Shown: positions 1 to 64,000 of the stretch, piece by piece
Numbering within the stretch: position 1 is the stretch's first letter
Layout: every line of letters begins with the position of its first letter
Assembly: GCA_026398595.1 (NCBI GenBank)
Contig: JAPLSO010000051.1
Coordinates: 1-64,000 of the forward strand
Source of the DNA: Spirochaetota bacterium
GTDB taxonomy: Bacteria; Spirochaetota; Spirochaetia; Treponematales; Rectinemataceae
Direction of reading: 5' to 3'
DNA: 64,000 nt
The notes under the pieces: generated by a model
Told to the model about the DNA's origin: nothing
The model's input: only the letters and a program-made list of their open reading frames with translations
The model's database searches: none
Program-made: the position numbers and the translations under genes

Positions 1-591
1 CGGCAGGGTAAAAACGCCCTCGTGATCGGAGCCGACCAGCTGACGCGGATTACCGACTGGAGCGACCGAGCGTCGGCCGTCCTCTTCGGGGACGGGGCGG
101 GCGCGGCGCTGATCTCTAGGATCGAGGAGTCGGGGCGAGGGTGCCTTTCCTTCATCCTCGGCGCCGAAGGCTCGGGAGCTATGGATCTCTATCTCGCCCA
201 GGCCCCCCGCCTTTCAGCCTTCGATCGTCTGGCTCCCGTCACCCCGGCGATCGTCATGAACGGCAAGAAAGTCTACGACTTCGCCGTAAGATCCATAACC
301 GTCCTCATCGAGCGGATCATGCACGCAACCGTGTACAGGCTGGAGGATTTCGCCTGGATCGTCCCGCACCAGGCGAACGCGCGGATCGTCCTCGCCGCGG
401 GAAAGCGGTTCGGGATAGCCCCGGAAAAATTTTATATGAACGTGGAAGAGTACGCGAATACGTCTACGGCCAGCATACCCCTTGCTTTGGCCGAGATGGA
501 CGCCAAGGGCCTCCTCAAGCCGAACGATCTCATCATGCTGCTCGGCTTCGGATCGGGACTGACGTATGGCGCCTCCGTTGTACGCTGGTAG
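1..591 (+). CDS. fabH: 3-oxoacyl-ACP synthase III (FabH), C-terminal part
   Basis: The reading frame is open from the first base, so the gene starts upstream of the window; 196 C-terminal residues are visible. FabH condenses acetyl-CoA with malonyl-ACP to start fatty acid synthesis in the cytoplasm. Two of the three catalytic residues are visible: His in WIVPHQAN (codon at 367) and Asn in YANTSTASIP (codon at 457). The end GFGSGLTYGASVVRW is typical of FabH. The nucleophilic Cys lies outside the window. It is followed 10 bases later by fabF, so it heads or belongs to a fab operon. Confidence 0.93.
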   Translation, partial: RQGKNALVIGADQLTRITDWSDRASAVLFGDGAGAALISRIEESGRGCLSFILGAEGSGAMDLYLAQAPRLSAFDRLAPVTPAIVMNGKKVYDFAVRSITVLIERIMHATVYRLEDFAWIVPHQANARIVLAAGKRFGIAPEKFYMNVEEYANTSTASIPLALAEMDAKGLLKPNDLIMLLGFGSGLTYGASVVRW

Positions 592-601
592 GAGGAGAAC
601 C

Positions 602-1870
602 ATGAAACGAGAAATCGCCGTCACGGGCATGGGCGTGATCAGCCCCGTCGGAAACAACCTGAAGGATTTTTGGACAGCCCTCGTCGAGGGCCGATCGGGC
701 GTAGGTCCCGTAACCCGCTTCGACGCATCCTCGCTCGATTCGCGGGTGGCGGCCGAAGTGAAAAACTTCGAGCCCAACCTCTGGATGGACAGGAAGGAGT
801 CGCGGAAGATGGCTCTTTTCTCCCAATACGCCGTGGCCGCCGCCGTTCAGGCATGCTCGGACTCAGGTCTGGGCCTCTCCGAGGAGTGCATCCGAGCGGC
901 TGGTTACAATCCAGAGCGGGTTGCCGTGTTTCTGGGAAACGGCATCGGGGGCCTCGACGTATTCGAGGAATCCCATGCCAAGCTCCTCGAGTCAGGGCCG
1001 GACCGGTTGCCGCCCATGACCATTCCCCTGATGATAGCCAACGAGGCGGCGGCCAACGTGGCCTTGCGCCTGGGAATCAAGGGTCCGGCCTATACCCAGG
1101 TGACGGCCTGCGCCTCGGGCACCGACGCCGTTGGTCTGGCCATCGACCTCCTCCGCTCTGGCAGGGTCGATATCGTCCTCGCCGGCGGCTGTGAAGCCGC
1201 CGTCACCCCCTTTGCCATGGCAGGCTTCTGCAAGCTCAAGGCCCTTTCAACCGCCCGGAACGACAACCCCGAGGCAGCTTCGAGGCCATTCGAGGCCTCG
1301 AGGGACGGCTTCGTCATCGGCGAAGGCGCTGGCGTCCTCGTCCTCGAGGACTACGACCGGGCAAAATCGAGGGGCGCCAGGGTCTATGCCCTCGCCTCGG
1401 GCTATGGGGCGACCTGCGACGCCTACCACCTCACGGCACCTCATCCCGAAGGGACCCAGGGCGCGCGAGCCCTCAGGCTGGCCATGGAAGACGCTGGTTT
1501 GGCCCCCGAGGGGATAGGCTACTACAACGCCCATGGAACCTCAACCCAGCTCAATGACCCGATAGAATCGGCCATGGTGAAACGAGCATTTGGCAACTCG
1601 GTCGCCGGTCTCAAGATCAGCTCGACGAAAAGCATGCTTGGGCACGGTCTGGGCGCGGCCGGGGCCATCGAGGCTATCATCTGCGTCAAGGCGATCGAAA
1701 CGGGTATCCTTCCGCCCACGATCAACCTCGACAGACCGGACATCGAGGCTGGCTGCGACCTGGACTACATCCCCAACATGGCCATCGAGCACAAGGTCGA
1801 GGCCGCGCTTTCAGCCTCCCTTGGTTTCGGCGGCCACAATGGAGCGTTGGTCTTCAGGAGGGCTATATGA
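602..1870 (+). CDS. fabF: 3-oxoacyl-ACP synthase II (FabF)
   Basis: Elongating beta-ketoacyl-ACP synthase, 422 residues, close to the usual 410-420. The thiolase-fold catalytic triad is visible: Cys170 in TACASGTDAV, His311 in AHGTSTQLND, and His348 in SMLGHGLGAAG preceded by the conserved Lys. The ATG at 602 is chosen over an in-frame ATG at 566 because AGGAGGAG lies at about 590-597, just before it, and because MKREIAVTGMGVISPVG is the normal FabF start. It extends acyl chains in the same cytoplasmic pathway as the neighbouring fabH, fabZ and fabV. Confidence 0.96.
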   Translation: MKREIAVTGMGVISPVGNNLKDFWTALVEGRSGVGPVTRFDASSLDSRVAAEVKNFEPNLWMDRKESRKMALFSQYAVAAAVQACSDSGLGLSEECIRAAGYNPERVAVFLGNGIGGLDVFEESHAKLLESGPDRLPPMTIPLMIANEAAANVALRLGIKGPAYTQVTACASGTDAVGLAIDLLRSGRVDIVLAGGCEAAVTPFAMAGFCKLKALSTARNDNPEAASRPFEASRDGFVIGEGAGVLVLEDYDRAKSRGARVYALASGYGATCDAYHLTAPHPEGTQGARALRLAMEDAGLAPEGIGYYNAHGTSTQLNDPIESAMVKRAFGNSVAGLKISSTKSMLGHGLGAAGAIEAIICVKAIETGILPPTINLDRPDIEAGCDLDYIPNMAIEHKVEAALSASLGFGGHNGALVFRRAI

Positions 1871-1974
1871 AGCAGGATAGCGACAGCAACAGCGCCGCGG
1901 AACGGCTGTTCAAGGCCTGTCCGCCGCGCTATCATGTCACCGACTCAAGACGGGCCCTTTTTAAAAGGCCCTGA
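1867..1974 (+). CDS. possible 35-residue ORF coupled to fabF
   Basis: An ATG overlaps the fabF stop codon in an ATGA arrangement and opens 35 codons, starting MKQDSDSN and ending FKRP. It runs over the upstream in-frame extension of fabZ but stops before the preferred fabZ start at 1994. I recognise no domain. It may be a small protein, a translational coupling device that carries ribosomes towards fabZ, or chance. ATGA coupling is used repeatedly by certain genes in this window, which is the only support. Confidence 0.25.
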   Translation: MKQDSDSNSAAERLFKACPPRYHVTDSRRALFKRP

Positions 1975-1993
1975 ATCAGCCAAAGGCTTTTCC

Positions 1994-2413
1994 ATGGAAA
2001 ATATAGAAAAATACCTCCCCCATCGCCCTCCCTTCCTTTTCATCGATGACGTGAGGATTGAAGACTCCTTCATTATTGCGAGCCGACTCTTCCAGGCAGA
2101 CGAATGGTTCTTCAGGGGTCATTTCCCCGCGTATCCCGTCGTACCCGGCGTCCTCCTCGTGGAGGCGATGGCCCAGGCGGGCGGGGTTGGTGCCAAGCTG
2201 CTGGGTATAGAGCCCCAGAGCATGTTCGTCTTCGCCAAGATCCGGTCGGCTAGATTCAGGCGCCAGGTTCGCCCGGGAGATCTCCTTGAGATTCGCATAG
2301 AGAATCTCAAATCGAATTCCCTCATCCTGCACCAAAAGGGACTGGGAACCGTGGGCGGCGAGATGGCGGTTGAAGCGGAGTGGATAGCCATGGCTTCGGG
2401 GGTTCCGGAATGA
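1994..2413 (+). CDS. fabZ: 3-hydroxyacyl-ACP dehydratase (FabZ)
   Basis: Hot-dog-fold dehydratase converting 3-hydroxyacyl-ACP to trans-2-enoyl-ACP. With the ATG at 1994 it has 139 residues, a normal FabZ length. The start motif IEKYLPHRPPFLFIDDV and the catalytic pair His43 (FRGHFPAYPVVPG) and Glu57 (LLVEAMAQ) are visible. An in-frame ATG at 1934 has no ribosome binding site and adds 20 residues unlike FabZ; 1994 has a partial AAAGG seven bases upstream. The stop overlaps the fabV ATG. Its product is the substrate of the FabV reductase encoded next. Confidence 0.93.
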   Translation: MENIEKYLPHRPPFLFIDDVRIEDSFIIASRLFQADEWFFRGHFPAYPVVPGVLLVEAMAQAGGVGAKLLGIEPQSMFVFAKIRSARFRRQVRPGDLLEIRIENLKSNSLILHQKGLGTVGGEMAVEAEWIAMASGVPE

Positions 2414-3603
2414 TTCTTGTACCAATGATCAGGAACAACATCTGCATGAACGCCCATCCTTTAGGCTGCGCCCGCGAGGCAAACCTCCAGGCGGCGAGGG
2501 CCGAAGCCTTCGCCTTAAAGCTCGGGAAATCGGACAAAGGTCCAAAGGCCGTCCTCGTTATTGGCTGTTCGACAGGTTACGGCCTGGCGTCGAGGCTAAC
2601 GGCCGCCTTCGCCTATCGGGCGGCAACTGTGGGTATTTCCCTGGAACGGACCCCTCGTGGAACGAAAACAGGCTCACCGGGATGGTACGCCAACAGGGCT
2701 TTCGATACCGCGGCCGCCGAGAAGGGTATCTTCGCACGGACCTTCGACCTGGACGCCTTCTCCCACGCCGCTAAGGATAGGGCGGTGGAGGCTGCCCGCG
2801 AAGGCGGCTTCTCCTACGACCTCATCATCTATTCCCTTGCCAGCCCCGTACGCGTCGACCCCGACACGGGCTATCTGTATCGGTCGGTTATCAAGCCCAT
2901 CGGCAGCGGCTTCTCGGGGAAGACGGTCGATGTCTTTACAGGCAGGCTGAACGAAGCCCACGCCGAACCGGCCGAGCCCAGCGAAATCGAGGAGACCGTG
3001 AAGGTCATGGGAGGCGAGGACTGGGAGCTCTGGATGACCAAGCTCGCTTTATCCGGCGTCCTCGCCCCAGGTGCGCTGAGCGTAGCTTACTCCTATGTCG
3101 GCCCTGCCCTCTCCTGGCCCATCTACAGATACGGAACGATAGGAAAGGCCAAGGAGGATCTCGAGAGGGCGGCGCGAGTCATTTCGGCTGGCCTCGGGAC
3201 TTCGGGCCTCCAAGCCTGTATCTCCGTCAATAAAGCCGTGGTCACGCGGGCGAGTTCCGTCATCCCCGTCATTCCCCTCTACGTCTCGACCCTTTTTAAA
3301 GTGATGAAGGAGCGCTGCCTCCACGAGGACTGCATGGACCAGATGCTCCGCCTTTTCTCGGAACGGCTCTATCGGCCCGGGAGCGGACCTCTTCCCCTGG
3401 ATGACGGAGGAAGGATACGGCTGGACGATCTGGAGATGGAGGCCGCCGTACAGAACGAGGTTGCGTCGCGGCTTTCCAGGCTAGACGAGAGCAATTTGCG
3501 GGAATTGGCCGATATCGACGGCTTCAGGCAGGACTTCCTGAGGGCGCACGGCTTTGAAGTGCCCGGAGTGGATTATTCGGTCGAGGTCGATTTGCTGACA
3601 TGA
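2410..3603 (+). CDS. fabV: trans-2-enoyl-ACP/CoA reductase, FabV family
   Basis: NADH-dependent enoyl reductase of the FabV type, 397 residues. The N-terminus MILVPMIRNNICMNAHPLGC and the nucleotide-binding VIGCSTGYGLASRL are characteristic. The family signature Y-x8-K is present as Tyr239 and Lys248 (IYRYGTIGKAK). It completes the elongation cycle begun by FabF and FabZ. The start at 2410 overlaps the fabZ stop (ATGA); an upstream in-frame ATG at 2380 lies inside fabZ and is rejected. FabV enzymes are generally insensitive to triclosan (family knowledge) and are known from spirochaetes such as Treponema denticola. Confidence 0.95.
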   Translation: MILVPMIRNNICMNAHPLGCAREANLQAARAEAFALKLGKSDKGPKAVLVIGCSTGYGLASRLTAAFAYRAATVGISLERTPRGTKTGSPGWYANRAFDTAAAEKGIFARTFDLDAFSHAAKDRAVEAAREGGFSYDLIIYSLASPVRVDPDTGYLYRSVIKPIGSGFSGKTVDVFTGRLNEAHAEPAEPSEIEETVKVMGGEDWELWMTKLALSGVLAPGALSVAYSYVGPALSWPIYRYGTIGKAKEDLERAARVISAGLGTSGLQACISVNKAVVTRASSVIPVIPLYVSTLFKVMKERCLHEDCMDQMLRLFSERLYRPGSGPLPLDDGGRIRLDDLEMEAAVQNEVASRLSRLDESNLRELADIDGFRQDFLRAHGFEVPGVDYSVEVDLLT

Positions 3604-4352
3604 ACAGACTCTACCTCGAGGAATCTGGGGGGCTTTACTCGATTCCCCGAAGCGACCGCCGCTATACACATATTCTCCGTGTGCTCAAGAAGAAGGCGGG
3701 GGACAGCCTTGAGGCGGGACGTTCGGACGGGGCATTAGGCACTGCTTACATCGAATCGATCGACCAAGACACCCTCGTCCTGCGCTTCGAAGTCTCGGGC
3801 GAAGCCCCCCTTCCCCTCCCTGTCAGGCTGCTCATGGGATTTCCCCGGCCTATCCAGGCGGGAAGAATCCTGAAGGATCTGACCAGCCTGGGCGCCGCCT
3901 CGGTCTGGTTCGCTCTCTCGGAGCTGGGGGAGAAATCCTATGCCGAATCGAATTTTTTTAAAGATCAAGAATATAAAGGCTTTCTCATCGAGGGAGCAGA
4001 GCAGTGCGGTAACCCCCGTCTGCCCGAGGTGAGGACCTTCTGGTCCCTGGGCAGGGCCTTGGAAGCCCTCGTTTCCCTGGAAGGGACAAGCACTGACGGC
4101 GCTACGGCCAAGGGGCCGCGCCGCATCGGCTTTCATCCCGGGCTCGGTCTGCCCTCCCTAGCGGATCTCTCCTGCCCCGCTCTTCCGCTCACCCTCGCCC
4201 TTGGCAGCGAGCGAGGATGGACACGGACCGAACTCGATGCCTTGGAGAAACGGGGATTCCTGCTCTGCAGCCTCGGTCCCCGGATTCTGAAGACGGAGAC
4301 GGCCGCCGTAGCGGCCCTCTCCATTGCCCTATCCCGTCTCGGCTCTATGTGA
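3600..4352 (+). CDS. rsmE: 16S rRNA m3U1498 methyltransferase (RsmE)
   Basis: SPOUT-family methyltransferase of 250 residues, expected to methylate N3 of U1498 in 16S rRNA using S-adenosylmethionine. The N-terminal PUA-like region contains RRYTHILRVLKKKAGD. The C-terminal knot region has LGSERGWTRTELDAL and LGPRILKTETAAVAAL, the standard RsmE signatures. The ATG overlaps the fabV stop (ATGA), so an rRNA-modification gene is translationally coupled to lipid synthesis. The middle, around residues 150-170, is more variable than usual. Confidence 0.9.
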   Translation: MNRLYLEESGGLYSIPRSDRRYTHILRVLKKKAGDSLEAGRSDGALGTAYIESIDQDTLVLRFEVSGEAPLPLPVRLLMGFPRPIQAGRILKDLTSLGAASVWFALSELGEKSYAESNFFKDQEYKGFLIEGAEQCGNPRLPEVRTFWSLGRALEALVSLEGTSTDGATAKGPRRIGFHPGLGLPSLADLSCPALPLTLALGSERGWTRTELDALEKRGFLLCSLGPRILKTETAAVAALSIALSRLGSM

Positions 4353-4395
4353 GCCGAAGCTCTATATGAGCCGAAGCTCCAAATGAGCCTTTTTT
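4341..4395 (+). terminator. short tandem repeat with weak terminator-like hairpin
   Basis: After rsmE the segment GAGCCGAAGCTC occurs twice (4351 and 4368), followed by a third partial GAGCC at 4385 and six T residues at 4390-4395. GGCTC at 4341 or GCTC at 4376 can pair with GAGCC, giving only a 4-5 bp stem before the T tract. This may be a weak terminator between the convergent rsmE and pepF. Confidence 0.35.
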
Positions 4396-4400
4396 AGCAC

Positions 4401-6200
4401 TCAACGTCCCAGAAGTCCCTTCAACGCTGTTACGTCCCTGGCAAAGCCCGCGCAGGCGAGGCGCACGGGCTCGGGCGAGGCCATGTCCACGCCAGCTGCC
4501 TTCAGGGCTTCGATGGGGAAGCGCGAGCCCCCCGATCGCAGGAAATCGAAATAGGCTTCACGCTCAGCCTTCCCCCCTCCCAGGACCTTGATGGCCAATG
4601 CCCTGGCGGCCGATATGCCTGTCGCGTACTTGTAGACATAGAAGGCGTTGTAGAAATGAGGGATCCTCAGGCTTTCCAGGTCGGAAACTTCCTCGAAGAC
4701 CAGTGTGGGGCCGAAGTACTTGCGGAGAAGCTTGCCGTATTCCGACCTCAGGGAATCCACGGTAAGCGGCTCGCCCGCCTCGATCATGGCGTGGGTTCTG
4801 TCCTCATACTCGGCGAACATGGTCTGGCGGAAAAGTGTGCCGATGCAATCGTCGATCCTCGAGGAGAGGAGGTAAGCCTTCTCTTCATCGGTCCCGGACT
4901 TGTCGTACAGATAGGCGAAGACGAGTTGCTCGTTGAACGTGGAAGCGACTTCGGCTTCGAATATCGTGTAATTGTAGCTCAGGAATGGGTTCGATCGGGC
5001 CGAATACCAGGAGTGCATGGAGTGGCCGCCCTCGTGGGCCATAGTGAAAACGTCCTTCAGCATATCCTCCTTGTAGTTGAGAAGGATATAGGGTTCGCCC
5101 GAGAAACTGCCCGCCGAAAAGGCACCCGAACGCTTGCCCTTGTTCTCGTACCTGTCCACCCAGCCGTCTTTCAGACCGGCTCCAAGGGTAGCGACATACT
5201 CTTTTCCAAGGGGCGCCAGTGCGGAGGTCACGATTTCGACAGCCTGGTCGTAGCTCCTCCTGCCCTCCTTTAATTCCACGAGAGGAACGTAGACGTCGTA
5301 ATGCCGCAGCTCCCTCAGCCCGAGCACCTGTTTTCGGAGTCTGTAATAGTCATGGAGTACGTCCAGGTTTTCGCCGATGGTCGAGACGAGATTGTCATAG
5401 ACCGCGCCCGGGACCTTGTCGGGAAAGAGGGCCTGATCGCGGGCCGAGACATAGGCTCTCGCCTGAGCCTGATACTTGTCCAGCTTCACCGAACCCGCAT
5501 AGAGGCTCGCAAGAGCGTTCTTGTGCTTTTCGTAGACAGCGTAGAACTGGCGGTAGGCTTTTCGTCGCAGGGACCTGTCCTTATTCCGCATGAAGGAGGG
5601 AAAGGTCGACTGGCTTAAGGGTCTCGCGCCCTCGGTTGTGCCTATGCTGCCGAAATTGAAGTCGACATTGGTGAGTACGCCGAAGGTTTCCTGGGAGGTC
5701 TGGTTGGCCTCGGTCTGGAGGGCAAGAAGCCTTTCCTCCTTTTCGGAAAGGATATGGGGTTTGAACCTGAGGAGCTTGGCCAGGAAGACGGCGTAATCGG
5801 CGAAGGCTGGTTTGGCGATGCAGCCCTGCGTAAAGCTTTCCGGCATGGTCTGGATGGTCGGGGCGAGCCATGCCCAGGCCGCCTGGCCGGCTGTCGACAC
5901 CCCGATGTACCGGGCGTACCGTCCTCTCGAGTCCGAGTCACCCTCGTCTTCGGTCGACCTTAAGTGGGCGTAGTAACCCAGCCTTTCATCGAGCTGGAGA
6001 TATACCGAATAGGCTCTCAGGGTTTTAAGGAAGCATATTTCCTCGGGCTTGAAGGAAGCCGCAAGGGCGGCAGTGTTTCCGCCCATGGTCTCGAGGCTTT
6101 TAAGGCCCTTTCCCCAGTCTGTCTCGTCGGGGAAGAGGGCCGAGAGATCCCAACGGTCCCATGCCGCCACTTCGGTCCGCGCCGGTATCTTCTTGTCCAT
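4401..6200 (-). CDS. pepF: oligoendopeptidase F, M3 family metallopeptidase
   Basis: Cytoplasmic zinc oligopeptidase of 599 residues, the usual PepF size. The zinc motif HEGGH is at residues 389-393 (TMAHEGGHSMHSW), with the downstream Glu in IFEAEVASTFNEQL. The start at 6200 follows an AGAGGAG sequence and begins MDKKIPART; the frame extends upstream to 6278 but only inside the preceding lacI-type gene. That gene's stop is one base before this ATG, so the ribosome binding site lies inside the regulator gene and the two are a coupled pair. Role: trimming short peptides, possibly those imported by the nearby Opp system (inference). Confidence 0.93.
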   Translation of the reverse strand: MDKKIPARTEVAAWDRWDLSALFPDETDWGKGLKSLETMGGNTAALAASFKPEEICFLKTLRAYSVYLQLDERLGYYAHLRSTEDEGDSDSRGRYARYIGVSTAGQAAWAWLAPTIQTMPESFTQGCIAKPAFADYAVFLAKLLRFKPHILSEKEERLLALQTEANQTSQETFGVLTNVDFNFGSIGTTEGARPLSQSTFPSFMRNKDRSLRRKAYRQFYAVYEKHKNALASLYAGSVKLDKYQAQARAYVSARDQALFPDKVPGAVYDNLVSTIGENLDVLHDYYRLRKQVLGLRELRHYDVYVPLVELKEGRRSYDQAVEIVTSALAPLGKEYVATLGAGLKDGWVDRYENKGKRSGAFSAGSFSGEPYILLNYKEDMLKDVFTMAHEGGHSMHSWYSARSNPFLSYNYTIFEAEVASTFNEQLVFAYLYDKSGTDEEKAYLLSSRIDDCIGTLFRQTMFAEYEDRTHAMIEAGEPLTVDSLRSEYGKLLRKYFGPTLVFEEVSDLESLRIPHFYNAFYVYKYATGISAARALAIKVLGGGKAEREAYFDFLRSGGSRFPIEALKAAGVDMASPEPVRLACAGFARDVTALKGLLGR

Positions 6201-6201
6201 G

Positions 6202-7233
6202 CTATTTTCTCCTCTTGGCCGTGGATCCTCGTATCTCGAGGGTGTAGGGAAATTCAAAATGCACAGGCTGGCCTCCATTCAGGAGTTCAATAGCGAGGGA
6301 AGCCGCCTTCTGCCCCTTCTCCCGAGAGGGTTGACGGACCGTCGTCAAAGGCGGGCGAGCGTACCTGCTAAACGTTATATCGTCGAAGCCTGCAATCGAT
6401 AGATCGCCTGGTATCGCGATGCCGAGTTCGTCGGCGGCGGAACAGACCCCTAGAGCGACGATGTCGGACATGGCGACGACGGCATCGGGCCTCGGTTTCG
6501 CCGCGAGGAGAGAAAGGCCGGCAGTCATTCCCCCCTCAAGGGAGCCCACGGCTTCGAGCATCGATATTCGATCTGAATCCAGGCTCAAGCCCGATTCAGC
6601 GAGGGCACGGGAGAAACCCCCGGTACGTTTCTCGATGACGACAGACCGCGAGCGCTCGGCCTTTATCTTGGCGTCGGGCCTAAGGCGCAGGAGGGTTATC
6701 CTCTCGTGGCCCAAGCTGAGTATGTACTTCATGAGGTCGTAGGCCGCTTTTTCGTCCTGGATGACCACGTTGACTGTTGTCGCGCTCTCCTCTCCGTCGA
6801 TCGTTACGAAAGGAACTCGGTGCCGCTGCATGAACTCGACCACTTCATGTTCGGGGCCGACGCCTATCGTGACGATGGCATCGACAAAGGCCCTCCGCGC
6901 TGCTTCGATGATCTTGCCCCGCACCGGCGGGAGCATGGTAAGGGATATCTCATGCCGGTCGCACTCCTCGCCTATACCGCTAATCACATCGCAGAGATGG
7001 GGATTGTTCATCACTTCGCTGATTGGCTGGGGAAGGAGAAGGCCCAGCGCTCCCAGACGTTTGGTCGTCAAGGTCCGCGCGACAGGGTTGGGAAAGTATC
7101 CCAACTCCTGGACGATGACCATGATCCGCTCGTAAGTCACTTTCGAAATACGCTTGGGGTTGTTCAAGGCAAAGGAGACCGTCGTCTTCGAGACGCCGGC
7201 CCTCGCGGCAATATCCTTTATCGTGGCACGCAT
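6202..7233 (-). CDS. LacI-family transcriptional regulator
   Basis: A 343-residue LacI/GalR regulator. Residues 1-55 form the helix-turn-helix and hinge (MRATIKDIAARAGVSKTTVSFALN), followed by a periplasmic-binding-protein-like sensor domain ending PLTTVRQPSREKGQKAASLAIELL. AGAGGATAAA precedes the ATG. The ligand is not evident. It is co-transcribed with pepF and divergent from a nucleoside kinase gene. A near-palindrome with a central CG in the shared upstream region is a candidate operator, so autoregulation is plausible (inference). Confidence 0.92.
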   Translation of the reverse strand: MRATIKDIAARAGVSKTTVSFALNNPKRISKVTYERIMVIVQELGYFPNPVARTLTTKRLGALGLLLPQPISEVMNNPHLCDVISGIGEECDRHEISLTMLPPVRGKIIEAARRAFVDAIVTIGVGPEHEVVEFMQRHRVPFVTIDGEESATTVNVVIQDEKAAYDLMKYILSLGHERITLLRLRPDAKIKAERSRSVVIEKRTGGFSRALAESGLSLDSDRISMLEAVGSLEGGMTAGLSLLAAKPRPDAVVAMSDIVALGVCSAADELGIAIPGDLSIAGFDDITFSRYARPPLTTVRQPSREKGQKAASLAIELLNGGQPVHFEFPYTLEIRGSTAKRRK

Positions 7234-7247
7234 TTTATCCTCTATGC

Positions 7248-7276
7248 ATTCTACTCGCCTTTATTGGCAAGGTCAA
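7248..7276 (-). promoter_or_regulatory. sigma70-type promoter for the lacI-pepF pair
   Basis: On the minus strand TTGACC (7276-7271) and TAGAAT (7253-7248) are separated by 17 bases. The predicted start, near 7241, leaves only a few bases before the ATG at 7233, including AGAGGA. Unverified by mapping. Confidence 0.5.
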
Positions 7277-7285
7277 ACCGGGGGA

Positions 7286-7297
7286 TAAACCGTTTTA
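7286..7297. promoter_or_regulatory. candidate LacI-family operator
   Basis: TAAACCGTTTTA is a 12-base near-palindrome with a central CG and one mismatched pair, the general form bound by LacI/PurR-family proteins. It lies between the divergent lacI-type gene and the kinase gene, about 10 bases upstream of the predicted lacI -35 box. Assignment to this regulator is inference. Confidence 0.3.
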
Positions 7298-7377
7298 CAT
7301 GGGGAGGACCCTGTCCACGGGACGACTGTCCCCCATCATCCTTCGGTGATAGATTGATCGCCGAGGAGGGATGCAGC

Positions 7378-9033
7378 ATGGCGCTGATATCCATCATCGG
7401 TATATCGGGGGAAACGCAGACCGTCGAGGCGGGGAGAAGGGCGGCTGAAGTCCTGCCAAGCCCAAAGACCTTTCCTCATCCCCTCGTAGCTGTCCTCGTC
7501 GATAACGAACTCAAATCCCTGGACACCGAGCTTTTGTATGATTGCCGGATCCAGCCAGTCTTCGCCGACTCTTTCCTGGGGGCCTCGGTCTATCGCCGAT
7601 CGCTTTGTTTCGTCCTCGCGATAGCCTCAAGGGAGGTCTTTCCCGAACGACGCCTGATAGCCGGAATGGCCATAGGCTCAGGATTCTATCATTACTACTT
7701 CGATGAAAAGCCGCTCACAAAGGTCCAAGTCGAGACCCTCGCTTCGAAGATGAGAGAACTCATGGCCAAGGATACCCCCATCCGCCTCGAGAGCTGGCCT
7801 TGGGACAAGGCCAGGAAGTACTTTAGCGAGAGCGGCCAGCTCGACACCCTTGAACTCATCGAGAACGTCAATGAACCCACCATACCCCTGAACGAATGTG
7901 ATGGGTTCAGGGATCTACATGTCGCCCCCCTCGTCAACTCGACCGCTGTCCTCAAGACCTGGGAACTCCTTCTCTATCATGGGGGACTTCTCCTCAGGTA
8001 TCCGCACAAGGACAGGCCCGAAAGCCTTGATTCCTTCGATGATGTCCCCCTCCTCTTCAAGATTTCGGAGGAGTACAAGGAGAGAGGAAGGGTCCTGGGG
8101 GTAGGCTCCGTAGGGGTTTTGAACAAGCTTGGAGCCGAGGGCAGGATAAAGGAATACATTCAGGTAGCCGAAGCCCTCCAGAACAAGAAAATAGCCTCCC
8201 TCGCCGAATCCATAGCAGCCAGGAAGGGGGAAGTCCGGATAATCCTCATAGCCGGACCCTCGAGTTCGGGGAAGACAACGACGGCCAAGAAAATCGCGAT
8301 CCAGCTCAAGGTTCTCGGCTTCCTGCCCCTACCGATCGAGCTGGACGATTTCTTTATCGACAGGGCGGCCACTCCTCTCGATGAGGAGGGAAAACCCGAC
8401 TACGAATGTCTTGAAGCCCTCGACGTGGAAGGTTTGAATCACATACTCCTCGGCCTCTTCGCCGGGAAGGAGATGGAATTGCCCCAGTATGATTTCAAGG
8501 CGGGGACAAGGAAGAGTTCAGGCTGTAAGCTGCGGCTCAGGGGAAATGAAGTTCTGATCCTCGAAGGCATTCACGGCCTCAATGACGCCCTGACACCGAA
8601 GATCCCCAGAAAGGAAAAATTCAAGATCTACGTCTCCGCTCTGACTCAGCTCAACCTGGATGACCACAACAGGATTTCGACGACGGATTACCGGCTGTTG
8701 AGGCGTATGGTGAGGGACTACAATTTCAGGGGACACAGCGCCCTAGCCACCCTGTCCATGTGGCCTTCGGTCCAGCGCGGTGAAAGGGCTCATATCTTCC
8801 CCTTCCAGAATACCGCCGACGAAGCCTTCAACTCCGCCCTCGATTACGAGTTGGGCGTCCTCAAGGTCTTCGCCGATCCTCTCCTGCGCACCATCAAGCC
8901 CAACATGGAAGAATACGCCGAGGCGAGGCGAATCCAGTCCTTCCTGGACAATTTCACTCCCATCCCCGCCCAGCATGTACCCAAGGATTCCATACTGAGA
9001 GAGTTCATAGGCGAGTCGGATTTTAAATACTAA
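7378..9033 (+). CDS. nucleoside (uridine) kinase with ThrRS-like N-terminal region
   Basis: 551 residues. Residues 1-230 resemble the TGS and editing-type N-terminal region of threonyl-tRNA synthetase: EAGRRAAEVL, GSGFYHYYFDEKPLT and DGFRDLHVAPLVNST match the ThrRS pattern, but the HxxxH of the editing site is replaced (RSLCF). Residues 285-500 are a P-loop kinase of the uridine kinase/phosphoribulokinase family with GPSSSGKT at 293-300 and IELDDFFIDR. It probably phosphorylates a nucleoside such as uridine; the substrate is unproven. The start at 7378 follows GAGGAGGG by eight bases. The open frame reaching back to 6706 only runs antisense to lacI and is not used. Confidence 0.88.
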   Translation: MALISIIGISGETQTVEAGRRAAEVLPSPKTFPHPLVAVLVDNELKSLDTELLYDCRIQPVFADSFLGASVYRRSLCFVLAIASREVFPERRLIAGMAIGSGFYHYYFDEKPLTKVQVETLASKMRELMAKDTPIRLESWPWDKARKYFSESGQLDTLELIENVNEPTIPLNECDGFRDLHVAPLVNSTAVLKTWELLLYHGGLLLRYPHKDRPESLDSFDDVPLLFKISEEYKERGRVLGVGSVGVLNKLGAEGRIKEYIQVAEALQNKKIASLAESIAARKGEVRIILIAGPSSSGKTTTAKKIAIQLKVLGFLPLPIELDDFFIDRAATPLDEEGKPDYECLEALDVEGLNHILLGLFAGKEMELPQYDFKAGTRKSSGCKLRLRGNEVLILEGIHGLNDALTPKIPRKEKFKIYVSALTQLNLDDHNRISTTDYRLLRRMVRDYNFRGHSALATLSMWPSVQRGERAHIFPFQNTADEAFNSALDYELGVLKVFADPLLRTIKPNMEEYAEARRIQSFLDNFTPIPAQHVPKDSILREFIGESDFKY

Positions 9034-9087
9034 ATCGGAGGGAAACCAGACAAGGGAATGCCCCCTCTTCGCGCCCTAGGCTTTCCT

Positions 9088-10104
9088 TTATTTCCTCAGA
9101 TCCTTCCAGCGGCGGCACGCCTGCCAGTGGCCATCGCCGCACTCGGTGAGTTCGGGTTCGGGCAAGGTCGAGCATTCGTCGACCGCGTAAGGGCAGCGAG
9201 TATGGAAGCGGCAGCCCGTGGGTATGTTGGCAGGGCTGGGGATTTCTCCGAATATAGGCAGTTCCTTTATCACCTTGACCTTGCCTGACTCAGGCTCGGG
9301 CACCGCCTGCACGAGGGCCTGCGTGTAGGGGTGGAGGGGATTGTCGATTATATCGTCGGCTTTGCCTATTTCGACGATGCGCCCCAGGTACATGACCGCT
9401 ATCCTGTCCGTGAAGTACCGCGCCGTCGACAGGTCGTGCGTGATATAGAGGTAACTGAGGCCAAGGTCCATCTGGACTTCCTTCATCATCGCAAGTACCT
9501 CGGCCCGGGTGGAAAGGTCGATCATGGAAACCGGCTCGTCAGCGACGAGCATCATCGGGTTTAGTATAAGCGTCCGAGCGGTTGCTACCCTCTGCCTCTG
9601 CCCGCCTGAGAGCATATGCGGCCATCGCTGCATGTATTCCTGCGCCGGGGTAAGCTTTACTTCCTCCAGGGCCTTGACTATCATTTTCTCCCTCTTTTCA
9701 AAGGAAGGTTGTACCTTATGGATAATGAGCGGCTCCTCCAGGACATCCCTGATCTTGAATCGCGGATTCATGGAAGCGTAGGGGTCCTGGAATATCATTT
9801 GGACCTTCTTCCTGTATTCCTTTAGTTTAGCCTTGTCGAGTACAGTCACATCCTCGCCATTGAATAGTATCTTCCCACCGGTCGGGTTGATAAGCTTCAT
9901 CACGAGTTTGCCGGTCGTTGTCTTGCCCGAGCCCGATTCGCCAATAAGGCCGAATATCTCGCCTCGCTTGATCTCGAAACTTATGCCGTCCACAGCCTTT
10001 ATGGGTTTCTTGGCCCCTCTGCCTATGACGGATTGGGCGAAACTGAGGTGCGGTTCGAAATATTTCTGCAGGCCTTCAACTTTCAGAATAATATCGTCAG
10101 CCAT
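9088..10104 (-). CDS. oppF: oligopeptide/dipeptide ABC transporter ATP-binding protein OppF/DppF
   Basis: Cytoplasmic ATPase subunit of the peptide importer, 338 residues. It has Walker A GESGSGKTTTGK, the signature LSGGQRQRVA, Walker B followed by DEPVSMID, and the H-loop YITHDLSTA. The C-terminus carries the cysteine-containing extension GCRFHTRCPYAVDEC typical of Opp/Dpp ATPases. The start at 10104 follows CAGGAGAAAG; the frame remains open upstream but that part lies within oppD. It is the last gene of oppA-B-C-D-F and forms a heterodimer with OppD by family analogy. Confidence 0.93.
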   Translation of the reverse strand: MADDIILKVEGLQKYFEPHLSFAQSVIGRGAKKPIKAVDGISFEIKRGEIFGLIGESGSGKTTTGKLVMKLINPTGGKILFNGEDVTVLDKAKLKEYRKKVQMIFQDPYASMNPRFKIRDVLEEPLIIHKVQPSFEKREKMIVKALEEVKLTPAQEYMQRWPHMLSGGQRQRVATARTLILNPMMLVADEPVSMIDLSTRAEVLAMMKEVQMDLGLSYLYITHDLSTARYFTDRIAVMYLGRIVEIGKADDIIDNPLHPYTQALVQAVPEPESGKVKVIKELPIFGEIPSPANIPTGCRFHTRCPYAVDECSTLPEPELTECGDGHWQACRRWKDLRK

Positions 10105-10117
10105 GGCTTTCTCCTGT

Positions 10118-11089
10118 TCACGCTTTGCCGCACAGCCAGCATGCCACGCAGTGGCCGGACTCGATCTCGACGAGTGGCGGCTCTTCTTCGCGGCATCGGT
10201 CGAAGACCTTGTCGCATCGTGGGTTGAAACGGCAGCCTTTGGGCGGATCAATGAGGTCGAGCGGCGTGCCTGGTATAAAATGCAGCTTCTCGACCTTCTG
10301 GAAAAGGCGCGGGGTCGCCGCCAAGAGCCGCTGGGTATAGGGATGGGCCGGCCCCTGAGAACAATAAACCTGGGCGTTCGTTCCGAGCTCGACGATCTTT
10401 CCCGCATACATGACGCAGATCCTGTCGGATACTTCCGCCTCGAGAGCGAGGTCGTGCGTAATGAATATGAAGGATAGATTGAACTTTTCTCTCAATTTCT
10501 TGAGCAGGTTGATTATCTGCGCTTGGACGATCACATCCAACGCTGTTGTCGGCTCATCTAGGATGATGATGGAGGGCTTGAGGAACAAGGCAGTGGCTAT
10601 AACGACCCTCTGCTTCATTCCGCCGGACAACTCGTGTGGATAGCGTGTTACGATCTCTGGAGATAAACCGACATGGTTTAGGTATTCTTGTATTAGTTCA
10701 TCAGTTTCTTTTTTTCCCATTACCTTGTGCTCATGCAAAGTTTCTTGCATCTGCTTTCCGACCGTGTACACGGGCGTGAGGCAGTTCATGGCACCCTGGA
10801 ACACCATCGCGACCTTTCCCCAGCGTATATCCTTCCTGATTTCTTTTTCAGGCATGGGGACTATATCCTTGCCCTCTACTAATATCCTGCCGGAAACGAT
10901 CCGGCCCGGAGGAGTGGGCATCCTAAGGATGGAGGTCCCCAGGCTCGTCTTTCCACATCCTGATTCGCCGACGAGACCAAGCGACTCTCCCGGTATAAGT
11001 GAGAAATCGAGGCCGTCGATGGCCTTTACCGCGCCCTTCAAGGTAAAGTAGTACATCTTCAGGTTTTCGACTTTAAGCACGCTTTCCAT
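10118..11089 (-). CDS. oppD: oligopeptide/dipeptide ABC transporter ATP-binding protein OppD/DppD
   Basis: Partner ATPase of OppF, about 323 residues. Walker A GESGCGKTSLG, signature ELSGGMKQRVVIA, Walker B IIILDEPTTALD and FITHDLALEAEV are visible, with the Cys-rich tail GCRFNPRCDKVFDRC. Two starts are possible: a GTG at 11098 overlapping the oppC stop, or the ATG at 11089 with AAGGTGA about five bases upstream. The ATG is preferred because of that spacing. The gene lies 13 bases before oppF. Confidence 0.93.
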   Translation of the reverse strand: MESVLKVENLKMYYFTLKGAVKAIDGLDFSLIPGESLGLVGESGCGKTSLGTSILRMPTPPGRIVSGRILVEGKDIVPMPEKEIRKDIRWGKVAMVFQGAMNCLTPVYTVGKQMQETLHEHKVMGKKETDELIQEYLNHVGLSPEIVTRYPHELSGGMKQRVVIATALFLKPSIIILDEPTTALDVIVQAQIINLLKKLREKFNLSFIFITHDLALEAEVSDRICVMYAGKIVELGTNAQVYCSQGPAHPYTQRLLAATPRLFQKVEKLHFIPGTPLDLIDPPKGCRFNPRCDKVFDRCREEEPPLVEIESGHCVACWLCGKA

Positions 11090-11094
11090 AATGT

Positions 11095-12504
11095 TCACCT
11101 TGTCTTGAGCTTCGGATGGAGAATTTTATCCATAGAGAAACCGAGAAACGCGAATGTCATGCCCATGATCGCGATTAGAAGTCCCGGAGGCAGAACCCAC
11201 CACCATTGACCATTGAGTATCGCCGATCCCTGCATTGCGTCGTGAAGTATCTGGCCCCATGTCACGATGGTAGCATCGCCCAGGCCCAGGAGGCTCACCG
11301 AGGACTCGTATACTATCGCGCTCGGCACCGACAGGGCCATCGAGGCGAAACTGTAGGGTATGAGGATAGGCATCATGTGCTTGAATATGATCCTTCCGTT
11401 ACTTGCGCCTAGGGCTCTAGCGGCTTCTATATAGGTCTCTTCCTTGATTTGCAGGGCCATCGACCGCACCGTCATGACCGAACCTGTCCAGAAGAAAATG
11501 ACCATTACTAGGATGAGGAAAAATATATTAGGCTTGAAGATAGCCGAGATGACGATGAGCACGGGCAGGACAGGTATGGAGTTAACGATCTGGTACACGA
11601 ACTGCATTACTGAATCAACCATTCCCCCGAAATACGCCTCGATGATGCCGTAGAGGACACCAATGATGACAGAAATGGCCGAGGTCAGGAGGCCGATAAG
11701 GAGAGCCCATTTGAGCCCTGCCACGAGCCCGGAGAAAAGGTCACGCTTCGAGTCATCCGTTCCCAGGATGCCCGAGACCGAGCCTGTCACCACAACGGTG
11801 GGCTCCTGGACCTTGAAGTTGACCGTGTCCAGGATCATGGTTTTTGCTATGAACTTGTATTGCCCCTTCAGCGGCTTGAACTCCGACGCCATGCCCGCTC
11901 CAGCCGTATTGAAGATTAGTTCCGTGGGTTTCATGCTCCTGCTCGAGGAATTTTCGAGAGCCTGTTCCGACTCGTACAGCTTAGCGAAAGCGAATGCTGC
12001 GTCCTTGGCATCGTTGTCGGTAGAAATACGGATGTCCTGGCCCGAAAGCCCCTGTTCAAAACGCTGGGCCAGATCGATCGTCAGGCCGTCCGGCCTTTCG
12101 ATCGAGAAGGCTATCGGGAGGTCGCCAGTACCCGTGATGTGGAATATCACGTCGAGCGGCGCCTTGTCCGCCTGGTAGTCGTAGCTGAGGACGGAAGTCA
12201 CCATCTTCACGCCGCCGTCCTGATCGAGTTCATCGCGCTTGGCCACGGTCAGCTTCTGCGTGACGGGAGACTTGAGCTTCGCGAACCAGTTTGTCCAGGC
12301 TGGCGGCGCGCTGGACGAGTTATCCTGCCAGTAGTCGATGCTGCGCCATTTGCCATTCGTCGCTTTCCACGGGAGAATGGCGGGCTCGAGAATGACGGTG
12401 AGGAGGGAGATGATGAGGATCGCAAGCCCCACGAGACCCGAAGTCTCTTTCCTGAATTCCGACCAGAATTCCGAAAACCTGTATCGTGCGTCGCCGAGAT
12501 TCAT
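11095..12504 (-). CDS. oppC: peptide ABC transporter permease OppC/DppC with large extra domain
   Basis: Inner-membrane permease of 469 residues, much longer than the usual roughly 300. A first membrane segment (about residues 23-45, GLVGLAILIISLLTVIL) is followed by some 200 residues of soluble sequence and then the usual five-helix permease core from about 255 (GLKWALLIGLLTSAISVIIGV). The EAA motif is YIEAARALGASNGRIIFKHM. By topology the insert should face the periplasm. It overlaps the oppB stop by four bases (ATGA). OppB next to it also has an enlarged first loop, so the pair may form an extended periplasmic docking surface (inference). Confidence 0.88.
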   Translation of the reverse strand: MNLGDARYRFSEFWSEFRKETSGLVGLAILIISLLTVILEPAILPWKATNGKWRSIDYWQDNSSSAPPAWTNWFAKLKSPVTQKLTVAKRDELDQDGGVKMVTSVLSYDYQADKAPLDVIFHITGTGDLPIAFSIERPDGLTIDLAQRFEQGLSGQDIRISTDNDAKDAAFAFAKLYESEQALENSSSRSMKPTELIFNTAGAGMASEFKPLKGQYKFIAKTMILDTVNFKVQEPTVVVTGSVSGILGTDDSKRDLFSGLVAGLKWALLIGLLTSAISVIIGVLYGIIEAYFGGMVDSVMQFVYQIVNSIPVLPVLIVISAIFKPNIFFLILVMVIFFWTGSVMTVRSMALQIKEETYIEAARALGASNGRIIFKHMMPILIPYSFASMALSVPSAIVYESSVSLLGLGDATIVTWGQILHDAMQGSAILNGQWWWVLPPGLLIAIMGMTFAFLGFSMDKILHPKLKTR

Positions 12505-13544
12505 GCCTTGCCTCCCACTTTGATCCGCTGATCCATGAAGCCGTACGTGAGATCAAGCACTATAAGTCCGAATTGGTACAGGCCTACCGTGATGGCGAGG
12601 TCACCCATGAGCACAGGAATATCGTTTTGCTGGACTGCAATCCAGTACAGGTTGCCCAGGCCGGGCCATGAAAAAATGCCTTCGAATATGATGGCCCCCG
12701 CGATAGAACTCAGGAGCGAGAGTATGGATATCGTGATAAGGGGCGGAGCTGCCGTCCTCAACGTGTGGCCGAAAAGTACAGAACGCTCGGGGATACCGCG
12801 CGCACGCGCTGCCATGATATAGTCCTCCTGCAGAATGCCAAGGACTATGTTGCGGACAATGTAGGAAACTCCCCAGAAGCCAATGATGACGAGGGTGAGG
12901 AGAGGCAGGGACATGTGCCACAAGAGGTCGAAAAAGTACGCCAGAGCTCCCGTGGGAGGCGGTATGGAGTGCATTCCCGCTGAAGGAAAGATTTTGATCT
13001 GGTATACAAAGAACATGATCATGATCATGGCGAGCCAGAAAGTGGGCATTCCGTACACGATCATCGTAATGAGACTCGTGCTTCGGTCCAGACTTCCTCC
13101 CGGCTTCTGTGCCTTCTTGAGCCCCAGGTAGATGCCCACAACGATTTCGATAGCCGCAGCGAGAGTGAAGAGGATTAACGAGCGTGGGATCGCTTCCCCA
13201 ATGATTGTGAGGACTTCCCTGTCGCCCCTCGAAGACTTTATTATCGTCGATTTACCGAAATTGAAGGTGACTGTGTTCCAGCTCCTATAGAGGACCCTTT
13301 CCATGAGCGGCCGATCAAGCCTATAGAGTCTTATGAGTTCGCCTCGTCTGGAGTCTTGGAATTTCTGGATCGCCTGGGGCTGCATGTTTTTAAGTCGCAT
13401 CGACTCGGCGTGTACCTGCTCCTCGATCTCCGAACGCATGGTCTTTTCATTGACCGTGTTGAAGAGCGCGGACAGGAGGAAAATGATGATGATATAATTG
13501 AAAATCCCCTTAAGGATTCGTTTGATGGCGAACCACTTGTACAT
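12501..13544 (-). CDS. oppB: peptide ABC transporter permease OppB/DppB
   Basis: Inner-membrane permease of 347 residues. An N-terminal membrane helix (IFNYIIIIFLLSALF) is followed by a soluble, charged stretch of about 80 residues, then the permease core starting near IPRSLILFTLAAAIEIVVGIY. The EAA-like motif is IMAARARGIPERSVLFGHTL. Family members normally have about 305-340 residues with a shorter loop. AGGTGGTAG precedes the ATG. It follows oppA after a 146-base gap that contains a hairpin terminator. Confidence 0.9.
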   Translation of the reverse strand: MYKWFAIKRILKGIFNYIIIIFLLSALFNTVNEKTMRSEIEEQVHAESMRLKNMQPQAIQKFQDSRRGELIRLYRLDRPLMERVLYRSWNTVTFNFGKSTIIKSSRGDREVLTIIGEAIPRSLILFTLAAAIEIVVGIYLGLKKAQKPGGSLDRSTSLITMIVYGMPTFWLAMIMIMFFVYQIKIFPSAGMHSIPPPTGALAYFFDLLWHMSLPLLTLVIIGFWGVSYIVRNIVLGILQEDYIMAARARGIPERSVLFGHTLRTAAPPLITISILSLLSSIAGAIIFEGIFSWPGLGNLYWIAVQQNDIPVLMGDLAITVGLYQFGLIVLDLTYGFMDQRIKVGGKA

Positions 13545-13636
13545 ACTACCACCTGTTTTCGGGTGCTACTACCTTGAAAATCGGTTTACATTATAGGGAA
13601 AGGAAATAAAAATCAATCGTTTCTTCCCTTGACATG

Positions 13637-13672
13637 AAAAAAGCGGCACCGCCGTTATAGTGGTGCCGCTTG
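13637..13672 (-). terminator. hairpin terminator between oppA and oppB
   Basis: On the minus strand AAGCGGCACC (13671-13662) pairs perfectly with GGTGCCGCTT (13650-13641) and is followed by a run of Ts. It lies just after oppA and before oppB. Such a partial terminator commonly lets binding protein be made in excess over permeases. Confidence 0.8.
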
Positions 13673-13690
13673 TCTCAGTTAGTCAGAAAC

Positions 13691-16188
13691 TCAGAACAGG
13701 ACTAGCGCGGCGGGTGTTACCGCTGGCGCTTCGGTGCTGAGTACTGACTGGACGACCACCGTGTAGACGCCCGGCTTGAGCGCTCCCAGATCCTTGGCCG
13801 GGAGAACAGCCTGATAAGCTCCCGCCGAGACGAATTTGGCGGTGTACACTTTCTCGGTGTTGTCCGGCATGATGATGGTAACGGTCACCTTGGCCTTATT
13901 GTCCGCGGGCTTGGCCGTGTTGTCAGGATAAGTCATGGTCGAGAGAGCCACGTCTATCTTGACATCCGCTGTTCTCTGTGCGATGGCGGGCACTTTCACG
14001 TCGTCGATGCGGGTGATGGTGCTCTTGAAGGCAACAGGCCAGTAATTCGACTTGTAGGGATAATCCCTGAAAGCTGAAAGCTCGATGTAGTTGTTGGCAT
14101 AGTCGACCTTGCTGATATAGAAGGGGCCGTTCGAAATGTAGGCGTTGCCGTAAGTGTCGATGAACTTGATCGCCGCCTTGTAGCGGGCGACGGCCTGGTC
14201 GGCAGTTAGCCACTGCTTGATGCTGTCGGGCACGTACTTGGCGTCCACGAATTCCTGAAGCTTGGCGCTGATGTCTGCTACGCACTTCGGGTTGATGACA
14301 TCGACTTCCGTCATCGAAGGATCATTGGAGAAAGAATAATGTGTGCCGGATTTCGATCCTTCAGCTACCATCTTGGCGAGGGCTTCATAGATTTCGAAGG
14401 AGACCACCGTCTGCCTTCCGGGGTTGCCGGCTTTCGGGCTGACCGTCCCACTTGCCGCGACTCTATCCTTGTCCATCGGCCAGTTGAAGTCATAGAAAGT
14501 CGTGAAGGTTCCGTCCTTGTTGAGGACGGTTCCCTTAGAAATGGGCAGCGTCGATTGGTACTGTGAAGCATAGGCCTCGTCGTAGTACTTGTCGTTGCCG
14601 TCGTCCTTGTTCGCCCACTCGTAGGCGAAGACAGTGGAGTACATTATATCCGCAAGGGTAACAGGCTGTCCCGAATGCCACTTGCCATAGAGGTACTGGA
14701 GGTTGGCGAGTTTGCTGTAGGATTTTATAGCGGCATTCTTCACATAGTCGTACTTGCCGTTTCCTATATCCTTGAACTCCACACCAGTTTCCCACTTTTT
14801 CGTCTTGGAATTGAAGATAAGAGAAGCCGGATCGACTACAATCTGGCCATCGGGCTTGCCGTCCTTGCCGGCCACTACCTTGGTCTCGACGTTCTTGAGG
14901 TCATACTTCACACGAAGGGGCGTGTCCTTGGCGGAGTTGGGCGACTCGAAGGTCGAGGGATCAGAGCAGGCTTCCACGATAGCAGACGCATAGACATCGC
15001 TGAATCCATCGACACCCACGGGGTCCCAGGAGCTCATGAAGAGGCCGCCACGCGCCGAATACTGCGTGACGCGCAGGACTTTCTCGCCATTTTCGTTCGG
15101 CTTTACGTCCGCTGAACGGATCGACCAGTGATTAAGTCCATCGCCGAGTCCGTACAGGAAATTGTTGTTGAATCTCGCCTTGTTAGCGACATAGAACTGG
15201 GTCTGGCTACATACATAGATGCGTACCGCTTCCTTGAGGGCCATTTCTTGTACCTTCATGTTGCCTTCCCAGTACTCATCCGAAGTGAGGAACCAGCCGT
15301 TGATATTCTTCTTGGCTATTTCGTCGATTTCCTTGTTCTCGTAGTTCCAGAACCCGTCAGTCATGCCTCCGGGCATATAACCGTAGTAAGGAGCGTACAT
15401 CTGGCTTATCGATACGTCCCACCAGGCTCTGGTCGCGCCAGCACCCCAGCCTTCGGTGTACATCGACCACTCCCAGGCAGCGGGATCGCCGGAATATGCC
15501 AGCTTGCTCGCCTTGGAGCGGTCGTACTCAAGACGCTCGACCTTGAGGCTGGCTTTCTCGAGCTGATCGGCTATGTAGCGACCTTCCAGGAGCCGTCCCG
15601 TCGGATCGTCGACACGGATGATGAAGCGAATAGTCACGGGGCTACCGTCGTAGTTCCAAAACTGACCAGCCTTAACGAGCTTGCCCTTGTTTTCGGGTAG
15701 ATCGGCTGCAGCCTTCATGGCGGTGTCAATGTCGTCAATAGCCTTCTTCTCATTGCCGCGGGCGCTCATACCCAACTTGGCGGGGATGAGATTGAACTTG
15801 TAGGTTCCTGGTTGTCCCGGGGTCTCTGCTGTTAGAGCCGGATCGCCAGCACCGAGCAGGATCTCGTCGACTATTTTCTTTCTATCGATGAGCCAGTTGA
15901 TGGCGAAGCGGACCTCGCGGATCGCAAGCGGGTTGAAGATGGTTCTTCCATCTTTATGCTGGAATGTATAGGGCGCCTTATTGGGGATAGGGTTGAGAAG
16001 CAAAGACCAGGCGCGAGTCCGGTAAAGAAAACGTCAGTCTTGCCTTCAGCCGTGTCCTTGATGGCGATGGTTTGATCCATGCGAACATCGTAGATAACCT
16101 TGTCCGCAATAGGACCGTTCTTTACCTGGGCGCCTGCCACTATCACCATGAGCAGCGAAAGTGCCACTAAAATCGTTCGCTTTTCCAC
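13691..16188 (-). pseudogene. oppA: peptide-binding protein OppA (family 5), frameshifted
   Basis: Solute-binding protein of the peptide importer, split over two frames. The N-terminal piece starts at a GTG (16188) six bases after AAGGAGG and encodes a signal peptide (ILVALSLLMVIVAGAQ) and then KDTAEGKTDVFFTG. The remaining 770-odd codons, from about 16009 down to 13691, are in another frame (WSLLLNPIPNKAPY onward). The change of frame falls within about 16005-16030. From memory of related proteins some 20-30 residues are also missing between these motifs, so a short deletion is more likely than a single-base indel. The long product (over 800 residues, with a C-terminal Ig-like tail) is typical of large family-5 binding proteins. 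Real mutation or assembly error cannot be separated here. Confidence 0.8.
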
Positions 16189-16228
16189 GTAAACCTCCTT
16201 GGGAAGCTTGGGAATGATTTCATTCTGG

Positions 16229-16257
16229 AGTATAGGGCACATTACTTCAGAGCGCAA
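16229..16257 (-). promoter_or_regulatory. sigma70-type promoter for the opp operon
   Basis: TTGCGC (16257-16252) and TATACT (16234-16229) on the minus strand are 17 bases apart. The predicted start, near 16222, gives a leader of about 34 bases containing AAGGAGG before the oppA GTG. Confidence 0.6.
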
Positions 16258-16298
16258 GCAAAACGGTTCAGACCATCTATTCAAGGTCATAATTCAGC

Positions 16299-17750
16299 TT
16301 ATCTGACCTCAGCTACGGCCTCCACCAGCATCTGCTGCAGCAAGGCTTTGGGCGGCTCCTTGATGTATCCCAAATTCATGAGGTCCTTGGTCATGGCCCT
16401 CGAAGCCTTGATGTCGGCCATGGCCTTGTCGTAGATGTTCTGCCAGGTATCCTCGACCCTAGCCACGCCGTCGGCGATGGCTTGCATGGCGACGTCGGCA
16501 GCCTCGCGGGCGAACATCTCGGTATCTTCCATGGTGCGGACGATATGGTCCGGATCTATGCCCTTCTCCTTGGCAAAGTCCGCGAGCGAGTGGGCGCAGC
16601 GTATAGCCATGGTGTCGGTGATCTTGCGCGCCCTGACCGCCAGGGCTCCCTTCAGGATGCCTGGGAAGCAGATGGAATTGTTAACCTGGTTGGGGAAATC
16701 GCCGCGGCCGGTGGCCACGATGTAGGCTCCCTCTTCCTTCGCGGCGTAGGGCCAGATCTCGGGCACGGGGTTGGCGCAGCAGAATACGATGGACTTAGGC
16801 GCCATCGACCGGATCCATTCGCGCTTGACGGTGTCGGGACCAGGCGTCGAAAGAGCGATGAGGACGTCGGCTCCCCTGATCGCCTCGGCCTCGGTCGCGA
16901 CGCAATTGGGGTTCGTCGATTGACAGATTTCCCATTTCCTGTAAAGCCTGGGGTCGTTTTCGATATCCTTGCGGTTGCGATGGAGTGAACCTTTCGTGTC
17001 GAACATGACCATGTTCTCGCCCTTGCCGCCGTCGGTGCGGATGAGGCGGATGATGGTTGTATTGGATGCGCCTGCTCCGAGGAACACCATTTTCGCTTCA
17101 GAAATCTTCTTTCCCGCCAAGCTGAGGGCATTGATGAGCCCGGCCAGGGTGACGCTCGCCGTCCCTTGGGCATCGTCGTGCCAGACAGGTATCTCGCAGC
17201 TTTCGCGCAGCTCGTCCAGGACCTTGTAGCAGTTGGGCTGGCTGATGTCCTCGAGGTTGACGGCACCGACCGAAGGCTGGAGCATCTTCACAAACTCGAT
17301 GATCTTGTCCGGATCGTGCTTTCCGTCCTTGCCCCGCGAGTCGACGCAGAGAGCGATGCAGTCCACGCCACCTAAGTATTTCATGAGGAAGGCCTTCCCC
17401 TCCATGACGCCCAGCCCTCCCGGAGGTGTGCAGTCGCCGTCGCCCAGGACGCGGGTGGAGTCCGACACCACGGCGACCAAGTTACCCCGATTGGATAGGG
17501 CGAAAGATTGGTCATTGTCGTCGCGTATGGTAGTGGACACCTTGGAGACGCCCGGCGTGTACCAGACATTGAACCAGTTGAAGCCGTAGACCCCAGCCTT
17601 GGGGACGGTCTGCATCTTGCCGCCGTAGAACTCATGGGCTTTAATCGAGAGTTTCTTGAGGAAAATGGTCTGGGCGCGGGCCCGCTGGTCAGGGCTCAAG
17701 TCTTCGGGAAAAGCCTGGGAGAGGTTGGAAAGACTGAGGTCAAGTTCCAT
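16299..17750 (-). CDS. NAD(P)-dependent malic enzyme
   Basis: Oxidative decarboxylation of malate to pyruvate in the cytoplasm. 483 residues, longer than the approximately 400 of compact bacterial malic enzymes. Motifs include WYTPGVSKVSTTI, the substrate-site region VVSDSTRVLGDGDCTPPGGLGVMEGKA, PVWHDDAQGTASVTLAGLINAL, the Rossmann VFLGAGASNTTIIRL and FPNQVNNSICFPGI. The ATG at 17750 is preferred over the GTG at 17759 because AAGGTGA precedes it by about six bases. It is a separate unit between the opp operon and the aroM-like remnant. Confidence 0.93.
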   Translation of the reverse strand: MELDLSLSNLSQAFPEDLSPDQRARAQTIFLKKLSIKAHEFYGGKMQTVPKAGVYGFNWFNVWYTPGVSKVSTTIRDDNDQSFALSNRGNLVAVVSDSTRVLGDGDCTPPGGLGVMEGKAFLMKYLGGVDCIALCVDSRGKDGKHDPDKIIEFVKMLQPSVGAVNLEDISQPNCYKVLDELRESCEIPVWHDDAQGTASVTLAGLINALSLAGKKISEAKMVFLGAGASNTTIIRLIRTDGGKGENMVMFDTKGSLHRNRKDIENDPRLYRKWEICQSTNPNCVATEAEAIRGADVLIALSTPGPDTVKREWIRSMAPKSIVFCCANPVPEIWPYAAKEEGAYIVATGRGDFPNQVNNSICFPGILKGALAVRARKITDTMAIRCAHSLADFAKEKGIDPDHIVRTMEDTEMFAREAADVAMQAIADGVARVEDTWQNIYDKAMADIKASRAMTKDLMNLGYIKEPPKALLQQMLVEAVAEVR

Positions 17751-17901
17751 GGATATCACCTTTCGATTCGGGATAGCCTAGCTATTCTGGCTCTAATCAT
17801 TGAAATGATACCACGGAGGAGGGCCTTCCGCAAGGAACAACAGAGCCGACAACACGATCGTAAGCCGTCCCGGCCGAGCCCTATGCGCTGCCGCTTTCCC
17901 C

Positions 17902-18513
17902 ATCGAACTCGTGCAGGCAAGGAGCCCTCGACGGATTGTCCTTTGCCGAGGTTACAGCCCTGGCGCCTTCGATGTCCGGCCGCGGTACAGGCCTGCCTGG
18001 CGAATGGAAGGGACGGTACGGAAGTCAAGATCGACGAATTCAAGATCATTCCTTTACTGCGTGCGAAGCTTGAAGAGCTCGCGGCGGCCCGGGTATCTCT
18101 CATCGTTCTGTTCTGCACGGGACACTTCCCGCCCTTCAGGTCGGAGGTTCCACTTTTAAGGCTCGATCTCCTCCTCGCCTATTTCGCCACCACGGTGCTT
18201 GAATCCTTCGGAGCCCTGGATGGACCGATAGTCTGCTCGGTCATACCCCCGGCCGTCCAGAGCGATGAAGAAAAGGTTAAATCCATACGGGATCGATGTT
18301 AGGGTGGAAGCACTTTCGCCCTATTTTTCGTCGGATTCCGAGGTCGAAATGGCAGCCCGAAAGATCGCGGGGCTCAAGCCGGAATTCGTTGTCCTCTACT
18401 GCATTGGCTGTGACCTTTTAACCAAGGCACGGTTCTCGAGATTCTGCCGAGCGTCTGTCCTGCTCCCCCGTAGTCTTCTTGGCAGAGCCTCCGCTGAACT
18501 GGCTTTCGGTTGA
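17902..18513 (+). pseudogene. aroM-like gene remnant with multiple frameshifts
   Basis: No intact gene covers 17760-18545, but pieces of an AroM-family protein are readable in successive plus-strand frames: IELVQA at 17902; GALDGLSFAEVTALAP from 17921; NGRDGTEVKIDE then VSLIVLFCTGHFP, ending GPIVCSVIPPAVQSDEEK near 18280; and GIDVRVEALSPY to SVLLPRSLLGRASAEL, ending at 18513. The order and spacing match AroM proteins (an Asp/Glu racemase-like fold of uncertain function). At least three frame changes are needed, each +1. The true N-terminus should lie about 80-90 bases upstream but is not recognisable. This looks like an inactivated gene. Confidence 0.75.
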
Positions 18514-18545
18514 ACAGAAAGAGCGAGGCTGATCTTCCAGCAACG

Positions 18546-19532
18546 TCAATAGATCCCTGTCAGCGCCTTGATGTACTGAAGCCGCAGGTAGTCTGCGGGT
18601 TTGCCAGAATTCTGGGCCGACAACTTGCCCCTCATGGCGTCGAGAGAGGAGAAGCCCATGGAGTCCAGGATGTTGCCCAGGTCTTCGACCATCGAGCCGA
18701 TAACCTTCCAGCCGCCCTTGTAGATGGCTGAACAGATCTGGACGGCGCCCGCGCCCGCGAGGATGAACTTCGTCACCGTCTCGGCGTCGTGGATGCCGGT
18801 GGCTCCGGTCAGCTCGAGGCCAGCCCTCTGGAAAAGGAGGGCGACCCAGCGGAGGCTCTCATGGTACTCGTCGGGGCCACTCAGGGGCTGGGCACGAGTG
18901 AGTTTCATGCCTTTGAGATCTATGTCGAGTCGATAGAATCTGTTGAATAGAACGAGGGCGTTGGCGCCCTCCTTCGAGAGGGCTTGGGCCAGATTGGGCA
19001 GGCTCGAGTAATGCTGCCCCAGCTTGACCTGGATGGGCAGCTTCGTAGCACGGCGCGCTTCCCTGACGGTCGAGAGGACTTTGGCCTCGATGTCCTTCGA
19101 ACCGAGAGACGTCGTCGCTGGGAGAAATGCTATGTTGAGTTCTAGGCCGTCAGCCCCGGTCTTTTCGATCCGGGAAGCAAAAGAAGCCCAGGTTCCCGAT
19201 CCGACGCAGTTGATGCTCGCGAAAATAGGAACTCCGGCCGCTCTGGCCTTAGCCTCGTTCAGCATCTCGAGGTAGTTCTCCGTACCTTTTTCCCAGGCCG
19301 TTCGCGAGATAAATGCCTCGGCCTCGGGATAGGCATCGAGGTCGATACCCTTCTCCTCGGCCCCCAGTTCGGTAAGGATCTGTTCCTCGAAGAGGGATTT
19401 GAGGACGATGGCTCCGGCGCCCGCCTCGGCGGCCTTCTGGATGCCTTCCGGCGTGCCCGTGAGGCCCGATGCGCCTACGATCAGGGGATTGGCGAGCTTC
19501 AAACCCATATAGGTTGTGCTGATATCGATCAT
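18546..19532 (-). CDS. dihydroorotate dehydrogenase-like flavoprotein
   Basis: FMN-binding TIM-barrel protein of 328 residues. It has LANPLIVGASGLTGTPEGI near the N-terminus, IQVKLGQHYSSLPNLA in the middle, and LTGATGIHDAETVTKFILAGAGAVQICSAIYKGG at the phosphate-binding end. This subgroup is usually annotated dihydroorotate dehydrogenase-like and may not be the pyrimidine enzyme, as no pyr gene adjoins it. The ATG at 19532 is chosen because AAGGAGGG lies four to five bases upstream; the frame extends to 19586 without support. Confidence 0.85.
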   Translation of the reverse strand: MIDISTTYMGLKLANPLIVGASGLTGTPEGIQKAAEAGAGAIVLKSLFEEQILTELGAEEKGIDLDAYPEAEAFISRTAWEKGTENYLEMLNEAKARAAGVPIFASINCVGSGTWASFASRIEKTGADGLELNIAFLPATTSLGSKDIEAKVLSTVREARRATKLPIQVKLGQHYSSLPNLAQALSKEGANALVLFNRFYRLDIDLKGMKLTRAQPLSGPDEYHESLRWVALLFQRAGLELTGATGIHDAETVTKFILAGAGAVQICSAIYKGGWKVIGSMVEDLGNILDSMGFSSLDAMRGKLSAQNSGKPADYLRLQYIKALTGIY

Positions 19533-19576
19533 CTTCCCTCCTTGCCGCTCAGGGGACCGGAATGGCCTTTCATTTG

Positions 19577-19605
19577 AGTTTGACAAACATCGCGGCCCCT
19601 GTCAA
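19577..19605 (-). promoter_or_regulatory. possible promoter for the dihydroorotate dehydrogenase-like gene
   Basis: A consensus TTGACA (19605-19600) overlaps the stop codon of the upstream beta-lactamase-fold gene and is followed after 17 bases by a weak CAAACT. It would give the downstream gene its own start, but read-through is also possible. Confidence 0.35.
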
Positions 19606-20627
19606 TTCAGGAAATCGCTGATCCTGTTGAACTGGCTGACGACGGTCCAGATGCCATCGGCTCCAGCCGAGACCTTGACGCAGCCGTCTATGGCCGTCAG
19701 GAAAACCGCGGCGCCGATCTTCCGGTAATTCTTATATACGGAAAGGCTCGCCAGCCTGTCGTGCATCATGACGGCGATATTGGGAGATACGGCTTTGATG
19801 AAGGACTTGCTTGACGAGGTATCGCTCCCGTGATGCCCGACCTTGGCGACGTCTGCGGCGAGTTCGGCGCCGTATTTCTGCAAGAGTTCAGCCTCCCGCG
19901 GGGAGTAGACATCTCCCATGAAGAGCATGGAAGCCTCGCCGTAGATGAACTTCAGAACAAGGGAATGGTTGTTGACGAATTGAGTGCTGTTGGCGGGATA
20001 GCCATCATAGTAGACGATGTTTGGGTCGGGATTGAGGACTTTCACGGTCACGAAATCGCCGAAGGACAGTTGTGAGCCTCCCTGGACTTTGACGATGGGG
20101 ATCGATGCCTTCCTCGCCGCGGCCAGGAAAACGGCGTTTACCGTCGTTGGATAGGCCACTTCACTCATGTACAGGGTTCCGACCGGATACTTCGCGACGA
20201 TGCCGACAAGCCCTCCTATGTGGTCGATATGGGGATGGGTGGCGACGACGCAGTCAAGGCGCTTGACGCCGAGAGCCTCGAGATAGCCCGAGACCTGAGC
20301 GAAGCACTCGGTCGAGCCCCCATCTATAAGCATAGTCTTGCCATCGGGCGACACGAGGAGGGTCGAATCCCCCGACTTCTCCTCGATCGAGCTGTCCTGA
20401 GACAGGGTCATCTTAAAAAAATAGGCTGTCAATTTGCCTTTTTCGGGCGCCTGGCCGAAGATCTGGGCGCTCCTGTCGACCGGGCTTTCCTCGACGGTTG
20501 TCTGCCCCATCGCGTGGCCTGTCGTAACAAGGAGAGCAACCAGGACGAAAGCCACGGACAGCCCCGCCCTTGCCTTGGCCCAAAAACGAAGATCAGTCGT
20601 TCTCCTCCACACGAGGTTTCCGGTCAT
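19602..20627 (-). CDS. exported metallo-beta-lactamase-fold hydrolase (ComEC C-domain-like)
   Basis: 341 residues with an N-terminal hydrophobic segment (residues about 23-40, GLSVAFVLVALLVTTGHA) that may be a signal peptide or anchor. The catalytic domain starts near residue 65 and has the metal motif THPHIDHIGG, LLIDGGS before it, LFMGDVYSPREAELL and KVGHHGSDTSSS, as in the soluble domain of ComEC/Rec2 proteins. The substrate is unknown. The ATG overlaps the stop of the preceding sugar permease (ATGA), with AAGGTGG as a possible binding site, so it belongs to the sugar transport operon. Confidence 0.82.
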   Translation of the reverse strand: MTGNLVWRRTTDLRFWAKARAGLSVAFVLVALLVTTGHAMGQTTVEESPVDRSAQIFGQAPEKGKLTAYFFKMTLSQDSSIEEKSGDSTLLVSPDGKTMLIDGGSTECFAQVSGYLEALGVKRLDCVVATHPHIDHIGGLVGIVAKYPVGTLYMSEVAYPTTVNAVFLAAARKASIPIVKVQGGSQLSFGDFVTVKVLNPDPNIVYYDGYPANSTQFVNNHSLVLKFIYGEASMLFMGDVYSPREAELLQKYGAELAADVAKVGHHGSDTSSSKSFIKAVSPNIAVMMHDRLASLSVYKNYRKIGAAVFLTAIDGCVKVSAGADGIWTVVSQFNRISDFLN

Positions 20628-21511
20628 TTCATGGCCACCTTGGACATGCCGGTCAGGATGTATTTCTGCAGGATGACGAAGACGATGATTATGGGCACGA
20701 TGGCCATGACTGCGCCCGCCATGATCTGGTTCTGGTTCATCGTCTCGAGGCCTGCGTAAGTGCGCTTCAGTTCGTAGACGCCCTGGGCGATAGTCCTTCT
20801 CAGGGCCGTCGTCGTCACCATTTTGGGCCAGAAGTACGAGTTCCATGAGTCTATGAAGGTGATGATCGATACCGTTATCATTGTAGGCTTGCAGAGGGGC
20901 ACGAGGATGCGGAATATAAGGCTGAACCTCCCCATGCCCTCAAGCTTCGCCGCTTCCATGAAGGAGTCGTCGACAGCCATGAAGGTTTGTCTCAGCATGA
21001 AGATCGTATAGGCGGAGACGGCATTGGGCACGATCAGGCCGGCGAAGGTATTGATCCAGCCCAGCTTCGCGACCATGACATAAATAGGCACGAATGTCAC
21101 CTGGATTGGTATCATGAGAGCGCCCAGTACGACGATGAAGAGGGCATTCCTGCCCGGGAACTGGCCCTTGGAGAAGCCATAGGCGGCGAAGGATCCGATG
21201 CCGATCTGGAGAGTCATGATTCCCCAGGTCATGACGATGGTGTTGAAAAAGTACCTTCCGAACGGAGCCATCTTCAGGGCATCGACATAGTTGTGCCAAT
21301 GGAATTCAGACGGCCAGAGGGTCGGGACGGGCCTCAGCATTTCCTCGCTGGACTTGAGCGAGGATATGATCATCCAGTAGATCGGGAATATCACGACCAG
21401 GGCAACCAGCACAGCGATCAGGTACTGGAATACCACAGCTACCGCCCTGGCCTTAAGGGCCCTTTCGTTGACGGATCTAGCATCGTTCTTCACGTGAAGT
21501 CCCCTTCTCAT
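20624..21511 (-). CDS. carbohydrate ABC transporter permease, UgpE/MalG type
   Basis: 295-residue inner-membrane permease. The first helix is around residues 30-50 (YLIAVLVALVVIFPIYWMII), and the EAA motif is FMEAAKLEGMGRFSLIFRILVPLCKP. It pairs with the UgpA-type permease upstream, with which it overlaps by four bases. No ATPase is encoded nearby, so the pair probably uses a shared ATPase encoded elsewhere (MsmX/UgpC type, inference). The substrate is likely a sugar or sugar derivative. Confidence 0.92.
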   Translation of the reverse strand: MRRGLHVKNDARSVNERALKARAVAVVFQYLIAVLVALVVIFPIYWMIISSLKSSEEMLRPVPTLWPSEFHWHNYVDALKMAPFGRYFFNTIVMTWGIMTLQIGIGSFAAYGFSKGQFPGRNALFIVVLGALMIPIQVTFVPIYVMVAKLGWINTFAGLIVPNAVSAYTIFMLRQTFMAVDDSFMEAAKLEGMGRFSLIFRILVPLCKPTMITVSIITFIDSWNSYFWPKMVTTTALRRTIAQGVYELKRTYAGLETMNQNQIMAGAVMAIVPIIIVFVILQKYILTGMSKVAMK

Positions 21512-22443
21512 GACTCGTAATGGACGCTCTTTCCCGAGAGCTTCATGGTGGCGGTCGTGAACACGAGGAGGATGAGGAAGAATATCGTCGCCACGACGGC
21601 TGCCCTATCAACCCTGAATTCCACGAAAGCCAATTCATAAATCCAGTAGACTATAACGTTGGTGCTCTCGTAGGGCCCGCCCGAGGTCATCACGTCGATA
21701 GACTGGAAGACCTTCATCGAGGCAATGAAGGTAGTGACGAAAAGGAAGAGGGTCGTCGGCGAGAGCAGGGGCAGGGTTATATAGCGGAAGCGCTTTACTG
21801 CCGAGGCCCCATCGAGCTTCGCTGCCTCATAGTATTCGGGTGAGATGCCCCGCATGGCCGCGAGGTAGATCATCATGCCGTATCCGACAACCCGCCAGCC
21901 CGTAAGGATGAGGACCGAGGCAAGGGCTGTTTTGTCCGAGTTCATCCAGTTGATGTTTCCTATCCCGAAGAGGCTCAGGACGTAGTTCAGAATGCCGTAT
22001 TGGCCATTGAGTATCCACATGAAGACTATGGCCGAAGTAGAGATGCCGATGTACCTGGGCATGAAGATGGCCGAGCGCAGGCCCGAGAAGACCTTGCTCT
22101 CCTTGTTGAAGAGGGCGGCAAGGAGGATGCCCCCCACCAAGGTGATGGCTATTTCCCAGAACGTATAGGTAAAGGTGATCCTGAGCGAGGAGAGCCAGGT
22201 GTTGAAGCCCGAACCGGCGAAAAGCCATTTCCAGTTCTTGAGGCCAACATATTTATAGGAATCTTTGATAAGGTTCCAATTCGTAAAACCTATACGGAAC
22301 AGGTCAACGATCGGATAATAAACAAAGACCAGGAAAAACCCGAGCGCAGGGGCGACGCAGAGAAAATCCTTGATTTTCTCCCTTCGCTGGCGCGCCGTCG
22401 ACCTCCCCTTTTTTACCTTTTTCGTGGTGACCTTGCCTTTCAC
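21508..22443 (-). CDS. carbohydrate ABC transporter permease, UgpA/MalF type
   Basis: 311-residue permease. A basic N-terminus (KKVKKGRSTARQRREKIKD) leads into the first helix APALGFFLVFVYYPIVDLF; the EAA motif is YYEAAKLDGASAVKRFRYITLPLL. The GTG at 22443 is preferred because GGGAG lies seven bases upstream. An in-frame TTG at 22524 would add 27 residues unlike the family. It follows the binding-protein gene by about 97 bases, a region with a CCCC/GGGG stem but no T tract. Confidence 0.88.
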   Translation of the reverse strand: MKGKVTTKKVKKGRSTARQRREKIKDFLCVAPALGFFLVFVYYPIVDLFRIGFTNWNLIKDSYKYVGLKNWKWLFAGSGFNTWLSSLRITFTYTFWEIAITLVGGILLAALFNKESKVFSGLRSAIFMPRYIGISTSAIVFMWILNGQYGILNYVLSLFGIGNINWMNSDKTALASVLILTGWRVVGYGMMIYLAAMRGISPEYYEAAKLDGASAVKRFRYITLPLLSPTTLFLFVTTFIASMKVFQSIDVMTSGGPYESTNVIVYWIYELAFVEFRVDRAAVVATIFFLILLVFTTATMKLSGKSVHYES

Positions 22444-22540
22444 TTTCCCAGCTCCCAAATGTATCGTCGGCCGCCCCCCGGAAAGGGGACGCGCCCTCAA
22501 AAAATGGAGGCGGTCCTGAGTCAAAATCTCATGAAAACAA

Positions 22541-23821
22541 TCAGTCCTGCAAGGCTTCGTCGATAAGTTTGGCCATTTTCTGCATGGCCGGGCTTATATC
22601 GCCGCCCTCGATGATCACCTTGGCCATCTCCTGCATCCAAATCTTGGACAGAGCGCTGTACGCTGGGTGCTGGATACGAGGGTTGATATTGTCGAGGAAT
22701 GTGAAGACAGGTTTGAACGCCGGCTTCTTGGCTAGATAGTCCTTGGCCTCGGAGGTGTCGAGTACGGAGTTGCGCGTGGGCATATAGCCGGTCTCTCTCG
22801 CCCAGAGCATGTTGACGTCCTTGCCGGTGAGGTAGCTGAGAAGCTTCCAGGCCGCGTTCTTGACGTCCTGTTTGTTCTTGGAGGGGATGAGGAGGACGCA
22901 GCCGCCGATCTCGGAGTCCCTGGAGACGTTGCCCGGCAGGTAGTGCATGCCCACCTCGAACTTGCAGCTGGACTCGTAGAGATTGTAGAGGGAGGTCGTG
23001 TGGATGATGGAGAAGACCTTTCCGTCTATGAAGTTCTGCCTCATGATGCCCGAGGCGTCCTTGCCATAGGCCCAGTAGGTCTTCTTCTCGTCGCACCAAC
23101 CCTTGAGTTTCTTGGCTATGTCGATAGCCTTGGCGCTTCCGAGGTCGGTCGTCTGCTTATCGTCGTTGATGATCTTGACGTCCGCGTTGAGAAAGAAGGG
23201 TTCGAAGTACCACTGGTCCCAGCCGGGGATGACCGTGGCGTAGCGTTGAGTCGCCCCCCCCGAAATCTTGGAAGCCTTCTTCATGAACTCATCCATGTCG
23301 GCCCAGGTTTCGGGAAGCTTGATCTTCTCGGCGTCGGCCATGGTCTTGTTGTAGAACATGATCTGCGTGGAGATGAGGAAGGGGAGAGAAACCTGCTTGC
23401 CGCCGAAGCTTGAGGCTACCCGCAAGCCCGCGCCGAAATCCTTGATGTCGAAGCCCGTGGCCGCGATGTAGGGGTCCAGGTTCTCGCAAAGCCCTGAATC
23501 GCCGTATCCGGCGACATAGGGAGTGTTGGCGACACAGAGGGCTGGCAGCGTGGTTCCAGCCGCCTGGGCGGCGATGAGCTTCTCGTTCAGGTCAGCATAG
23601 CTGCCCTGGTAGATAGCCTCTACGTCGATGAGGGGATTCTGCTTTTCAAAATCCGCCACTACCTTGTCGATGAGCGGTTTGTACTGAGCCTCCATGGCGT
23701 GCCACCACTGGATTTTAATTGGCGCTTTAACCGCGTACTTGTCCGTATCAGCCGCCCCGACGGCGAGGATCGACGCCGTCATGAGAATTAAGGCAACGAT
23801 GGCTATCCTGTTTCGCTTCAT
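22541..23821 (-). CDS. carbohydrate ABC transporter substrate-binding protein (family 1, UgpB type)
   Basis: 426-residue exported binding protein. The signal peptide is MKRNRIAIVALILMTASILA followed by VGAAD; there is no clear lipobox Cys. The mature part starts APIKIQWWHAMEAQYKPLIDKVVADFEK, with LPALCVANTPYVAGYGDSG and ETGYMPTRNSV, as in glycerol-3-phosphate and sugar binding proteins. GGGAGGAAGG precedes the ATG at 23821. It lies 57 bases after the isomerase gene, in the same operon as the two permeases. The substrate cannot be read from sequence. Confidence 0.9.
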   Translation of the reverse strand: MKRNRIAIVALILMTASILAVGAADTDKYAVKAPIKIQWWHAMEAQYKPLIDKVVADFEKQNPLIDVEAIYQGSYADLNEKLIAAQAAGTTLPALCVANTPYVAGYGDSGLCENLDPYIAATGFDIKDFGAGLRVASSFGGKQVSLPFLISTQIMFYNKTMADAEKIKLPETWADMDEFMKKASKISGGATQRYATVIPGWDQWYFEPFFLNADVKIINDDKQTTDLGSAKAIDIAKKLKGWCDEKKTYWAYGKDASGIMRQNFIDGKVFSIIHTTSLYNLYESSCKFEVGMHYLPGNVSRDSEIGGCVLLIPSKNKQDVKNAAWKLLSYLTGKDVNMLWARETGYMPTRNSVLDTSEAKDYLAKKPAFKPVFTFLDNINPRIQHPAYSALSKIWMQEMAKVIIEGGDISPAMQKMAKLIDEALQD

Positions 23822-23878
23822 GTCCTTCCTCCCTTGGAGATATATCATCCACAGGTTTATCCCTGCGGTCTTGAGCCT

Positions 23879-24691
23879 CTATGTATGGGCCAGACGCGCC
23901 CTGTCATCCATCCACGCTTTCAGGAAGGCCTTCCCTTCTTCGAGGGCCTTAAGTTCGGTGCCAATGTTGTATTCGAGAATAAGAGTAGGCTCGGTACCCA
24001 ATTCAGCCACGAGATCCAGTGTCTTCTTCCAATCTACGCAGCCGCGGCACAGCGGCAAGTGGGAATCCGTCCTTCCGTCATTGTCGTGGAGATGAAGGGC
24101 GCGAAGCCTGGCGCCCAGGGCGGGGAAGAGCGCCCCTAAGTCCCAGCCGTTCAGGTTGGCATGGCCGATGTCGACGATGTAGCCCAGATCTTCTGGGCAG
24201 CCCTCGAGAAAGGCCGCAAACTGATCCTGGGTAAAGAGGGAGGCACCTGGCCCCCCGATATTCTCGACGAGGAGAAGCTGGCTAAAATCCTCATTGAACC
24301 GGGAGAGGGCCTCGATGGAGTCTTTCGCCCTTTCCCTCGCCTTTTCCTTCGAAAAATGCCTGTCCGAACTCCAGCCCGTATGGAGGACGATATGTCTCGC
24401 GCCCAGAAGGGCACCGAACTCAATGGTCTTCTTGTAGGCTTCGAGGACGGCAACCCTCATCGCCGCGTTCTCGCAGACGAGGTTGAGGTCCCACACGGGA
24501 ACATGTATGGAATAGTCCACAGACATCGATTTAAGCGAGGCGGCGATCCTGGCCATCCTTATTTCGAAGGAGTCCCAGCCGGCCCCGTCAAGTATCAGCT
24601 CGATCTCTTCGGCGCCAGACGCGCGAAGCCTCTCTACATTGGATTCGATCGAACCGCCTATCAAGCAGAGTTCGGAGTAGGAAATCCTCAT
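23879..24691 (-). CDS. sugar phosphate isomerase/epimerase-like TIM barrel protein
   Basis: 270-residue protein of the xylose-isomerase-like/AP endonuclease 2 family. Likely metal ligands are in HIVLHTGWSS, LLLVENIGG, YIVDIGHANLNG, LRALHLHDNDGRTDSHLPL and LILEYNIG. Such proteins interconvert ketoses and aldoses or epimerise sugars in the cytoplasm. It is the first gene of the operon encoding the sugar ABC importer and is divergent from a LacI regulator, which suggests a dedicated catabolic locus. GGGAGGAAAGGGG precedes the ATG. Confidence 0.85.
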   Translation of the reverse strand: MRISYSELCLIGGSIESNVERLRASGAEEIELILDGAGWDSFEIRMARIAASLKSMSVDYSIHVPVWDLNLVCENAAMRVAVLEAYKKTIEFGALLGARHIVLHTGWSSDRHFSKEKARERAKDSIEALSRFNEDFSQLLLVENIGGPGASLFTQDQFAAFLEGCPEDLGYIVDIGHANLNGWDLGALFPALGARLRALHLHDNDGRTDSHLPLCRGCVDWKKTLDLVAELGTEPTLILEYNIGTELKALEEGKAFLKAWMDDRARLAHT

Positions 24692-24737
24692 GCTCCCCTT
24701 TCCTCCCGGATTTTTCCGCTATTCCATAACAGGGAAA

Positions 24738-24787
24738 ATATTGAATATCTCTCACTCATTGACAATATTTCAATAAAATATTCAATA
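24738..24787. repeat. repeated AT-rich palindromes in the divergent regulatory region
   Basis: ATATTGAATAT (24738-24748), CAATATTTCAAT (24763-24774) and AATATTCAATA (24777-24787) are related half-site arrangements in the 240-base AT-rich gap between the isomerase operon and the LacI gene. They may be operators, but they lack the central CG of usual LacI sites. Confidence 0.35.
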
Positions 24788-24899
24788 CCCAATCCCTTCT
24801 ATATCCTACACCATTGTCCAAATTTTGTCGAATCATAGATGATAATTTGATATAGTTTATGAGTATTTAATGAATCTTGCCGATTTTTATTGAAATTAA

Positions 24900-24928
24900 T
24901 TGCGAAATTCAAAATCTGATGTTATGAT
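24900..24928 (+). promoter_or_regulatory. promoter immediately before the second lacI-type gene
   Basis: TTGCGA (24900-24905) and TATGAT (24923-24928) are 17 bases apart. The predicted start falls at about 24935, the ATG itself, and no Shine-Dalgarno sequence is present, so the transcript may be leaderless. Confidence 0.5.
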
Positions 24929-24934
24929 TTGGCC

Positions 24935-26032
24935 ATGGGCGAACGACAAAAGGCCACCCTCAAGCAGGTCGCCGAGCTTTCAGGCTTTTCTACGACATCA
25001 GTCTCCATGATCCTCAATGGAGGATTCGACAGGTCCTTCTCGGGGGAGACGGTCGAGAGAGTCCTCGCGGCGGCAGACAGTATCGGATACTCAAGGCGCG
25101 CGGCCAGGGCGGCCGGCAAGAAGGTACAGAATGATGGACGGGAGGGGGGCATTGTGGCCGTCCTCTGCCCTAACATCTCCAACCCCTACTATGCCACCCT
25201 CTTCCAAGCCATTGAGAGTGCCGCCAGAGAGAACAATTTCCTGGCCCTGGCCCTCAACTCCTACAGATCGATGGAGGCCGAGGCTGCCAACCTCAAGTTT
25301 GCGATCTCCGCTAAGGTTTCCGGCTTTATCTTCGCCATGAAGCCCCTCGTATACGATCCCCTCGCCTTCCTTGGCACGGGCATGCCGGCCGTCGCCATCG
25401 GGGACAGGGGCTGTTCGCAGGGTATTGACGCCGTTGAGATGGACAACTTTGGGGCAGGTGCCCTCCTCGCCCGTCATCTCGCCGAACTCGGCCACGAGCA
25501 TATCGCCTATATCTCGACCACCCTCGACGACGCAAACAATATGAGGCAAAGGAGGCTGAAAGGACTCGAGGAGAGCTTCCTTGCCGCCTGCCCCCATGGC
25601 AGCGTCCTCGTCAAGTCGAGGAAAGTCACGCCCGAGGAGGAACTCAAGAATCTCTTCATCGAGCACGAAGTAGGCTTCGCCCTGACGAAGGAATGTCTCG
25701 CCGACAAAGGAATCAGCGCCATAGTCGCCATCAATGACATGGTCGCCTATGGGGCCATAGACGCTATACTCTCGGAGGGGCTATCGGTACCCAGGGATTA
25801 TTCCGTCTGCGGTTTCGACAACATCTTTCCCTCCCGTCTGGCCCCCATATCGCTGACTACGGTGGACAACTACATCGTCGAAAAGGGAAGGAACGCCTTC
25901 ACCATGCTCCTCGCGAGGATCAGGGATGGATCGAAGGCGGGCGAGGCGGGGCCGCAGGTGATAACGAGGGTGGAATACCAGCCTCGCCTCGTCGTCCGAA
26001 CCTCGACCTCCCAGCGGAGGAACCTAGACTGA
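24935..26032 (+). CDS. LacI-family transcriptional regulator
   Basis: 365-residue LacI/GalR regulator. The helix-turn-helix starts near residue 8 (ATLKQVAELSGFSTTSVSMILNGG), followed by VAVLCPNISNPYYATLFQAIESAA and VCGFDNIFPSRLAPISLTTVDNY of the sensor domain. It is divergent from the sugar importer operon and probably represses it (inference from position). The ATG at 24935 has no ribosome binding site; a TTG at 24929 is in frame but overlaps the predicted -10 region. Confidence 0.92.
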   Translation: MGERQKATLKQVAELSGFSTTSVSMILNGGFDRSFSGETVERVLAAADSIGYSRRAARAAGKKVQNDGREGGIVAVLCPNISNPYYATLFQAIESAARENNFLALALNSYRSMEAEAANLKFAISAKVSGFIFAMKPLVYDPLAFLGTGMPAVAIGDRGCSQGIDAVEMDNFGAGALLARHLAELGHEHIAYISTTLDDANNMRQRRLKGLEESFLAACPHGSVLVKSRKVTPEEELKNLFIEHEVGFALTKECLADKGISAIVAINDMVAYGAIDAILSEGLSVPRDYSVCGFDNIFPSRLAPISLTTVDNYIVEKGRNAFTMLLARIRDGSKAGEAGPQVITRVEYQPRLVVRTSTSQRRNLD

Positions 26033-26110
26033 AAAGCTGGGGCTAGGGCCACGAAGCGGGTGCCCGGAAGCGGCCTGCTGCTGGGCGCCCTTTCGCTGAG
26101 CCGCTCTTGC

Positions 26111-27853
26111 CTAGTGAAGGTCGAGAGCCTTGGTGGCTATTTTATCCAGGACCTGTGAGACGAATGCCCCAAGTTCGACGCCATTCTCCTGCCTTCCGTC
26201 CCTAAACCGCACCGAAACCTTGCTCTCATCCTTTTCCCGCTGGCCCACAATCAGCATATAGGGGATCTTCTGGTTCTGGGCGTCGCGGATTTTCGCGTTC
26301 ATGCGCTCGTCGGAGAGCATGGGTAAAGCTCGGATCCCCGCGGACTTGAGCTTGGCCGTCACCTGCTTTGCATAGTCGACGAAGTCGGCGCCCACGGGAA
26401 TGACAGCGGCCTGGTCAGGCATGAGCCATACGGGAAAGGCGCCCGCTGTATGCTCGAGGTAGACGCCGAAGAAGCGCTCGATGGAACCTAAAAGGGCGCG
26501 GTGCACCATGTAGGGCCGCTTGCGCTGGCCGTCGGCGTCGACATAGGTCATGTCGAAGCGCTCGGGTTCGTTGAAGTCGAACTGGATGGTGGTCAGCTGC
26601 CACTCGCGGCCGATGGCGTCCTTGACCTTGAGGTCGATTTTTGGGCCATAGAAGGCGCCGCCGCCTTCGTCGATCTCGTAGGCAAGGCCTTCCTTGTCCA
26701 CGGCCTTGCGGAGGCTCTCGAGGGCAGTGCTCCACATCTCGGGAGCGCCAACCGAATCCTCGGGGTTGGAGGGCTTGGTAGCCAGGTATGCCTTGATCTC
26801 CTTGAAGCCGAGGGTTTTGTGCATGAAGAGAGAGAAGCGCAGGACCTCGGCGATCTCGCCCTCGATCTGGTCTGGCGTGCAGATGATGTGGGCGTCGTCC
26901 TGGGTGAAGCCGCGCACGCGCATGAGGCCATGGAGGGTGCCCGACCGCTCGTAGCGATAGACGGTGCCCAGCTCCGCCCAGCGCAGGGGCAGATCGCGGT
27001 AGGAGTGGTTGTTGGTGTTGTAGATCATGATATGGAAGGGGCAGTTCATCGGCTTGATGTAGTAGTCGTCCTCGTCGATCTTCATAGGCGAGTACATGCC
27101 CGCCTTGTAGAAGCCCAAGTGGCCCGAGGTTTCCCAGAGCCAGCTCTTGCCGATATGGGGAGTGAAGAGGATTTCGTAGCCGTTCTTGTAGTGCTCGTCG
27201 CGCCACCAATTCTCGAGGGCGACGCGGAAGCGGCCCCCCTTGGGGTGCCAGTAAATGAGGCCGGGGCCCGCTTCCTCGTGGGTCGAGAAGAGATCGAGTT
27301 CCCTGCCCAGCTTGCGGTTGTCGCGCTTCTCGGCTTCCTCGAGAAGCTTGAGGTGGGCCTCCAGGGCGGCCTTACTCTCAAAGGCCCAGGCGTAGATGCG
27401 GGTGAGCATGGGGCGCTTCTCGTCGCCGCGCCAGTAGGCACCGGCCACTGCCCTGAGCTTGAAGGCGTCGGGACGTATCTCCCTGGTGTTCTCAACGTGG
27501 GGGCCCCTGCAGAGGTCGGTGAAGCCGTCCTGGGTGTAGATGGAGATAGTTCCATCCTCAAGTCCGTCGATGAGTTCGAGCTTGAATGGCTGATCGGCGA
27601 AGATCGCCTTCGCTTCTTCCCTGGATATTTCCTTGCGTTCGAAGGTATGGCCTCCCGTGATGATCCTGCGCATCTCTTTCTCGATGCCGGGCAGATCCTC
27701 GGCAGCTATCGCCCTGGGCAGGAGAAAGTCGTAGTAGAATCCATCCTCGATGGCCGGCCCTATCGCGAACTGGGTGCCCGGATAGAGGTGGAGAACGGCT
27801 TCGGCCATAACGTGGGCCGCCGAATGCCGCACTTTGTTGACATCGATCGCCAT
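26111..27853 (-). CDS. thrS: threonyl-tRNA synthetase lacking the TGS domain
   Basis: Charges tRNA-Thr with threonine. 580 residues against about 640 in enzymes with a TGS domain. The protein begins almost directly at the editing domain (HSAAHVMAEAVLHLYPG; FYYDFLLPRA; DLCRGPHVENT), followed by the class II core (KPMNCPFHIMIY, RYERSGTLHGLMRVRGFTQDDAH, GRRWQ-like GREWQLTTIQFDF, HRALLGSIERF) and the anticodon-binding domain. ThrRS without TGS occurs in spirochaetes. The start at 27853 follows AAAGGAG; the frame extends to 27946 but that part is leader. A long structured leader with T-box features precedes it. Confidence 0.95.
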   Translation of the reverse strand: MAIDVNKVRHSAAHVMAEAVLHLYPGTQFAIGPAIEDGFYYDFLLPRAIAAEDLPGIEKEMRRIITGGHTFERKEISREEAKAIFADQPFKLELIDGLEDGTISIYTQDGFTDLCRGPHVENTREIRPDAFKLRAVAGAYWRGDEKRPMLTRIYAWAFESKAALEAHLKLLEEAEKRDNRKLGRELDLFSTHEEAGPGLIYWHPKGGRFRVALENWWRDEHYKNGYEILFTPHIGKSWLWETSGHLGFYKAGMYSPMKIDEDDYYIKPMNCPFHIMIYNTNNHSYRDLPLRWAELGTVYRYERSGTLHGLMRVRGFTQDDAHIICTPDQIEGEIAEVLRFSLFMHKTLGFKEIKAYLATKPSNPEDSVGAPEMWSTALESLRKAVDKEGLAYEIDEGGGAFYGPKIDLKVKDAIGREWQLTTIQFDFNEPERFDMTYVDADGQRKRPYMVHRALLGSIERFFGVYLEHTAGAFPVWLMPDQAAVIPVGADFVDYAKQVTAKLKSAGIRALPMLSDERMNAKIRDAQNQKIPYMLIVGQREKDESKVSVRFRDGRQENGVELGAFVSQVLDKIATKALDLH

Positions 27854-27904
27854 GGCAAGCTCCTTTCGCCGGGTCGGAGATTTCTCCGCCGGCAGGTTCC
27901 GGAA

Positions 27905-28269
27905 ACGACGAAGCCCCCGCCGGAATATGCCCGGACGGAAGCCCATGCTTCACGTAAGGACGAATTCCGTGGGGGCCTCGGGGAGGACTCCCCGCAAGGG
28001 AAAATCCCCGTCTCCTGGCCGCACGCCAATCCGCGGTGCCACCTTACTTCGGCTCCCCTCGACAGGGACCGCTCTCTTCGCCCTTGACGGCGGGCAGCCG
28101 GCCCCCGATACTCGCCCTCGGATCGGGGGTTTTCACGGAGACTGCTCGGGAGGGGTTTTCTTCGGTACCGTGCCGGGATCCTTTCAGCCTGAGGGCGCTT
28201 GGCGGCCCCGCGGGATCCCTCTCTGACGGCACGGCCTTAAGCCGAATACTCGTCTCCGTCGTTGCTTTC
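27905..28269 (-). promoter_or_regulatory. T-box leader (riboswitch) of thrS
   Basis: The roughly 400-base leader has no gene but has T-box hallmarks in order. Stem I base ACGGAGAC (28259-28252) pairs with GTCTCCGT (28142-28135). AGTA (28250-28247) fits the specifier-loop S-turn. GCCGTGCCG (28235-28227) pairs with CGGCACGGT (28175-28167), placing ACC, a Thr codon, at 28166-28164 as specifier. Stem III is CCCCCGAT/ATCGGGGG (28129-28122 and 28109-28102). The T-box sequence AAGGTGGCACCGCGG is at 28045-28031, with GCGGT (28072-28068) able to pair with ACCGC as antiterminator. GC-rich hairpins follow (GAGGCCCCC 27979-27971 with GGGGGCTTC 27918-27910) but with a poor T tract, so the choice between transcriptional and translational control is unresolved. 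Confidence 0.85.
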
Positions 28270-28275
28270 GTTTGA

Positions 28276-28305
28276 ATAATCCCACTTTGGGCGAGGATAT
28301 GTCAA
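28276..28305 (-). promoter_or_regulatory. promoter of the thrS T-box leader
   Basis: On the minus strand consensus TTGACA (28305-28300) is followed after 18 bases by GATTAT (28281-28276). The predicted start, near 28269, is about ten bases before the stem I helix of the T-box leader, which supports both calls. Confidence 0.6.
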
Positions 28306-28341
28306 GTGCCGGTCCTCGGGAGCCCAGCTATTCTGTGGACC

Positions 28342-28370
28342 TTGTTTATCCTGACTTTCATGGGTATGTT
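28342..28370 (+). promoter_or_regulatory. possible promoter of clpS-clpA-aat
   Basis: TTGTTT (28342-28347) and TATGTT (28365-28370) are 17 bases apart. The predicted start is only a few bases before, or at, the clpS ATG at 28380, which has no visible Shine-Dalgarno sequence. Confidence 0.4.
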
Positions 28371-28379
28371 TTATCCAGC

Positions 28380-28697
28380 ATGAGCGTATCACAACAGAGC
28401 GATGGGCAGACGGAGGCTATCGAGGAGACTACTCCTGTCCCTCAGGAACCCGAGGAGTACAGAGTCATCCTCCTCAACGACGATTTCACCACGATGGAGT
28501 TCGTCGTATCGATCCTGATGACGATTTTTCACAAGACCTTGCCGGAAGCGACGAAAATCATGATAGACGTCCATAGGAAAGGCAGGGGTAACGTAGGCGA
28601 GTACTCCTACGACATAGCGGCGACGAAGATAAATCAGGTGCATCTTCTCGCGAGGCAGATGGGCTTTCCGCTCAAGTGCACCATGGAGAGAGTCTAG
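28380..28697 (+). CDS. clpS: ATP-dependent Clp protease adaptor ClpS
   Basis: 105-residue adaptor that binds N-degron substrates and delivers them to ClpA-ClpP. The core YRVILLNDDFTTMEFVVSILM and VHRKGRGNVGEYSYDIAATKINQVHLLARQMGFPLKCTMERV cover the ClpS fold; the N-terminal 25 residues are a flexible acidic tail. The ATG at 28380 gives the family length; the frame runs up to 28272 but that would overlap the thrS promoter region. It lies two bases before clpA. Confidence 0.94.
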   Translation: MSVSQQSDGQTEAIEETTPVPQEPEEYRVILLNDDFTTMEFVVSILMTIFHKTLPEATKIMIDVHRKGRGNVGEYSYDIAATKINQVHLLARQMGFPLKCTMERV

Positions 28698-28699
28698 AT

Positions 28700-31030
28700 A
28701 TGAAGGTCAGTCAGGAAGTTCAGGCCGTTTTCAACGCGGCATACAACGAAGCCAAGCTTCGAAATCACGAATACCTCACTCCGGAGCACATCCTCTACGC
28801 AGGTTTGTCGTTCGAGAAGATCCGAGCTGTTTTCGAAGGCTGTGAAGCGGACACGGAACAGCTGAAGCGTGGCATAGAGGCTTACTTCGAACAGAAGGTT
28901 CCCGTGGTCCGAAACGCCGCCGAACCCGTGCAGACTTCGTCGTTCCAGGCCGTCATCGAGCGGGCCGTGATGCAGTCGCAGGCTTCGGGTAAGAACGAAG
29001 TGGAGATTTCCGACCTTGTGGTCTCCCTCTACGACGAGGAGAGGACCTATGCCGGATATTACCTCAGGAAAATCGGGATCAAGCGTCTCCAGCTCCTGGA
29101 GGTTCTCTCCCACGGGATCGATGACGGCGATGAGGATGATCCCCTCGGCGGGATGGACGAAGCCGAGTCCAAGCTCGAAGGCGAAGGCAAGGAGAGGAAA
29201 GGCTCGAAACCCAGCCCCCTCGAGCGCTTCGCCACCGACCTTACGGCCATGGCCCAGGCCGGCAAGCTCGAACCCGTCATCGGGTGGGAAGCCGAAATCG
29301 AGCGCACGATTCAGGTGCTCTGCAGGCGTCTCAAGAACAATCCCATCCATGTGGGTGACGCGGGCGTCGGCAAGACTGCCATCACGGAGGGTCTTGCCCA
29401 GCGAATCGTCGCGGGTCAGGTCCCTCCTCTTCTCAAGAACTACACGATCTACAACCTAGATATGGGAGCCCTCCTGGCGGGGACCAAGTTCAGGGGAGAT
29501 TTCGAGGATAGGGTGAAAAAGGTCGTCGATATTTTATTGAAGAAAGAAAAAGCCATACTCTTCATCGACGAGATTCACACTATCGTGGGAGCGGGCGCCG
29601 TGACAGGCGGTTCCATGGACGCTTCCAACCTCCTCAAGCCTGCCCTCACCTCGGGCAGGCTGCGATGCATCGGTTCGACGACCTACGACGAGTACAACAA
29701 GATTTTCGAGAAGGACAGAGCGCTCTCCCGGCGATTCCAGAAGATCGACATCGTCGAACCCACCCAAGCCGAGACTGTCGAGATCCTCAAGGGCCTGAAG
29801 TCCAAGTACGAGGAATACCACAAGGTCAGTTACTCGGAGGAAGCCCTCGAGGCTGCCGTGAGGCTTTCAGCCCAGTTCATCACCGAGCGGCATCTTCCCG
29901 ACAAGGCGAGCGATGTGATCGACGAGGCCGGCGCCAGGGCAAGGATGAACGCCTTCAAGCTTGGTGGCGATGTCGAGAATTCCCTGCTCCCGATAGGCTT
30001 GTCCGAGATCGAGATCGTCGTCGCGAAGATCGCCCGCATACCCGAGCGTTCCGTCACATCCTCGGAGAAGGAGAGACTGTCGGGGCTCGAGGCTTCCCTG
30101 AAAAAAGAAGTCTTCGGCCAGGACAGGGCGATTGACATCGTCGTCTCGGCGGTTAAACGCTCCAGGGCAGGCTTCAGGGCACCCGACAAGCCCGTGGCCA
30201 ATTTCCTCTTCGTGGGACCGACGGGCGTCGGCAAAACCGAACTCGCCCGCCAGCTCGCCAAGCAGATGGGGGTCGTCCTCCATCGCTACGACATGAGCGA
30301 ATACCAGGAAAAACACACGGTGTCCCGCCTCATCGGATCGCCCCCCGGCTACGTGGGCTATGAGGAAGGAGGGCTCCTCACCGACGCGATCAGGAAGACT
30401 CCCCACGCCGTCGTCCTCCTCGACGAGATCGAGAAGGCACACTCGGACATCTACAATATTCTGCTCCAGATCATGGATTACGCCACCCTCACGGATAATC
30501 AGGGAAGAAAGGCCGATTTCCGCAATGTCATCCTCATCATGACCAGCAACGCGGGCGCCAGGGAGGTAGGCAAGAACCTCATCGGCTTCGGAGAACGCTC
30601 GGTCACGGCAGAAGCCCTGGACGATGCGGTTGAACGGACCTTCACGCCCGAGTTCCGTAACCGCCTCGACGCCGTCGTCCACTTCGACAATCTCCCCATG
30701 GAGATGATCGAGAAGATCGTCGTTAAAACCCTCGATGATTTCAGGATCCAGTTGGCCGAAAAGAAGGTCGAGCTATCAACGACCGAGGCCGTCATCAAGC
30801 TGCTGGCTGAACGCGGCTATTCCAAGGAATTCGGCGCGCGAAACATAGGCAGGCTGGTCGAGGACAAGGTGAAATCCTTCTTCGTGGACGAAGTCCTCTT
30901 CGGCAGGCTAGAGCACGGAGGCCTCGTCAAGGCCGATGTCATCGACGGCGAGGTAGCCTTTACCGTCGAGCCGCCCGATCTCCCCGAACTCAAGGGGGTC
31001 CAGACGGCCGCGGAAAAGGCCGGAGCCTGA
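28700..31030 (+). CDS. clpA: ATP-dependent Clp protease ATP-binding subunit ClpA
   Basis: AAA+ unfoldase of 776 residues acting with ClpP. An N-terminal Clp repeat domain ([25 protein letters not shown]) is followed by an acidic linker (residues about 145-175) and two ATPase modules: the first has [13 protein letters not shown] and [13 protein letters not shown], the second [23 protein letters not shown] and the arginine-finger region [12 protein letters not shown]. There is no ClpB-type middle coiled coil, which together with adjacent clpS identifies ClpA. GGAGAG lies upstream of the ATG. ClpP is not in the window. Confidence 0.95.
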
Positions 31031-31052
31031 GGAAGTTTTCCTCGGACCGACC

Positions 31053-31787
31053 ATGATCCCGATGCTCAGACCCAGGCCCAGGCTGGAGGCCGAAACCGAT
31101 TACCCCTTCCCCAATATCGAGGGAGCAAGCCCCGAGGGGATTGTCTGCTATGGCGGCAATCTTTCGCCAGGCATGCTGCTCTCGGCGTACAGAAGGGGGA
31201 TATTCCCCTGGTATAGTGAGGGTGAGCCTATCCTTTGGTGGAGCCCGGATCCCCGTTTCGTCGTTCTCCCTGACACTCTCCATATACCGGCCCGGGCTGC
31301 CCGGACCCTTCGAAAGGGGAAATTCACCTTGAGCCTCGACCGGGCATTCCCCAAGGTCATAACAGCCTGCGCCGCGGCTCCCAGGAAAGGACAGGACGGT
31401 ACCTGGATAACCCCGGAGATGATTGATGCCTATGTGGAACTTAAGAGCCAAGGCTTCGCCCACTCGGTCGAGGTTTGGGATGATGGTGAACTCGCCGGAG
31501 GATTATACGGCGTCAGTCTGGGCTCGGCTTTCTTCGGCGAATCGATGTTCACCCGGGCGAGCGGGGCTTCACGATTTGGATTCCTGAGCTTTTCCGCCGC
31601 GCTCTTCGCCGAAGGCTTCGACTTCATCGACAGCCAAGTGCATACAGACTATCTAGCCTCGATGGGAGGCTTATGCATCCCGAGAAAGGAGTACTTAAGG
31701 CGGCTTGGCAAGGCTCTCGAAAAGCCGGACCGAAGGGGGCTTTGGCACCTGTCCTTCCCCGAGTTCGAGACCAGGGCTTTCTCCTGA
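31053..31787 (+). CDS. aat: leucyl/phenylalanyl-tRNA--protein transferase
   Basis: 244-residue enzyme that adds Leu or Phe from aminoacyl-tRNA to N-terminal Arg or Lys, creating the primary destabilising residues read by ClpS. Signatures are YPFPNIEGASPEGIVCYGGNLSPGMLLSAYRRGIFPWYSEGEPILWWSPDPR, GTWITPEMIDAYVELKSQGFAHSVEVWDDGELAGGLYG and FFGESMFTRASGASRFG. It follows clpA by 22 bases, completing a bacterial N-degron operon. No strong ribosome binding site is seen; ATG at 31062 is an alternative. Confidence 0.95.
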   Translation: MIPMLRPRPRLEAETDYPFPNIEGASPEGIVCYGGNLSPGMLLSAYRRGIFPWYSEGEPILWWSPDPRFVVLPDTLHIPARAARTLRKGKFTLSLDRAFPKVITACAAAPRKGQDGTWITPEMIDAYVELKSQGFAHSVEVWDDGELAGGLYGVSLGSAFFGESMFTRASGASRFGFLSFSAALFAEGFDFIDSQVHTDYLASMGGLCIPRKEYLRRLGKALEKPDRRGLWHLSFPEFETRAFS

Positions 31788-31857
31788 GGGCAGCCCGATG
31801 CATAGATTAAATTGGCACAATCGCCTACAGTAGAGCCGTGAGCAGGATATTCCAGCG

Positions 31858-33672
31858 ATGAAGATCATATTCGTCCAGCTGCCCGTCATGGAAGCCGATT
31901 GGGACGACGCTGTCGCCAACGTACCCCTGGCTGCCGGCTATCTGACCGCCTACGCCGAGTCGAAAGGCCTCCTCAAACGCTCCGAATGGTCCATTCTCGA
32001 CAAGTCGTTTGCCGATTATGGTTCGGATTCGGCTGTCATAGAGCGCCTCGTCGCCTCCGAACCCGACATCGTCGCCTTCAGCCTCTACGCGTGGAACCTC
32101 GAACGGAGCCTTTTTATAGCCGGCGCCGCACGGGAGCGCCTGTCGAGGGCCCGTTTCATCGCCGGCGGACCCGAGGTCGTCGAAGGCATGCCTATCCTGG
32201 AGCGCTCACCCTTCCACGCCCTCGTCGTCGGCGAAGGGGAATCCTCCTTCGAGAAGCTCCTTGGCGACATCATCCAGCATCGCCCTCTTTCGCGAGTTTA
32301 CAAGGAATCCCAGCTCCTTGACCTCTCGGCCCTGCCCAATCCCTATCTGGTCGGCACCCTTTCTATCCTCAGAGATTCTCCTGTCCACATGGAGACGATG
32401 AGGGGCTGTCCCAACAAATGCGCCTATTGCTATTACGGGAAAAACTTCCCCCTGATTCGGCGATTCCCTTCCGAACAAGCGGTTGAACTCATCCGAAAGG
32501 CTTCGGACGCCGGAGCTTCGGAACTCTACATCATGGATCCCTCGTTCCAGTACGGCTCCGACCTTCCTGAGAAGCTCGCGGCCTTCGCCGAGGCCAACAG
32601 GTCGGCCATGCCCCTCCACACCGAGATGCGCCTCGAATCTGTGGACGACAAGTTGGCCTCCCTCATGAAATCGGCTGGTATAGCGTCGATAGAGGCGGGA
32701 CTCCAGAGCATCAATCCAAAAGCCCTCGAGGCCGTGGGCAGAAGCCTGGACAAGGACAGCTTCGCGAAGGGCGCCGAGGCCCTCCAGAAGCAGCACATCA
32801 TAGTCAAGACGGGACTCATCCTGGGGCTGCCCTTCGATGGCTACGAGCAGATCGAGGAAACCTTCGACTTCCTCGGCATGCACGGGCTCGGCCAGGAGGC
32901 CGAACTCTACCCGCTGTCCTTCCTCCCAGGCACGGACGCGCGCGAGCGGGCCGACGAGTGGAGGATGTCCCGCATGGAGCTCCCGCCTTACTGGGTGACG
33001 AGCAACGACTGGGTTTCCCAGGACGACCTGATTGACGCCGTAGCGACTTTCGAGGAGAGCTTCGACGTTGAGTGGGCCGCCCCGCCCTCCCCCCACTTCG
33101 CCAAGGAACGGAAGGGTTTCGTCTCCTTCGTCGATGCACGCAAGCTCGAGAACATCGAGTGGCTGAGGATGAACCCGGCGAGGCTCGCTAACTCCCTCAC
33201 CCTCCTCGCGGACGCCGAGGATCCCGAAAGCCTCTCGCGCCTCGTGCGAGCGGCGCGAGACCTGCGCAAGGACAATCCCTATTCCATCTACCAGATCGTC
33301 CTCACGAGCGATACGCGGATTCCCTCGGAACGACTCGTGGAAAGGATACAGGATGCCTTCTTGTATCCTGACCACTATTACGAACTGTCGCACTATTTTT
33401 CACCCGACCCTCAGGAGGGCTACCAGACTCGGATGTTCTTCGCGACCCGCAACTTCACCTTGGCATACAGGGCGGTCGAGGAAGCCCAGGACATGGAGAC
33501 CATGATCATCCTTTCCGGAAAGACGGGATACAACGCCGAGAGGCTTTCGGAACTTCTGCCTTACGTCGTTTTCGACAGGGAGGGCATACCCTTCGACAGA
33601 CTCTATGAGCTGCTCTCCATCTACGCCGATTTTCCCCAAATGCTGATCGAGGCGCCCGAGGAGCTCTTCTAG
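31858..33672 (+). CDS. B12-binding-domain radical SAM protein
   Basis: 604 residues. Residues 1-150 form a cobalamin-binding-like Rossmann domain (NVPLAAGYLTAYAESKG, EPDIVAFSLYAWNLERS, ARFIAGGPEVVEG, VVGEGESSFEKLL). The radical SAM domain starts near residue 175 with RGCPNKCAYCYYGKN, the CxxxCxxC iron-sulfur motif, and continues with ASIEAGLQSINPKALEAVGR and TGLILGLPFDGYEQIEETF. The C-terminal 200 residues are DUF4080-like in character. The reaction is unknown. The gene stands alone and its stop directly abuts the convergent dehydrogenase gene. Confidence 0.87.
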   Translation: MKIIFVQLPVMEADWDDAVANVPLAAGYLTAYAESKGLLKRSEWSILDKSFADYGSDSAVIERLVASEPDIVAFSLYAWNLERSLFIAGAARERLSRARFIAGGPEVVEGMPILERSPFHALVVGEGESSFEKLLGDIIQHRPLSRVYKESQLLDLSALPNPYLVGTLSILRDSPVHMETMRGCPNKCAYCYYGKNFPLIRRFPSEQAVELIRKASDAGASELYIMDPSFQYGSDLPEKLAAFAEANRSAMPLHTEMRLESVDDKLASLMKSAGIASIEAGLQSINPKALEAVGRSLDKDSFAKGAEALQKQHIIVKTGLILGLPFDGYEQIEETFDFLGMHGLGQEAELYPLSFLPGTDARERADEWRMSRMELPPYWVTSNDWVSQDDLIDAVATFEESFDVEWAAPPSPHFAKERKGFVSFVDARKLENIEWLRMNPARLANSLTLLADAEDPESLSRLVRAARDLRKDNPYSIYQIVLTSDTRIPSERLVERIQDAFLYPDHYYELSHYFSPDPQEGYQTRMFFATRNFTLAYRAVEEAQDMETMIILSGKTGYNAERLSELLPYVVFDREGIPFDRLYELLSIYADFPQMLIEAPEELF

Positions 33673-34650
33673 TCAGTAGGCTGCGCGGAGATCGACCTCG
33701 CAGGAACAGTTCCCCGTGCTCAAGTATTCGATGAGGTTCGCCATCGTCCTGTCGACTGCCAGAGCCGCTGCCTGGTTCGTCGATCCTCCGACATGGGGAG
33801 AGAGGATGACGTTGGGCAAGTCCTGGATCGCATAGCGCGAAGGGGACCCGAGCCTCCCGGATTGCGGATAAAGGTACCAGGTATCGATGGCCGCTCCTTT
33901 AAGGACGCCGTCGCGGAGCGCCTCGTAGAGGGCCTTTTCGTCGACAAGGGAGCCCCTCCCCACGTTGACGAGGAATTTGCCCTTCATGGAGGCCAGGACT
34001 TCCCTGGATATCAGGCCTTCGGTGGCCGGCGTCAAGGGCAGGGCGAGAAAGACGATCTCGGCCTTTTCGATCACCGAGACAAGATCAGGCAGGACGGCGT
34101 CGAAGCCTTCCGGAATGCCTTGGTCCGTTCTTCTCCTCCAGCCATAGACTTTACAGGAGAAGGCCTTGAGGAGCTTGGCAAGCTCCACGCCTATGGCCCC
34201 CGTGCCCAGAATCGCGCAGCTCTTTCCGCGAAGCGAGTCCCAGTTGTCCTTGGCTCCGCCCTTGACCCAGAGACCGTGCCAGACCGAAGCCTTGAGGTCG
34301 TTGTGGTACTCCACGACCCTTCCGTAGAAGGCGAGGGTCATGGCCAAGGCACGTTCCGCGACGTCGAAGGCGTTCGCGTGCACGTTGAAGACGCGTATGC
34401 CCCGTTCCGCCAGTTCGGCAAGAGGCAGGTGGTTTACGCCGGTGAGCGGCTGGAAGATGGCTTTGAGCGAGGGGGATGCGAGATAGGATTCCCGAGGCAA
34501 GCTCATGGCAACGATGAGGTCCAGAATCGGAAGCTCTGGAGCCTCGGGCAATAATCCCTGGATAAAGTCATGTTCGGGAAATTCGAGCCGAAGCGCTTGG
34601 ATGCGTCCATCCCACACGGAACGCGGCGGCATGAAAAAGCCAATTCTCAT
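33673..34650 (-). CDS. D-2-hydroxyacid dehydrogenase family protein
   Basis: 325-residue NAD-dependent dehydrogenase of the D-isomer family. The Rossmann motif is ILGTGAIGVELAKLLKAF; also visible are NVGRGSLVDEKALYEALRDG with the usual Arg, KGAAIDTWYLYP and the catalytic His in VILSPHVGG. The N-terminal catalytic half is less conserved. The ATG at 34650 (MRIGFFMPPRS) follows AGAGG; the frame is open upstream to 34713. The substrate, a 2-ketoacid, is not identifiable. The stop codons of this gene and the convergent radical SAM gene are directly adjacent. Confidence 0.85.
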   Translation of the reverse strand: MRIGFFMPPRSVWDGRIQALRLEFPEHDFIQGLLPEAPELPILDLIVAMSLPRESYLASPSLKAIFQPLTGVNHLPLAELAERGIRVFNVHANAFDVAERALAMTLAFYGRVVEYHNDLKASVWHGLWVKGGAKDNWDSLRGKSCAILGTGAIGVELAKLLKAFSCKVYGWRRRTDQGIPEGFDAVLPDLVSVIEKAEIVFLALPLTPATEGLISREVLASMKGKFLVNVGRGSLVDEKALYEALRDGVLKGAAIDTWYLYPQSGRLGSPSRYAIQDLPNVILSPHVGGSTNQAAALAVDRTMANLIEYLSTGNCSCEVDLRAAY

Positions 34651-34902
34651 CCTGAGCCTCTTGTACCGAAGTCTGGTTCGAGGATATCTGATCGAAGCCG
34701 AGGGATCAAGCACGCACGATCGGGGGTCAGGGCCTAGCCTTTGGATCGATCAAGCGCTCTGTCACTGTCTGGCTGCACGCGAAGCGTGGCATGCGGGTGG
34801 AATTGTGATATAGATTAGTAAAGAGATATTTTTGCGCGCCGAAGATGCCGATAGTTTCATGTATAGTAGTATCCTCGCGCCGACCCAAGGAGAGGTGGAC
34901 AG

Positions 34903-37749
34903 ATGAGACGTTCCGAACTACCCCGAAGACTGATGTACGCGGCACTCGCGGCAGCGACCCTCCTCGCTTTCTCCTGCTCGACTTCCCCTGCCCAAAAGAA
35001 CGATCCCAGTCTCACCGACCTTGTGGTAAAAGGGGACCTGACTTCCATCAATAAACTTCTCGCGGACAAGGAGAAACTGAAAAAGGAAGCCAACTCGCCG
35101 GACGGACAGGGACTATACCCGCTTCATCACGCCGTGATGCAAGGCAATTCCCAGATCGCCGAGATCCTCATCGTGTTCGGATCCGAACTGGACCACAGGG
35201 ATCCGACGGGGAAGACCCCTCTCCGCTATGCCATCGACAGGAAACAGGCGGAAATGGCCCAGATGCTTGTGGCAAGAGGAGCCGACCCCTTTGCCGCCGA
35301 CGTGTCCAACTCGACTCCAGCCGAGGCCGCCCTTAGTGCGGGTACGGAGATGATCAAGGCTGTCTTCAACGTGAAAAACATCAACGCCGCTGGCAAGGAT
35401 GGACGGACCGCCCTCCATATAGCATGCGACAAGCGAATGGTCGATGAAGTCTCGACGCTCCTGGATATCGGGGCATCCATCACCATCCTCGACAAAGCGA
35501 ACCGGACACCTCTGGATCTGGCCTTGCTCTATTCTGAAGACAAATCCGCGGCTGTCATCGCCGAAAAAATTATCCAGAAAGACAAGAGCAACGCCAAGAC
35601 CAATTTCCCTGATTTCAGGTGGTTCGTCGACATGGTGAACTCACCTGATTATAGCACTTTCCGCAATTCTGGAACCGATAGGAATTCCGCCCTTCATGAG
35701 GCTGTTTCCCGCCAACAGACAGGATTCGTAGATTTCCTTCTCTCCAAGAAACTGAGCGCCGGCGTGCCCGTATTCGGACCGAATGCCGTCGATGCAAAAA
35801 ATAATCTGGGAGAAGCTCCCCTGCATATCGCCGTCCGGAAAGGTTATGTCGCCGGGGCGAGGCTCCTTCTTGATCACCAAGCCGATCCCAATATCCTGGA
35901 CGGGAACGGCAACACCCCTCTGCATCTGGTGACCTCTTCCTCCGGACTCGTCATGACCAAACTCCTGCTGGAAAAGAAGGCGAAACCTGCGATCGCGGAT
36001 TCCAACGGCGATACGCCCCTCCACAAAGCGGTGAAGCTCACTTTGGATGACAGTATCGTGAAGGAATTGATCAAGGCGGACGCGCCGGTCAACGCGGTGA
36101 ACAAGGAGGGCGACACGCCGCTGATGATCTGCGTGAAGGCAGGCACTTACCAGTATGCCGAGTCCCTCATCGCCGCTGGCTCGGACGTGTTCCGTCTGAA
36201 CAACAAGGGCGATACGCCTCTCTCAATAGCCATTCGCCGGGGAGTCGACGCCGTCGACAAGATCATATTGCCCTCCAATGTGCTCAACCAAGAGGCATCG
36301 AGCGGCAACAGCGTCCTCGCGTACGCCATCTCCCAGAAAGCGGTTCCAGAAATTGTCCTCCGCCTCCTCAAAAAAGGCGCCGATCCCCGAACTACCAATA
36401 CATCCCGAGATACGGCTCTCCACATAGCCGTGCGGAATAACTTGATCGATCAGTCTCTCATCCTCATCGACGCGAAGGCGAGCATCTTCGCCGAAAACTC
36501 CGCCCAGGACACTCCTGTCTCCCTCGCCCTGATGGCTTCCGGCGGTCCCTATGACTGGTTCTTCACTCCAGAAGTGATCGCAGCCCGAGATGACCAGGAC
36601 AACACTATTGGGCATCTCGCCGCCAAAAAGAACCTGGCCGATGGCCTCGACTACCTTTTCAGAAAGAACGCGGACTTGACCGCGGTCAATAAATCCAATG
36701 AGACGCTTCTCCATACTGCGGTCAGGGCGGACGCCAAGGAGGCTGCCTACTACCTCATCGACAAAGGTGCGGTATTGTCGGCGCGCAATCGCGACGGCGA
36801 CGCGGCGCTCAACGTGGCGGTGCTGTCGGGCTCAAAGGCCTGTTTCAAGGCGCTGGTCCTCCTGCCTGGCATCGACCTGAATGCCCGCAACTACTCGGGG
36901 GAAACAGCTCTCCATCAGGCGATCAGGAAACAAAACACCGAATTCGCGACGTACCTTATCGATCGAAGCGCTGCCCTCGAGTACAGGGACAACACGGGCC
37001 TCACTCCCCTCGCCGTGGCTGCCAGGGAAGTTCAGACAGGGATAGCCCAGTACTTGATCAAGGCTGGTTCGGCGATCGACGCACGAGATTACACGGGATC
37101 GACACCGCTTTATTACGCCGTGTCCGTGGAAAAAGGACAGCCCGACCTTGTCAGGATGCTCATCCAATCGGGCGCCGACATTCTCGCCAAGAACGCCCTC
37201 GGCGATTCTCCGCTCCTGGCCTCCCTCAAGAAAGGCCAGTCCCTCGTGCGGGAAATACTTGGGAGCCCGGCCATCGATAAGGCTGATTCAGAGGGAAAGA
37301 CACCCCTTCGCATCTTGGTCGAAGCCAGAGCTTCGCTCGATACGCTCAGGCTCGTCCTCGCCGAGAACGTCGACCCTTCCAGCAGGGATAGATTCGCCGA
37401 CACGCCGCTTCACGCCGCCCTGATGCAGAAGGACTACGCGGCCGCGAACCTCCTGCTTTCGGCGAAAGCCGACCCGTTTGCCCCCAATCAACAGAGGATA
37501 ACCCCCTTAGCCATCGTCCTAAAGGACACGGCGGCGCTGAAGGACTTCACCCAGGCCGCCGGCCTCGCTACGGCCGACGCTCTCGGCGAAACCTTCCTCC
37601 ACTATGCGGTGAGGGCCGGAAGCGCCGAAGCCGTGAAGACTCTCCTCGATCTTGGGGTTGACAGAAACGCCCGGAACATTTCAGGCGAGAGCGCGATGGA
37701 CATAGCCCAGGCTAAGGGAAACCAGGCGGTATCGGTTCTGTTCAACTAA
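34903..37749 (+). CDS. large ankyrin-repeat lipoprotein
   Basis: 948 residues. The N-terminus MRRSELPRRLMYAALAAATLLAFSC ends in a lipobox, so the protein should be a lipid-anchored envelope protein. From about residue 60 to the end it is built of roughly 25 tandem ankyrin repeats (for example DRKQAEMAQMLVARGADPFA, NGNTPLHLVTSSSG, NSNGDTPLHKAVKL-type units). No catalytic domain is visible, which suggests a protein-binding scaffold. AAGGAGAGG precedes the ATG. It is monocistronic and ends at a strong terminator. Confidence 0.88.
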   Translation: MRRSELPRRLMYAALAAATLLAFSCSTSPAQKNDPSLTDLVVKGDLTSINKLLADKEKLKKEANSPDGQGLYPLHHAVMQGNSQIAEILIVFGSELDHRDPTGKTPLRYAIDRKQAEMAQMLVARGADPFAADVSNSTPAEAALSAGTEMIKAVFNVKNINAAGKDGRTALHIACDKRMVDEVSTLLDIGASITILDKANRTPLDLALLYSEDKSAAVIAEKIIQKDKSNAKTNFPDFRWFVDMVNSPDYSTFRNSGTDRNSALHEAVSRQQTGFVDFLLSKKLSAGVPVFGPNAVDAKNNLGEAPLHIAVRKGYVAGARLLLDHQADPNILDGNGNTPLHLVTSSSGLVMTKLLLEKKAKPAIADSNGDTPLHKAVKLTLDDSIVKELIKADAPVNAVNKEGDTPLMICVKAGTYQYAESLIAAGSDVFRLNNKGDTPLSIAIRRGVDAVDKIILPSNVLNQEASSGNSVLAYAISQKAVPEIVLRLLKKGADPRTTNTSRDTALHIAVRNNLIDQSLILIDAKASIFAENSAQDTPVSLALMASGGPYDWFFTPEVIAARDDQDNTIGHLAAKKNLADGLDYLFRKNADLTAVNKSNETLLHTAVRADAKEAAYYLIDKGAVLSARNRDGDAALNVAVLSGSKACFKALVLLPGIDLNARNYSGETALHQAIRKQNTEFATYLIDRSAALEYRDNTGLTPLAVAAREVQTGIAQYLIKAGSAIDARDYTGSTPLYYAVSVEKGQPDLVRMLIQSGADILAKNALGDSPLLASLKKGQSLVREILGSPAIDKADSEGKTPLRILVEARASLDTLRLVLAENVDPSSRDRFADTPLHAALMQKDYAAANLLLSAKADPFAPNQQRITPLAIVLKDTAALKDFTQAAGLATADALGETFLHYAVRAGSAEAVKTLLDLGVDRNARNISGESAMDIAQAKGNQAVSVLFN

Positions 37750-37765
37750 CATCGAATTCCCCAAA

Positions 37766-37809
37766 GCAAGGAAAGGCCCGCCGACTTGAGTCGGCGGGCC
37801 TTTCCTTGC
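37766..37809. terminator. strong bidirectional hairpin terminator
   Basis: A perfect 21-bp inverted repeat, with arms 37766-37786 and 37789-37809 (core AAAGGCCCGCCGACT), lies between the convergent ankyrin gene and the sigma factor gene. A- and T-rich arm ends suit termination in both directions. Confidence 0.85.
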
Positions 37810-37878
37810 ATGAGATTCCGGGACATATCGCTAAGCGACTTTCGCGTCAATCCGTACGGTCTCGGTTACGGCCACGCT

Positions 37879-38898
37879 CTAGGATTCGCACTCGGAGAGC
37901 TTATTGCTCTGGCGAAGCTTCTCCAGGGCACGCTCCTGTATCTGCCTCACTCTTTCCCTGGTGATGCCGAGGACCTTCCCCGTCTCCTCAAGCGTATGGG
38001 TCGATTCGCCCGAGAGTCCGAACCTAAGCTTGAGGATCGTTGTCTCGCGGTCGCTTAATCCCTGGAGAACACATTCGAGAAGATCCTTCATGGTGGAGCC
38101 AAAGGCCTCGACATAGGGATCGACGCCGGTCTCGTCCTTTATAATGTCCGAAAGCGAGGTTGAATGGTCCTCGTCGATGGCGGAATCGAGACTCGCGGTC
38201 TTCTGGGAAAACTCCATCACCTTAAGTACCTTCTGTCTGCTCATCTCGACACGCTCGGCGAGCTCGTCCAGTTCAGGCTCGCGTCCGAGTTCCTGCGTGA
38301 GCTGTTTGGTGGCGTAATAACATTTCCGTATGGTGTTGAGCATATGGACAGGTATGCGGATGACTCTGCCCTGATCGGCAAGACTCTTGATGATAGCCTG
38401 GCGTATCCACCATGTGGCATAGGTGGAAAACCGATATCCCCGCAAGGAGTCGAACCGCTCAACAGCTTCCAGCAATCCTATGTTGCCCTCATCGATGAGG
38501 TCGAGGAGGCCCAAGCCCCGGTGCTGGTATCCTTTGGCAATGGAGACAACGAGGCGGAGGTTGGAGCTGATCATCAGCTGCTTGACCTTCGTGAGTCTGC
38601 CCGACAGCTCTGTGACGCTTGCATCCATCGTCTCGGCACCGCCGGATTTTTCTTTCAATAGTTCTTCCATCGCAGCTTTTAGGTCCTGGATCTCCTTGGC
38701 GACCTGGTGTTCGCTTTCGGCATCGAGGAGGGGATAGCGGGCGATCTGAAGGAGGTAGAGAGATAGGGGATCTACTTCGCCGGCTGAATGTCTCTTTTTC
38801 TTTGATTCAAATCTGGAGCCGACGAAGATACTTTTTCCACGGCGAAGGGGGGAATCGTTTTTGCCTGAGGCGCCTTTCGTCTCTCGACTTCCCATCAT
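37879..38898 (-). CDS. RNA polymerase sigma factor, RpoD/RpoS family (group 2-like)
   Basis: 339 residues. Region 1.2 begins DPLSLYLLQIARYPLLDAESEHQVAKEI; regions 2.1-2.4 are LMISSNLRLVVSIAKGYQHRGLGLLDLIDEGNIGLLEAVERFD and YRFSTYATWWIRQAI; region 3 starts RVIRIPVHM; region 4.2 is THTLEETGKVLGITRERVRQIQERALEKLR. It lacks the large region 1.1 and non-conserved region of a primary RpoD, so it is probably an alternative sigma factor of the RpoS-like group. The first two codons are both ATG; either may start. Confidence 0.88.
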   Translation of the reverse strand: MMGSRETKGASGKNDSPLRRGKSIFVGSRFESKKKRHSAGEVDPLSLYLLQIARYPLLDAESEHQVAKEIQDLKAAMEELLKEKSGGAETMDASVTELSGRLTKVKQLMISSNLRLVVSIAKGYQHRGLGLLDLIDEGNIGLLEAVERFDSLRGYRFSTYATWWIRQAIIKSLADQGRVIRIPVHMLNTIRKCYYATKQLTQELGREPELDELAERVEMSRQKVLKVMEFSQKTASLDSAIDEDHSTSLSDIIKDETGVDPYVEAFGSTMKDLLECVLQGLSDRETTILKLRFGLSGESTHTLEETGKVLGITRERVRQIQERALEKLRQSNKLSECES

Positions 38899-38948
38899 CA
38901 GCCCTTACTATTTGCAATACGACGTTTTATAGAAACCAACAATTGTGT

Positions 38949-38977
38949 ATAGTACCACCGCCTTGCAAGGAATGAAA
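38949..38977 (-). promoter_or_regulatory. possible promoter of the sigma factor gene
   Basis: TTTCAT (38977-38972) and TACTAT (38954-38949) are 17 bases apart on the minus strand, leaving a leader of about 44 bases. The match to consensus is modest. Confidence 0.35.
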
Positions 38978-39026
38978 GTCAAATATTAAATCTTTATAAA
39001 AGTTCGGTATTGATAGCTGGCAGGAT

Positions 39027-40073
39027 TCAGTCCCTCGGTGCCATAGCGGGATCGATGGGTTGTCCGTTCCTGAAAACGAAGAAATACGCTATCGGCGCTC
39101 CATCCTTCGCGTCGACGCCGATTCTGCCTATCTCCGCTCCCGATACAAGGTGATCGCCTGTCTTGACGCCGAGGTTGTCGATTCCTCCATAGACGTAGAC
39201 ATAGCCGGATTTGGCCTGGACGAATACTACCTGGCTGAATCCCCTGGAGGGCCCAGCCGAAACTACCGTGCCTGATGCTATGGCCTTGGCCGTCTCCCCG
39301 GGTTTTACGCGGATCATAATACCCTCGAGTTTACCGTCCAAGTACAATGCCTTGCCCGATGCAGGCCATTTGAGGCTTGCGTCCACGGTTCGATCCTGGG
39401 TTTTTACAGGTTCAGGCAGGGGCACTGCCGAGCCTCCCTGCTTGAACTGGCCTGGATTCTGGGGACCCTGGACGATTGTCGAGGGGGAAGGCCCGTTGCT
39501 CATCGACACGGGAACTTGCACAGTCGTCGGCGGGACAGAGTCGTTCGTCGTCGACACATTCGTCGTCGAGGTTTTCGGGAGGACGCTTGAACTCATCCCG
39601 TTTCCCTTGGGAATCGAGGTTGTCGCTGCTGCAGCCGAGGTCGTGCTTGTCGTTGACGCCGATGCCGCAGGCGTAGTTGAAGACGTATAGGCGGCCCCTG
39701 CTTCGTTCGGGCCGTCCGCGGGAATGACGAGGACATCTCCGACCTTCAGGACATAGGTTGGGCTAAGCTTGTTGGAAGAGAGCAGCTGACTCAAAGCGAT
39801 ACCGTATTGCTTCGCGATGCCATAAAGGGTCTCGCCCTTGGCAACCGTATGGGCCGTGGGAATGATGAGGATAGTCCCCATCTTCACTTTCGTAGGATCA
39901 GTGATGCCATTCGCAGCGGCCAGGGCTTCATAGGGTACCTTGTAGAGCCGCGAAACCGAATAGAGGGTCTCGCCCTTTTGGAGCGTATGCTTGACGACTT
40001 GAGCCGAGGTGGCGCAGATCGCCGCGGCGAGGAGTATGAGGAGGCAGAGGGATTTAAGCAGGGCTTTCTTCAT
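39027..40073 (-). CDS. LysM protein with degenerate M23-type domain
   Basis: 348-residue exported protein. Signal peptide: residues 1-24 (KSLCLLILLAAAICATSAQ). Two LysM peptidoglycan-binding domains follow (KHTLQKGETLYSVSRLYKVPYEAL and HTVAKGETLYGIAKQYGIALSQLL), then a Ser/Thr/Pro-rich linker of about 110 residues and a C-terminal domain shaped like M23 peptidases (AIASGTVVSAGPSRGF, GYVYVYGGIDNLGVKTGDHLVSGAEIGRIG). The M23 zinc ligands are absent: no HxxxD at the start, YGG in place of YAH, and AYFFVF in place of HLHFE. It is probably an amidase activator or wall-binding protein of the NlpD/EnvC kind. AGAGGATC precedes the ATG at 40073. Confidence 0.85.
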   Translation of the reverse strand: MKKALLKSLCLLILLAAAICATSAQVVKHTLQKGETLYSVSRLYKVPYEALAAANGITDPTKVKMGTILIIPTAHTVAKGETLYGIAKQYGIALSQLLSSNKLSPTYVLKVGDVLVIPADGPNEAGAAYTSSTTPAASASTTSTTSAAAATTSIPKGNGMSSSVLPKTSTTNVSTTNDSVPPTTVQVPVSMSNGPSPSTIVQGPQNPGQFKQGGSAVPLPEPVKTQDRTVDASLKWPASGKALYLDGKLEGIMIRVKPGETAKAIASGTVVSAGPSRGFSQVVFVQAKSGYVYVYGGIDNLGVKTGDHLVSGAEIGRIGVDAKDGAPIAYFFVFRNGQPIDPAMAPRD

Positions 40074-40180
40074 CGTGATCCTCTCTATGTATCGGCAGAG
40101 ATCCCGGGCAGTTGAGGGCCTAAAGAGAAAACATACAGCAGCTCCTGGGTAAAACTCCCCGGCCTCGCCCGATTCGAGGC

Positions 40181-40209
40181 TTTTCATTTTCGGCGCGAAC
40201 GAGTACTAT
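40181..40209 (+). promoter_or_regulatory. possible promoter of the pfp gene
   Basis: TTTTCA (40181-40186) and TACTAT (40204-40209) are 17 bases apart, about 35 bases before the pfp ATG. The same -10 hexamer is used in the candidate sigma factor promoter. Confidence 0.35.
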
Positions 40210-40243
40210 TGAAAGAACAATCCACGCCAGGAGATCGAGAGCA

Positions 40244-41899
40244 ATGTCCGAACGATCACCCCTTCACAATGTTCGTTTTGCATATATTCCGAAGGTGCCG
40301 GAGATATTGAATCTCCCCACGGCTGAAATCCAGGCGCTTCCCGGAGACATAGTCGAACCAGCCACCGACATGGAAAGCCTGAAAAAGATATTCCCCCACA
40401 GCTACAGTAAACCCTCGGTACGCTTCATTCATGGAGAACCTTCCGAGGCGAAGGCCCTCAAACTGGGGGTGCTTCTATCGGGAGGGCCCGCCCCCGGCGG
40501 CCACAACGTCATCGCCGGCCTCTTCGACTGTCTTGGGAAGATATCCCCCGAATCAAGACTCGTGGGTTTCAAGGGCGGTCCGAGCGGCCTGGTGGATGAT
40601 AAGTCCATGCCGATCACGGCCGAACTCGTCGACTCCTATCGCAATACAGGCGGCTTCGATATGGTTGGATCAGGGCGGACGAAGATCGAGACACCCGAGC
40701 AGTTTGCCAAGGCCCTGGCCACAGCCAAGCGCCACGGACTCGACGCCCTCGTCGTGGTCGGCGGCGATGATTCCAATACGAATGCGGCCCTTCTCGCCGA
40801 GTACTTCGCCTCATGCACCGAGCCGATCTGCGTCGTCGGTGTCCCCAAGACCATCGACGGCGATCTCAAGAACGAGTGGATCGAGGCCTCCTTCGGCTTC
40901 GATACGGCAACCAAGACCTACTCCGAACTCATCGGCAACATCTGCCGCGACGCCCCCTCGGGCAGGAAATACTGGCATTTCATTCGACTCATGGGGCGTT
41001 CGGCCTCCCATATCGCCCTCGAGTGCGCCCTCCAGACCAGGCCTAATGTCGCGTTCATCTCCGAAGAAGTCGAGGAAAAAAAGATGAGCCTCGCCCAGAT
41101 CGTCGAGATCATCGCCGCTTCCGTATCGGCCAGGGCATCCAAAGGCGAGAACTTCGGCGTCATCCTCATCCCCGAAGGTCTCATCGAATTCATTCCGGAG
41201 ATGAAGATTCTCATAACCGCGATCAACGAACTCCTCACCAAGGAAGCCGAAGCCTTTAAATCCCTCCCTGGTGTGTCTGGACAGATCGCCTTTATCTCCG
41301 AAAGACTTCCTGGAACGTCGGCTTTGCTTTTCGCTTCCCTCCCCGCCGAAATCCAGGCCCAGCTCTGCTGGGACAGGGACCCCCACGGCAACGTCCAGGT
41401 TTCCAGGATCGAGACCGAGAAGCTCCTCGTGTCCATGGTCAGGGAAAGACTCGCCACCCTTGCCGCCGATGGATCCTACAAGGGCAAATTCGACTTCCAG
41501 ACGCATTTCATGGGCTACGAAGGCAGGTGCGCCTTTCCAACCAACTTCGACGCCGACTACTGCTATTCCCTGGGCTTCGCCGCCTGCCTTCTGGCTCGCG
41601 CGGGTTGTTCGGGGTACATCGCCTTGATACGGAACCTCGCCTCCCCTGCGTCGGAATGGATACCAGGGGGTATTCCTCTCGTCTCGATGATGAACATCGA
41701 ATGCCGCCACGGGGCGGACAAGCCCGTCATTAGGAAGGCCCTGGTCGAACTGGACGGCAAGCCCTTCGCGGCATTCGCCTCGCAGCGCGAAACCTGGGCC
41801 CTTTCCTCCGATTACAGGCTGCCCGGCAGCATTCAGTACTTCGGACCTGCGGCCGTCACCGACGCGCCGAGCATGATCCTCCAACTGGAGCGGAGCTGA
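40244..41899 (+). CDS. pfp: diphosphate--fructose-6-phosphate 1-phosphotransferase (PPi-PFK)
   Basis: Interconverts fructose 6-phosphate and fructose 1,6-bisphosphate using pyrophosphate. 551 residues, the long bacterial/plant-beta type. [21 protein letters not shown] starts the catalytic core; [10 protein letters not shown] has the Asp that favours PPi over [13 protein letters not shown] and [16 protein letters not shown] complete the active site. Reversible PPi-dependent glycolysis is usual in spirochaetes. AGGAG lies about ten bases before the ATG. It is followed after five bases by the lolA-like gene. Confidence 0.95.
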
Positions 41900-41904
41900 A
41901 ACGA

Positions 41905-42579
41905 ATGAAAAAAAACCTCCCCGCGCTCATCCTTTTTCTGGCATCGGCCCTTCTCGTATCCGGCCAGGAGATGCTGACGGCTGAACAGCTCTTCGCCAAG
42001 GTGTCCGCGGCCTATGCTTCAGTGACGGACTATGAGGCGCAGATTGGGATATCCAACGCCGGCCAGACGATGAAGGGGACGCTCTACTTCAAGTCTCCTT
42101 CCCTCCTCCGCATCAACTTCACGCAGCCGCCCGAACAGGTCATCGTCTTTGACGGCGAGACCCTGAAGGTCTACATTCCCCAGTACAGGGCTGTTCTCCA
42201 ACAGGAGACGGGAGCGTCGGGCATCGGAGCGGGCGCGGCCGCCCTCGCCTCGCGCGAGGGTCTGGCGATGATGAAGCGCAACTATACGATAGCCTGGGAG
42301 TCTTCGCCCCAGACCGTAGCCCTCGATCCGGGCTCCTTTGAGCTCGTATATCGGCTCATGCTGACGCGCAAGACGGTCTCGGAGGGTTTTAAAACCATAC
42401 GCATCTCCGTCTCGACATCATCCCTTCTCATCCGGAGGATTGAAGGCTGGACGGTGGCCAATGACAGGATAGGTTTCGACTTCACCTCGATCGCCCTCAA
42501 CCAGGGCATACCGGCGACGAGGTTTCTCTACGACGCTCCTGCGAGCGCCAACATCTACAATAATTTCCTTTTCCAATAG
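41905..42579 (+). CDS. LolA-like outer-membrane lipoprotein carrier
   Basis: 224-residue exported protein: signal peptide MKKNLPALILFLASALLVSG, then a LolA/LolB-like fold (LTAEQLFAKVSAAYASVTDYEAQI, GTLYFKSPSLLRINFTQPPEQVIVFDGETLKVYIPQY). LolA carries lipoproteins across the periplasm to the outer membrane; this supports a diderm cell. The central insert rich in Gly and Ala (GASGIGAGAAALASREG) is unusual. It is five bases after pfp and 20 bases before the rodZ-like gene. Confidence 0.8.
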   Translation: MKKNLPALILFLASALLVSGQEMLTAEQLFAKVSAAYASVTDYEAQIGISNAGQTMKGTLYFKSPSLLRINFTQPPEQVIVFDGETLKVYIPQYRAVLQQETGASGIGAGAAALASREGLAMMKRNYTIAWESSPQTVALDPGSFELVYRLMLTRKTVSEGFKTIRISVSTSSLLIRRIEGWTVANDRIGFDFTSIALNQGIPATRFLYDAPASANIYNNFLFQ

Positions 42580-42599
42580 CGTGAGGTGAGTGAGAGCTG

Positions 42600-43847
42600 A
42601 TGGCGAGCATCGGACCGAAACTTCAAGAAGCGAGACTCAAGAAAGGCTTGACGCTCGAGCGCATAGCCGACGATACCAATATTGCGCTTCGCTTCCTCTC
42701 CAAGATTGAGAACGACGATTTCACGGGCTTTCCCGGTGAACCCTACATTGTGGGCTTTATCCGCAACTATGCCGAATACCTTGGTCTTGATCCTCAACCG
42801 CTCGTCGCGGCCTACAGAGGCGTCGATGAAGCCCCGGCGAAAGATGGGTCGGAAGAGAAGACGGTCCCGCAAGCCGGGGTTATCCAAACCGAACAGCCAA
42901 CGGCCCTTCCGCCTGAGGGCGAAGCCGCCCCGCTTAAGGATGGTAAAGCGCATCGGGCCGGAAAAGACTCGGAAAATCCTTTGGAAAGCAAGAGTGTCTC
43001 GTCACGGCGCCCGACTATCCGTACCTTCATCCGCCTAGGCGCCGCCTTCGCTATCCTCATCGTCGTCGCGGCGGCCTTCTGGATTCTGGCGGGCGGTGTG
43101 CTTTCCACACCCAAATCCGGGCCAAACTCCAAGGCCCCCGTGGAGTACAGGGTCGAAGGCTCTCCTTTCGAAAAGCGTCTTTATGTGGGGGACAGCCTTC
43201 TTGTCCCTTTAGGCGAAGAGGTCTACAAGATTGTCATCGCCGACATTGGAGATAAAGTGGAACTCGATACACCCTTCGGCCGTCAATCACTGAAGCTGGG
43301 CGAATCGGGAGTCCTGGACCCCAACTCCGATGGAGCGGCCGAGGCCACTCTTTCGATCGCCGATTTCGAGAAGCGCAGGCCGACTTCGGGCGCCCTCGTA
43401 AATGTCAGCCTTTCAACCCAGACCGTGGAGACTGCGGCTTCAGGGGAGGTAACGATATCGGGCAAAGCCCCTGCCCTTGGAACAGATATCACCGGCGGCG
43501 CCGACAAGGCCAAGTCCGATTTGGCTGTCATACTCCGTTCCGGCCGGGGTCCCTACCCCTTCGTCGTCCAGGTTTCTTTCCGCGGAAGTTGTCTTTTCCG
43601 CTATGAGGCCGACCGCAAGGAATGGGTCGAGAAATACTACGGCAAGGGAGAATCGACGACGATCAACGTGAATTCGGCTCTCACTATATGGACCTCGAAC
43701 GCTCAGGCCGCGAAGCTGAGCTTCCCTGCATCGGGAAGCAAACTCGTCGATCTGGAGCTGGGAGCCCCGGGCGAGATTGCCGTCAAGCGCATCTACTGGG
43801 ACTCGTCCGAGGGTTCCTGGGCCCTCGTCGCCTCCTCACTCGACTGA
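42600..43847 (+). CDS. RodZ-like helix-turn-helix membrane protein
   Basis: 415 residues. A Cro/CI-type helix-turn-helix (GPKLQEARLKKGLTLERIADDTNIALRFLSKIEND) is followed by an acidic linker, one transmembrane helix at about residues 144-168 (LGAAFAILIVVAAAFWIL) and a periplasmic domain of the DUF4115 kind (SFRGSCLFRYEADRKEWVEKYYGKGEST). This is the arrangement of RodZ, which links MreB to the cell-wall elongation machinery. The periplasmic part is longer than in E. coli RodZ. The downstream rimO starts seven bases after its stop. Confidence 0.83.
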   Translation: MASIGPKLQEARLKKGLTLERIADDTNIALRFLSKIENDDFTGFPGEPYIVGFIRNYAEYLGLDPQPLVAAYRGVDEAPAKDGSEEKTVPQAGVIQTEQPTALPPEGEAAPLKDGKAHRAGKDSENPLESKSVSSRRPTIRTFIRLGAAFAILIVVAAAFWILAGGVLSTPKSGPNSKAPVEYRVEGSPFEKRLYVGDSLLVPLGEEVYKIVIADIGDKVELDTPFGRQSLKLGESGVLDPNSDGAAEATLSIADFEKRRPTSGALVNVSLSTQTVETAASGEVTISGKAPALGTDITGGADKAKSDLAVILRSGRGPYPFVVQVSFRGSCLFRYEADRKEWVEKYYGKGESTTINVNSALTIWTSNAQAAKLSFPASGSKLVDLELGAPGEIAVKRIYWDSSEGSWALVASSLD

Positions 43848-43854
43848 AGGCGCC

Positions 43855-45177
43855 ATGAAATTCTTCATAGATCAGCACGGCTGTGCCAAGAACCAGGTGG
43901 ATGGGGAAGAAATCTCGGCGCGGCTTGAGGCGGCGGGCCACGAGTATGTCGCCTCGGGCGAGGAAGCCGATCTCGTCATCGTCAACTCCTGCGGATTCAT
44001 CGAGCCGGCCAAGCGCGAATCGATTGATGCCGTCATACGTATCAAGGCACTCTGGCCCGACAAGAAACTCATCCTGGCGGGCTGCCTCGCCCAGCGCTAC
44101 CCAGATGAACTGCTCTCGGAGATGAAAGAGATAGACGCCCTCATGGGCAACGCCGACTTGGCAGGAATACCCGACCTTGTCGCCGGTCTTAAAACAGGCT
44201 CACGGAAGGCTTTTGTTCCCGCCCAGCCCGAGATCATGGCCCCGAAATATTACGCCCGTACCCGTATCTTTGATTTCCCCGGCACTGCCTACGTCAAGAT
44301 CACCGAAGGCTGCGACAACCGCTGTACCTACTGCGCTATCCCTCTCATCAGGGGAAGGCTCAGATCCCGGCCTCTGCCCGATATACTCGCCGAATGCTCG
44401 GATCTCATCGCGAAGGGTATTTCCGAGATTGTCCTCATAGGCCAGGATCTGGGTTCCTATGGGGCCGAGACAAAAGGACCCGGCCTGCCCAAGCTTCTTG
44501 CGGCGCTCTCGGCCATGGAAGGTCAGTTCTGGGTCAGGGTACTTTACATACATCCCGACCATTTCCCTGAGGCGATACTCGAGGTCATGACCAGGGATAG
44601 ACGCATCCTTCCCTACTTCGATCTGCCTTTCCAGCATGCGTCTCGCAGAATTCTCAAGGAAATGAACCGGAGAGGATCGGCCGAGGAATACCTCGCCCTC
44701 GTGGCAAGGATCAGAGCCGCCCTGCCCGATTCCATGATCCGTTCCACCTTCCTTGTCGGCTTCCCGGGCGAGACCGACGAGGACTTCGCCCTTTTGGCGG
44801 CCTTCCAGCGGGACGCTGCCCTGGACTGGCTGGGCGTTTTTTCCTATTCGCGCGAGGAGGGGACTCAGGCTTACGCGATGAAGCCCCGGGTGACGAAGAA
44901 GCTGGCGGAGAAGCGGAAGCGTCTCATCGAGGAGGAACAGGAAAAGATCAGTCCGGCACGCCTCCAGAGGTTTATCGGCGAAGAGGTTGAAGTTCTGGTG
45001 GAGGAGAACGTGGAGGGTTCGGAGCTCTGTCTGGGCCGGGCCTGGATGCAGGCTCCCGAGGTAGACGGCCTGACGGTACTCAAAGGGGTCTTTAAGCCCG
45101 CTGACCGCGTCCGTGCCAGGATAGTCGCCGTGAATGGTATCGATCTCGAAGCCGAGCCTATGGAGCCCGGGAAGTGA
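43855..45177 (+). CDS. rimO: ribosomal protein S12 methylthiotransferase RimO
   Basis: 440-residue radical SAM enzyme that methylthiolates an Asp of ribosomal protein S12. The N-terminal UPF0004 domain holds three Cys (DQHGCAKNQVD, NSCGFI, AGCLAQRYP) for the auxiliary iron-sulfur cluster; the radical SAM motif is EGCDNRCTYCAIP; a C-terminal TRAM domain follows. The DQHGCAKNQVD form fits RimO better than MiaB. ATG at 43855 is preferred; the frame extends upstream into rodZ. The stop overlaps the GTG start of the helicase. Confidence 0.93.
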   Translation: MKFFIDQHGCAKNQVDGEEISARLEAAGHEYVASGEEADLVIVNSCGFIEPAKRESIDAVIRIKALWPDKKLILAGCLAQRYPDELLSEMKEIDALMGNADLAGIPDLVAGLKTGSRKAFVPAQPEIMAPKYYARTRIFDFPGTAYVKITEGCDNRCTYCAIPLIRGRLRSRPLPDILAECSDLIAKGISEIVLIGQDLGSYGAETKGPGLPKLLAALSAMEGQFWVRVLYIHPDHFPEAILEVMTRDRRILPYFDLPFQHASRRILKEMNRRGSAEEYLALVARIRAALPDSMIRSTFLVGFPGETDEDFALLAAFQRDAALDWLGVFSYSREEGTQAYAMKPRVTKKLAEKRKRLIEEEQEKISPARLQRFIGEEVEVLVEENVEGSELCLGRAWMQAPEVDGLTVLKGVFKPADRVRARIVAVNGIDLEAEPMEPGK

Positions 45178-47489
45178 CCCTATCCACACCCCAGCTTCCC
45201 CCCTATCTCTCCAGCCTCAACCCAGAGCAGCTCGAAGCCGTCCTCCACGAGGGCTCGCCCCTTCTCATCCTCGCGGGAGCGGGAACCGGCAAGACGAGGG
45301 TCATCACCACAAAGATAGCCTACCTGGTCAAGGAGCGTGGTATCTCGCCCGAATCCATCCTCGCTGTCACCTTTACCAACAAGGCTGCCCGGGAGATGCG
45401 GGAGAGGGCCACGGCCATCGAGATTTCCTGCGAAAGGTCGGTGATACGGACCTTCCACTCCTTCGGCGCCTGGTTCCTGCGGAGGAATGCCTCGGCCATC
45501 GGCCTCGATTCCAACTTCGTCATCTACGATGACGGCGACTCAAGTGAACTAGTCAGAGCCATTCTTCCCGAAGCCTCAAAACAGGAATGCAACCGCTATG
45601 CCTCGATGATAGCGCGAGCCAAGGACTTCGGGCTCGAACCCGATGCGCCCAACCTGTCGGTGCTTTTCCATGACGAGGAGTTCAGGCGGATCTACCACGA
45701 TTACACCGAGAGGCTCAGAAGAACCGGCAACGTGGATTTCGGCGACCTCATCGGCCTGCCCCAGGCAATCCTGGAAAAGGACGATGCCATCGCCCTCCGA
45801 ATGCGGCAGCGCTTTTCAGTCGTCCTCGTCGATGAGTACCAGGACTCGAACGTCGCCCAGTTTTCCCTCCTCCAGAAGCTGACTAGCCCAGCCACCTATG
45901 TCTGTGTCGTCGGCGACGACGACCAGTCCATCTATCGATTCAGGGGCGCCGAAGTCAAGAACATCCTCTCCTTTCCCCAGCGCTTTCCGGGCACCAAGAT
46001 CATCCGGCTCGAGAGGAACTATCGTTCCAGCCAGAGTATCCTGGATGTCGCGGGCAACATCGTCTCCCATAACTCTGGGAGGTTGGGGAAAACCCTTAGG
46101 GCGACCAAGCCGGGCGGGTACAAGCCCCAGCTCGCCCTTCTGGATGATCAGGAACAGGAAGTCGAGTTCTGCACGCGGCTGCTCCGGCAGCATATCCATG
46201 ATGGCGGGAGACTATCCGACGTCGCCATCCTCTACCGCACGAATGCCCAATCCCTCTCCTTCGAAAAGGAATTCCCCCGCAAGCTCATCCCCTACCGCCT
46301 CGTAGGCGCCCTGAGGTTCTACGAGCGCGAGGAGGTCAAGGACATCCTCGCCTATTTGTCCCTGATACAAAATCCGAGAGACGAGATCGCCTTCAAACGC
46401 GCCGTCAACAAACCCACGAGAGGCTTGGGCGACAGTTCGGTCGAGATCATACTCGAGACTGCAGCCAGACTCGGCCTAAACATAGTTGATGCCTGCGAAG
46501 AGAGCCGGCCTGCCATGAAGGGCAAGGCGGGGGCCGGCCTCGATGCCTTTCTCTCCATCCTCGGAAAAGCCCGCGCCCAGCTCAGGGCGGGTTCGGGCTT
46601 CTCCTCGGGCACGGGTGGACCCGAAGGTCCCTACTCCCTCTCGGATGGCGGCGAAGCCCTCCGCGACCGGGGGTCAAAATCGTTAGGCGCCCTCCTCGAG
46701 CTCATCATCGCGGAGAGCGGACTGGCCAGCTACCACAAGTCTCAGGACGAATTCGCAGGCACGCAGAAGCTCGCCAATATGGAGGAACTCGTCAGCGCGG
46801 CCTCTCTCTACCCTCTTGCCCAGGAGGGCCTGGCTGAATTCCTCGAGACCATCGAACTGGACAGGAGCTTCCAGGCCAAGGATGCTTCAGGCGAGAAGGA
46901 CGCGGTCAATCTGATCACGATGCACAACACGAAGGGACTCGAGTTCCCCGTCGTCATTGTCACAGGCTTGGAGCAGGGGCTCTTCCCCAGGGACGATGAG
47001 GAAGGCGAGGATATCGAGGAGCAGAGAAGGCTCTTCTACGTGTCGGTAACGCGGGCCAAGGACAGACTCTACCTCACCGCCTGCAGATGGAGGAGAATGA
47101 GGGGAAGGATCTTCGAGACCAGCCCTTCCCTCTTCCTCACCAAGATCGATCCATCGCTCTACGAGTTCTGGGGGGACAGTTCATCCTCTTCGGCTTTCGC
47201 GAGAAGAGCCGCCTTTGGCAAGAAGGCCGAGACGGCGAGGGAAAGCCGCCCGATTCCCCGTTCCGGCGACTTCGCCGTCCGACCGCAGCCGCCTACGCAA
47301 ATCCGTCCTCAATCGTCGGTTTGGAAGCAAGGCCAGGCCGTCTACCACGACGAATACGGCCAGGGTGTTATAATTAAATCGAGTGAGACCGAGAATTCCG
47401 GCTCACTTGTCATTGTCCAGTTCGATTCGGGGAAGGTGGCGCAGTTCTTCCCCAAGTACACAAGGAAACTCGAGAGGATAAAGGAATGA
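45174..47489 (+). CDS. UvrD/PcrA/Rep-family DNA helicase
   Basis: 771-residue superfamily 1A 3'-5' helicase. Motifs in order: Q-motif region LNPEQLEAV, Walker A AGAGTGKT, Walker B VDEYQD, motif III GDDDQSIYRFRGA, motif IV LERNYRSSQ, motif V NLITMHNTKGLEFPVVIV and motif VI RRLFYVSVTRAKDRL. A C-terminal tudor-like segment (GQAVYHDEYGQGVII) resembles PcrA. The start is a GTG overlapping the rimO stop (GTGA). It likely acts in repair or replication restart. The stop overlaps the next ATG. Confidence 0.93.
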   Translation: MTLSTPQLPPYLSSLNPEQLEAVLHEGSPLLILAGAGTGKTRVITTKIAYLVKERGISPESILAVTFTNKAAREMRERATAIEISCERSVIRTFHSFGAWFLRRNASAIGLDSNFVIYDDGDSSELVRAILPEASKQECNRYASMIARAKDFGLEPDAPNLSVLFHDEEFRRIYHDYTERLRRTGNVDFGDLIGLPQAILEKDDAIALRMRQRFSVVLVDEYQDSNVAQFSLLQKLTSPATYVCVVGDDDQSIYRFRGAEVKNILSFPQRFPGTKIIRLERNYRSSQSILDVAGNIVSHNSGRLGKTLRATKPGGYKPQLALLDDQEQEVEFCTRLLRQHIHDGGRLSDVAILYRTNAQSLSFEKEFPRKLIPYRLVGALRFYEREEVKDILAYLSLIQNPRDEIAFKRAVNKPTRGLGDSSVEIILETAARLGLNIVDACEESRPAMKGKAGAGLDAFLSILGKARAQLRAGSGFSSGTGGPEGPYSLSDGGEALRDRGSKSLGALLELIIAESGLASYHKSQDEFAGTQKLANMEELVSAASLYPLAQEGLAEFLETIELDRSFQAKDASGEKDAVNLITMHNTKGLEFPVVIVTGLEQGLFPRDDEEGEDIEEQRRLFYVSVTRAKDRLYLTACRWRRMRGRIFETSPSLFLTKIDPSLYEFWGDSSSSSAFARRAAFGKKAETARESRPIPRSGDFAVRPQPPTQIRPQSSVWKQGQAVYHDEYGQGVIIKSSETENSGSLVIVQFDSGKVAQFFPKYTRKLERIKE

Positions 47490-48265
47490 GCGAGGCTTTT
47501 GTCGGAGATCCCGTTTCCCTGCTCGCCGGACTTCCCCGCATACGCCGCGCGAGAGGCTGGCGCCTGTATGGCGAGGACGGGCGCCGTTTCCTCGATCTCT
47601 GGGCCGACGCAGGCAGAACAGTCACTGGACGCAGAACGGGAAGCCAGGGAAGGCTCGCCAAGGAACTCCTCGACCGTGGCCTCGTCTCCGATTTCCCTTC
47701 TTTTTGGGAGAAAAGACTCCTGAAGGAACTGGCTTCCTGGCTGCCGCACTACAGCGCGTTCCGCTTCTATCCGACCGAATCCGAAGTCCTTTCCATCCTC
47801 GGGTGCCCAGAATCGAGCCTCGGCAGGGAAAGACCTTTCGGCTCCTATCTCGGAGATGGATCGAAGGCCGATCTCGCCTTCGTCACCCTCCCTTTGGCGT
47901 CTGCCTGGTTCTTCACCGTCCTCGCGGCGAAAAAGGACGTCAGTCTCGCGGGATTGCCCAGCCCGGCGCCCCAGGCGACGATAAAACTTGCCCTGGGAAC
48001 CCGAGCCCTAGCCGAATTCAGGGAATTCGAACATGAAGTTGGGGAACATCACTGGTCAAGGTTGGACAAGCAGATAACCGGGCTCTTCGAACGGAAGGGC
48101 CCCTGGCTCATTCCCAGCTATGCCGAGAGAGCCCACACCGAAGTGTTCGAAGCCTGCCTCGCCGCTGGACTGCTCATCTCTCCCCTCTATAGCGAACCAT
48201 CCTTCATCCCCGGGGAGTTCGACGAAGGGGAAGTGGCTCCATTAAGAAAACTGCCCCGACCCTGA
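47486..48265 (+). CDS. unknown protein with aminotransferase-like features
   Basis: 259 residues, coupled to the helicase by an ATGA overlap. The N-terminus IRRARGWRLYGEDGRRFLDLWADAGRTVTGRR resembles the first strand of class III PLP aminotransferases, and YPTESEVLSIL and PLYSEPSFIPGEFDEGE could be later parts, but the protein is much too short and no PLP-binding Lys motif is visible. It may be a degenerate or non-catalytic relative. I cannot assign a function. The stop lies within a perfect palindrome shared with the convergent gene. Confidence 0.7.
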   Translation: MSEAFVGDPVSLLAGLPRIRRARGWRLYGEDGRRFLDLWADAGRTVTGRRTGSQGRLAKELLDRGLVSDFPSFWEKRLLKELASWLPHYSAFRFYPTESEVLSILGCPESSLGRERPFGSYLGDGSKADLAFVTLPLASAWFFTVLAAKKDVSLAGLPSPAPQATIKLALGTRALAEFREFEHEVGEHHWSRLDKQITGLFERKGPWLIPSYAERAHTEVFEACLAAGLLISPLYSEPSFIPGEFDEGEVAPLRKLPRP

Positions 48266-48279
48266 CAGAGACTGTCAGG
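48261..48279. terminator. palindrome containing two convergent stop codons
   Basis: CCTGACAG (48261-48268) and CTGTCAGG (48272-48279) form a perfect 8-bp hairpin with a three-base loop. The stop codons of both convergent genes lie in its arms. No T tract follows, so terminator function is uncertain. Confidence 0.4.
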
Positions 48280-49786
48280 CTTCCGTATCGAAGACGGTCT
48301 TGCCGGGCGCGAAGCCGCCCTCGTCCACAGCCGATCTCAGTCTTTCTATATCTGCCTGGCCTCGGCCTATCTCCTTGAACTCATAGCCCGTTGTGGTCAC
48401 ATCGGCCTCCGACCAGGCGGCGAGATTCCTCGCGATGCGCTCCGCGGCGGCGGGGTCGGCAGGTCTCGCCTCCTCCATCGGAGCCACCACTTCCTCGGGT
48501 TTCAGCTCGCCTGAGGTCTTGATGACCTTGCCGTAGAAGATCCTTCTCAGGTTTTCAAACTTGATGGCCTCATTGTGGCGTTTGAGCCCGAGAGAACGCA
48601 GGACTGGCACGGCGAAGAAGAGACCGGAAAAAATCAGGGGCACGACGCCCAGGCCCCAGAACATCGTTGGGACGGGATTGAGCGAACCAAGAAGCTGGAG
48701 GAGGTAACCCGCGGCAGAGTAGATGAAGGCGAAGCCTCCCTTTAGGGCGAGCCCCTTCACCGTATTGATATAGATCGAGGAGCCAACGGTGAGGGCGTTA
48801 TATAAGAAATACCCTCCGAAGGCTAGGTTGAAGACGTTGATTAACCTGAAAGTCCTGTCGGCCTTGGGACTGTTGGATGAGAACAGGCCCAGGCGTTTGA
48901 GAGGCAGGGGGGAGACGGACCCGTTGATGCCTGGTTCAGCCTTCGCGAGCAGTTTCGGGAAGCTGTAATACAGACATCCGGAATCTGACACCTCGGGACT
49001 CCCCTCGAACTCGAGGAGATAGGCATTGATGGCTGCTTCCGCCTCGGGGGCTTCCATCCCCATGATCGCCATGAATTCGGGCATGGTGATCAGACCTTTG
49101 TGGCTCTGGAGGAAAGCGAGAACCGCCCGTTTTTCTATCGTCGCCCAATTCTTGTTGGGATCGCCGTCGCCAAAGACATGGGAGAAGACGGCCTTGTGCA
49201 GTGGTCTTTTTTTCCCCCTGTCCAAGGAGAAGCCGCGGCGTTCGGGCCCTTTGAAAAGTTCGGAATAGAACCATATCCGGATGAGGGTATCGAAAAGCCT
49301 CGTCGTGAGCCAGAGTCCTCCCAGCCCCCCTCCTCTCCTGTCGTTCCTGCTCCTTCCCCCGCCTCCCTGCTGAACGGCCACGGAGGCGACGAGGGAGAAG
49401 AGGGCGATGCCGAGGAAGATGATGAAATAACCGACCAGCATGACGACAATCCAGACCTTGAAGAGGGCCTTGGCTCCCTCGACGGCGCCTTTAGCCAGGG
49501 CTCGGAGGATTTTTTTCATCCGTGGGCCGAAGCCCGTGAAACGGCTCTTCATCCCCCTCGGGAAGGAGTAGAGGATTTCACCTTTTTCCGTGACCTTGAG
49601 CCGCGCTCCGAATTCATCGGAGACAGCAGGCAGTTCGGCCTCCAGCTGCTGGAGAGGAAGGCCGGTGAGGCCAGCAAGGTCGGCGACTGTCGATTCGGTC
49701 CCCGTCTGTCTGAATCCCCAGACGATCTTTTCCCTGACCTTCATCCTGTCGTAATCATAGATTTTGTCGCTAGTATTCTCAGCCAC
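48275..49786 (-). CDS. membrane protein with two winged-helix-like domains
   Basis: 503 residues, function unknown. Residues about 10-75 look like a winged helix (MKVREKIVWGFRQTG to KGEILYSFP) and a similar unit recurs near 210-285 (EKRAVLAFLQSHKGLITMPEFMAIMG to GCLYYSFP). Between them is a hydrophobic stretch (VWIVVMLVGYFIIFLGIALFSLV) and a Gly/Arg-rich linker; three or so more membrane segments follow (INVFNLAFGGYFLYNALTV; GFAFIYSAAGYLLQLLG; VVPLIFSGLFFAVPVL). The start is a GTG with AGAGGA upstream. It follows glgA on the same strand. Confidence 0.75.
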   Translation of the reverse strand: MAENTSDKIYDYDRMKVREKIVWGFRQTGTESTVADLAGLTGLPLQQLEAELPAVSDEFGARLKVTEKGEILYSFPRGMKSRFTGFGPRMKKILRALAKGAVEGAKALFKVWIVVMLVGYFIIFLGIALFSLVASVAVQQGGGGRSRNDRRGGGLGGLWLTTRLFDTLIRIWFYSELFKGPERRGFSLDRGKKRPLHKAVFSHVFGDGDPNKNWATIEKRAVLAFLQSHKGLITMPEFMAIMGMEAPEAEAAINAYLLEFEGSPEVSDSGCLYYSFPKLLAKAEPGINGSVSPLPLKRLGLFSSNSPKADRTFRLINVFNLAFGGYFLYNALTVGSSIYINTVKGLALKGGFAFIYSAAGYLLQLLGSLNPVPTMFWGLGVVPLIFSGLFFAVPVLRSLGLKRHNEAIKFENLRRIFYGKVIKTSGELKPEEVVAPMEEARPADPAAAERIARNLAAWSEADVTTTGYEFKEIGRGQADIERLRSAVDEGGFAPGKTVFDTEA

Positions 49787-49828
49787 GTTGTCCTCTGGAA
49801 TTCGGGGGCTTAAGCCGCCCGGCCGGAA

Positions 49829-51307
49829 TCAAAAAATTCTTGTCTTTCTCCTGCCCAGGGCACGGGAATAGACTGCCACATACTCCATCGCCGATTTCTC
49901 CCAAGAGAAAACCCTCGTCATAGCCTTTCGTTTCATGGAAATTATATGGCCAGGCCTTTCATACCAAGCCCAGACAGCCCAGCCGATCGTATTGTAGAGA
50001 GCGCGGGGTGTCAGGTCGTCGAACATGAAGCCTGTACCTTCCCCGGTCTCCTGGGAGTAGTTCTCGACCGTATCGGCCAGTCCTCCTGTCCTGTGGACCA
50101 CCGGGAGTGTCCCATAACGCAGGGAGTACATCTGATTGAGGCCGCAGGGTTCGTAGCGGCTGGGCATGAGATAGAAGTCCGATCCCGCCTCGACGAGATG
50201 GGCCAGTCTTTCGTCGTAGCCTATTTTGGCCTTGAATTGGGGATAGAGGGATGAGAGGCGCTTGAGTTCGTCCTCGCACCATTGGTCCCCCGAGCCGACA
50301 ACGGCGATCTGTGCCATGAGGGAGGAGCAGAGATGCTCAGCCGCCCCGTAGTGTTTGCCGAAAAGTTCACCTATGCCTTTCTGCTCGGTCAGCCGGGCCA
50401 CCATACCGAAAAGCGGAACCGACGGATCGATGGGCAGTCCAAATAGCTCCTGAAGCTCGCGCTTGCACTTTTCCTTTCCGGAGAGGTCGCCCGCCGAGTA
50501 GGTAGAGGTGATGAGTGGATCGGTCTCGGGATTCCAGGTGTCCGTGTCGACGCCATTGAGAATGCCGACGAGATCCCGGCTCCTGTGCCGCAGAAGGCCG
50601 TCCATGCCAAAACCATAGCCTGGGGTCTGGATCTCCCGCGCATAGGTAGGGGAAACGGTTGTCAGACAGTCGGCCGTCGTTATTCCGGCCTTGAGGAGGT
50701 TGATATCATCGTGGAACTCGAGACCAGCACCATGGAACTGCTCCCAGTCGAGCCCGAGGGAGGAGAAATGTTCCTTGGGATAGACGCCCTGGTAACCCAG
50801 ATTATGGATGGTGAGTATCGTCGCCGTGTCCTTGAATTCGCCAGTTCTCTCCAAGGTGGAAGCATAGACAGGGACAAGAGAGGAAGGCCAATCGTGGGCA
50901 TGGAATACTTCGGGAAACCATTCCAGCTTCCTGCAGAGTTGAAAGGCTGCTTTTGAAAGCAGAGCGAAGCGTTCCGGGTTATCGGCGTATTCCTCGCGGC
51001 TCGAGGGACCGTAGACGCCAGACCTGCCATAGTACTTTTCGAAGTCGAGAAAATAGACGGGAACCTTGGAATTAGGAAGTTGGGACGAGAATATCCTGAT
51101 CCAATGCTCACTCCCGCCTACCCAGACGCTCAAGGGATCGGGAAGAGCCTCAAGCTTATCCCGATCGATCGAGTAATACCGTGGAATGAGGACTCTGACG
51201 TCATGACCCAGCCTCGAAAAGGCTATGGAAAGGGCCGATACGGCATCGCCAAGCCCACCCGACTTGGCGAAGGGGACGGCCTCGCTCGTGATCATGAGAA
51301 TCTTCAC
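49829..51307 (-). CDS. glgA: glycogen synthase (ADP-glucose type)
   Basis: 492-residue GT5 glycosyltransferase that extends alpha-1,4-glucan from ADP-glucose. The N-terminal MKILMITSEAVPFAKSGGLGDAVSALS contains the substrate-binding KxGGLGD; VFHAHDWPSSLVPVY and LTIHNLGYQGVYP follow; the C-terminal half has LFGMVARLTEQKGIG, LMPSRYEPCGLNQMYSLRYGTLPVV with the catalytic Glu. The start is a GTG with GGAGG about seven bases upstream. It has its own promoter at 51386-51414. Confidence 0.94.
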   Translation of the reverse strand: MKILMITSEAVPFAKSGGLGDAVSALSIAFSRLGHDVRVLIPRYYSIDRDKLEALPDPLSVWVGGSEHWIRIFSSQLPNSKVPVYFLDFEKYYGRSGVYGPSSREEYADNPERFALLSKAAFQLCRKLEWFPEVFHAHDWPSSLVPVYASTLERTGEFKDTATILTIHNLGYQGVYPKEHFSSLGLDWEQFHGAGLEFHDDINLLKAGITTADCLTTVSPTYAREIQTPGYGFGMDGLLRHRSRDLVGILNGVDTDTWNPETDPLITSTYSAGDLSGKEKCKRELQELFGLPIDPSVPLFGMVARLTEQKGIGELFGKHYGAAEHLCSSLMAQIAVVGSGDQWCEDELKRLSSLYPQFKAKIGYDERLAHLVEAGSDFYLMPSRYEPCGLNQMYSLRYGTLPVVHRTGGLADTVENYSQETGEGTGFMFDDLTPRALYNTIGWAVWAWYERPGHIISMKRKAMTRVFSWEKSAMEYVAVYSRALGRRKTRIF

Positions 51308-51385
51308 AGCAGCGCCTCCGCTTCAAGATGGTAGGTCGATCGCTTCCAGCCCGGCGCCCCTGACCAGGCTTGATGATAGGTATTG

Positions 51386-51414
51386 ATTATACAGGCCACG
51401 GCTTGGTTCCGCAA
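51386..51414 (-). promoter_or_regulatory. promoter of glgA
   Basis: TTGCGG (51414-51409) and a consensus TATAAT (51391-51386) on the minus strand are 17 bases apart. The leader would be about 70 bases. Confidence 0.6.
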
Positions 51415-51487
51415 TGAGGACCCGATTCAGCTCCGGAGCTTGAAGCGGAGCGCCGATTGGAAGGCGCTTTAGCGGTGGAGGTCAACC

Positions 51488-53698
51488 ATGAAACGACTTC
51501 GCCCATCAGCCTTTGCGCTAATCCTCATTCTCATCCTCCTCCCGGGCTGCGCGCTTTTCCAGGAAGCAGCGACGGGGACCTTGGTCCTGCGATTCCAGCT
51601 CCACGAATCCATAACCCCAAAATCACTCTCCGATGGAGGGAAGGCTCGGAGCATTGTGCCTTCGGTCCCCTGGCTTCCCCAAAGCTACCTGATCTCGGGA
51701 ACAGGGCCCGATGGAGCGGCCTTCTCCCTCGACAGCGCCAAAACCAGCCTCAAGCAGCGGCTTGTGCCTGGCTCTTGGACCATCGAGGTCAGGGCTCTCT
51801 CATCCAATGCGACGACCGTGGCGAGCGGGACAATGAGCTGTGTCCTCGAACCCAACCTGTCGACCCAAGCCCAGATAACCCTCTGCCCAGTCGAGGGCAA
51901 GGGCACACTCACGCTTTCCATAGAGTTAAACTTAGCCGTCTCGGCGGACTGCAACATCTTCGGCACACTAACCTACATCGGCCTGCCGGGCAGAACCGAT
52001 CCCCCTGCCCAGAGTCCCCTTGAATTCTCCATCCCGACATCGGACCCGAGGATCTGCTACTCAGGTCTCGAGGCAGGCCAATATACCCTCGCCCTCTCTC
52101 TCGTCAACGGCCAGGGAAGCGCTGTCGGAGGCTGCTTCGAGACCATCCTCATCCTGGCCGGCTACGATACCATAGGGACCTGTCTCATCGAACTGGGAAT
52201 GCCCGAAATCGACCTGGAGGCCACCCTGCTGTCCTATGGGCCTCTTGAAGCGCCTATTCTCTCGGTACCCTGTCTCGTCTCCAACCTGCGCAGCTTCAGA
52301 CCTATCGCGCGGTCAGCCCCGAGAAAAGTGAATCAAGCTCCCGTGACCAAAGCCTGGTACATCGGAGGAGTCGAGTCGGCCGACGCCATATCCCTCCTTT
52401 CTGATCAATGCATCGCCCTACCCTCGGACTTGTTCATTATGGACCACAGTCTGGCGGCCGACGGACTGAATGGGGCACGGTTCGACTTCGTCGAAACCTG
52501 TGATGCCGAATCGCGAGTTGGTTCCGCTTCGACTTCGGCCGAGCAGCGGGATGCATTCGCGAAAGGCGGCTTTACCTGGTGGGCGAGCTTCAACTCGAAC
52601 ATCATGAAGGCGCCGGCGTTGAGCGGTATTCAGGATACATGTTCGGGAACGCCTCCAAGCTACAGGGTTAAAGCAGTCGCAGGATCCCCTTCGGGGCTCG
52701 TGGTCATTTCAGGATTGGATGAAGAGGCGGCGATCCACACGCTCGCCGCACCCTACGGCGCTGCCTTAGGTTCGATCTCCAACCAGAACACGGTGCCTCT
52801 GAACACATCCTGGATCAGACTCTGGAAGGACAAGGTCAAGGTGGGAGGAACGGCAAAAACAGCGGACAGGCTCGCCGTCTCGCGCGATGGCCAGTACATT
52901 GCGGCGGCGTCTTCCTTGTCCAACTGGCTCCGTCTCTACAACCTCGGATATGGCGGTGAAATCATCCGGACCAGCGACGCCACGAGCTTGACCCCCGGCT
53001 TCGAGGGTATGGACAATATCAAAGCCCTTTGCTTCTTCCAGGAGGGGTCGAACGAGAGGCTCTTTGCCCTCTGCTCCTCGTCGAAGAGCGTCCTCATCTT
53101 CGATGTCTCGCCCCAAGGCCTAACGCTTTTAGCAAAAATTGCCCTCGATTCTTCAGATGACCTTTCCCTTCAGGATCTCCAGGTCCTCGATTCAGGAGAA
53201 GTCGTCGTGTCGGCCTCGACAGCCTCTAAGATCTATATCCTCGGTGATGGAGGATCGGGCTATGGCATAGTGACGACGATTTCAAGGTCGGGAGGATCGG
53301 GGCCCTATCATCCCGGGCCGCTTGCCGCCTCGCCGTCGACAGGCGGTTTCTACGTGCTCTGTGACAAGTCTTCGATACTTCGCTACGAACCTTCAGGCGG
53401 ATTCGCCTTTACCCTGACCCAAACGATACCTTTGAGCACTGGCTCGATAGGCGCCACCACCCTCTCGGCGGGCAGAGATCCGGCAGGAGCCAGGGATCTT
53501 CTTTTCGCGGCCGGCGGCGAAACCATTGAGTTCATCAACCCACAGATGCTGAACCCTCTCCTGGACGAGATAGATCTTGAGCCCAACCCTTCCCAGACGG
53601 ACGGTATCGCGACGGCCGAGGGTTCCTGCTACGTACGGGGTGGGTTTATTCTGGGCGGGGGACTCTCGGGGTCCGTGTCGGTTTTCGGGCCGGAGTGA
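51488..53698 (+). CDS. lipoprotein with repeat-type propeller-like region
   Basis: 736 residues. The signal peptide FALILILILLPGC ends in a lipobox, so it should be lipid-anchored. Residues 30-150 form an immunoglobulin-like or regulatory-type domain (SYLISGTGPDGAAFSLDS, PGSWTIEVRALSSNATTVASG) common in spirochaete lipoproteins. From about residue 450, phrases such as LAVSRDGQYIAAASSLSNWLRLYNLG and SSKSVLIFDVSPQGLTLLAKIAL suggest WD40/YVTN-like propeller blades. No catalytic motif is seen. GGAGG precedes the ATG. It is divergent from glgA with no evident functional link. Confidence 0.8.
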   Translation: MKRLRPSAFALILILILLPGCALFQEAATGTLVLRFQLHESITPKSLSDGGKARSIVPSVPWLPQSYLISGTGPDGAAFSLDSAKTSLKQRLVPGSWTIEVRALSSNATTVASGTMSCVLEPNLSTQAQITLCPVEGKGTLTLSIELNLAVSADCNIFGTLTYIGLPGRTDPPAQSPLEFSIPTSDPRICYSGLEAGQYTLALSLVNGQGSAVGGCFETILILAGYDTIGTCLIELGMPEIDLEATLLSYGPLEAPILSVPCLVSNLRSFRPIARSAPRKVNQAPVTKAWYIGGVESADAISLLSDQCIALPSDLFIMDHSLAADGLNGARFDFVETCDAESRVGSASTSAEQRDAFAKGGFTWWASFNSNIMKAPALSGIQDTCSGTPPSYRVKAVAGSPSGLVVISGLDEEAAIHTLAAPYGAALGSISNQNTVPLNTSWIRLWKDKVKVGGTAKTADRLAVSRDGQYIAAASSLSNWLRLYNLGYGGEIIRTSDATSLTPGFEGMDNIKALCFFQEGSNERLFALCSSSKSVLIFDVSPQGLTLLAKIALDSSDDLSLQDLQVLDSGEVVVSASTASKIYILGDGGSGYGIVTTISRSGGSGPYHPGPLAASPSTGGFYVLCDKSSILRYEPSGGFAFTLTQTIPLSTGSIGATTLSAGRDPAGARDLLFAAGGETIEFINPQMLNPLLDEIDLEPNPSQTDGIATAEGSCYVRGGFILGGGLSGSVSVFGPE

Positions 53699-53770
53699 TA
53701 TTCCGGAAGTCCGGCACGGCTGGCGCCTCTCCCTAGATCGATGTATTCTTGTAGTTGAACAGGAGAAGAG

Positions 53771-55534
53771 ATGTATACTCTTGAATGTTTCACTCTCGTC
53801 GAGATGGTCGAGAAAAGCTCAAAGCACTACGGCAAGCGCCCAGCGCTTTCCCTCGTCGGAGGCGCTTCGTACAGCTATTCCGAGGTCGCCGAGGCTTCCC
53901 TGGCCATGGCAGTCTCGCTTTATAACCAGGGAATAGGCCGAGGCGACCGAGTGGCCCTCCTAGCCGAGAATTCACCGCGCTGGGGCATCGCCTACCTGGG
54001 AATTATACGCGCCGGCGCAGTAGCTGTCCCCATCCTCATCGATTTCCCGGGAGAGCAGATAGGCAACATCATCAGACATTCAGGTGCCGCAGTCGTCATC
54101 TGCTCCGAGCGACTCTTCCAGAGGATAAAAGCCCAAGCTCTGCCTCTGCGCTTCCTCGACGTAAAGGACGGCTCAGCCAGGGATGGCTTGACCTGGGCCT
54201 CCCTTCCCGGCACGCATCCCTCAATAGCCGCACCGGCGCAGTTCCACCCGTCGGTCTCGGCCGATGATATTGCCATGATCGTCTACACCTCGGGCACTAC
54301 AGGCCTTTCCAAGGGCGTCATGCTCAGCCACCGCAACCTGCTCTCCAACGCACGGGCCTGCAATTCCATCATTGTCCTCCACAGAACGGACAAGCTCCTC
54401 TCCATCCTTCCCCTTGCCCACGCCTATGAGTTCACCATCGGATTCCTCATCCCCTTCCTCGCTGGTTCCGAGATCAGCTATATCGACCGGCCCCCTTCGC
54501 CCACGGTCCTCCTGCCGGCTCTCAAGGCCGTGAGGCCGACTATCATGCTCTCCGTTCCCCTCGTCATCGAAAAGATCTACAGATCCAATATCAAACCCAG
54601 CCTCGAGGCGATGAGACTTTATGCCAACCCCTTAATCCGCCGCCTTCTCATCCTTTTCGCCGGCTTCAAGCTCATGAAAACTTTCGGCGGCAGGATACGC
54701 TTTTTCGGCATCGGTGGAGCCCCGCTCTCCTCCGATGTCGAAACTTTTCTCAAGCAGGCCCGATTTCCGTATGCCATAGGTTATGGGCTCACGGAAACAT
54801 CACCCCTTCTCGCGGGCTGCAACCCGAGACATACCAAGGTCAGATCGACGGGGCCGGCATTGAAAGGCCTGAAGCTGAGGATTGCCGAACCTAAGCCTGG
54901 TTCAGGGGAAGGTGAAATCCAGGCGAAAGGCGACAGCGTTTTCAAGGGCTATTACCTGGACGAGGTACGGACGCGGGAAAGCTTTACCGAGGATGGCTGG
55001 TTTAAAACTGGGGATCTGGGATACATCGACGCGAAAGGCAGACTCTCTGTACGGGGTAGGCTCAAGACCATGATCCTCGGCGCCTCGGGAGAGAACATCT
55101 ATCCAGAAGAAGTAGAAGCTGTCCTGAACCAGTCACCCTACGTGGCCGAGTCCCTCGTCGTCGAGGGCGAGGGAGGCCTCACCGCCTTCGTGTACCTCAA
55201 GAGCGAAGTCCTGGAAAACCTTGAGGCCCGGATACAGGATACGATCGAGGAGGCTGAAAGCATCACCTCAAAGCTGGGAGCGGCCATCTCGAGCGCGGAG
55301 AAATCCATGGCCGAATCTATAGAGCATGCGCTCTCCGACGTTGAAAAATCGGCGGTCAAGCTCTTGGAGAGCATCAGGAAGGATACGAACGAGAAGCTTG
55401 CCTCCTTCTCGAAGATCCGTTCGATCCGGCTCCAGCCCGATCCCTTCGAGAAGACTCCGACCCAAAAGATAAAACGGTTTCTCTATGCCAAGGGCGGGAA
55501 CGCCGGGCAAAAAGATAAAAAGGATTCGGGATAA
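53771..55534 (+). CDS. AMP-forming long-chain acyl-CoA synthetase family protein
   Basis: 587-residue adenylate-forming enzyme that activates a carboxylic acid, probably a fatty acid, to its CoA or ACP thioester. It has the P-loop-like YTSGTTGLSKGVMLSH, the adenine motif YGLTETSPLL, and GWFKTGDLGYIDAKGRLSVRGR. In the C-terminal domain an approximately 60-residue helical, coiled-coil-like insert (from ENLEARIQDTIEEAES to KDTNEKLASFSKI) separates the normal strands before the terminal DPFEKTPTQKIKRF. CAGGAGAAGAG precedes the ATG. Confidence 0.9.
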   Translation: MYTLECFTLVEMVEKSSKHYGKRPALSLVGGASYSYSEVAEASLAMAVSLYNQGIGRGDRVALLAENSPRWGIAYLGIIRAGAVAVPILIDFPGEQIGNIIRHSGAAVVICSERLFQRIKAQALPLRFLDVKDGSARDGLTWASLPGTHPSIAAPAQFHPSVSADDIAMIVYTSGTTGLSKGVMLSHRNLLSNARACNSIIVLHRTDKLLSILPLAHAYEFTIGFLIPFLAGSEISYIDRPPSPTVLLPALKAVRPTIMLSVPLVIEKIYRSNIKPSLEAMRLYANPLIRRLLILFAGFKLMKTFGGRIRFFGIGGAPLSSDVETFLKQARFPYAIGYGLTETSPLLAGCNPRHTKVRSTGPALKGLKLRIAEPKPGSGEGEIQAKGDSVFKGYYLDEVRTRESFTEDGWFKTGDLGYIDAKGRLSVRGRLKTMILGASGENIYPEEVEAVLNQSPYVAESLVVEGEGGLTAFVYLKSEVLENLEARIQDTIEEAESITSKLGAAISSAEKSMAESIEHALSDVEKSAVKLLESIRKDTNEKLASFSKIRSIRLQPDPFEKTPTQKIKRFLYAKGGNAGQKDKKDSG

Positions 55535-55550
55535 ATCCGCTTAATGAAAT

Positions 55551-56600
55551 CTAGGTCTTCTCGCTCCGCTCGCGCTTCATGTTAAGGACGAATATAAGGG
55601 TGCCAACGGTGATGATGACGACCAACTTGAGAAGAAAGCTCCAGGCCTTGCCAAGATAGATAGTGCTCAGGGCGACGATGGAGAGGAATAGATTGAGGAA
55701 GTAAATCGTACCCACCGCCTTAGTCGTCGAATTGTATTTCGCGAGCAGAATGTGATGGAAATGGCTCTTATCGGACATGAAGAACGATAAGTGAGCTTTT
55801 TTTCGGCGATAAACGGCTATAAGAGTGTCGAATATCGGGATAGCCAAGGTCGTGGCCGCCGATATGAGTCCAATTTCGGCCCTATCGTGCCGTTGTCCCA
55901 GAAGGGGAAGCATGGCGAGGCTGAATCCCAGAAAGAGACTCCCCGAATCGCCCATGAATATCTTGGCCGGATGCCAATTGAAAATGAGAAAGCCGATGGC
56001 TGCTCCCGCGATGGTAAAACAGATCTCCGCCTGAAGTACCATACCCTGGGTCCAGTAGAAGATTCCGAAGGTGATTGAAGCGATGATAGAGGTTCCCGCA
56101 GCCAACCCGTCGAGACCATCGATGAGGTTGATGGCGTTGGTCACTCCGATGATCCAAGCCAAGGTGAGAGGGAAAGAAAAGAGGCCGAGATCGACTTTTC
56201 CATCACCCCAGGGAACCATGATGACTTCAAATCTGAGGCCGTAGACGATGAGGACCAGTGCGGCGAAGGTTTGGATAATGAGCTTGAAGCTCGCCCTCAA
56301 GTCGATGAAGTCATCCACGAGGCCGGTGAGGAAGATGACCGATCCCGTGACGAAGATGGGCCAGACGCGGAACCTCCCATAGAAATCGTTGGCCTGACCA
56401 ATGTCCATGAGTACGATGATGAGAAGGCCTCCCATGAAGGCCAGGGTAATGCCCACGCCTCCCAGGCGGGGTATGTTGCCGTTATGGATTTTACGTTCGT
56501 TGATTCTATCGTAGAGCTTGTGTTTATGGGCAAAGCGAATGATGAGGGGTATCAGCGCCGAGGAGAAGACGCCAGCGAGAAGCAGGGTTACAATCGGCAC
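55551..56600 (-). CDS. polyprenyl-phosphate HexNAc-1-phosphate transferase (WecA/MraY family)
   Basis: 349-residue integral membrane enzyme (about ten helices) that transfers a sugar-1-phosphate from a UDP-sugar to undecaprenyl phosphate, starting glycan or wall-polymer synthesis. Key motifs are IPRLGGVGITLAF, GLVDDFIDLRASFK, TNAINLIDGLDGLAAG, KIFMGDSGSLFLGF and the HFHHIL loop typical of WecA/TagO rather than MraY. The start is a GTG at 56600 with AAGGAG six bases upstream; the frame is open to 56756 but the preceding part is A-rich leader. Confidence 0.88.
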   Translation of the reverse strand: MPIVTLLLAGVFSSALIPLIIRFAHKHKLYDRINERKIHNGNIPRLGGVGITLAFMGGLLIIVLMDIGQANDFYGRFRVWPIFVTGSVIFLTGLVDDFIDLRASFKLIIQTFAALVLIVYGLRFEVIMVPWGDGKVDLGLFSFPLTLAWIIGVTNAINLIDGLDGLAAGTSIIASITFGIFYWTQGMVLQAEICFTIAGAAIGFLIFNWHPAKIFMGDSGSLFLGFSLAMLPLLGQRHDRAEIGLISAATTLAIPIFDTLIAVYRRKKAHLSFFMSDKSHFHHILLAKYNSTTKAVGTIYFLNLFLSIVALSTIYLGKAWSFLLKLVVIITVGTLIFVLNMKRERSEKT

Positions 56601-56740
56601 GATTTCTCCTTTTTTTTTAACTTTCGCTTTTTGCAAGTAAACCATAAAACCATTAATGGGTAAAGGGGAACCTCCAAGCCCAAAGGAGGAAGTTTCCTCT
56701 CTCCCCCTTCGGGTCTGGGCACTGCCAGCTGAGGTTGAAC

Positions 56741-56767
56741 CTCGATAGAGGTTCAACCTCTATCGAG
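56741..56767. repeat. perfect 27-base palindrome after gcvPB
   Basis: CTCGATAGAGGTT and AACCTCTATCGAG form 13-bp arms around a single base, with a second GAGGTTGAAC copy just before. It lies three bases past the gcvPB stop. It could fold as a transcript-end hairpin, but no T tract follows. Confidence 0.55.
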
Positions 56768-56769
56768 AT

Positions 56770-58203
56770 TCAGCCCCGGTAGCAGAGAACGGGGTTGCGC
56801 GCAGCAGCCACCTCGTCGAGCCTTCCCACAGGCGTCGTCGAAGGAGCGTCGTGGAGCAACTGTGGAGCTGTCCTGGCCTCCTCCGCAATGGCCAGCATGG
56901 CGTCGGCGAAGGCGTCCAGTGTCCGCTTGGACTCCGTCTCCGTGGGCTCGATCATGAGGGCTTCCGGAACAATAAGGGGGAAATAGATGGTAGGCGGATG
57001 GAAACCGTAGTCGATGAGCCGCTTCGCGACGTCGAGGGTGTGGATACCTGGAGCCAGGTCACCCATAGCCACAAATTCATGCATGCAGGTTTTGGGGTAC
57101 TTGAGCTTGTATACTTTTTCAAGCTTAGATCTGAGGTAATTGGCGTTGAGGACGGAATTCTCGGCTACCCGCTTCAATCCATCCCGTCCCTGCATCAGCA
57201 CGTAGGTATAAGCTCGGACTAGGATGCCGAAATTACCGTAGAAAGCCTTTATGGGGCCGATGCTCTTTTCTGGCATCACGAGAGCATATTTTCTCCCAGT
57301 CTTGGCGGCGATCGGTCCAGGGAGAAATGGAGCGAGTTTGGATGAGGAGGCTATCATTCCCGCGCCGGGCCCTCCCCCGCCATGGGGTGTCGAAAAAGTC
57401 TTGTGCAGGTTGAAATGCATGACATCGATGCCGCTTACCCCGGGCTTGAAAACGCCTGTCAGGGCATTCATGTTGGCTCCGTCCCCATATACCAGACCGC
57501 CCGCTTCGTGGACGAGCTTGGCTATGTCGGCGATCCTGCGCTCAAAAAGGCCAAGGGTGTTGGGGTTCGTGATCATGATCCCCGCGACGCTGTCGTCCAG
57601 GGCGGACTTGAGCACGCCGAGATCGATGTTCCCGTCGAGGCCGGAAACGATGGTCTTTGTCGTGAAACCGGCCATGGCGCAGGAAGCCGGGTTCGTCCCG
57701 TGGGCCGAGTCGGGGATGAGCATCACGCTACGCTTCCCCTGTCCTATCGACTGGAGGTAGTCGCGGATCATCAGAACACCCGAGAGCTCTCCGTGAGCGC
57801 CTGCGGCGGGCTGGAGTGAAACCGCGTCGAAGCCACCTATTTCGGCGAGGCTTTCCTGGAGTTTACAGAGGAGTTCGAGACAGCCTTGGTTGTTGGCGTC
57901 CCCTGAAAGGGGGTGGGCGTTCCTCCAGCCCGGGAAAGCGGCGGCTGTCTCGTTGGCCCTTGGGTTGTACTTCATCGTACAGGACCCGAGAGGATAGAAA
58001 TGGCTGTCTATCGAGTAGTTCTTCTGGGAGAGTCGGGTGAAATGACGCACGACCGTCAACTCGTCGAGTTCCGGTAAGGCCAGATCCTTTCGCGCTAGGG
58101 CGGCAGGGAGAATAGCTTCCGGAACGTCGGACTTGGGGAGGGAACAGCCCACCGAGCCTGGGTTCGAGAGTTCAAAGAGGAGGGATTCGGGGATAAGGTT
58201 CAT
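56770..58203 (-). CDS. gcvPB: glycine dehydrogenase (decarboxylating) subunit 2
   Basis: 477-residue C-terminal half of the split P-protein of the glycine cleavage system. PLP is bound by Lys268 in MHFNLHKTFSTPHGGGGPGAG; other conserved stretches are PLGSCTMKYNPRANE, LQPAAGAHGELSGVLMIRDYL and IPDSAHGTNPASCAMAGF. With GcvPA it decarboxylates glycine and passes aminomethyl to lipoyl-GcvH. The ATG overlaps the gcvPA stop by four bases. It is the last gene of gcvT-H-PA-PB. Confidence 0.96.
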   Translation of the reverse strand: MNLIPESLLFELSNPGSVGCSLPKSDVPEAILPAALARKDLALPELDELTVVRHFTRLSQKNYSIDSHFYPLGSCTMKYNPRANETAAAFPGWRNAHPLSGDANNQGCLELLCKLQESLAEIGGFDAVSLQPAAGAHGELSGVLMIRDYLQSIGQGKRSVMLIPDSAHGTNPASCAMAGFTTKTIVSGLDGNIDLGVLKSALDDSVAGIMITNPNTLGLFERRIADIAKLVHEAGGLVYGDGANMNALTGVFKPGVSGIDVMHFNLHKTFSTPHGGGGPGAGMIASSSKLAPFLPGPIAAKTGRKYALVMPEKSIGPIKAFYGNFGILVRAYTYVLMQGRDGLKRVAENSVLNANYLRSKLEKVYKLKYPKTCMHEFVAMGDLAPGIHTLDVAKRLIDYGFHPPTIYFPLIVPEALMIEPTETESKRTLDAFADAMLAIAEEARTAPQLLHDAPSTTPVGRLDEVAAARNPVLCYRG

Positions 58204-59519
58204 AGAGAGGCCTCCTCGAGAGCTCTGGCCAGGGCGTCGACCTCGGTCTTCCTATTCATCTCGGTGACGCAGACGAGGAGTTCGCACGGTCTGTCGGGGA
58301 AATACCTGGAGAGGGGCAGGCCAGGGACGATGTGCTTCTTCCTCAGCCTATCAAAGAGGACTTCGGCCGACAGGGGCGTTGAGACAAGGAACTCCTTGAA
58401 GAAAGTCTTGGGCTGGATGGAATACCCCGGCAGCTTGGCGATGCAACCAGCGGCGTAATGGGCTTTGTCCCAGCAGAGCTTCGCCACGGTCTTAAGGCCC
58501 CCGGAACCCATGGCGGCCAGGTAGATGCAGGTCTGGAGCATGGTGAGGCCTTGGTTCGAGCAGATGTTGGAGACGGCCTTTTCCCTCCTGATGTGCTGTT
58601 CCCTCGCCGTGAGGGTGAGGACGTAGCCTTTTCTGCCCTGATGATCGAAGGCCTCACCGACGATCCTTCCGGGCATCTTGCGCATCAGTTTTTCGGTGGC
58701 GCCCATCATGCCAAGGAATGGACCGCCGAAGTTCATGGAATTGCCGAGGCACTGGCCCTCGGCGACGACGATATCGGCTCCCTGAATCCCTGGGCTATTA
58801 AGTATGGCGCACATGAGGGGGTCGGCCTGGACGACGAGGAGAGCCCCAGCTTTATGGGCAGCCTTCGCTGCCGCCGTGAGCCCATGGATTTCTCCCGAGA
58901 AAGTCGGGTAGCCAGCGACAAGGCAGGATGTGGAAGCGTCGACGCCGGCTGTATCGGGGGCGCCTTCGTACCTTTCCATTACAATATCGCGGGCGGAAAG
59001 ATAGGTCGTCACAACCCCTTCGTATTCGGGGTTGAGATCCCTGGGCAGCAGCACTTTCCTGCGGCCCTCGTCCAGCTTGCATGCCATGAGAATGGCCTCG
59101 GCCAGAGCGGTGGCCACATCATAGTGGGAGGCGTTGACCACAGCCACACCCAGGAGGACAGCGGCCATGCTCTGATACTCGAAGATGGACTGGAGTGTCC
59201 CCTGGGAGACTTCGGGTTGATAGGGCGTATAAGCCGTCAGGAATTCGCCCCGCGACGCGAGGGCAGGTACTAGGGAAGGGATGAAGTGATTATATGCGCC
59301 GGCTCCGAGGAACCACGCCCCGTCCTTGGCCGTGAGATTTCTGGCCGACAGAGCTTCGATCTCGGCAAGGGCATCCATCTCCGCTATACCCATGGGGAGC
59401 TTGAGGGACGGAAAGCGTTTGGCCGCCGGGATATCGGCGAAGAGGGCCTCGATGCTAGGTTTGCCTATGGTCGCGAGCATCGCGGCCCTGTCGGCCTCCG
59501 AATTGGGGATGAAGGGCAT
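58200..59519 (-). CDS. gcvPA: glycine dehydrogenase (decarboxylating) subunit 1
   Basis: 439-residue N-terminal half of the split P-protein. Typical segments: FLGAGAYNHFIPSLVPALASRGEFLTAYTPYQPEVSQGTLQSIFEYQSM, VVNASHYDVATALAEA, and TREQHIRREKAVSNICSNQGL-like ending. It pairs with GcvPB. The ATG lies four bases downstream of the gcvH stop. Confidence 0.95.
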   Translation of the reverse strand: MPFIPNSEADRAAMLATIGKPSIEALFADIPAAKRFPSLKLPMGIAEMDALAEIEALSARNLTAKDGAWFLGAGAYNHFIPSLVPALASRGEFLTAYTPYQPEVSQGTLQSIFEYQSMAAVLLGVAVVNASHYDVATALAEAILMACKLDEGRRKVLLPRDLNPEYEGVVTTYLSARDIVMERYEGAPDTAGVDASTSCLVAGYPTFSGEIHGLTAAAKAAHKAGALLVVQADPLMCAILNSPGIQGADIVVAEGQCLGNSMNFGGPFLGMMGATEKLMRKMPGRIVGEAFDHQGRKGYVLTLTAREQHIRREKAVSNICSNQGLTMLQTCIYLAAMGSGGLKTVAKLCWDKAHYAAGCIAKLPGYSIQPKTFFKEFLVSTPLSAEVLFDRLRKKHIVPGLPLSRYFPDRPCELLVCVTEMNRKTEVDALARALEEASL

Positions 59520-59523
59520 GGGC

Positions 59524-59907
59524 TCATGCCTCCCCTATCGAGCCGGCGTAGGTCTTGGCATCCATCAGGGTTTCCAGTTCGAGGATATTCGAGGGTTGTA
59601 TCTTAATCATCCACCCACCCAAATAAGGCTCTTTATTGACGAGTGCCGGATCGCCCTGAAGCGCCTCGTTGACCGCTTTCACTTGGCCCGAAAGGGGCAT
59701 ATAGAGGTCGCTCGCCGCCTTCACCGATTCGACGGTACCGAAAGTCTGTCCCTTGGCCAGGACCTTGCCGAGAGCGGGTAATTCCACGAAGACTATATCT
59801 CCCAGCTCGGCCTGCGCGTGGTCGGATATTCCCACGACGACAAGACCACCTTCGACCTTCGCGTACTCGTGCGATTCAGCGTACTTGGCGGCTGTATCGA
59901 TGCTCAT
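59524..59907 (-). CDS. gcvH: glycine cleavage system H protein
   Basis: 127-residue lipoyl carrier. The lipoylated residue is Lys63 in GTVESVKAASDLYMPLSG; the C-terminus YLGGWMIKIQPSN is typical. It shuttles the aminomethyl group from the P-protein to the T-protein. AAGGAG lies shortly before the ATG at 59907. The 90 bases between gcvT and gcvH hold no clear hairpin terminator. Confidence 0.96.
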   Translation of the reverse strand: MSIDTAAKYAESHEYAKVEGGLVVVGISDHAQAELGDIVFVELPALGKVLAKGQTFGTVESVKAASDLYMPLSGQVKAVNEALQGDPALVNKEPYLGGWMIKIQPSNILELETLMDAKTYAGSIGEA

Positions 59908-59997
59908 GTTCGGACTCCTTGTAGTGAACTGCTATAACCGTCGGCCCGAGGCCGGTCGGTTGATATACCCCTGTCCAACCCCAATCCCCCTGGCTCC

Positions 59998-61092
59998 CTA
60001 CCTGCGGTAAGCTGGGACGTAAAGGGGCCGCTTGACGACGGCAGCCGGCTTCCCCTGGCCCCGTATTATGACCTGGAGCGAACTGCCCGGCGTCGAAAAG
60101 GGTGGCTCCACAAAGGCATTGGCTGCGTATTTATTGACCGTCGGACAGTACATGCCCGCTACGCAGCGGCCCACGATCCTGCCCGAAGTATCAGTGACTT
60201 CGTAGCCCTCCCTGGGGACTCCACCCGATACATCGAGGCAGACCAACCGCCGAGAAGGGCCTTCGGCGAGAATCCGCTTGAGCGTCTCGGCGCCGATGAA
60301 ATCCTTGTCGAAGTCGCAGGCCCAGCGGAAACCAGCCTCGATCGCGTTTATCTCGGGGGATATCTCATGGCCATGGAGGGGCATGCCCGCTTCGAAGCGC
60401 AGGGAGTCTCTCGCCGCAAGCCCAATGGGCTTGGTCTCGATACCCAGTCGCTCGCCCTCGGCTAAAAGTCCTTCCCAAAGCTGTAGCGCCGATGCCGTCG
60501 GGAAAAAGAGTTCTCCCCCATCTTCCCCCGTGTAGCCCGTCCTGCCGAAGAGGACGGGGATACCCGCCATGATAGTCTTGAGCCAGCAGAACCTGTCCAC
60601 ACTCGAGGGCTTAGGCGAGGATAAAGCGTTCAGGAGAGCCAGGGCCTTTGGACCCTGGACGGCGATCATATAGATCTCATCGGACCTGTCCTCGAGGCTG
60701 ACCCCGGGAACCAGGTGATCCTTCATCCAAGTCAGGTCCTTCTCCCTATTGGACGCGTTGACGACGATCCACCAAGATTTCTCCATCCTGTATAAAAAAA
60801 GATCGTCGATCACCTTGCCCTCCTCGTCCAAAAGAAGGGAGTAGCGCGCCATGGGAGGGACCATGTTAGAGACTCTGGCACTCGCCATCCTCGACACGAA
60901 AGCGTCGGCACCGGGCCCCGACACCTCGAACTGTCCCATATGGTCAATATCGAAAAGCCCGACCGAACGACGGGCTATCTTGTGTTCCTCGATGGCTCCC
61001 GTTGGATAGGAGATCGGCATTTCGTAGCCTGCGAAAGGTGCCATCCTGGCGCCTTTCGCTTTATGCCAATCATGGAGAGCGGTTTCGCGCGT
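59998..61092 (-). CDS. gcvT: aminomethyltransferase (glycine cleavage T protein), apparent ACG start
   Basis: T-protein, transferring the one-carbon unit to tetrahydrofolate; 364 residues if started at the ACG at 61092-61090. The N-terminus (T/M)RETALHDWHKAKGARMAPFAGYEMPI aligns by eye with the usual GcvT start. Further motifs: GLFDIDHMGQFEVSG, GYTGEDGGELFF, RDSLRFEAGMPLHGHE. No ATG, GTG or TTG is in frame between the promoter and this point; AAGGAGG (61104-61098) lies exactly five bases upstream of the ACG. The frame stays open to 61443 only by running through the preceding gene. Either ACG is a real non-canonical start or an ATG was mutated or miscalled. Confidence 0.9.
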   Translation of the reverse strand, partial: TRETALHDWHKAKGARMAPFAGYEMPISYPTGAIEEHKIARRSVGLFDIDHMGQFEVSGPGADAFVSRMASARVSNMVPPMARYSLLLDEEGKVIDDLFLYRMEKSWWIVVNASNREKDLTWMKDHLVPGVSLEDRSDEIYMIAVQGPKALALLNALSSPKPSSVDRFCWLKTIMAGIPVLFGRTGYTGEDGGELFFPTASALQLWEGLLAEGERLGIETKPIGLAARDSLRFEAGMPLHGHEISPEINAIEAGFRWACDFDKDFIGAETLKRILAEGPSRRLVCLDVSGGVPREGYEVTDTSGRIVGRCVAGMYCPTVNKYAANAFVEPPFSTPGSSLQVIIRGQGKPAAVVKRPLYVPAYRR

Positions 61093-61125
61093 ACGAGCCT
61101 CCTTGGATATTAAAGCATGATAATC

Positions 61126-61154
61126 AGTATACCATCGGATCCTCGGTCTCGCAA
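61126..61154 (-). promoter_or_regulatory. promoter of the gcv operon
   Basis: TTGCGA (61154-61149) and TATACT (61131-61126) on the minus strand are separated by 17 bases, between the GerMN gene stop and gcvT. The predicted start is near 61119, about 27 bases before the ACG. There is no room for a glycine riboswitch. Confidence 0.68.
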
Positions 61155-61174
61155 CGAAGAACAGAGGGCAGAGG

Positions 61175-61945
61175 CTAGAAGCTGTTCCTGGAGAGCGGCT
61201 TGCCGATGTAGATTCCCTCGCCGCCGAGATACTCTCTCGCCTTCCCCTCGACGAGGATCTGCACATCCTGGACTGAAGTGAATGCCGTGGCAGTATAGAC
61301 GATCTGCTTGAGCTGGGCGCCAAAGCCCTCCGTCCCATAGCGGTTGAACATGAAGGCTTCGGACAGGTCGATGACAGCTGTGCTTCCCCTGAGCGAGATG
61401 CCCAGGAGCTTTGTCCCGTTAGGAACAAGCGATTGGAGGCCAAAACGCGTCTCCGCCTCGCTCGGACCGGCGAGGAGGGCCTTTATAGCGTCCGAAAGCG
61501 GCGAGTCGCTCGAGGCCACGGTGCGTCTGACCTTGCTGATCGAGATGCGGTCGTTTTCCATCTTGAAACCGTTCTCGTCTGTCTGGGGAAAATATAGGCT
61601 TATCTGCTGGGTGGAACCCTGGATAGAGGACACCGTTTCGACGGGGGGAAGAGCTTGGACTGTGGTGGAAGGTTCAGACTTGCCCTTGGGTGTGGGGAAG
61701 TTGGCCGGGTTTGCAGTCGTTGGAATCGCGTCTTGGACGGTGGTCTGGATTGTCTTCGAGGCCGGGGGGACCTTGGTCGTCGTTATCCGCTGCGTGATCA
61801 AATCGAGGAATTTGGTCTTTTCGAGGGTCTGTTTGATGTCAGGGAATTTTATGGCGAAAACAACCAGCAGAATGATTCCCCCGACTAAAAGCACGAGACA
61901 GCCGACGTTCGTCGAGGGAGAAGTCTTTTTTTTGCGCGAAGCCAT
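61175..61945 (-). CDS. GerMN-domain membrane-anchored protein
   Basis: 256 residues. A short basic N-terminus leads into one membrane helix (residues about 14-32, VGCLVLLVGGIILLVVFAI), a Thr/Pro-rich linker, and a C-terminal GerMN domain (ISLYFPQTDENGFKMENDRISI, DAIKALLAGPSEAETRFGLQSLVPNGTKLLGISLRGSTAVIDLSEAF). Such domains are found in sporulation and envelope proteins; here no spore genes are near, so an envelope role is likely. The ribosome binding site is weak. The gene lies 31 bases after the metallophosphoesterase gene. Confidence 0.82.
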   Translation of the reverse strand: MASRKKKTSPSTNVGCLVLLVGGIILLVVFAIKFPDIKQTLEKTKFLDLITQRITTTKVPPASKTIQTTVQDAIPTTANPANFPTPKGKSEPSTTVQALPPVETVSSIQGSTQQISLYFPQTDENGFKMENDRISISKVRRTVASSDSPLSDAIKALLAGPSEAETRFGLQSLVPNGTKLLGISLRGSTAVIDLSEAFMFNRYGTEGFGAQLKQIVYTATAFTSVQDVQILVEGKAREYLGGEGIYIGKPLSRNSF

Positions 61946-61976
61946 GGGAAAATACTAGTGATGGGACCCCTTCTGG

Positions 61977-63044
61977 TCAAGACCGAGGGGATATCCGCAC
62001 GGATTCGGTCAAGCCCAGCTCTGGGTCGACCGAATAGAGCTTGACCTCGGCCTGCCCAGGCTCTTTTCCCTCATCGATGAGGAGAACCTGACTGCGGGAA
62101 GGGTCATGGATCTGAAGGAATCCATCCTCTTTCCTGAGGTGAAATCGCAGGGGAAGGGCTCTGTGCCCGGCGACCCAAAAACGGCTGCGGCCGACCGGGC
62201 CGAGGATGGCTTCGAGGCTGGCCGCGACGGCGCTTTCTTCCGCCTCGCCGTCGCGGGTCCAGATCAGGGCGCGCACCAGATCGGGCCGGAAGCGGTATTC
62301 GAGAAGGTCCTCAGGCCCGAGGGCGAAAGCCGGCTCGGCGTGGCTCGCGCAAAAGCTTCTTCCCGCGGCGACGAGGGGGAGGAGAAGCTCATAGCTCCGC
62401 ACGAACTCCATGGCCTTCTGGCCATATCGAGCAGTGAACCATTCGGCCCCCATGAGGCCTTCGAGGCTGTACTTGCCGAAGGGGCTGTCCCCCTCGGTGG
62501 ATCGGTTCCCCAGGTTGTCGTGGTTGCCCTTGAGACAGCGGAATCGACCCGGGAAGAGAATCTGCAGGAAGGCTGCCTCGAGGAGGGCCGAAAGCGACAA
62601 GGTCATCTCCGCCTCCATCTCCGGCCCCAGAAGGCCCTCGAGACCGCGGGCCCTAACGATCCGGTCGGCGGCCTTTATCCATCGCGCGGCCGCTTCCTGG
62701 CCTTCGGAGTGGATGATGTCGCCCAGACAGAGCACCGAAACCTCACCCGCTGCCAAGGCCTCGGCCACCTGAGCGCTGCTTCCAGGCAGAGGCGAGCGCA
62801 GCAGATCGCGGATGAGACGCGGCCGCGCGTGGAGATCGGGGATGATGATGATCTTTACGTCGGAGACGCGGACCAAACCACCGGGAAGTCCGGAACCTGA
62901 TAGCGGGCGGCCTTCCCCTTTCTCGCCGGCTAAAGCAGCCGAGGCGCCTGAAATCAAGGATTCGAGAAGGCCGACCTCGGGCGGAGCGTTCCATTCGGAA
63001 CAGGACAAGGCGAACTCGATTGCTTCTCTCGCCGCGCCTTCCAA
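61977..63044 (-). CDS. calcineurin-like metallophosphoesterase
   Basis: 355 residues with the dinuclear metal motifs in order: IIIPDLHARPRLIRDLL, LCLGDIIHSEG, FRCLKGNHDNLGN, SFCASHAEPAF and WVAGHRAL. The substrate is unknown (phosphoprotein or nucleotide phosphatase are possible). The start is a TTG at 63044 with AAGAGG seven bases upstream; no better start is in frame. It lies 16 bases after the TPR gene and probably shares its transcript. Confidence 0.84.
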   Translation of the reverse strand: MEGAAREAIEFALSCSEWNAPPEVGLLESLISGASAALAGEKGEGRPLSGSGLPGGLVRVSDVKIIIIPDLHARPRLIRDLLRSPLPGSSAQVAEALAAGEVSVLCLGDIIHSEGQEAAARWIKAADRIVRARGLEGLLGPEMEAEMTLSLSALLEAAFLQILFPGRFRCLKGNHDNLGNRSTEGDSPFGKYSLEGLMGAEWFTARYGQKAMEFVRSYELLLPLVAAGRSFCASHAEPAFALGPEDLLEYRFRPDLVRALIWTRDGEAEESAVAASLEAILGPVGRSRFWVAGHRALPLRFHLRKEDGFLQIHDPSRSQVLLIDEGKEPGQAEVKLYSVDPELGLTESVRISPRS

Positions 63045-63060
63045 ATTGTTTGCCTCTTTT

Positions 63061-64000
63061 TTAGTCTTCCCCGCCCGAAACCCTAGCGATCCATTCAGCC
63101 GCGAGGGAATCGTCGGGATCTATCTCCAGAGCGCTCCTGAAGAATCCGAGGGCCTCCCCCTTCTCACCCATTCTAAGGACAAGAGCGCCCAGGTTCACGA
63201 TGATCTTGACGTTTTCAGGCTCCAGGCGAAGGGCCTTTTCCAGGCTGACCCTTGCCTGGTCCAAGTTGCCCAGCTCCATCTGGCAAAGGGCGAGCTCGTT
63301 ATACGTGTCGCTCTCCTGGGAGCCGAGGATGGCGGCTTTTTCGAAGGCCTCGGCGCCGTCGGCCCAGTTTCCAAGCCGCCGCGAAGCCCAGCCTACGAGA
63401 AACCATCCGTTCCAGAGGCCCGGATTCCTTTCGACGAAGGCCTTGGCATGCTCAAGCCCCTTCTCCTCCTGGCCCATCTGGATGAAGTCGTAGGCTTCCT
63501 TGAAAGCGTTATCGAGGTAGCCAAGTTCCCCAAGCTTCCTCAGCGCCTCCTTGGCCGTGGCCACCTTATCCTTGTCCTCTCCCCGTTTAATGAAACTCGT
63601 GAAAAGGGAGACCGCCCTATCGAAGTTCTTAACCTTGAGGTAAAAAAAGGCTGCGTGGTAGTAGGCGGGCGCGAAAGGCGGCTCCATCGCGAGAAGCTTC
63701 CGATAGCAGCCCAGGGCGAGGTCCTCTTCCTCCTCGGCCCTATCCTCGTTCAATTCCTCCCTCAGGAGTTTCGCGTGCTCTTCCCTGAGGAGGGCGAGAT
63801 CGAGGATGGGTTCCGGAGCCTCGGGATAGAGTCCTTCCAGGGCGAGGAGGATCTCCTCGACGAGATCCCATTCCTTAGTCTGGGCCTTCGCGAGCCCGGC
63901 ATCCGACAGCTCGGCAAGGAGCTCCGGCCGCAGCGCTCGGATAAGCGCTCTGTATCGTGGGGCTTGCGCGTGGTCAGGCTGCCAGGCGAGTACCCTGAGG
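63061..64000 (-). CDS. TPR-repeat protein, N-terminus beyond window
   Basis: The frame is open to the last base of the window, giving at least 312 residues; the true start is outside. Tandem tetratricopeptide repeats are evident: DLALGCYRKLLAMEPPFAPAYYHAAFFYLKVKNFDRAVSLF, GLWNGWFLVGWASRRLGNWADGAEAFEKAAIL, DTYNELALCQMELGNLDQARVSLEKALRLEPEN and VNLGALVLRMGEKGEALGFFRSALEIDP. It is a protein-interaction scaffold of unknown partner, upstream of the metallophosphoesterase gene. Confidence 0.85.
   Translation of the reverse strand, partial: LRVLAWQPDHAQAPRYRALIRALRPELLAELSDAGLAKAQTKEWDLVEEILLALEGLYPEAPEPILDLALLREEHAKLLREELNEDRAEEEEDLALGCYRKLLAMEPPFAPAYYHAAFFYLKVKNFDRAVSLFTSFIKRGEDKDKVATAKEALRKLGELGYLDNAFKEAYDFIQMGQEEKGLEHAKAFVERNPGLWNGWFLVGWASRRLGNWADGAEAFEKAAILGSQESDTYNELALCQMELGNLDQARVSLEKALRLEPENVKIIVNLGALVLRMGEKGEALGFFRSALEIDPDDSLAAEWIARVSGGED

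Follow-up and report, generated by a model that had tools for sequence, protein, structure and literature searches.

What kind of switch, if any, controls thrS in an uncultured spirochaete, and what does it read? The window analyzed here is a stretch of 64,000 nucleotides, and the region of interest lies on its minus strand (contig C22 of genome G000), with a promoter-like site on one side and thrS on the other. The original prediction had seen in this leader a T-box made up of a promoter, a stem I base helix, an AGTA of the S-turn type, an ACC triplet, a stem III hairpin and the sequence AAGGTGGCACCGCGG; all of these elements are present. In order of transcription, the parts of the locus are as follows.

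28276 to 28305, minus: promoter-like site TTGACA-18-GATTAT with TG before the second hexamer (10/12 consensus; 0.2 sites expected in shuffles)
28012 to 28271, minus: putative T-box leader (RF00230 full-model match)
28146 to 28266, minus: stem I, with base helix, GA/K-turn region, AGAGAG bulge and distal GGCTGAAAG loop (RF00230 alignment)
28250 to 28247, minus: S-turn AGTA in stem I (RF00230 alignment)
28154 to 28156, minus: specifier ACC (Thr) in the context GAA-A-ACC-C (alignment, conservation in relatives)
28085 to 28140, minus: stem II with S-turn (GUGAA...AGUA) and IIA/B element (RF00230 alignment)
28050 to 28071, minus: stem III hairpin with purine strings on either side (GAAGAGAG ... GAAG) (sequence, RF00230 alignment)
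28045 to 28031, minus: T-box sequence AAGGTGGCACCGCGG (sequence, RF00230 alignment)
28028 to 28047, minus: 5' half of the antiterminator, comprising A1 GUAAGG (28047-28042), the bulge UGGCACC (28041-28035) and A2 GCGGAUU (28034-28028) (comparison)
27954 to 27966, minus: 3' half of the antiterminator AAUUCGUCCUUAC, comprising AAUUCGU (A2) and CCUUAC (A1) (covariation)
27910 to 27979, minus: competing terminator-like hairpin whose 5' arm holds the antiterminator 3' half (-45.1 kcal/mol, z -5.2 against shuffles)
27900 to 27909, minus: poor U tract GUCGUUUCCG after the hairpin (sequence, consensus scan)
27860 to 27866, minus: ribosome-binding site AAAGGAG of thrS (sequence)
26111 to 27853, minus: thrS, threonine--tRNA ligase, 580 aa, start ATG 27853 (TIGR00418, E 1.8e-207)

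From the promoter-like site, transcription is expected to start near 28269; TTGACA is also found upstream of the leaders of several relatives. The TIGR00418 match upholds thrS as the downstream target, and its start at ATG 27853 is backed by the alignment of relatives; a longer open reading frame from 27946 starts within the hairpin. Divergent from thrS are clpS and clpA (window 28272-31030), and a clpS-like gene is near thrS in many relatives of family f1. The clpS reading frame, as listed, runs at its 5' end into the T-box promoter, so clpS probably starts further in.

The RF00230 covariance model covers 28271-28012 of the minus strand from model position 1 to 219, that is, end to end. A T-box match of full length is thus obtained (E 1.1e-8), but its 45 bits fall short of the Rfam gathering score of 93 bits for this family, which is a curator's threshold and not a biological feature. 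Only seven genomes among 39 matching relatives reach that score, and three of the five matching genomes in a control set are also below it. When the whole 2.85-Mb assembly was searched, the thrS leader was the single RF00230 match (E 1.2e-8), and no other Rfam family matched the leader up to E 1. The stem I motifs recur in the leaders of relatives.

Which amino acid does the leader read? The pattern GAA-N-ACC-N-CTCC is present in 35 of 37 thrS leaders and ACC is constant in all 35, while the base before it can be A, G, C or T and the base after it A, C or G, just as a Thr(ACC) specifier would have it. As to the two exceptions, L025 reads CAAAAACCCCTCC at the specifier place, and stem I of L038 is outside the stretch taken. 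The codon ACC is read by a GGU anticodon. The genome has tRNA-Thr genes with the anticodons GGU, CGU and UGU, and so contains the tRNA that the original prediction called for, at G000:C18:74113-74185 (L084); its anticodon loop reads CATGGTAA and hence is missed by the pattern TTGGTAAG.

The antiterminator had been foreseen from complementarity in the leader. It is indeed present and it covaries, but its true 3' half (27966-27954) and the hairpin that holds this half had been missed; the 3' half is some 60 nt downstream of the T-box sequence in the window. A candidate antiterminator limited to a local CCGC/GCGG pairing directly following the T-box sequence, taken from the short RF00230 model alignment, was replaced by the conserved long-looped pairing that emerged from comparison. 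For the covariation test 31 distinct leaders were used, each with its two antiterminator halves linked by a neutral spacer. In these, 98.5% of cells are paired, and 7 of the 13 pairs show double changes (22 cells), such as GUAAGG/CCUUAC becoming GCAAGG/CCUUGC; 500 shuffles gave no result as good. If the partner is shifted by one, two or three columns, pairing falls to 40-53%; the register was picked from the same sequences, which favors this shifted control, but that does not explain the double changes. UGGCACC forms a bulge of seven nucleotides that separates A1 from A2, as in T-boxes, and the G·U wobble in A2 is invariant (31 of 31 rows). This pair has been described as a steric sensor of the 3'-aminoacyl group (PMC7583486). 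As the antiterminator 3' half lies inside the hairpin 27979-27910, the two structures are mutually exclusive.

These parts suggest how the leader would work. The leader ACC would pair with tRNA-Thr at its GGU anticodon. Were this tRNA uncharged, its CCA end would pair with the UGG of the bulge and stabilize the antiterminator (28047-28028 with 27966-27954), so that transcription would continue into thrS. If it were charged, the hairpin 27979-27910 would take up the antiterminator 3' half and transcription would stop. We infer this charging-dependent switching from the sequence of the leader and its relatives.

Does the switch act on transcription or on translation? The observation that the downstream hairpin lacks a good T tract holds: the tail reads GUCGUUUCCG, and in a consensus scan for terminator-like sites none passes in the window. 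The minimum free energy of the whole leader (z -1.1) is uninformative by itself. The original prediction had gone on to suggest a translational output, that is, a T-box that in its OFF state buries the ribosome-binding site of thrS, and a fold in which the Shine-Dalgarno (SD) AGGA pairs with an upstream UCCU, the minimum free energy fold, speaks for it, as does the poor U tract. However, predicted SD accessibility in the window is about the same in the two states (0.54 OFF, 0.47 ON with the antiterminator imposed), that is, imposing the antiterminator brings no rise; 44 nt separate the end of the hairpin from the SD; and the homologous hairpins of relatives in the same family (e.g., L002-L008 and L010) end in U6-U8. 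Since the hairpins of these close relatives have such U tracts, the output of the window leader is likely to be transcription attenuation, and since the imposed antiterminator does not raise SD accessibility, termination is to be preferred by a good measure over blocked translation. A translational output of the window leader is unlikely, though it is the most serious of the alternatives. It draws some further support from relatives: three leaders that have no U tract (L027, L037 and L009) show predicted SD opening with the antiterminator imposed. In these three the output may conceivably have shifted from transcriptional to translational between lineages. Such opening is absent in other relatives without a U tract, and a translational output is possible in some relatives of this kind.

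The contact between the T-box sequence and the tRNA acceptor end is unusual. All three tRNA-Thr species of the window genome have U73, and so does tRNA-Thr(GGU) in every relative whose gene was readable (one gene is cut at a contig end). The window T-box reads UGGC. Because its variable base N is a C that faces U73, the usual fourth pair between T-box and tRNA cannot form. Within the order, 34 of 37 thrS leaders have U at N; the exceptions are the window, with C, and L002 and L013, with A. Most genomes of family f13 have A or G there, and three have U. Pairing of N with base 73 is a usual, not a universal, T-box feature; TBDB records Watson-Crick pairing here "in a majority of the cases" (PMC7778990). 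From the sequences, the chances are about even that the thrS T-boxes of this order work without the fourth pair, using three pairs only and drawing specificity and stability from the remaining RNA. The steady mismatch of N with U73 offers a natural test of the weight of the fourth tRNA pair.

Could the window copy be a T-box in decay that has lost its switching, with N now C, an eroded U tract and a low model score? Its C at position N is unique among the 37 leaders, the tail after its hairpin is weak, and its 45 bits compare with 95-103 bits in the best relatives. Yet this copy keeps its specifier, its S-turn, the invariant G·U and every one of the 13 antiterminator pairs, its hairpin is much more stable than those of shuffled sequences, and relatives that score equally low retain the full architecture. 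Decay is accordingly improbable. That the leader is another kind of RNA element or a chance resemblance, as a score under the Rfam cut-off might suggest, can be dismissed almost entirely given its E-value, the lack of a competing Rfam family up to E 1, its place before thrS in dozens of genomes, and its conservation and covariation, the latter already contradicting the idea. Taken as a whole, the evidence bears out the original identification: RF00230 matches over its full length, ACC is conserved, the antiterminator covaries and is mutually exclusive with the hairpin, tRNA-Thr(GGU) is encoded in the genome, and thrS follows directly. The leader is very probably a tRNA-Thr-sensing T-box riboswitch that controls thrS.

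How widespread is this arrangement? T-box matches occur in 39 of 59 related genomes (E <= 0.001). At the first 31 loci thrS is directly behind the T-box in 28, weaker-scoring places gave the same picture, and some three dozen relatives have this leader ahead of thrS. In a wider sample of Spirochaetota, 37 of 296 genomes (~12%) have a match, representing 25 of 134 genera, mostly at thrS. This sample contributed 24 new loci, 18 of which precede a thrS-like protein; the others precede genes resembling a solute symporter, an AMP-binding enzyme, or a tryptophanase or tyrosine phenol-lyase, these names coming from a reading of the sequences and not from a family search. The T-box is mostly absent from the Treponemataceae (f3). 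To judge by these predicted sites, the T-box is a common regulator of thrS in several spirochaete families.

T-boxes also stand before other genes in this phylum. High-scoring ones in family f10 (L141-L145, L249-L251) precede the symporter-, AMP-binding- and tryptophanase/tyrosine phenol-lyase-like genes, and in some of them UAC (Tyr) can be read at the specifier position. In genome G036 (contig C4; L042 / L016) a T-box with a U-tract terminator is followed by trpB, trpA and a DAHP synthase-like third gene; thrS of this genome is at another place, and no T-box core precedes it. In G017:C59 (L041:493-2433 / L012:1501-1751) aspS has a T-box upstream, with GAC (Asp) as its specifier and UGGC as its T-box sequence. 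tRNA-Asp usually has G73, with which UGGC would pair. No T-box pattern is present upstream of aspS in G009 (88% identical), G010 or the window genome, and the aspS T-box of G017 probably reflects a recent recruitment in which the specifier changed.

Where did the thrS T-box come from? A ThrS tree was built with FastTree from 119 rows among the matches listed, a biased sample; T-boxes were called by regular expression, with at least one doubtful case outside the spirochaetes (L230) and one miss (L013). Among the matches listed, the window ThrS is in a 40-row clade of Spirochaetota only, mostly T-box-bearing, which agrees with the spirochaete host proposed at the outset. Its sister rows among these matches, from Lentisphaerota, Kiritimatiellota, Verrucomicrobiota and one Elusimicrobiota, have no T-boxes, and a T-box-bearing branch of Chloroflexota comes next. 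The suggestion that the leader might point to transfer finds no backing here: thrS genes with T-boxes occur across the phylum, and with the window ThrS in a clade of Spirochaetota only, the tree gives no sign of recent horizontal transfer. Common ancestry or transfer in the distant past is possible, as thrS T-boxes with ACC specifiers were found in Anaerolineae (e.g., L173, L176, L179, L193). Spirochaetota have two clearly different types of ThrS (L053-L064, L023, L156, L162, L247), with T-boxes before both; two genomes of family f12, G239 and G272, have different types, each with a T-box. The spirochaete thrS T-boxes bear on the origin of T-boxes in general, which may have begun in Firmicutes and spread from there or may be more ancient.

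The literature has so far placed T-boxes elsewhere. A 2008 survey recorded them in none of six Spirochaetes genomes (Table 3 of PMC2494555), and one of 2013 limited them to Firmicutes, Actinobacteria, Chloroflexi, Deinococcus-Thermus and a few deltaproteobacteria (Geobacter) (PMC3766115). We found no description of spirochaete T-boxes in the open-licence literature; the one mention, in PMC10319736, is the title of a cited work. Against this searchable literature the original suspicion of an under-described distribution is well founded. Since several spirochaete loci exceed the gathering score, database entries for them probably exist.

Among known systems, the leader most resembles the class I T-boxes of RF00230 (transcriptional, with a long stem I), with which it shares the S-turn, specifier loop, stem II, IIA/B element, stem III, UGGN-ACC bulge, A1/A2 antiterminator with invariant G·U, competing hairpin and an aminoacyl-tRNA synthetase target. 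It differs in its spirochaete host, in the C at N (U in most relatives) opposite U73 with no fourth pair, in the weak U tract of the window copy and in a score below gathering. The Anaerolineae (Chloroflexota) thrS T-boxes likewise have an ACC specifier and a related thrS downstream, but they carry UGGA, which would pair with U73, and short compact antiterminators. The translational class II T-boxes of Actinobacteria (ileS) share the same discriminator core (PMC7583486); these mostly have a short stem I without the distal contact to the tRNA elbow, whereas the window leader has a long stem I with an AGAGAG bulge and a distal loop. The spirochaete thrS T-box is thus not a new device but widens the known range of a well-known one.
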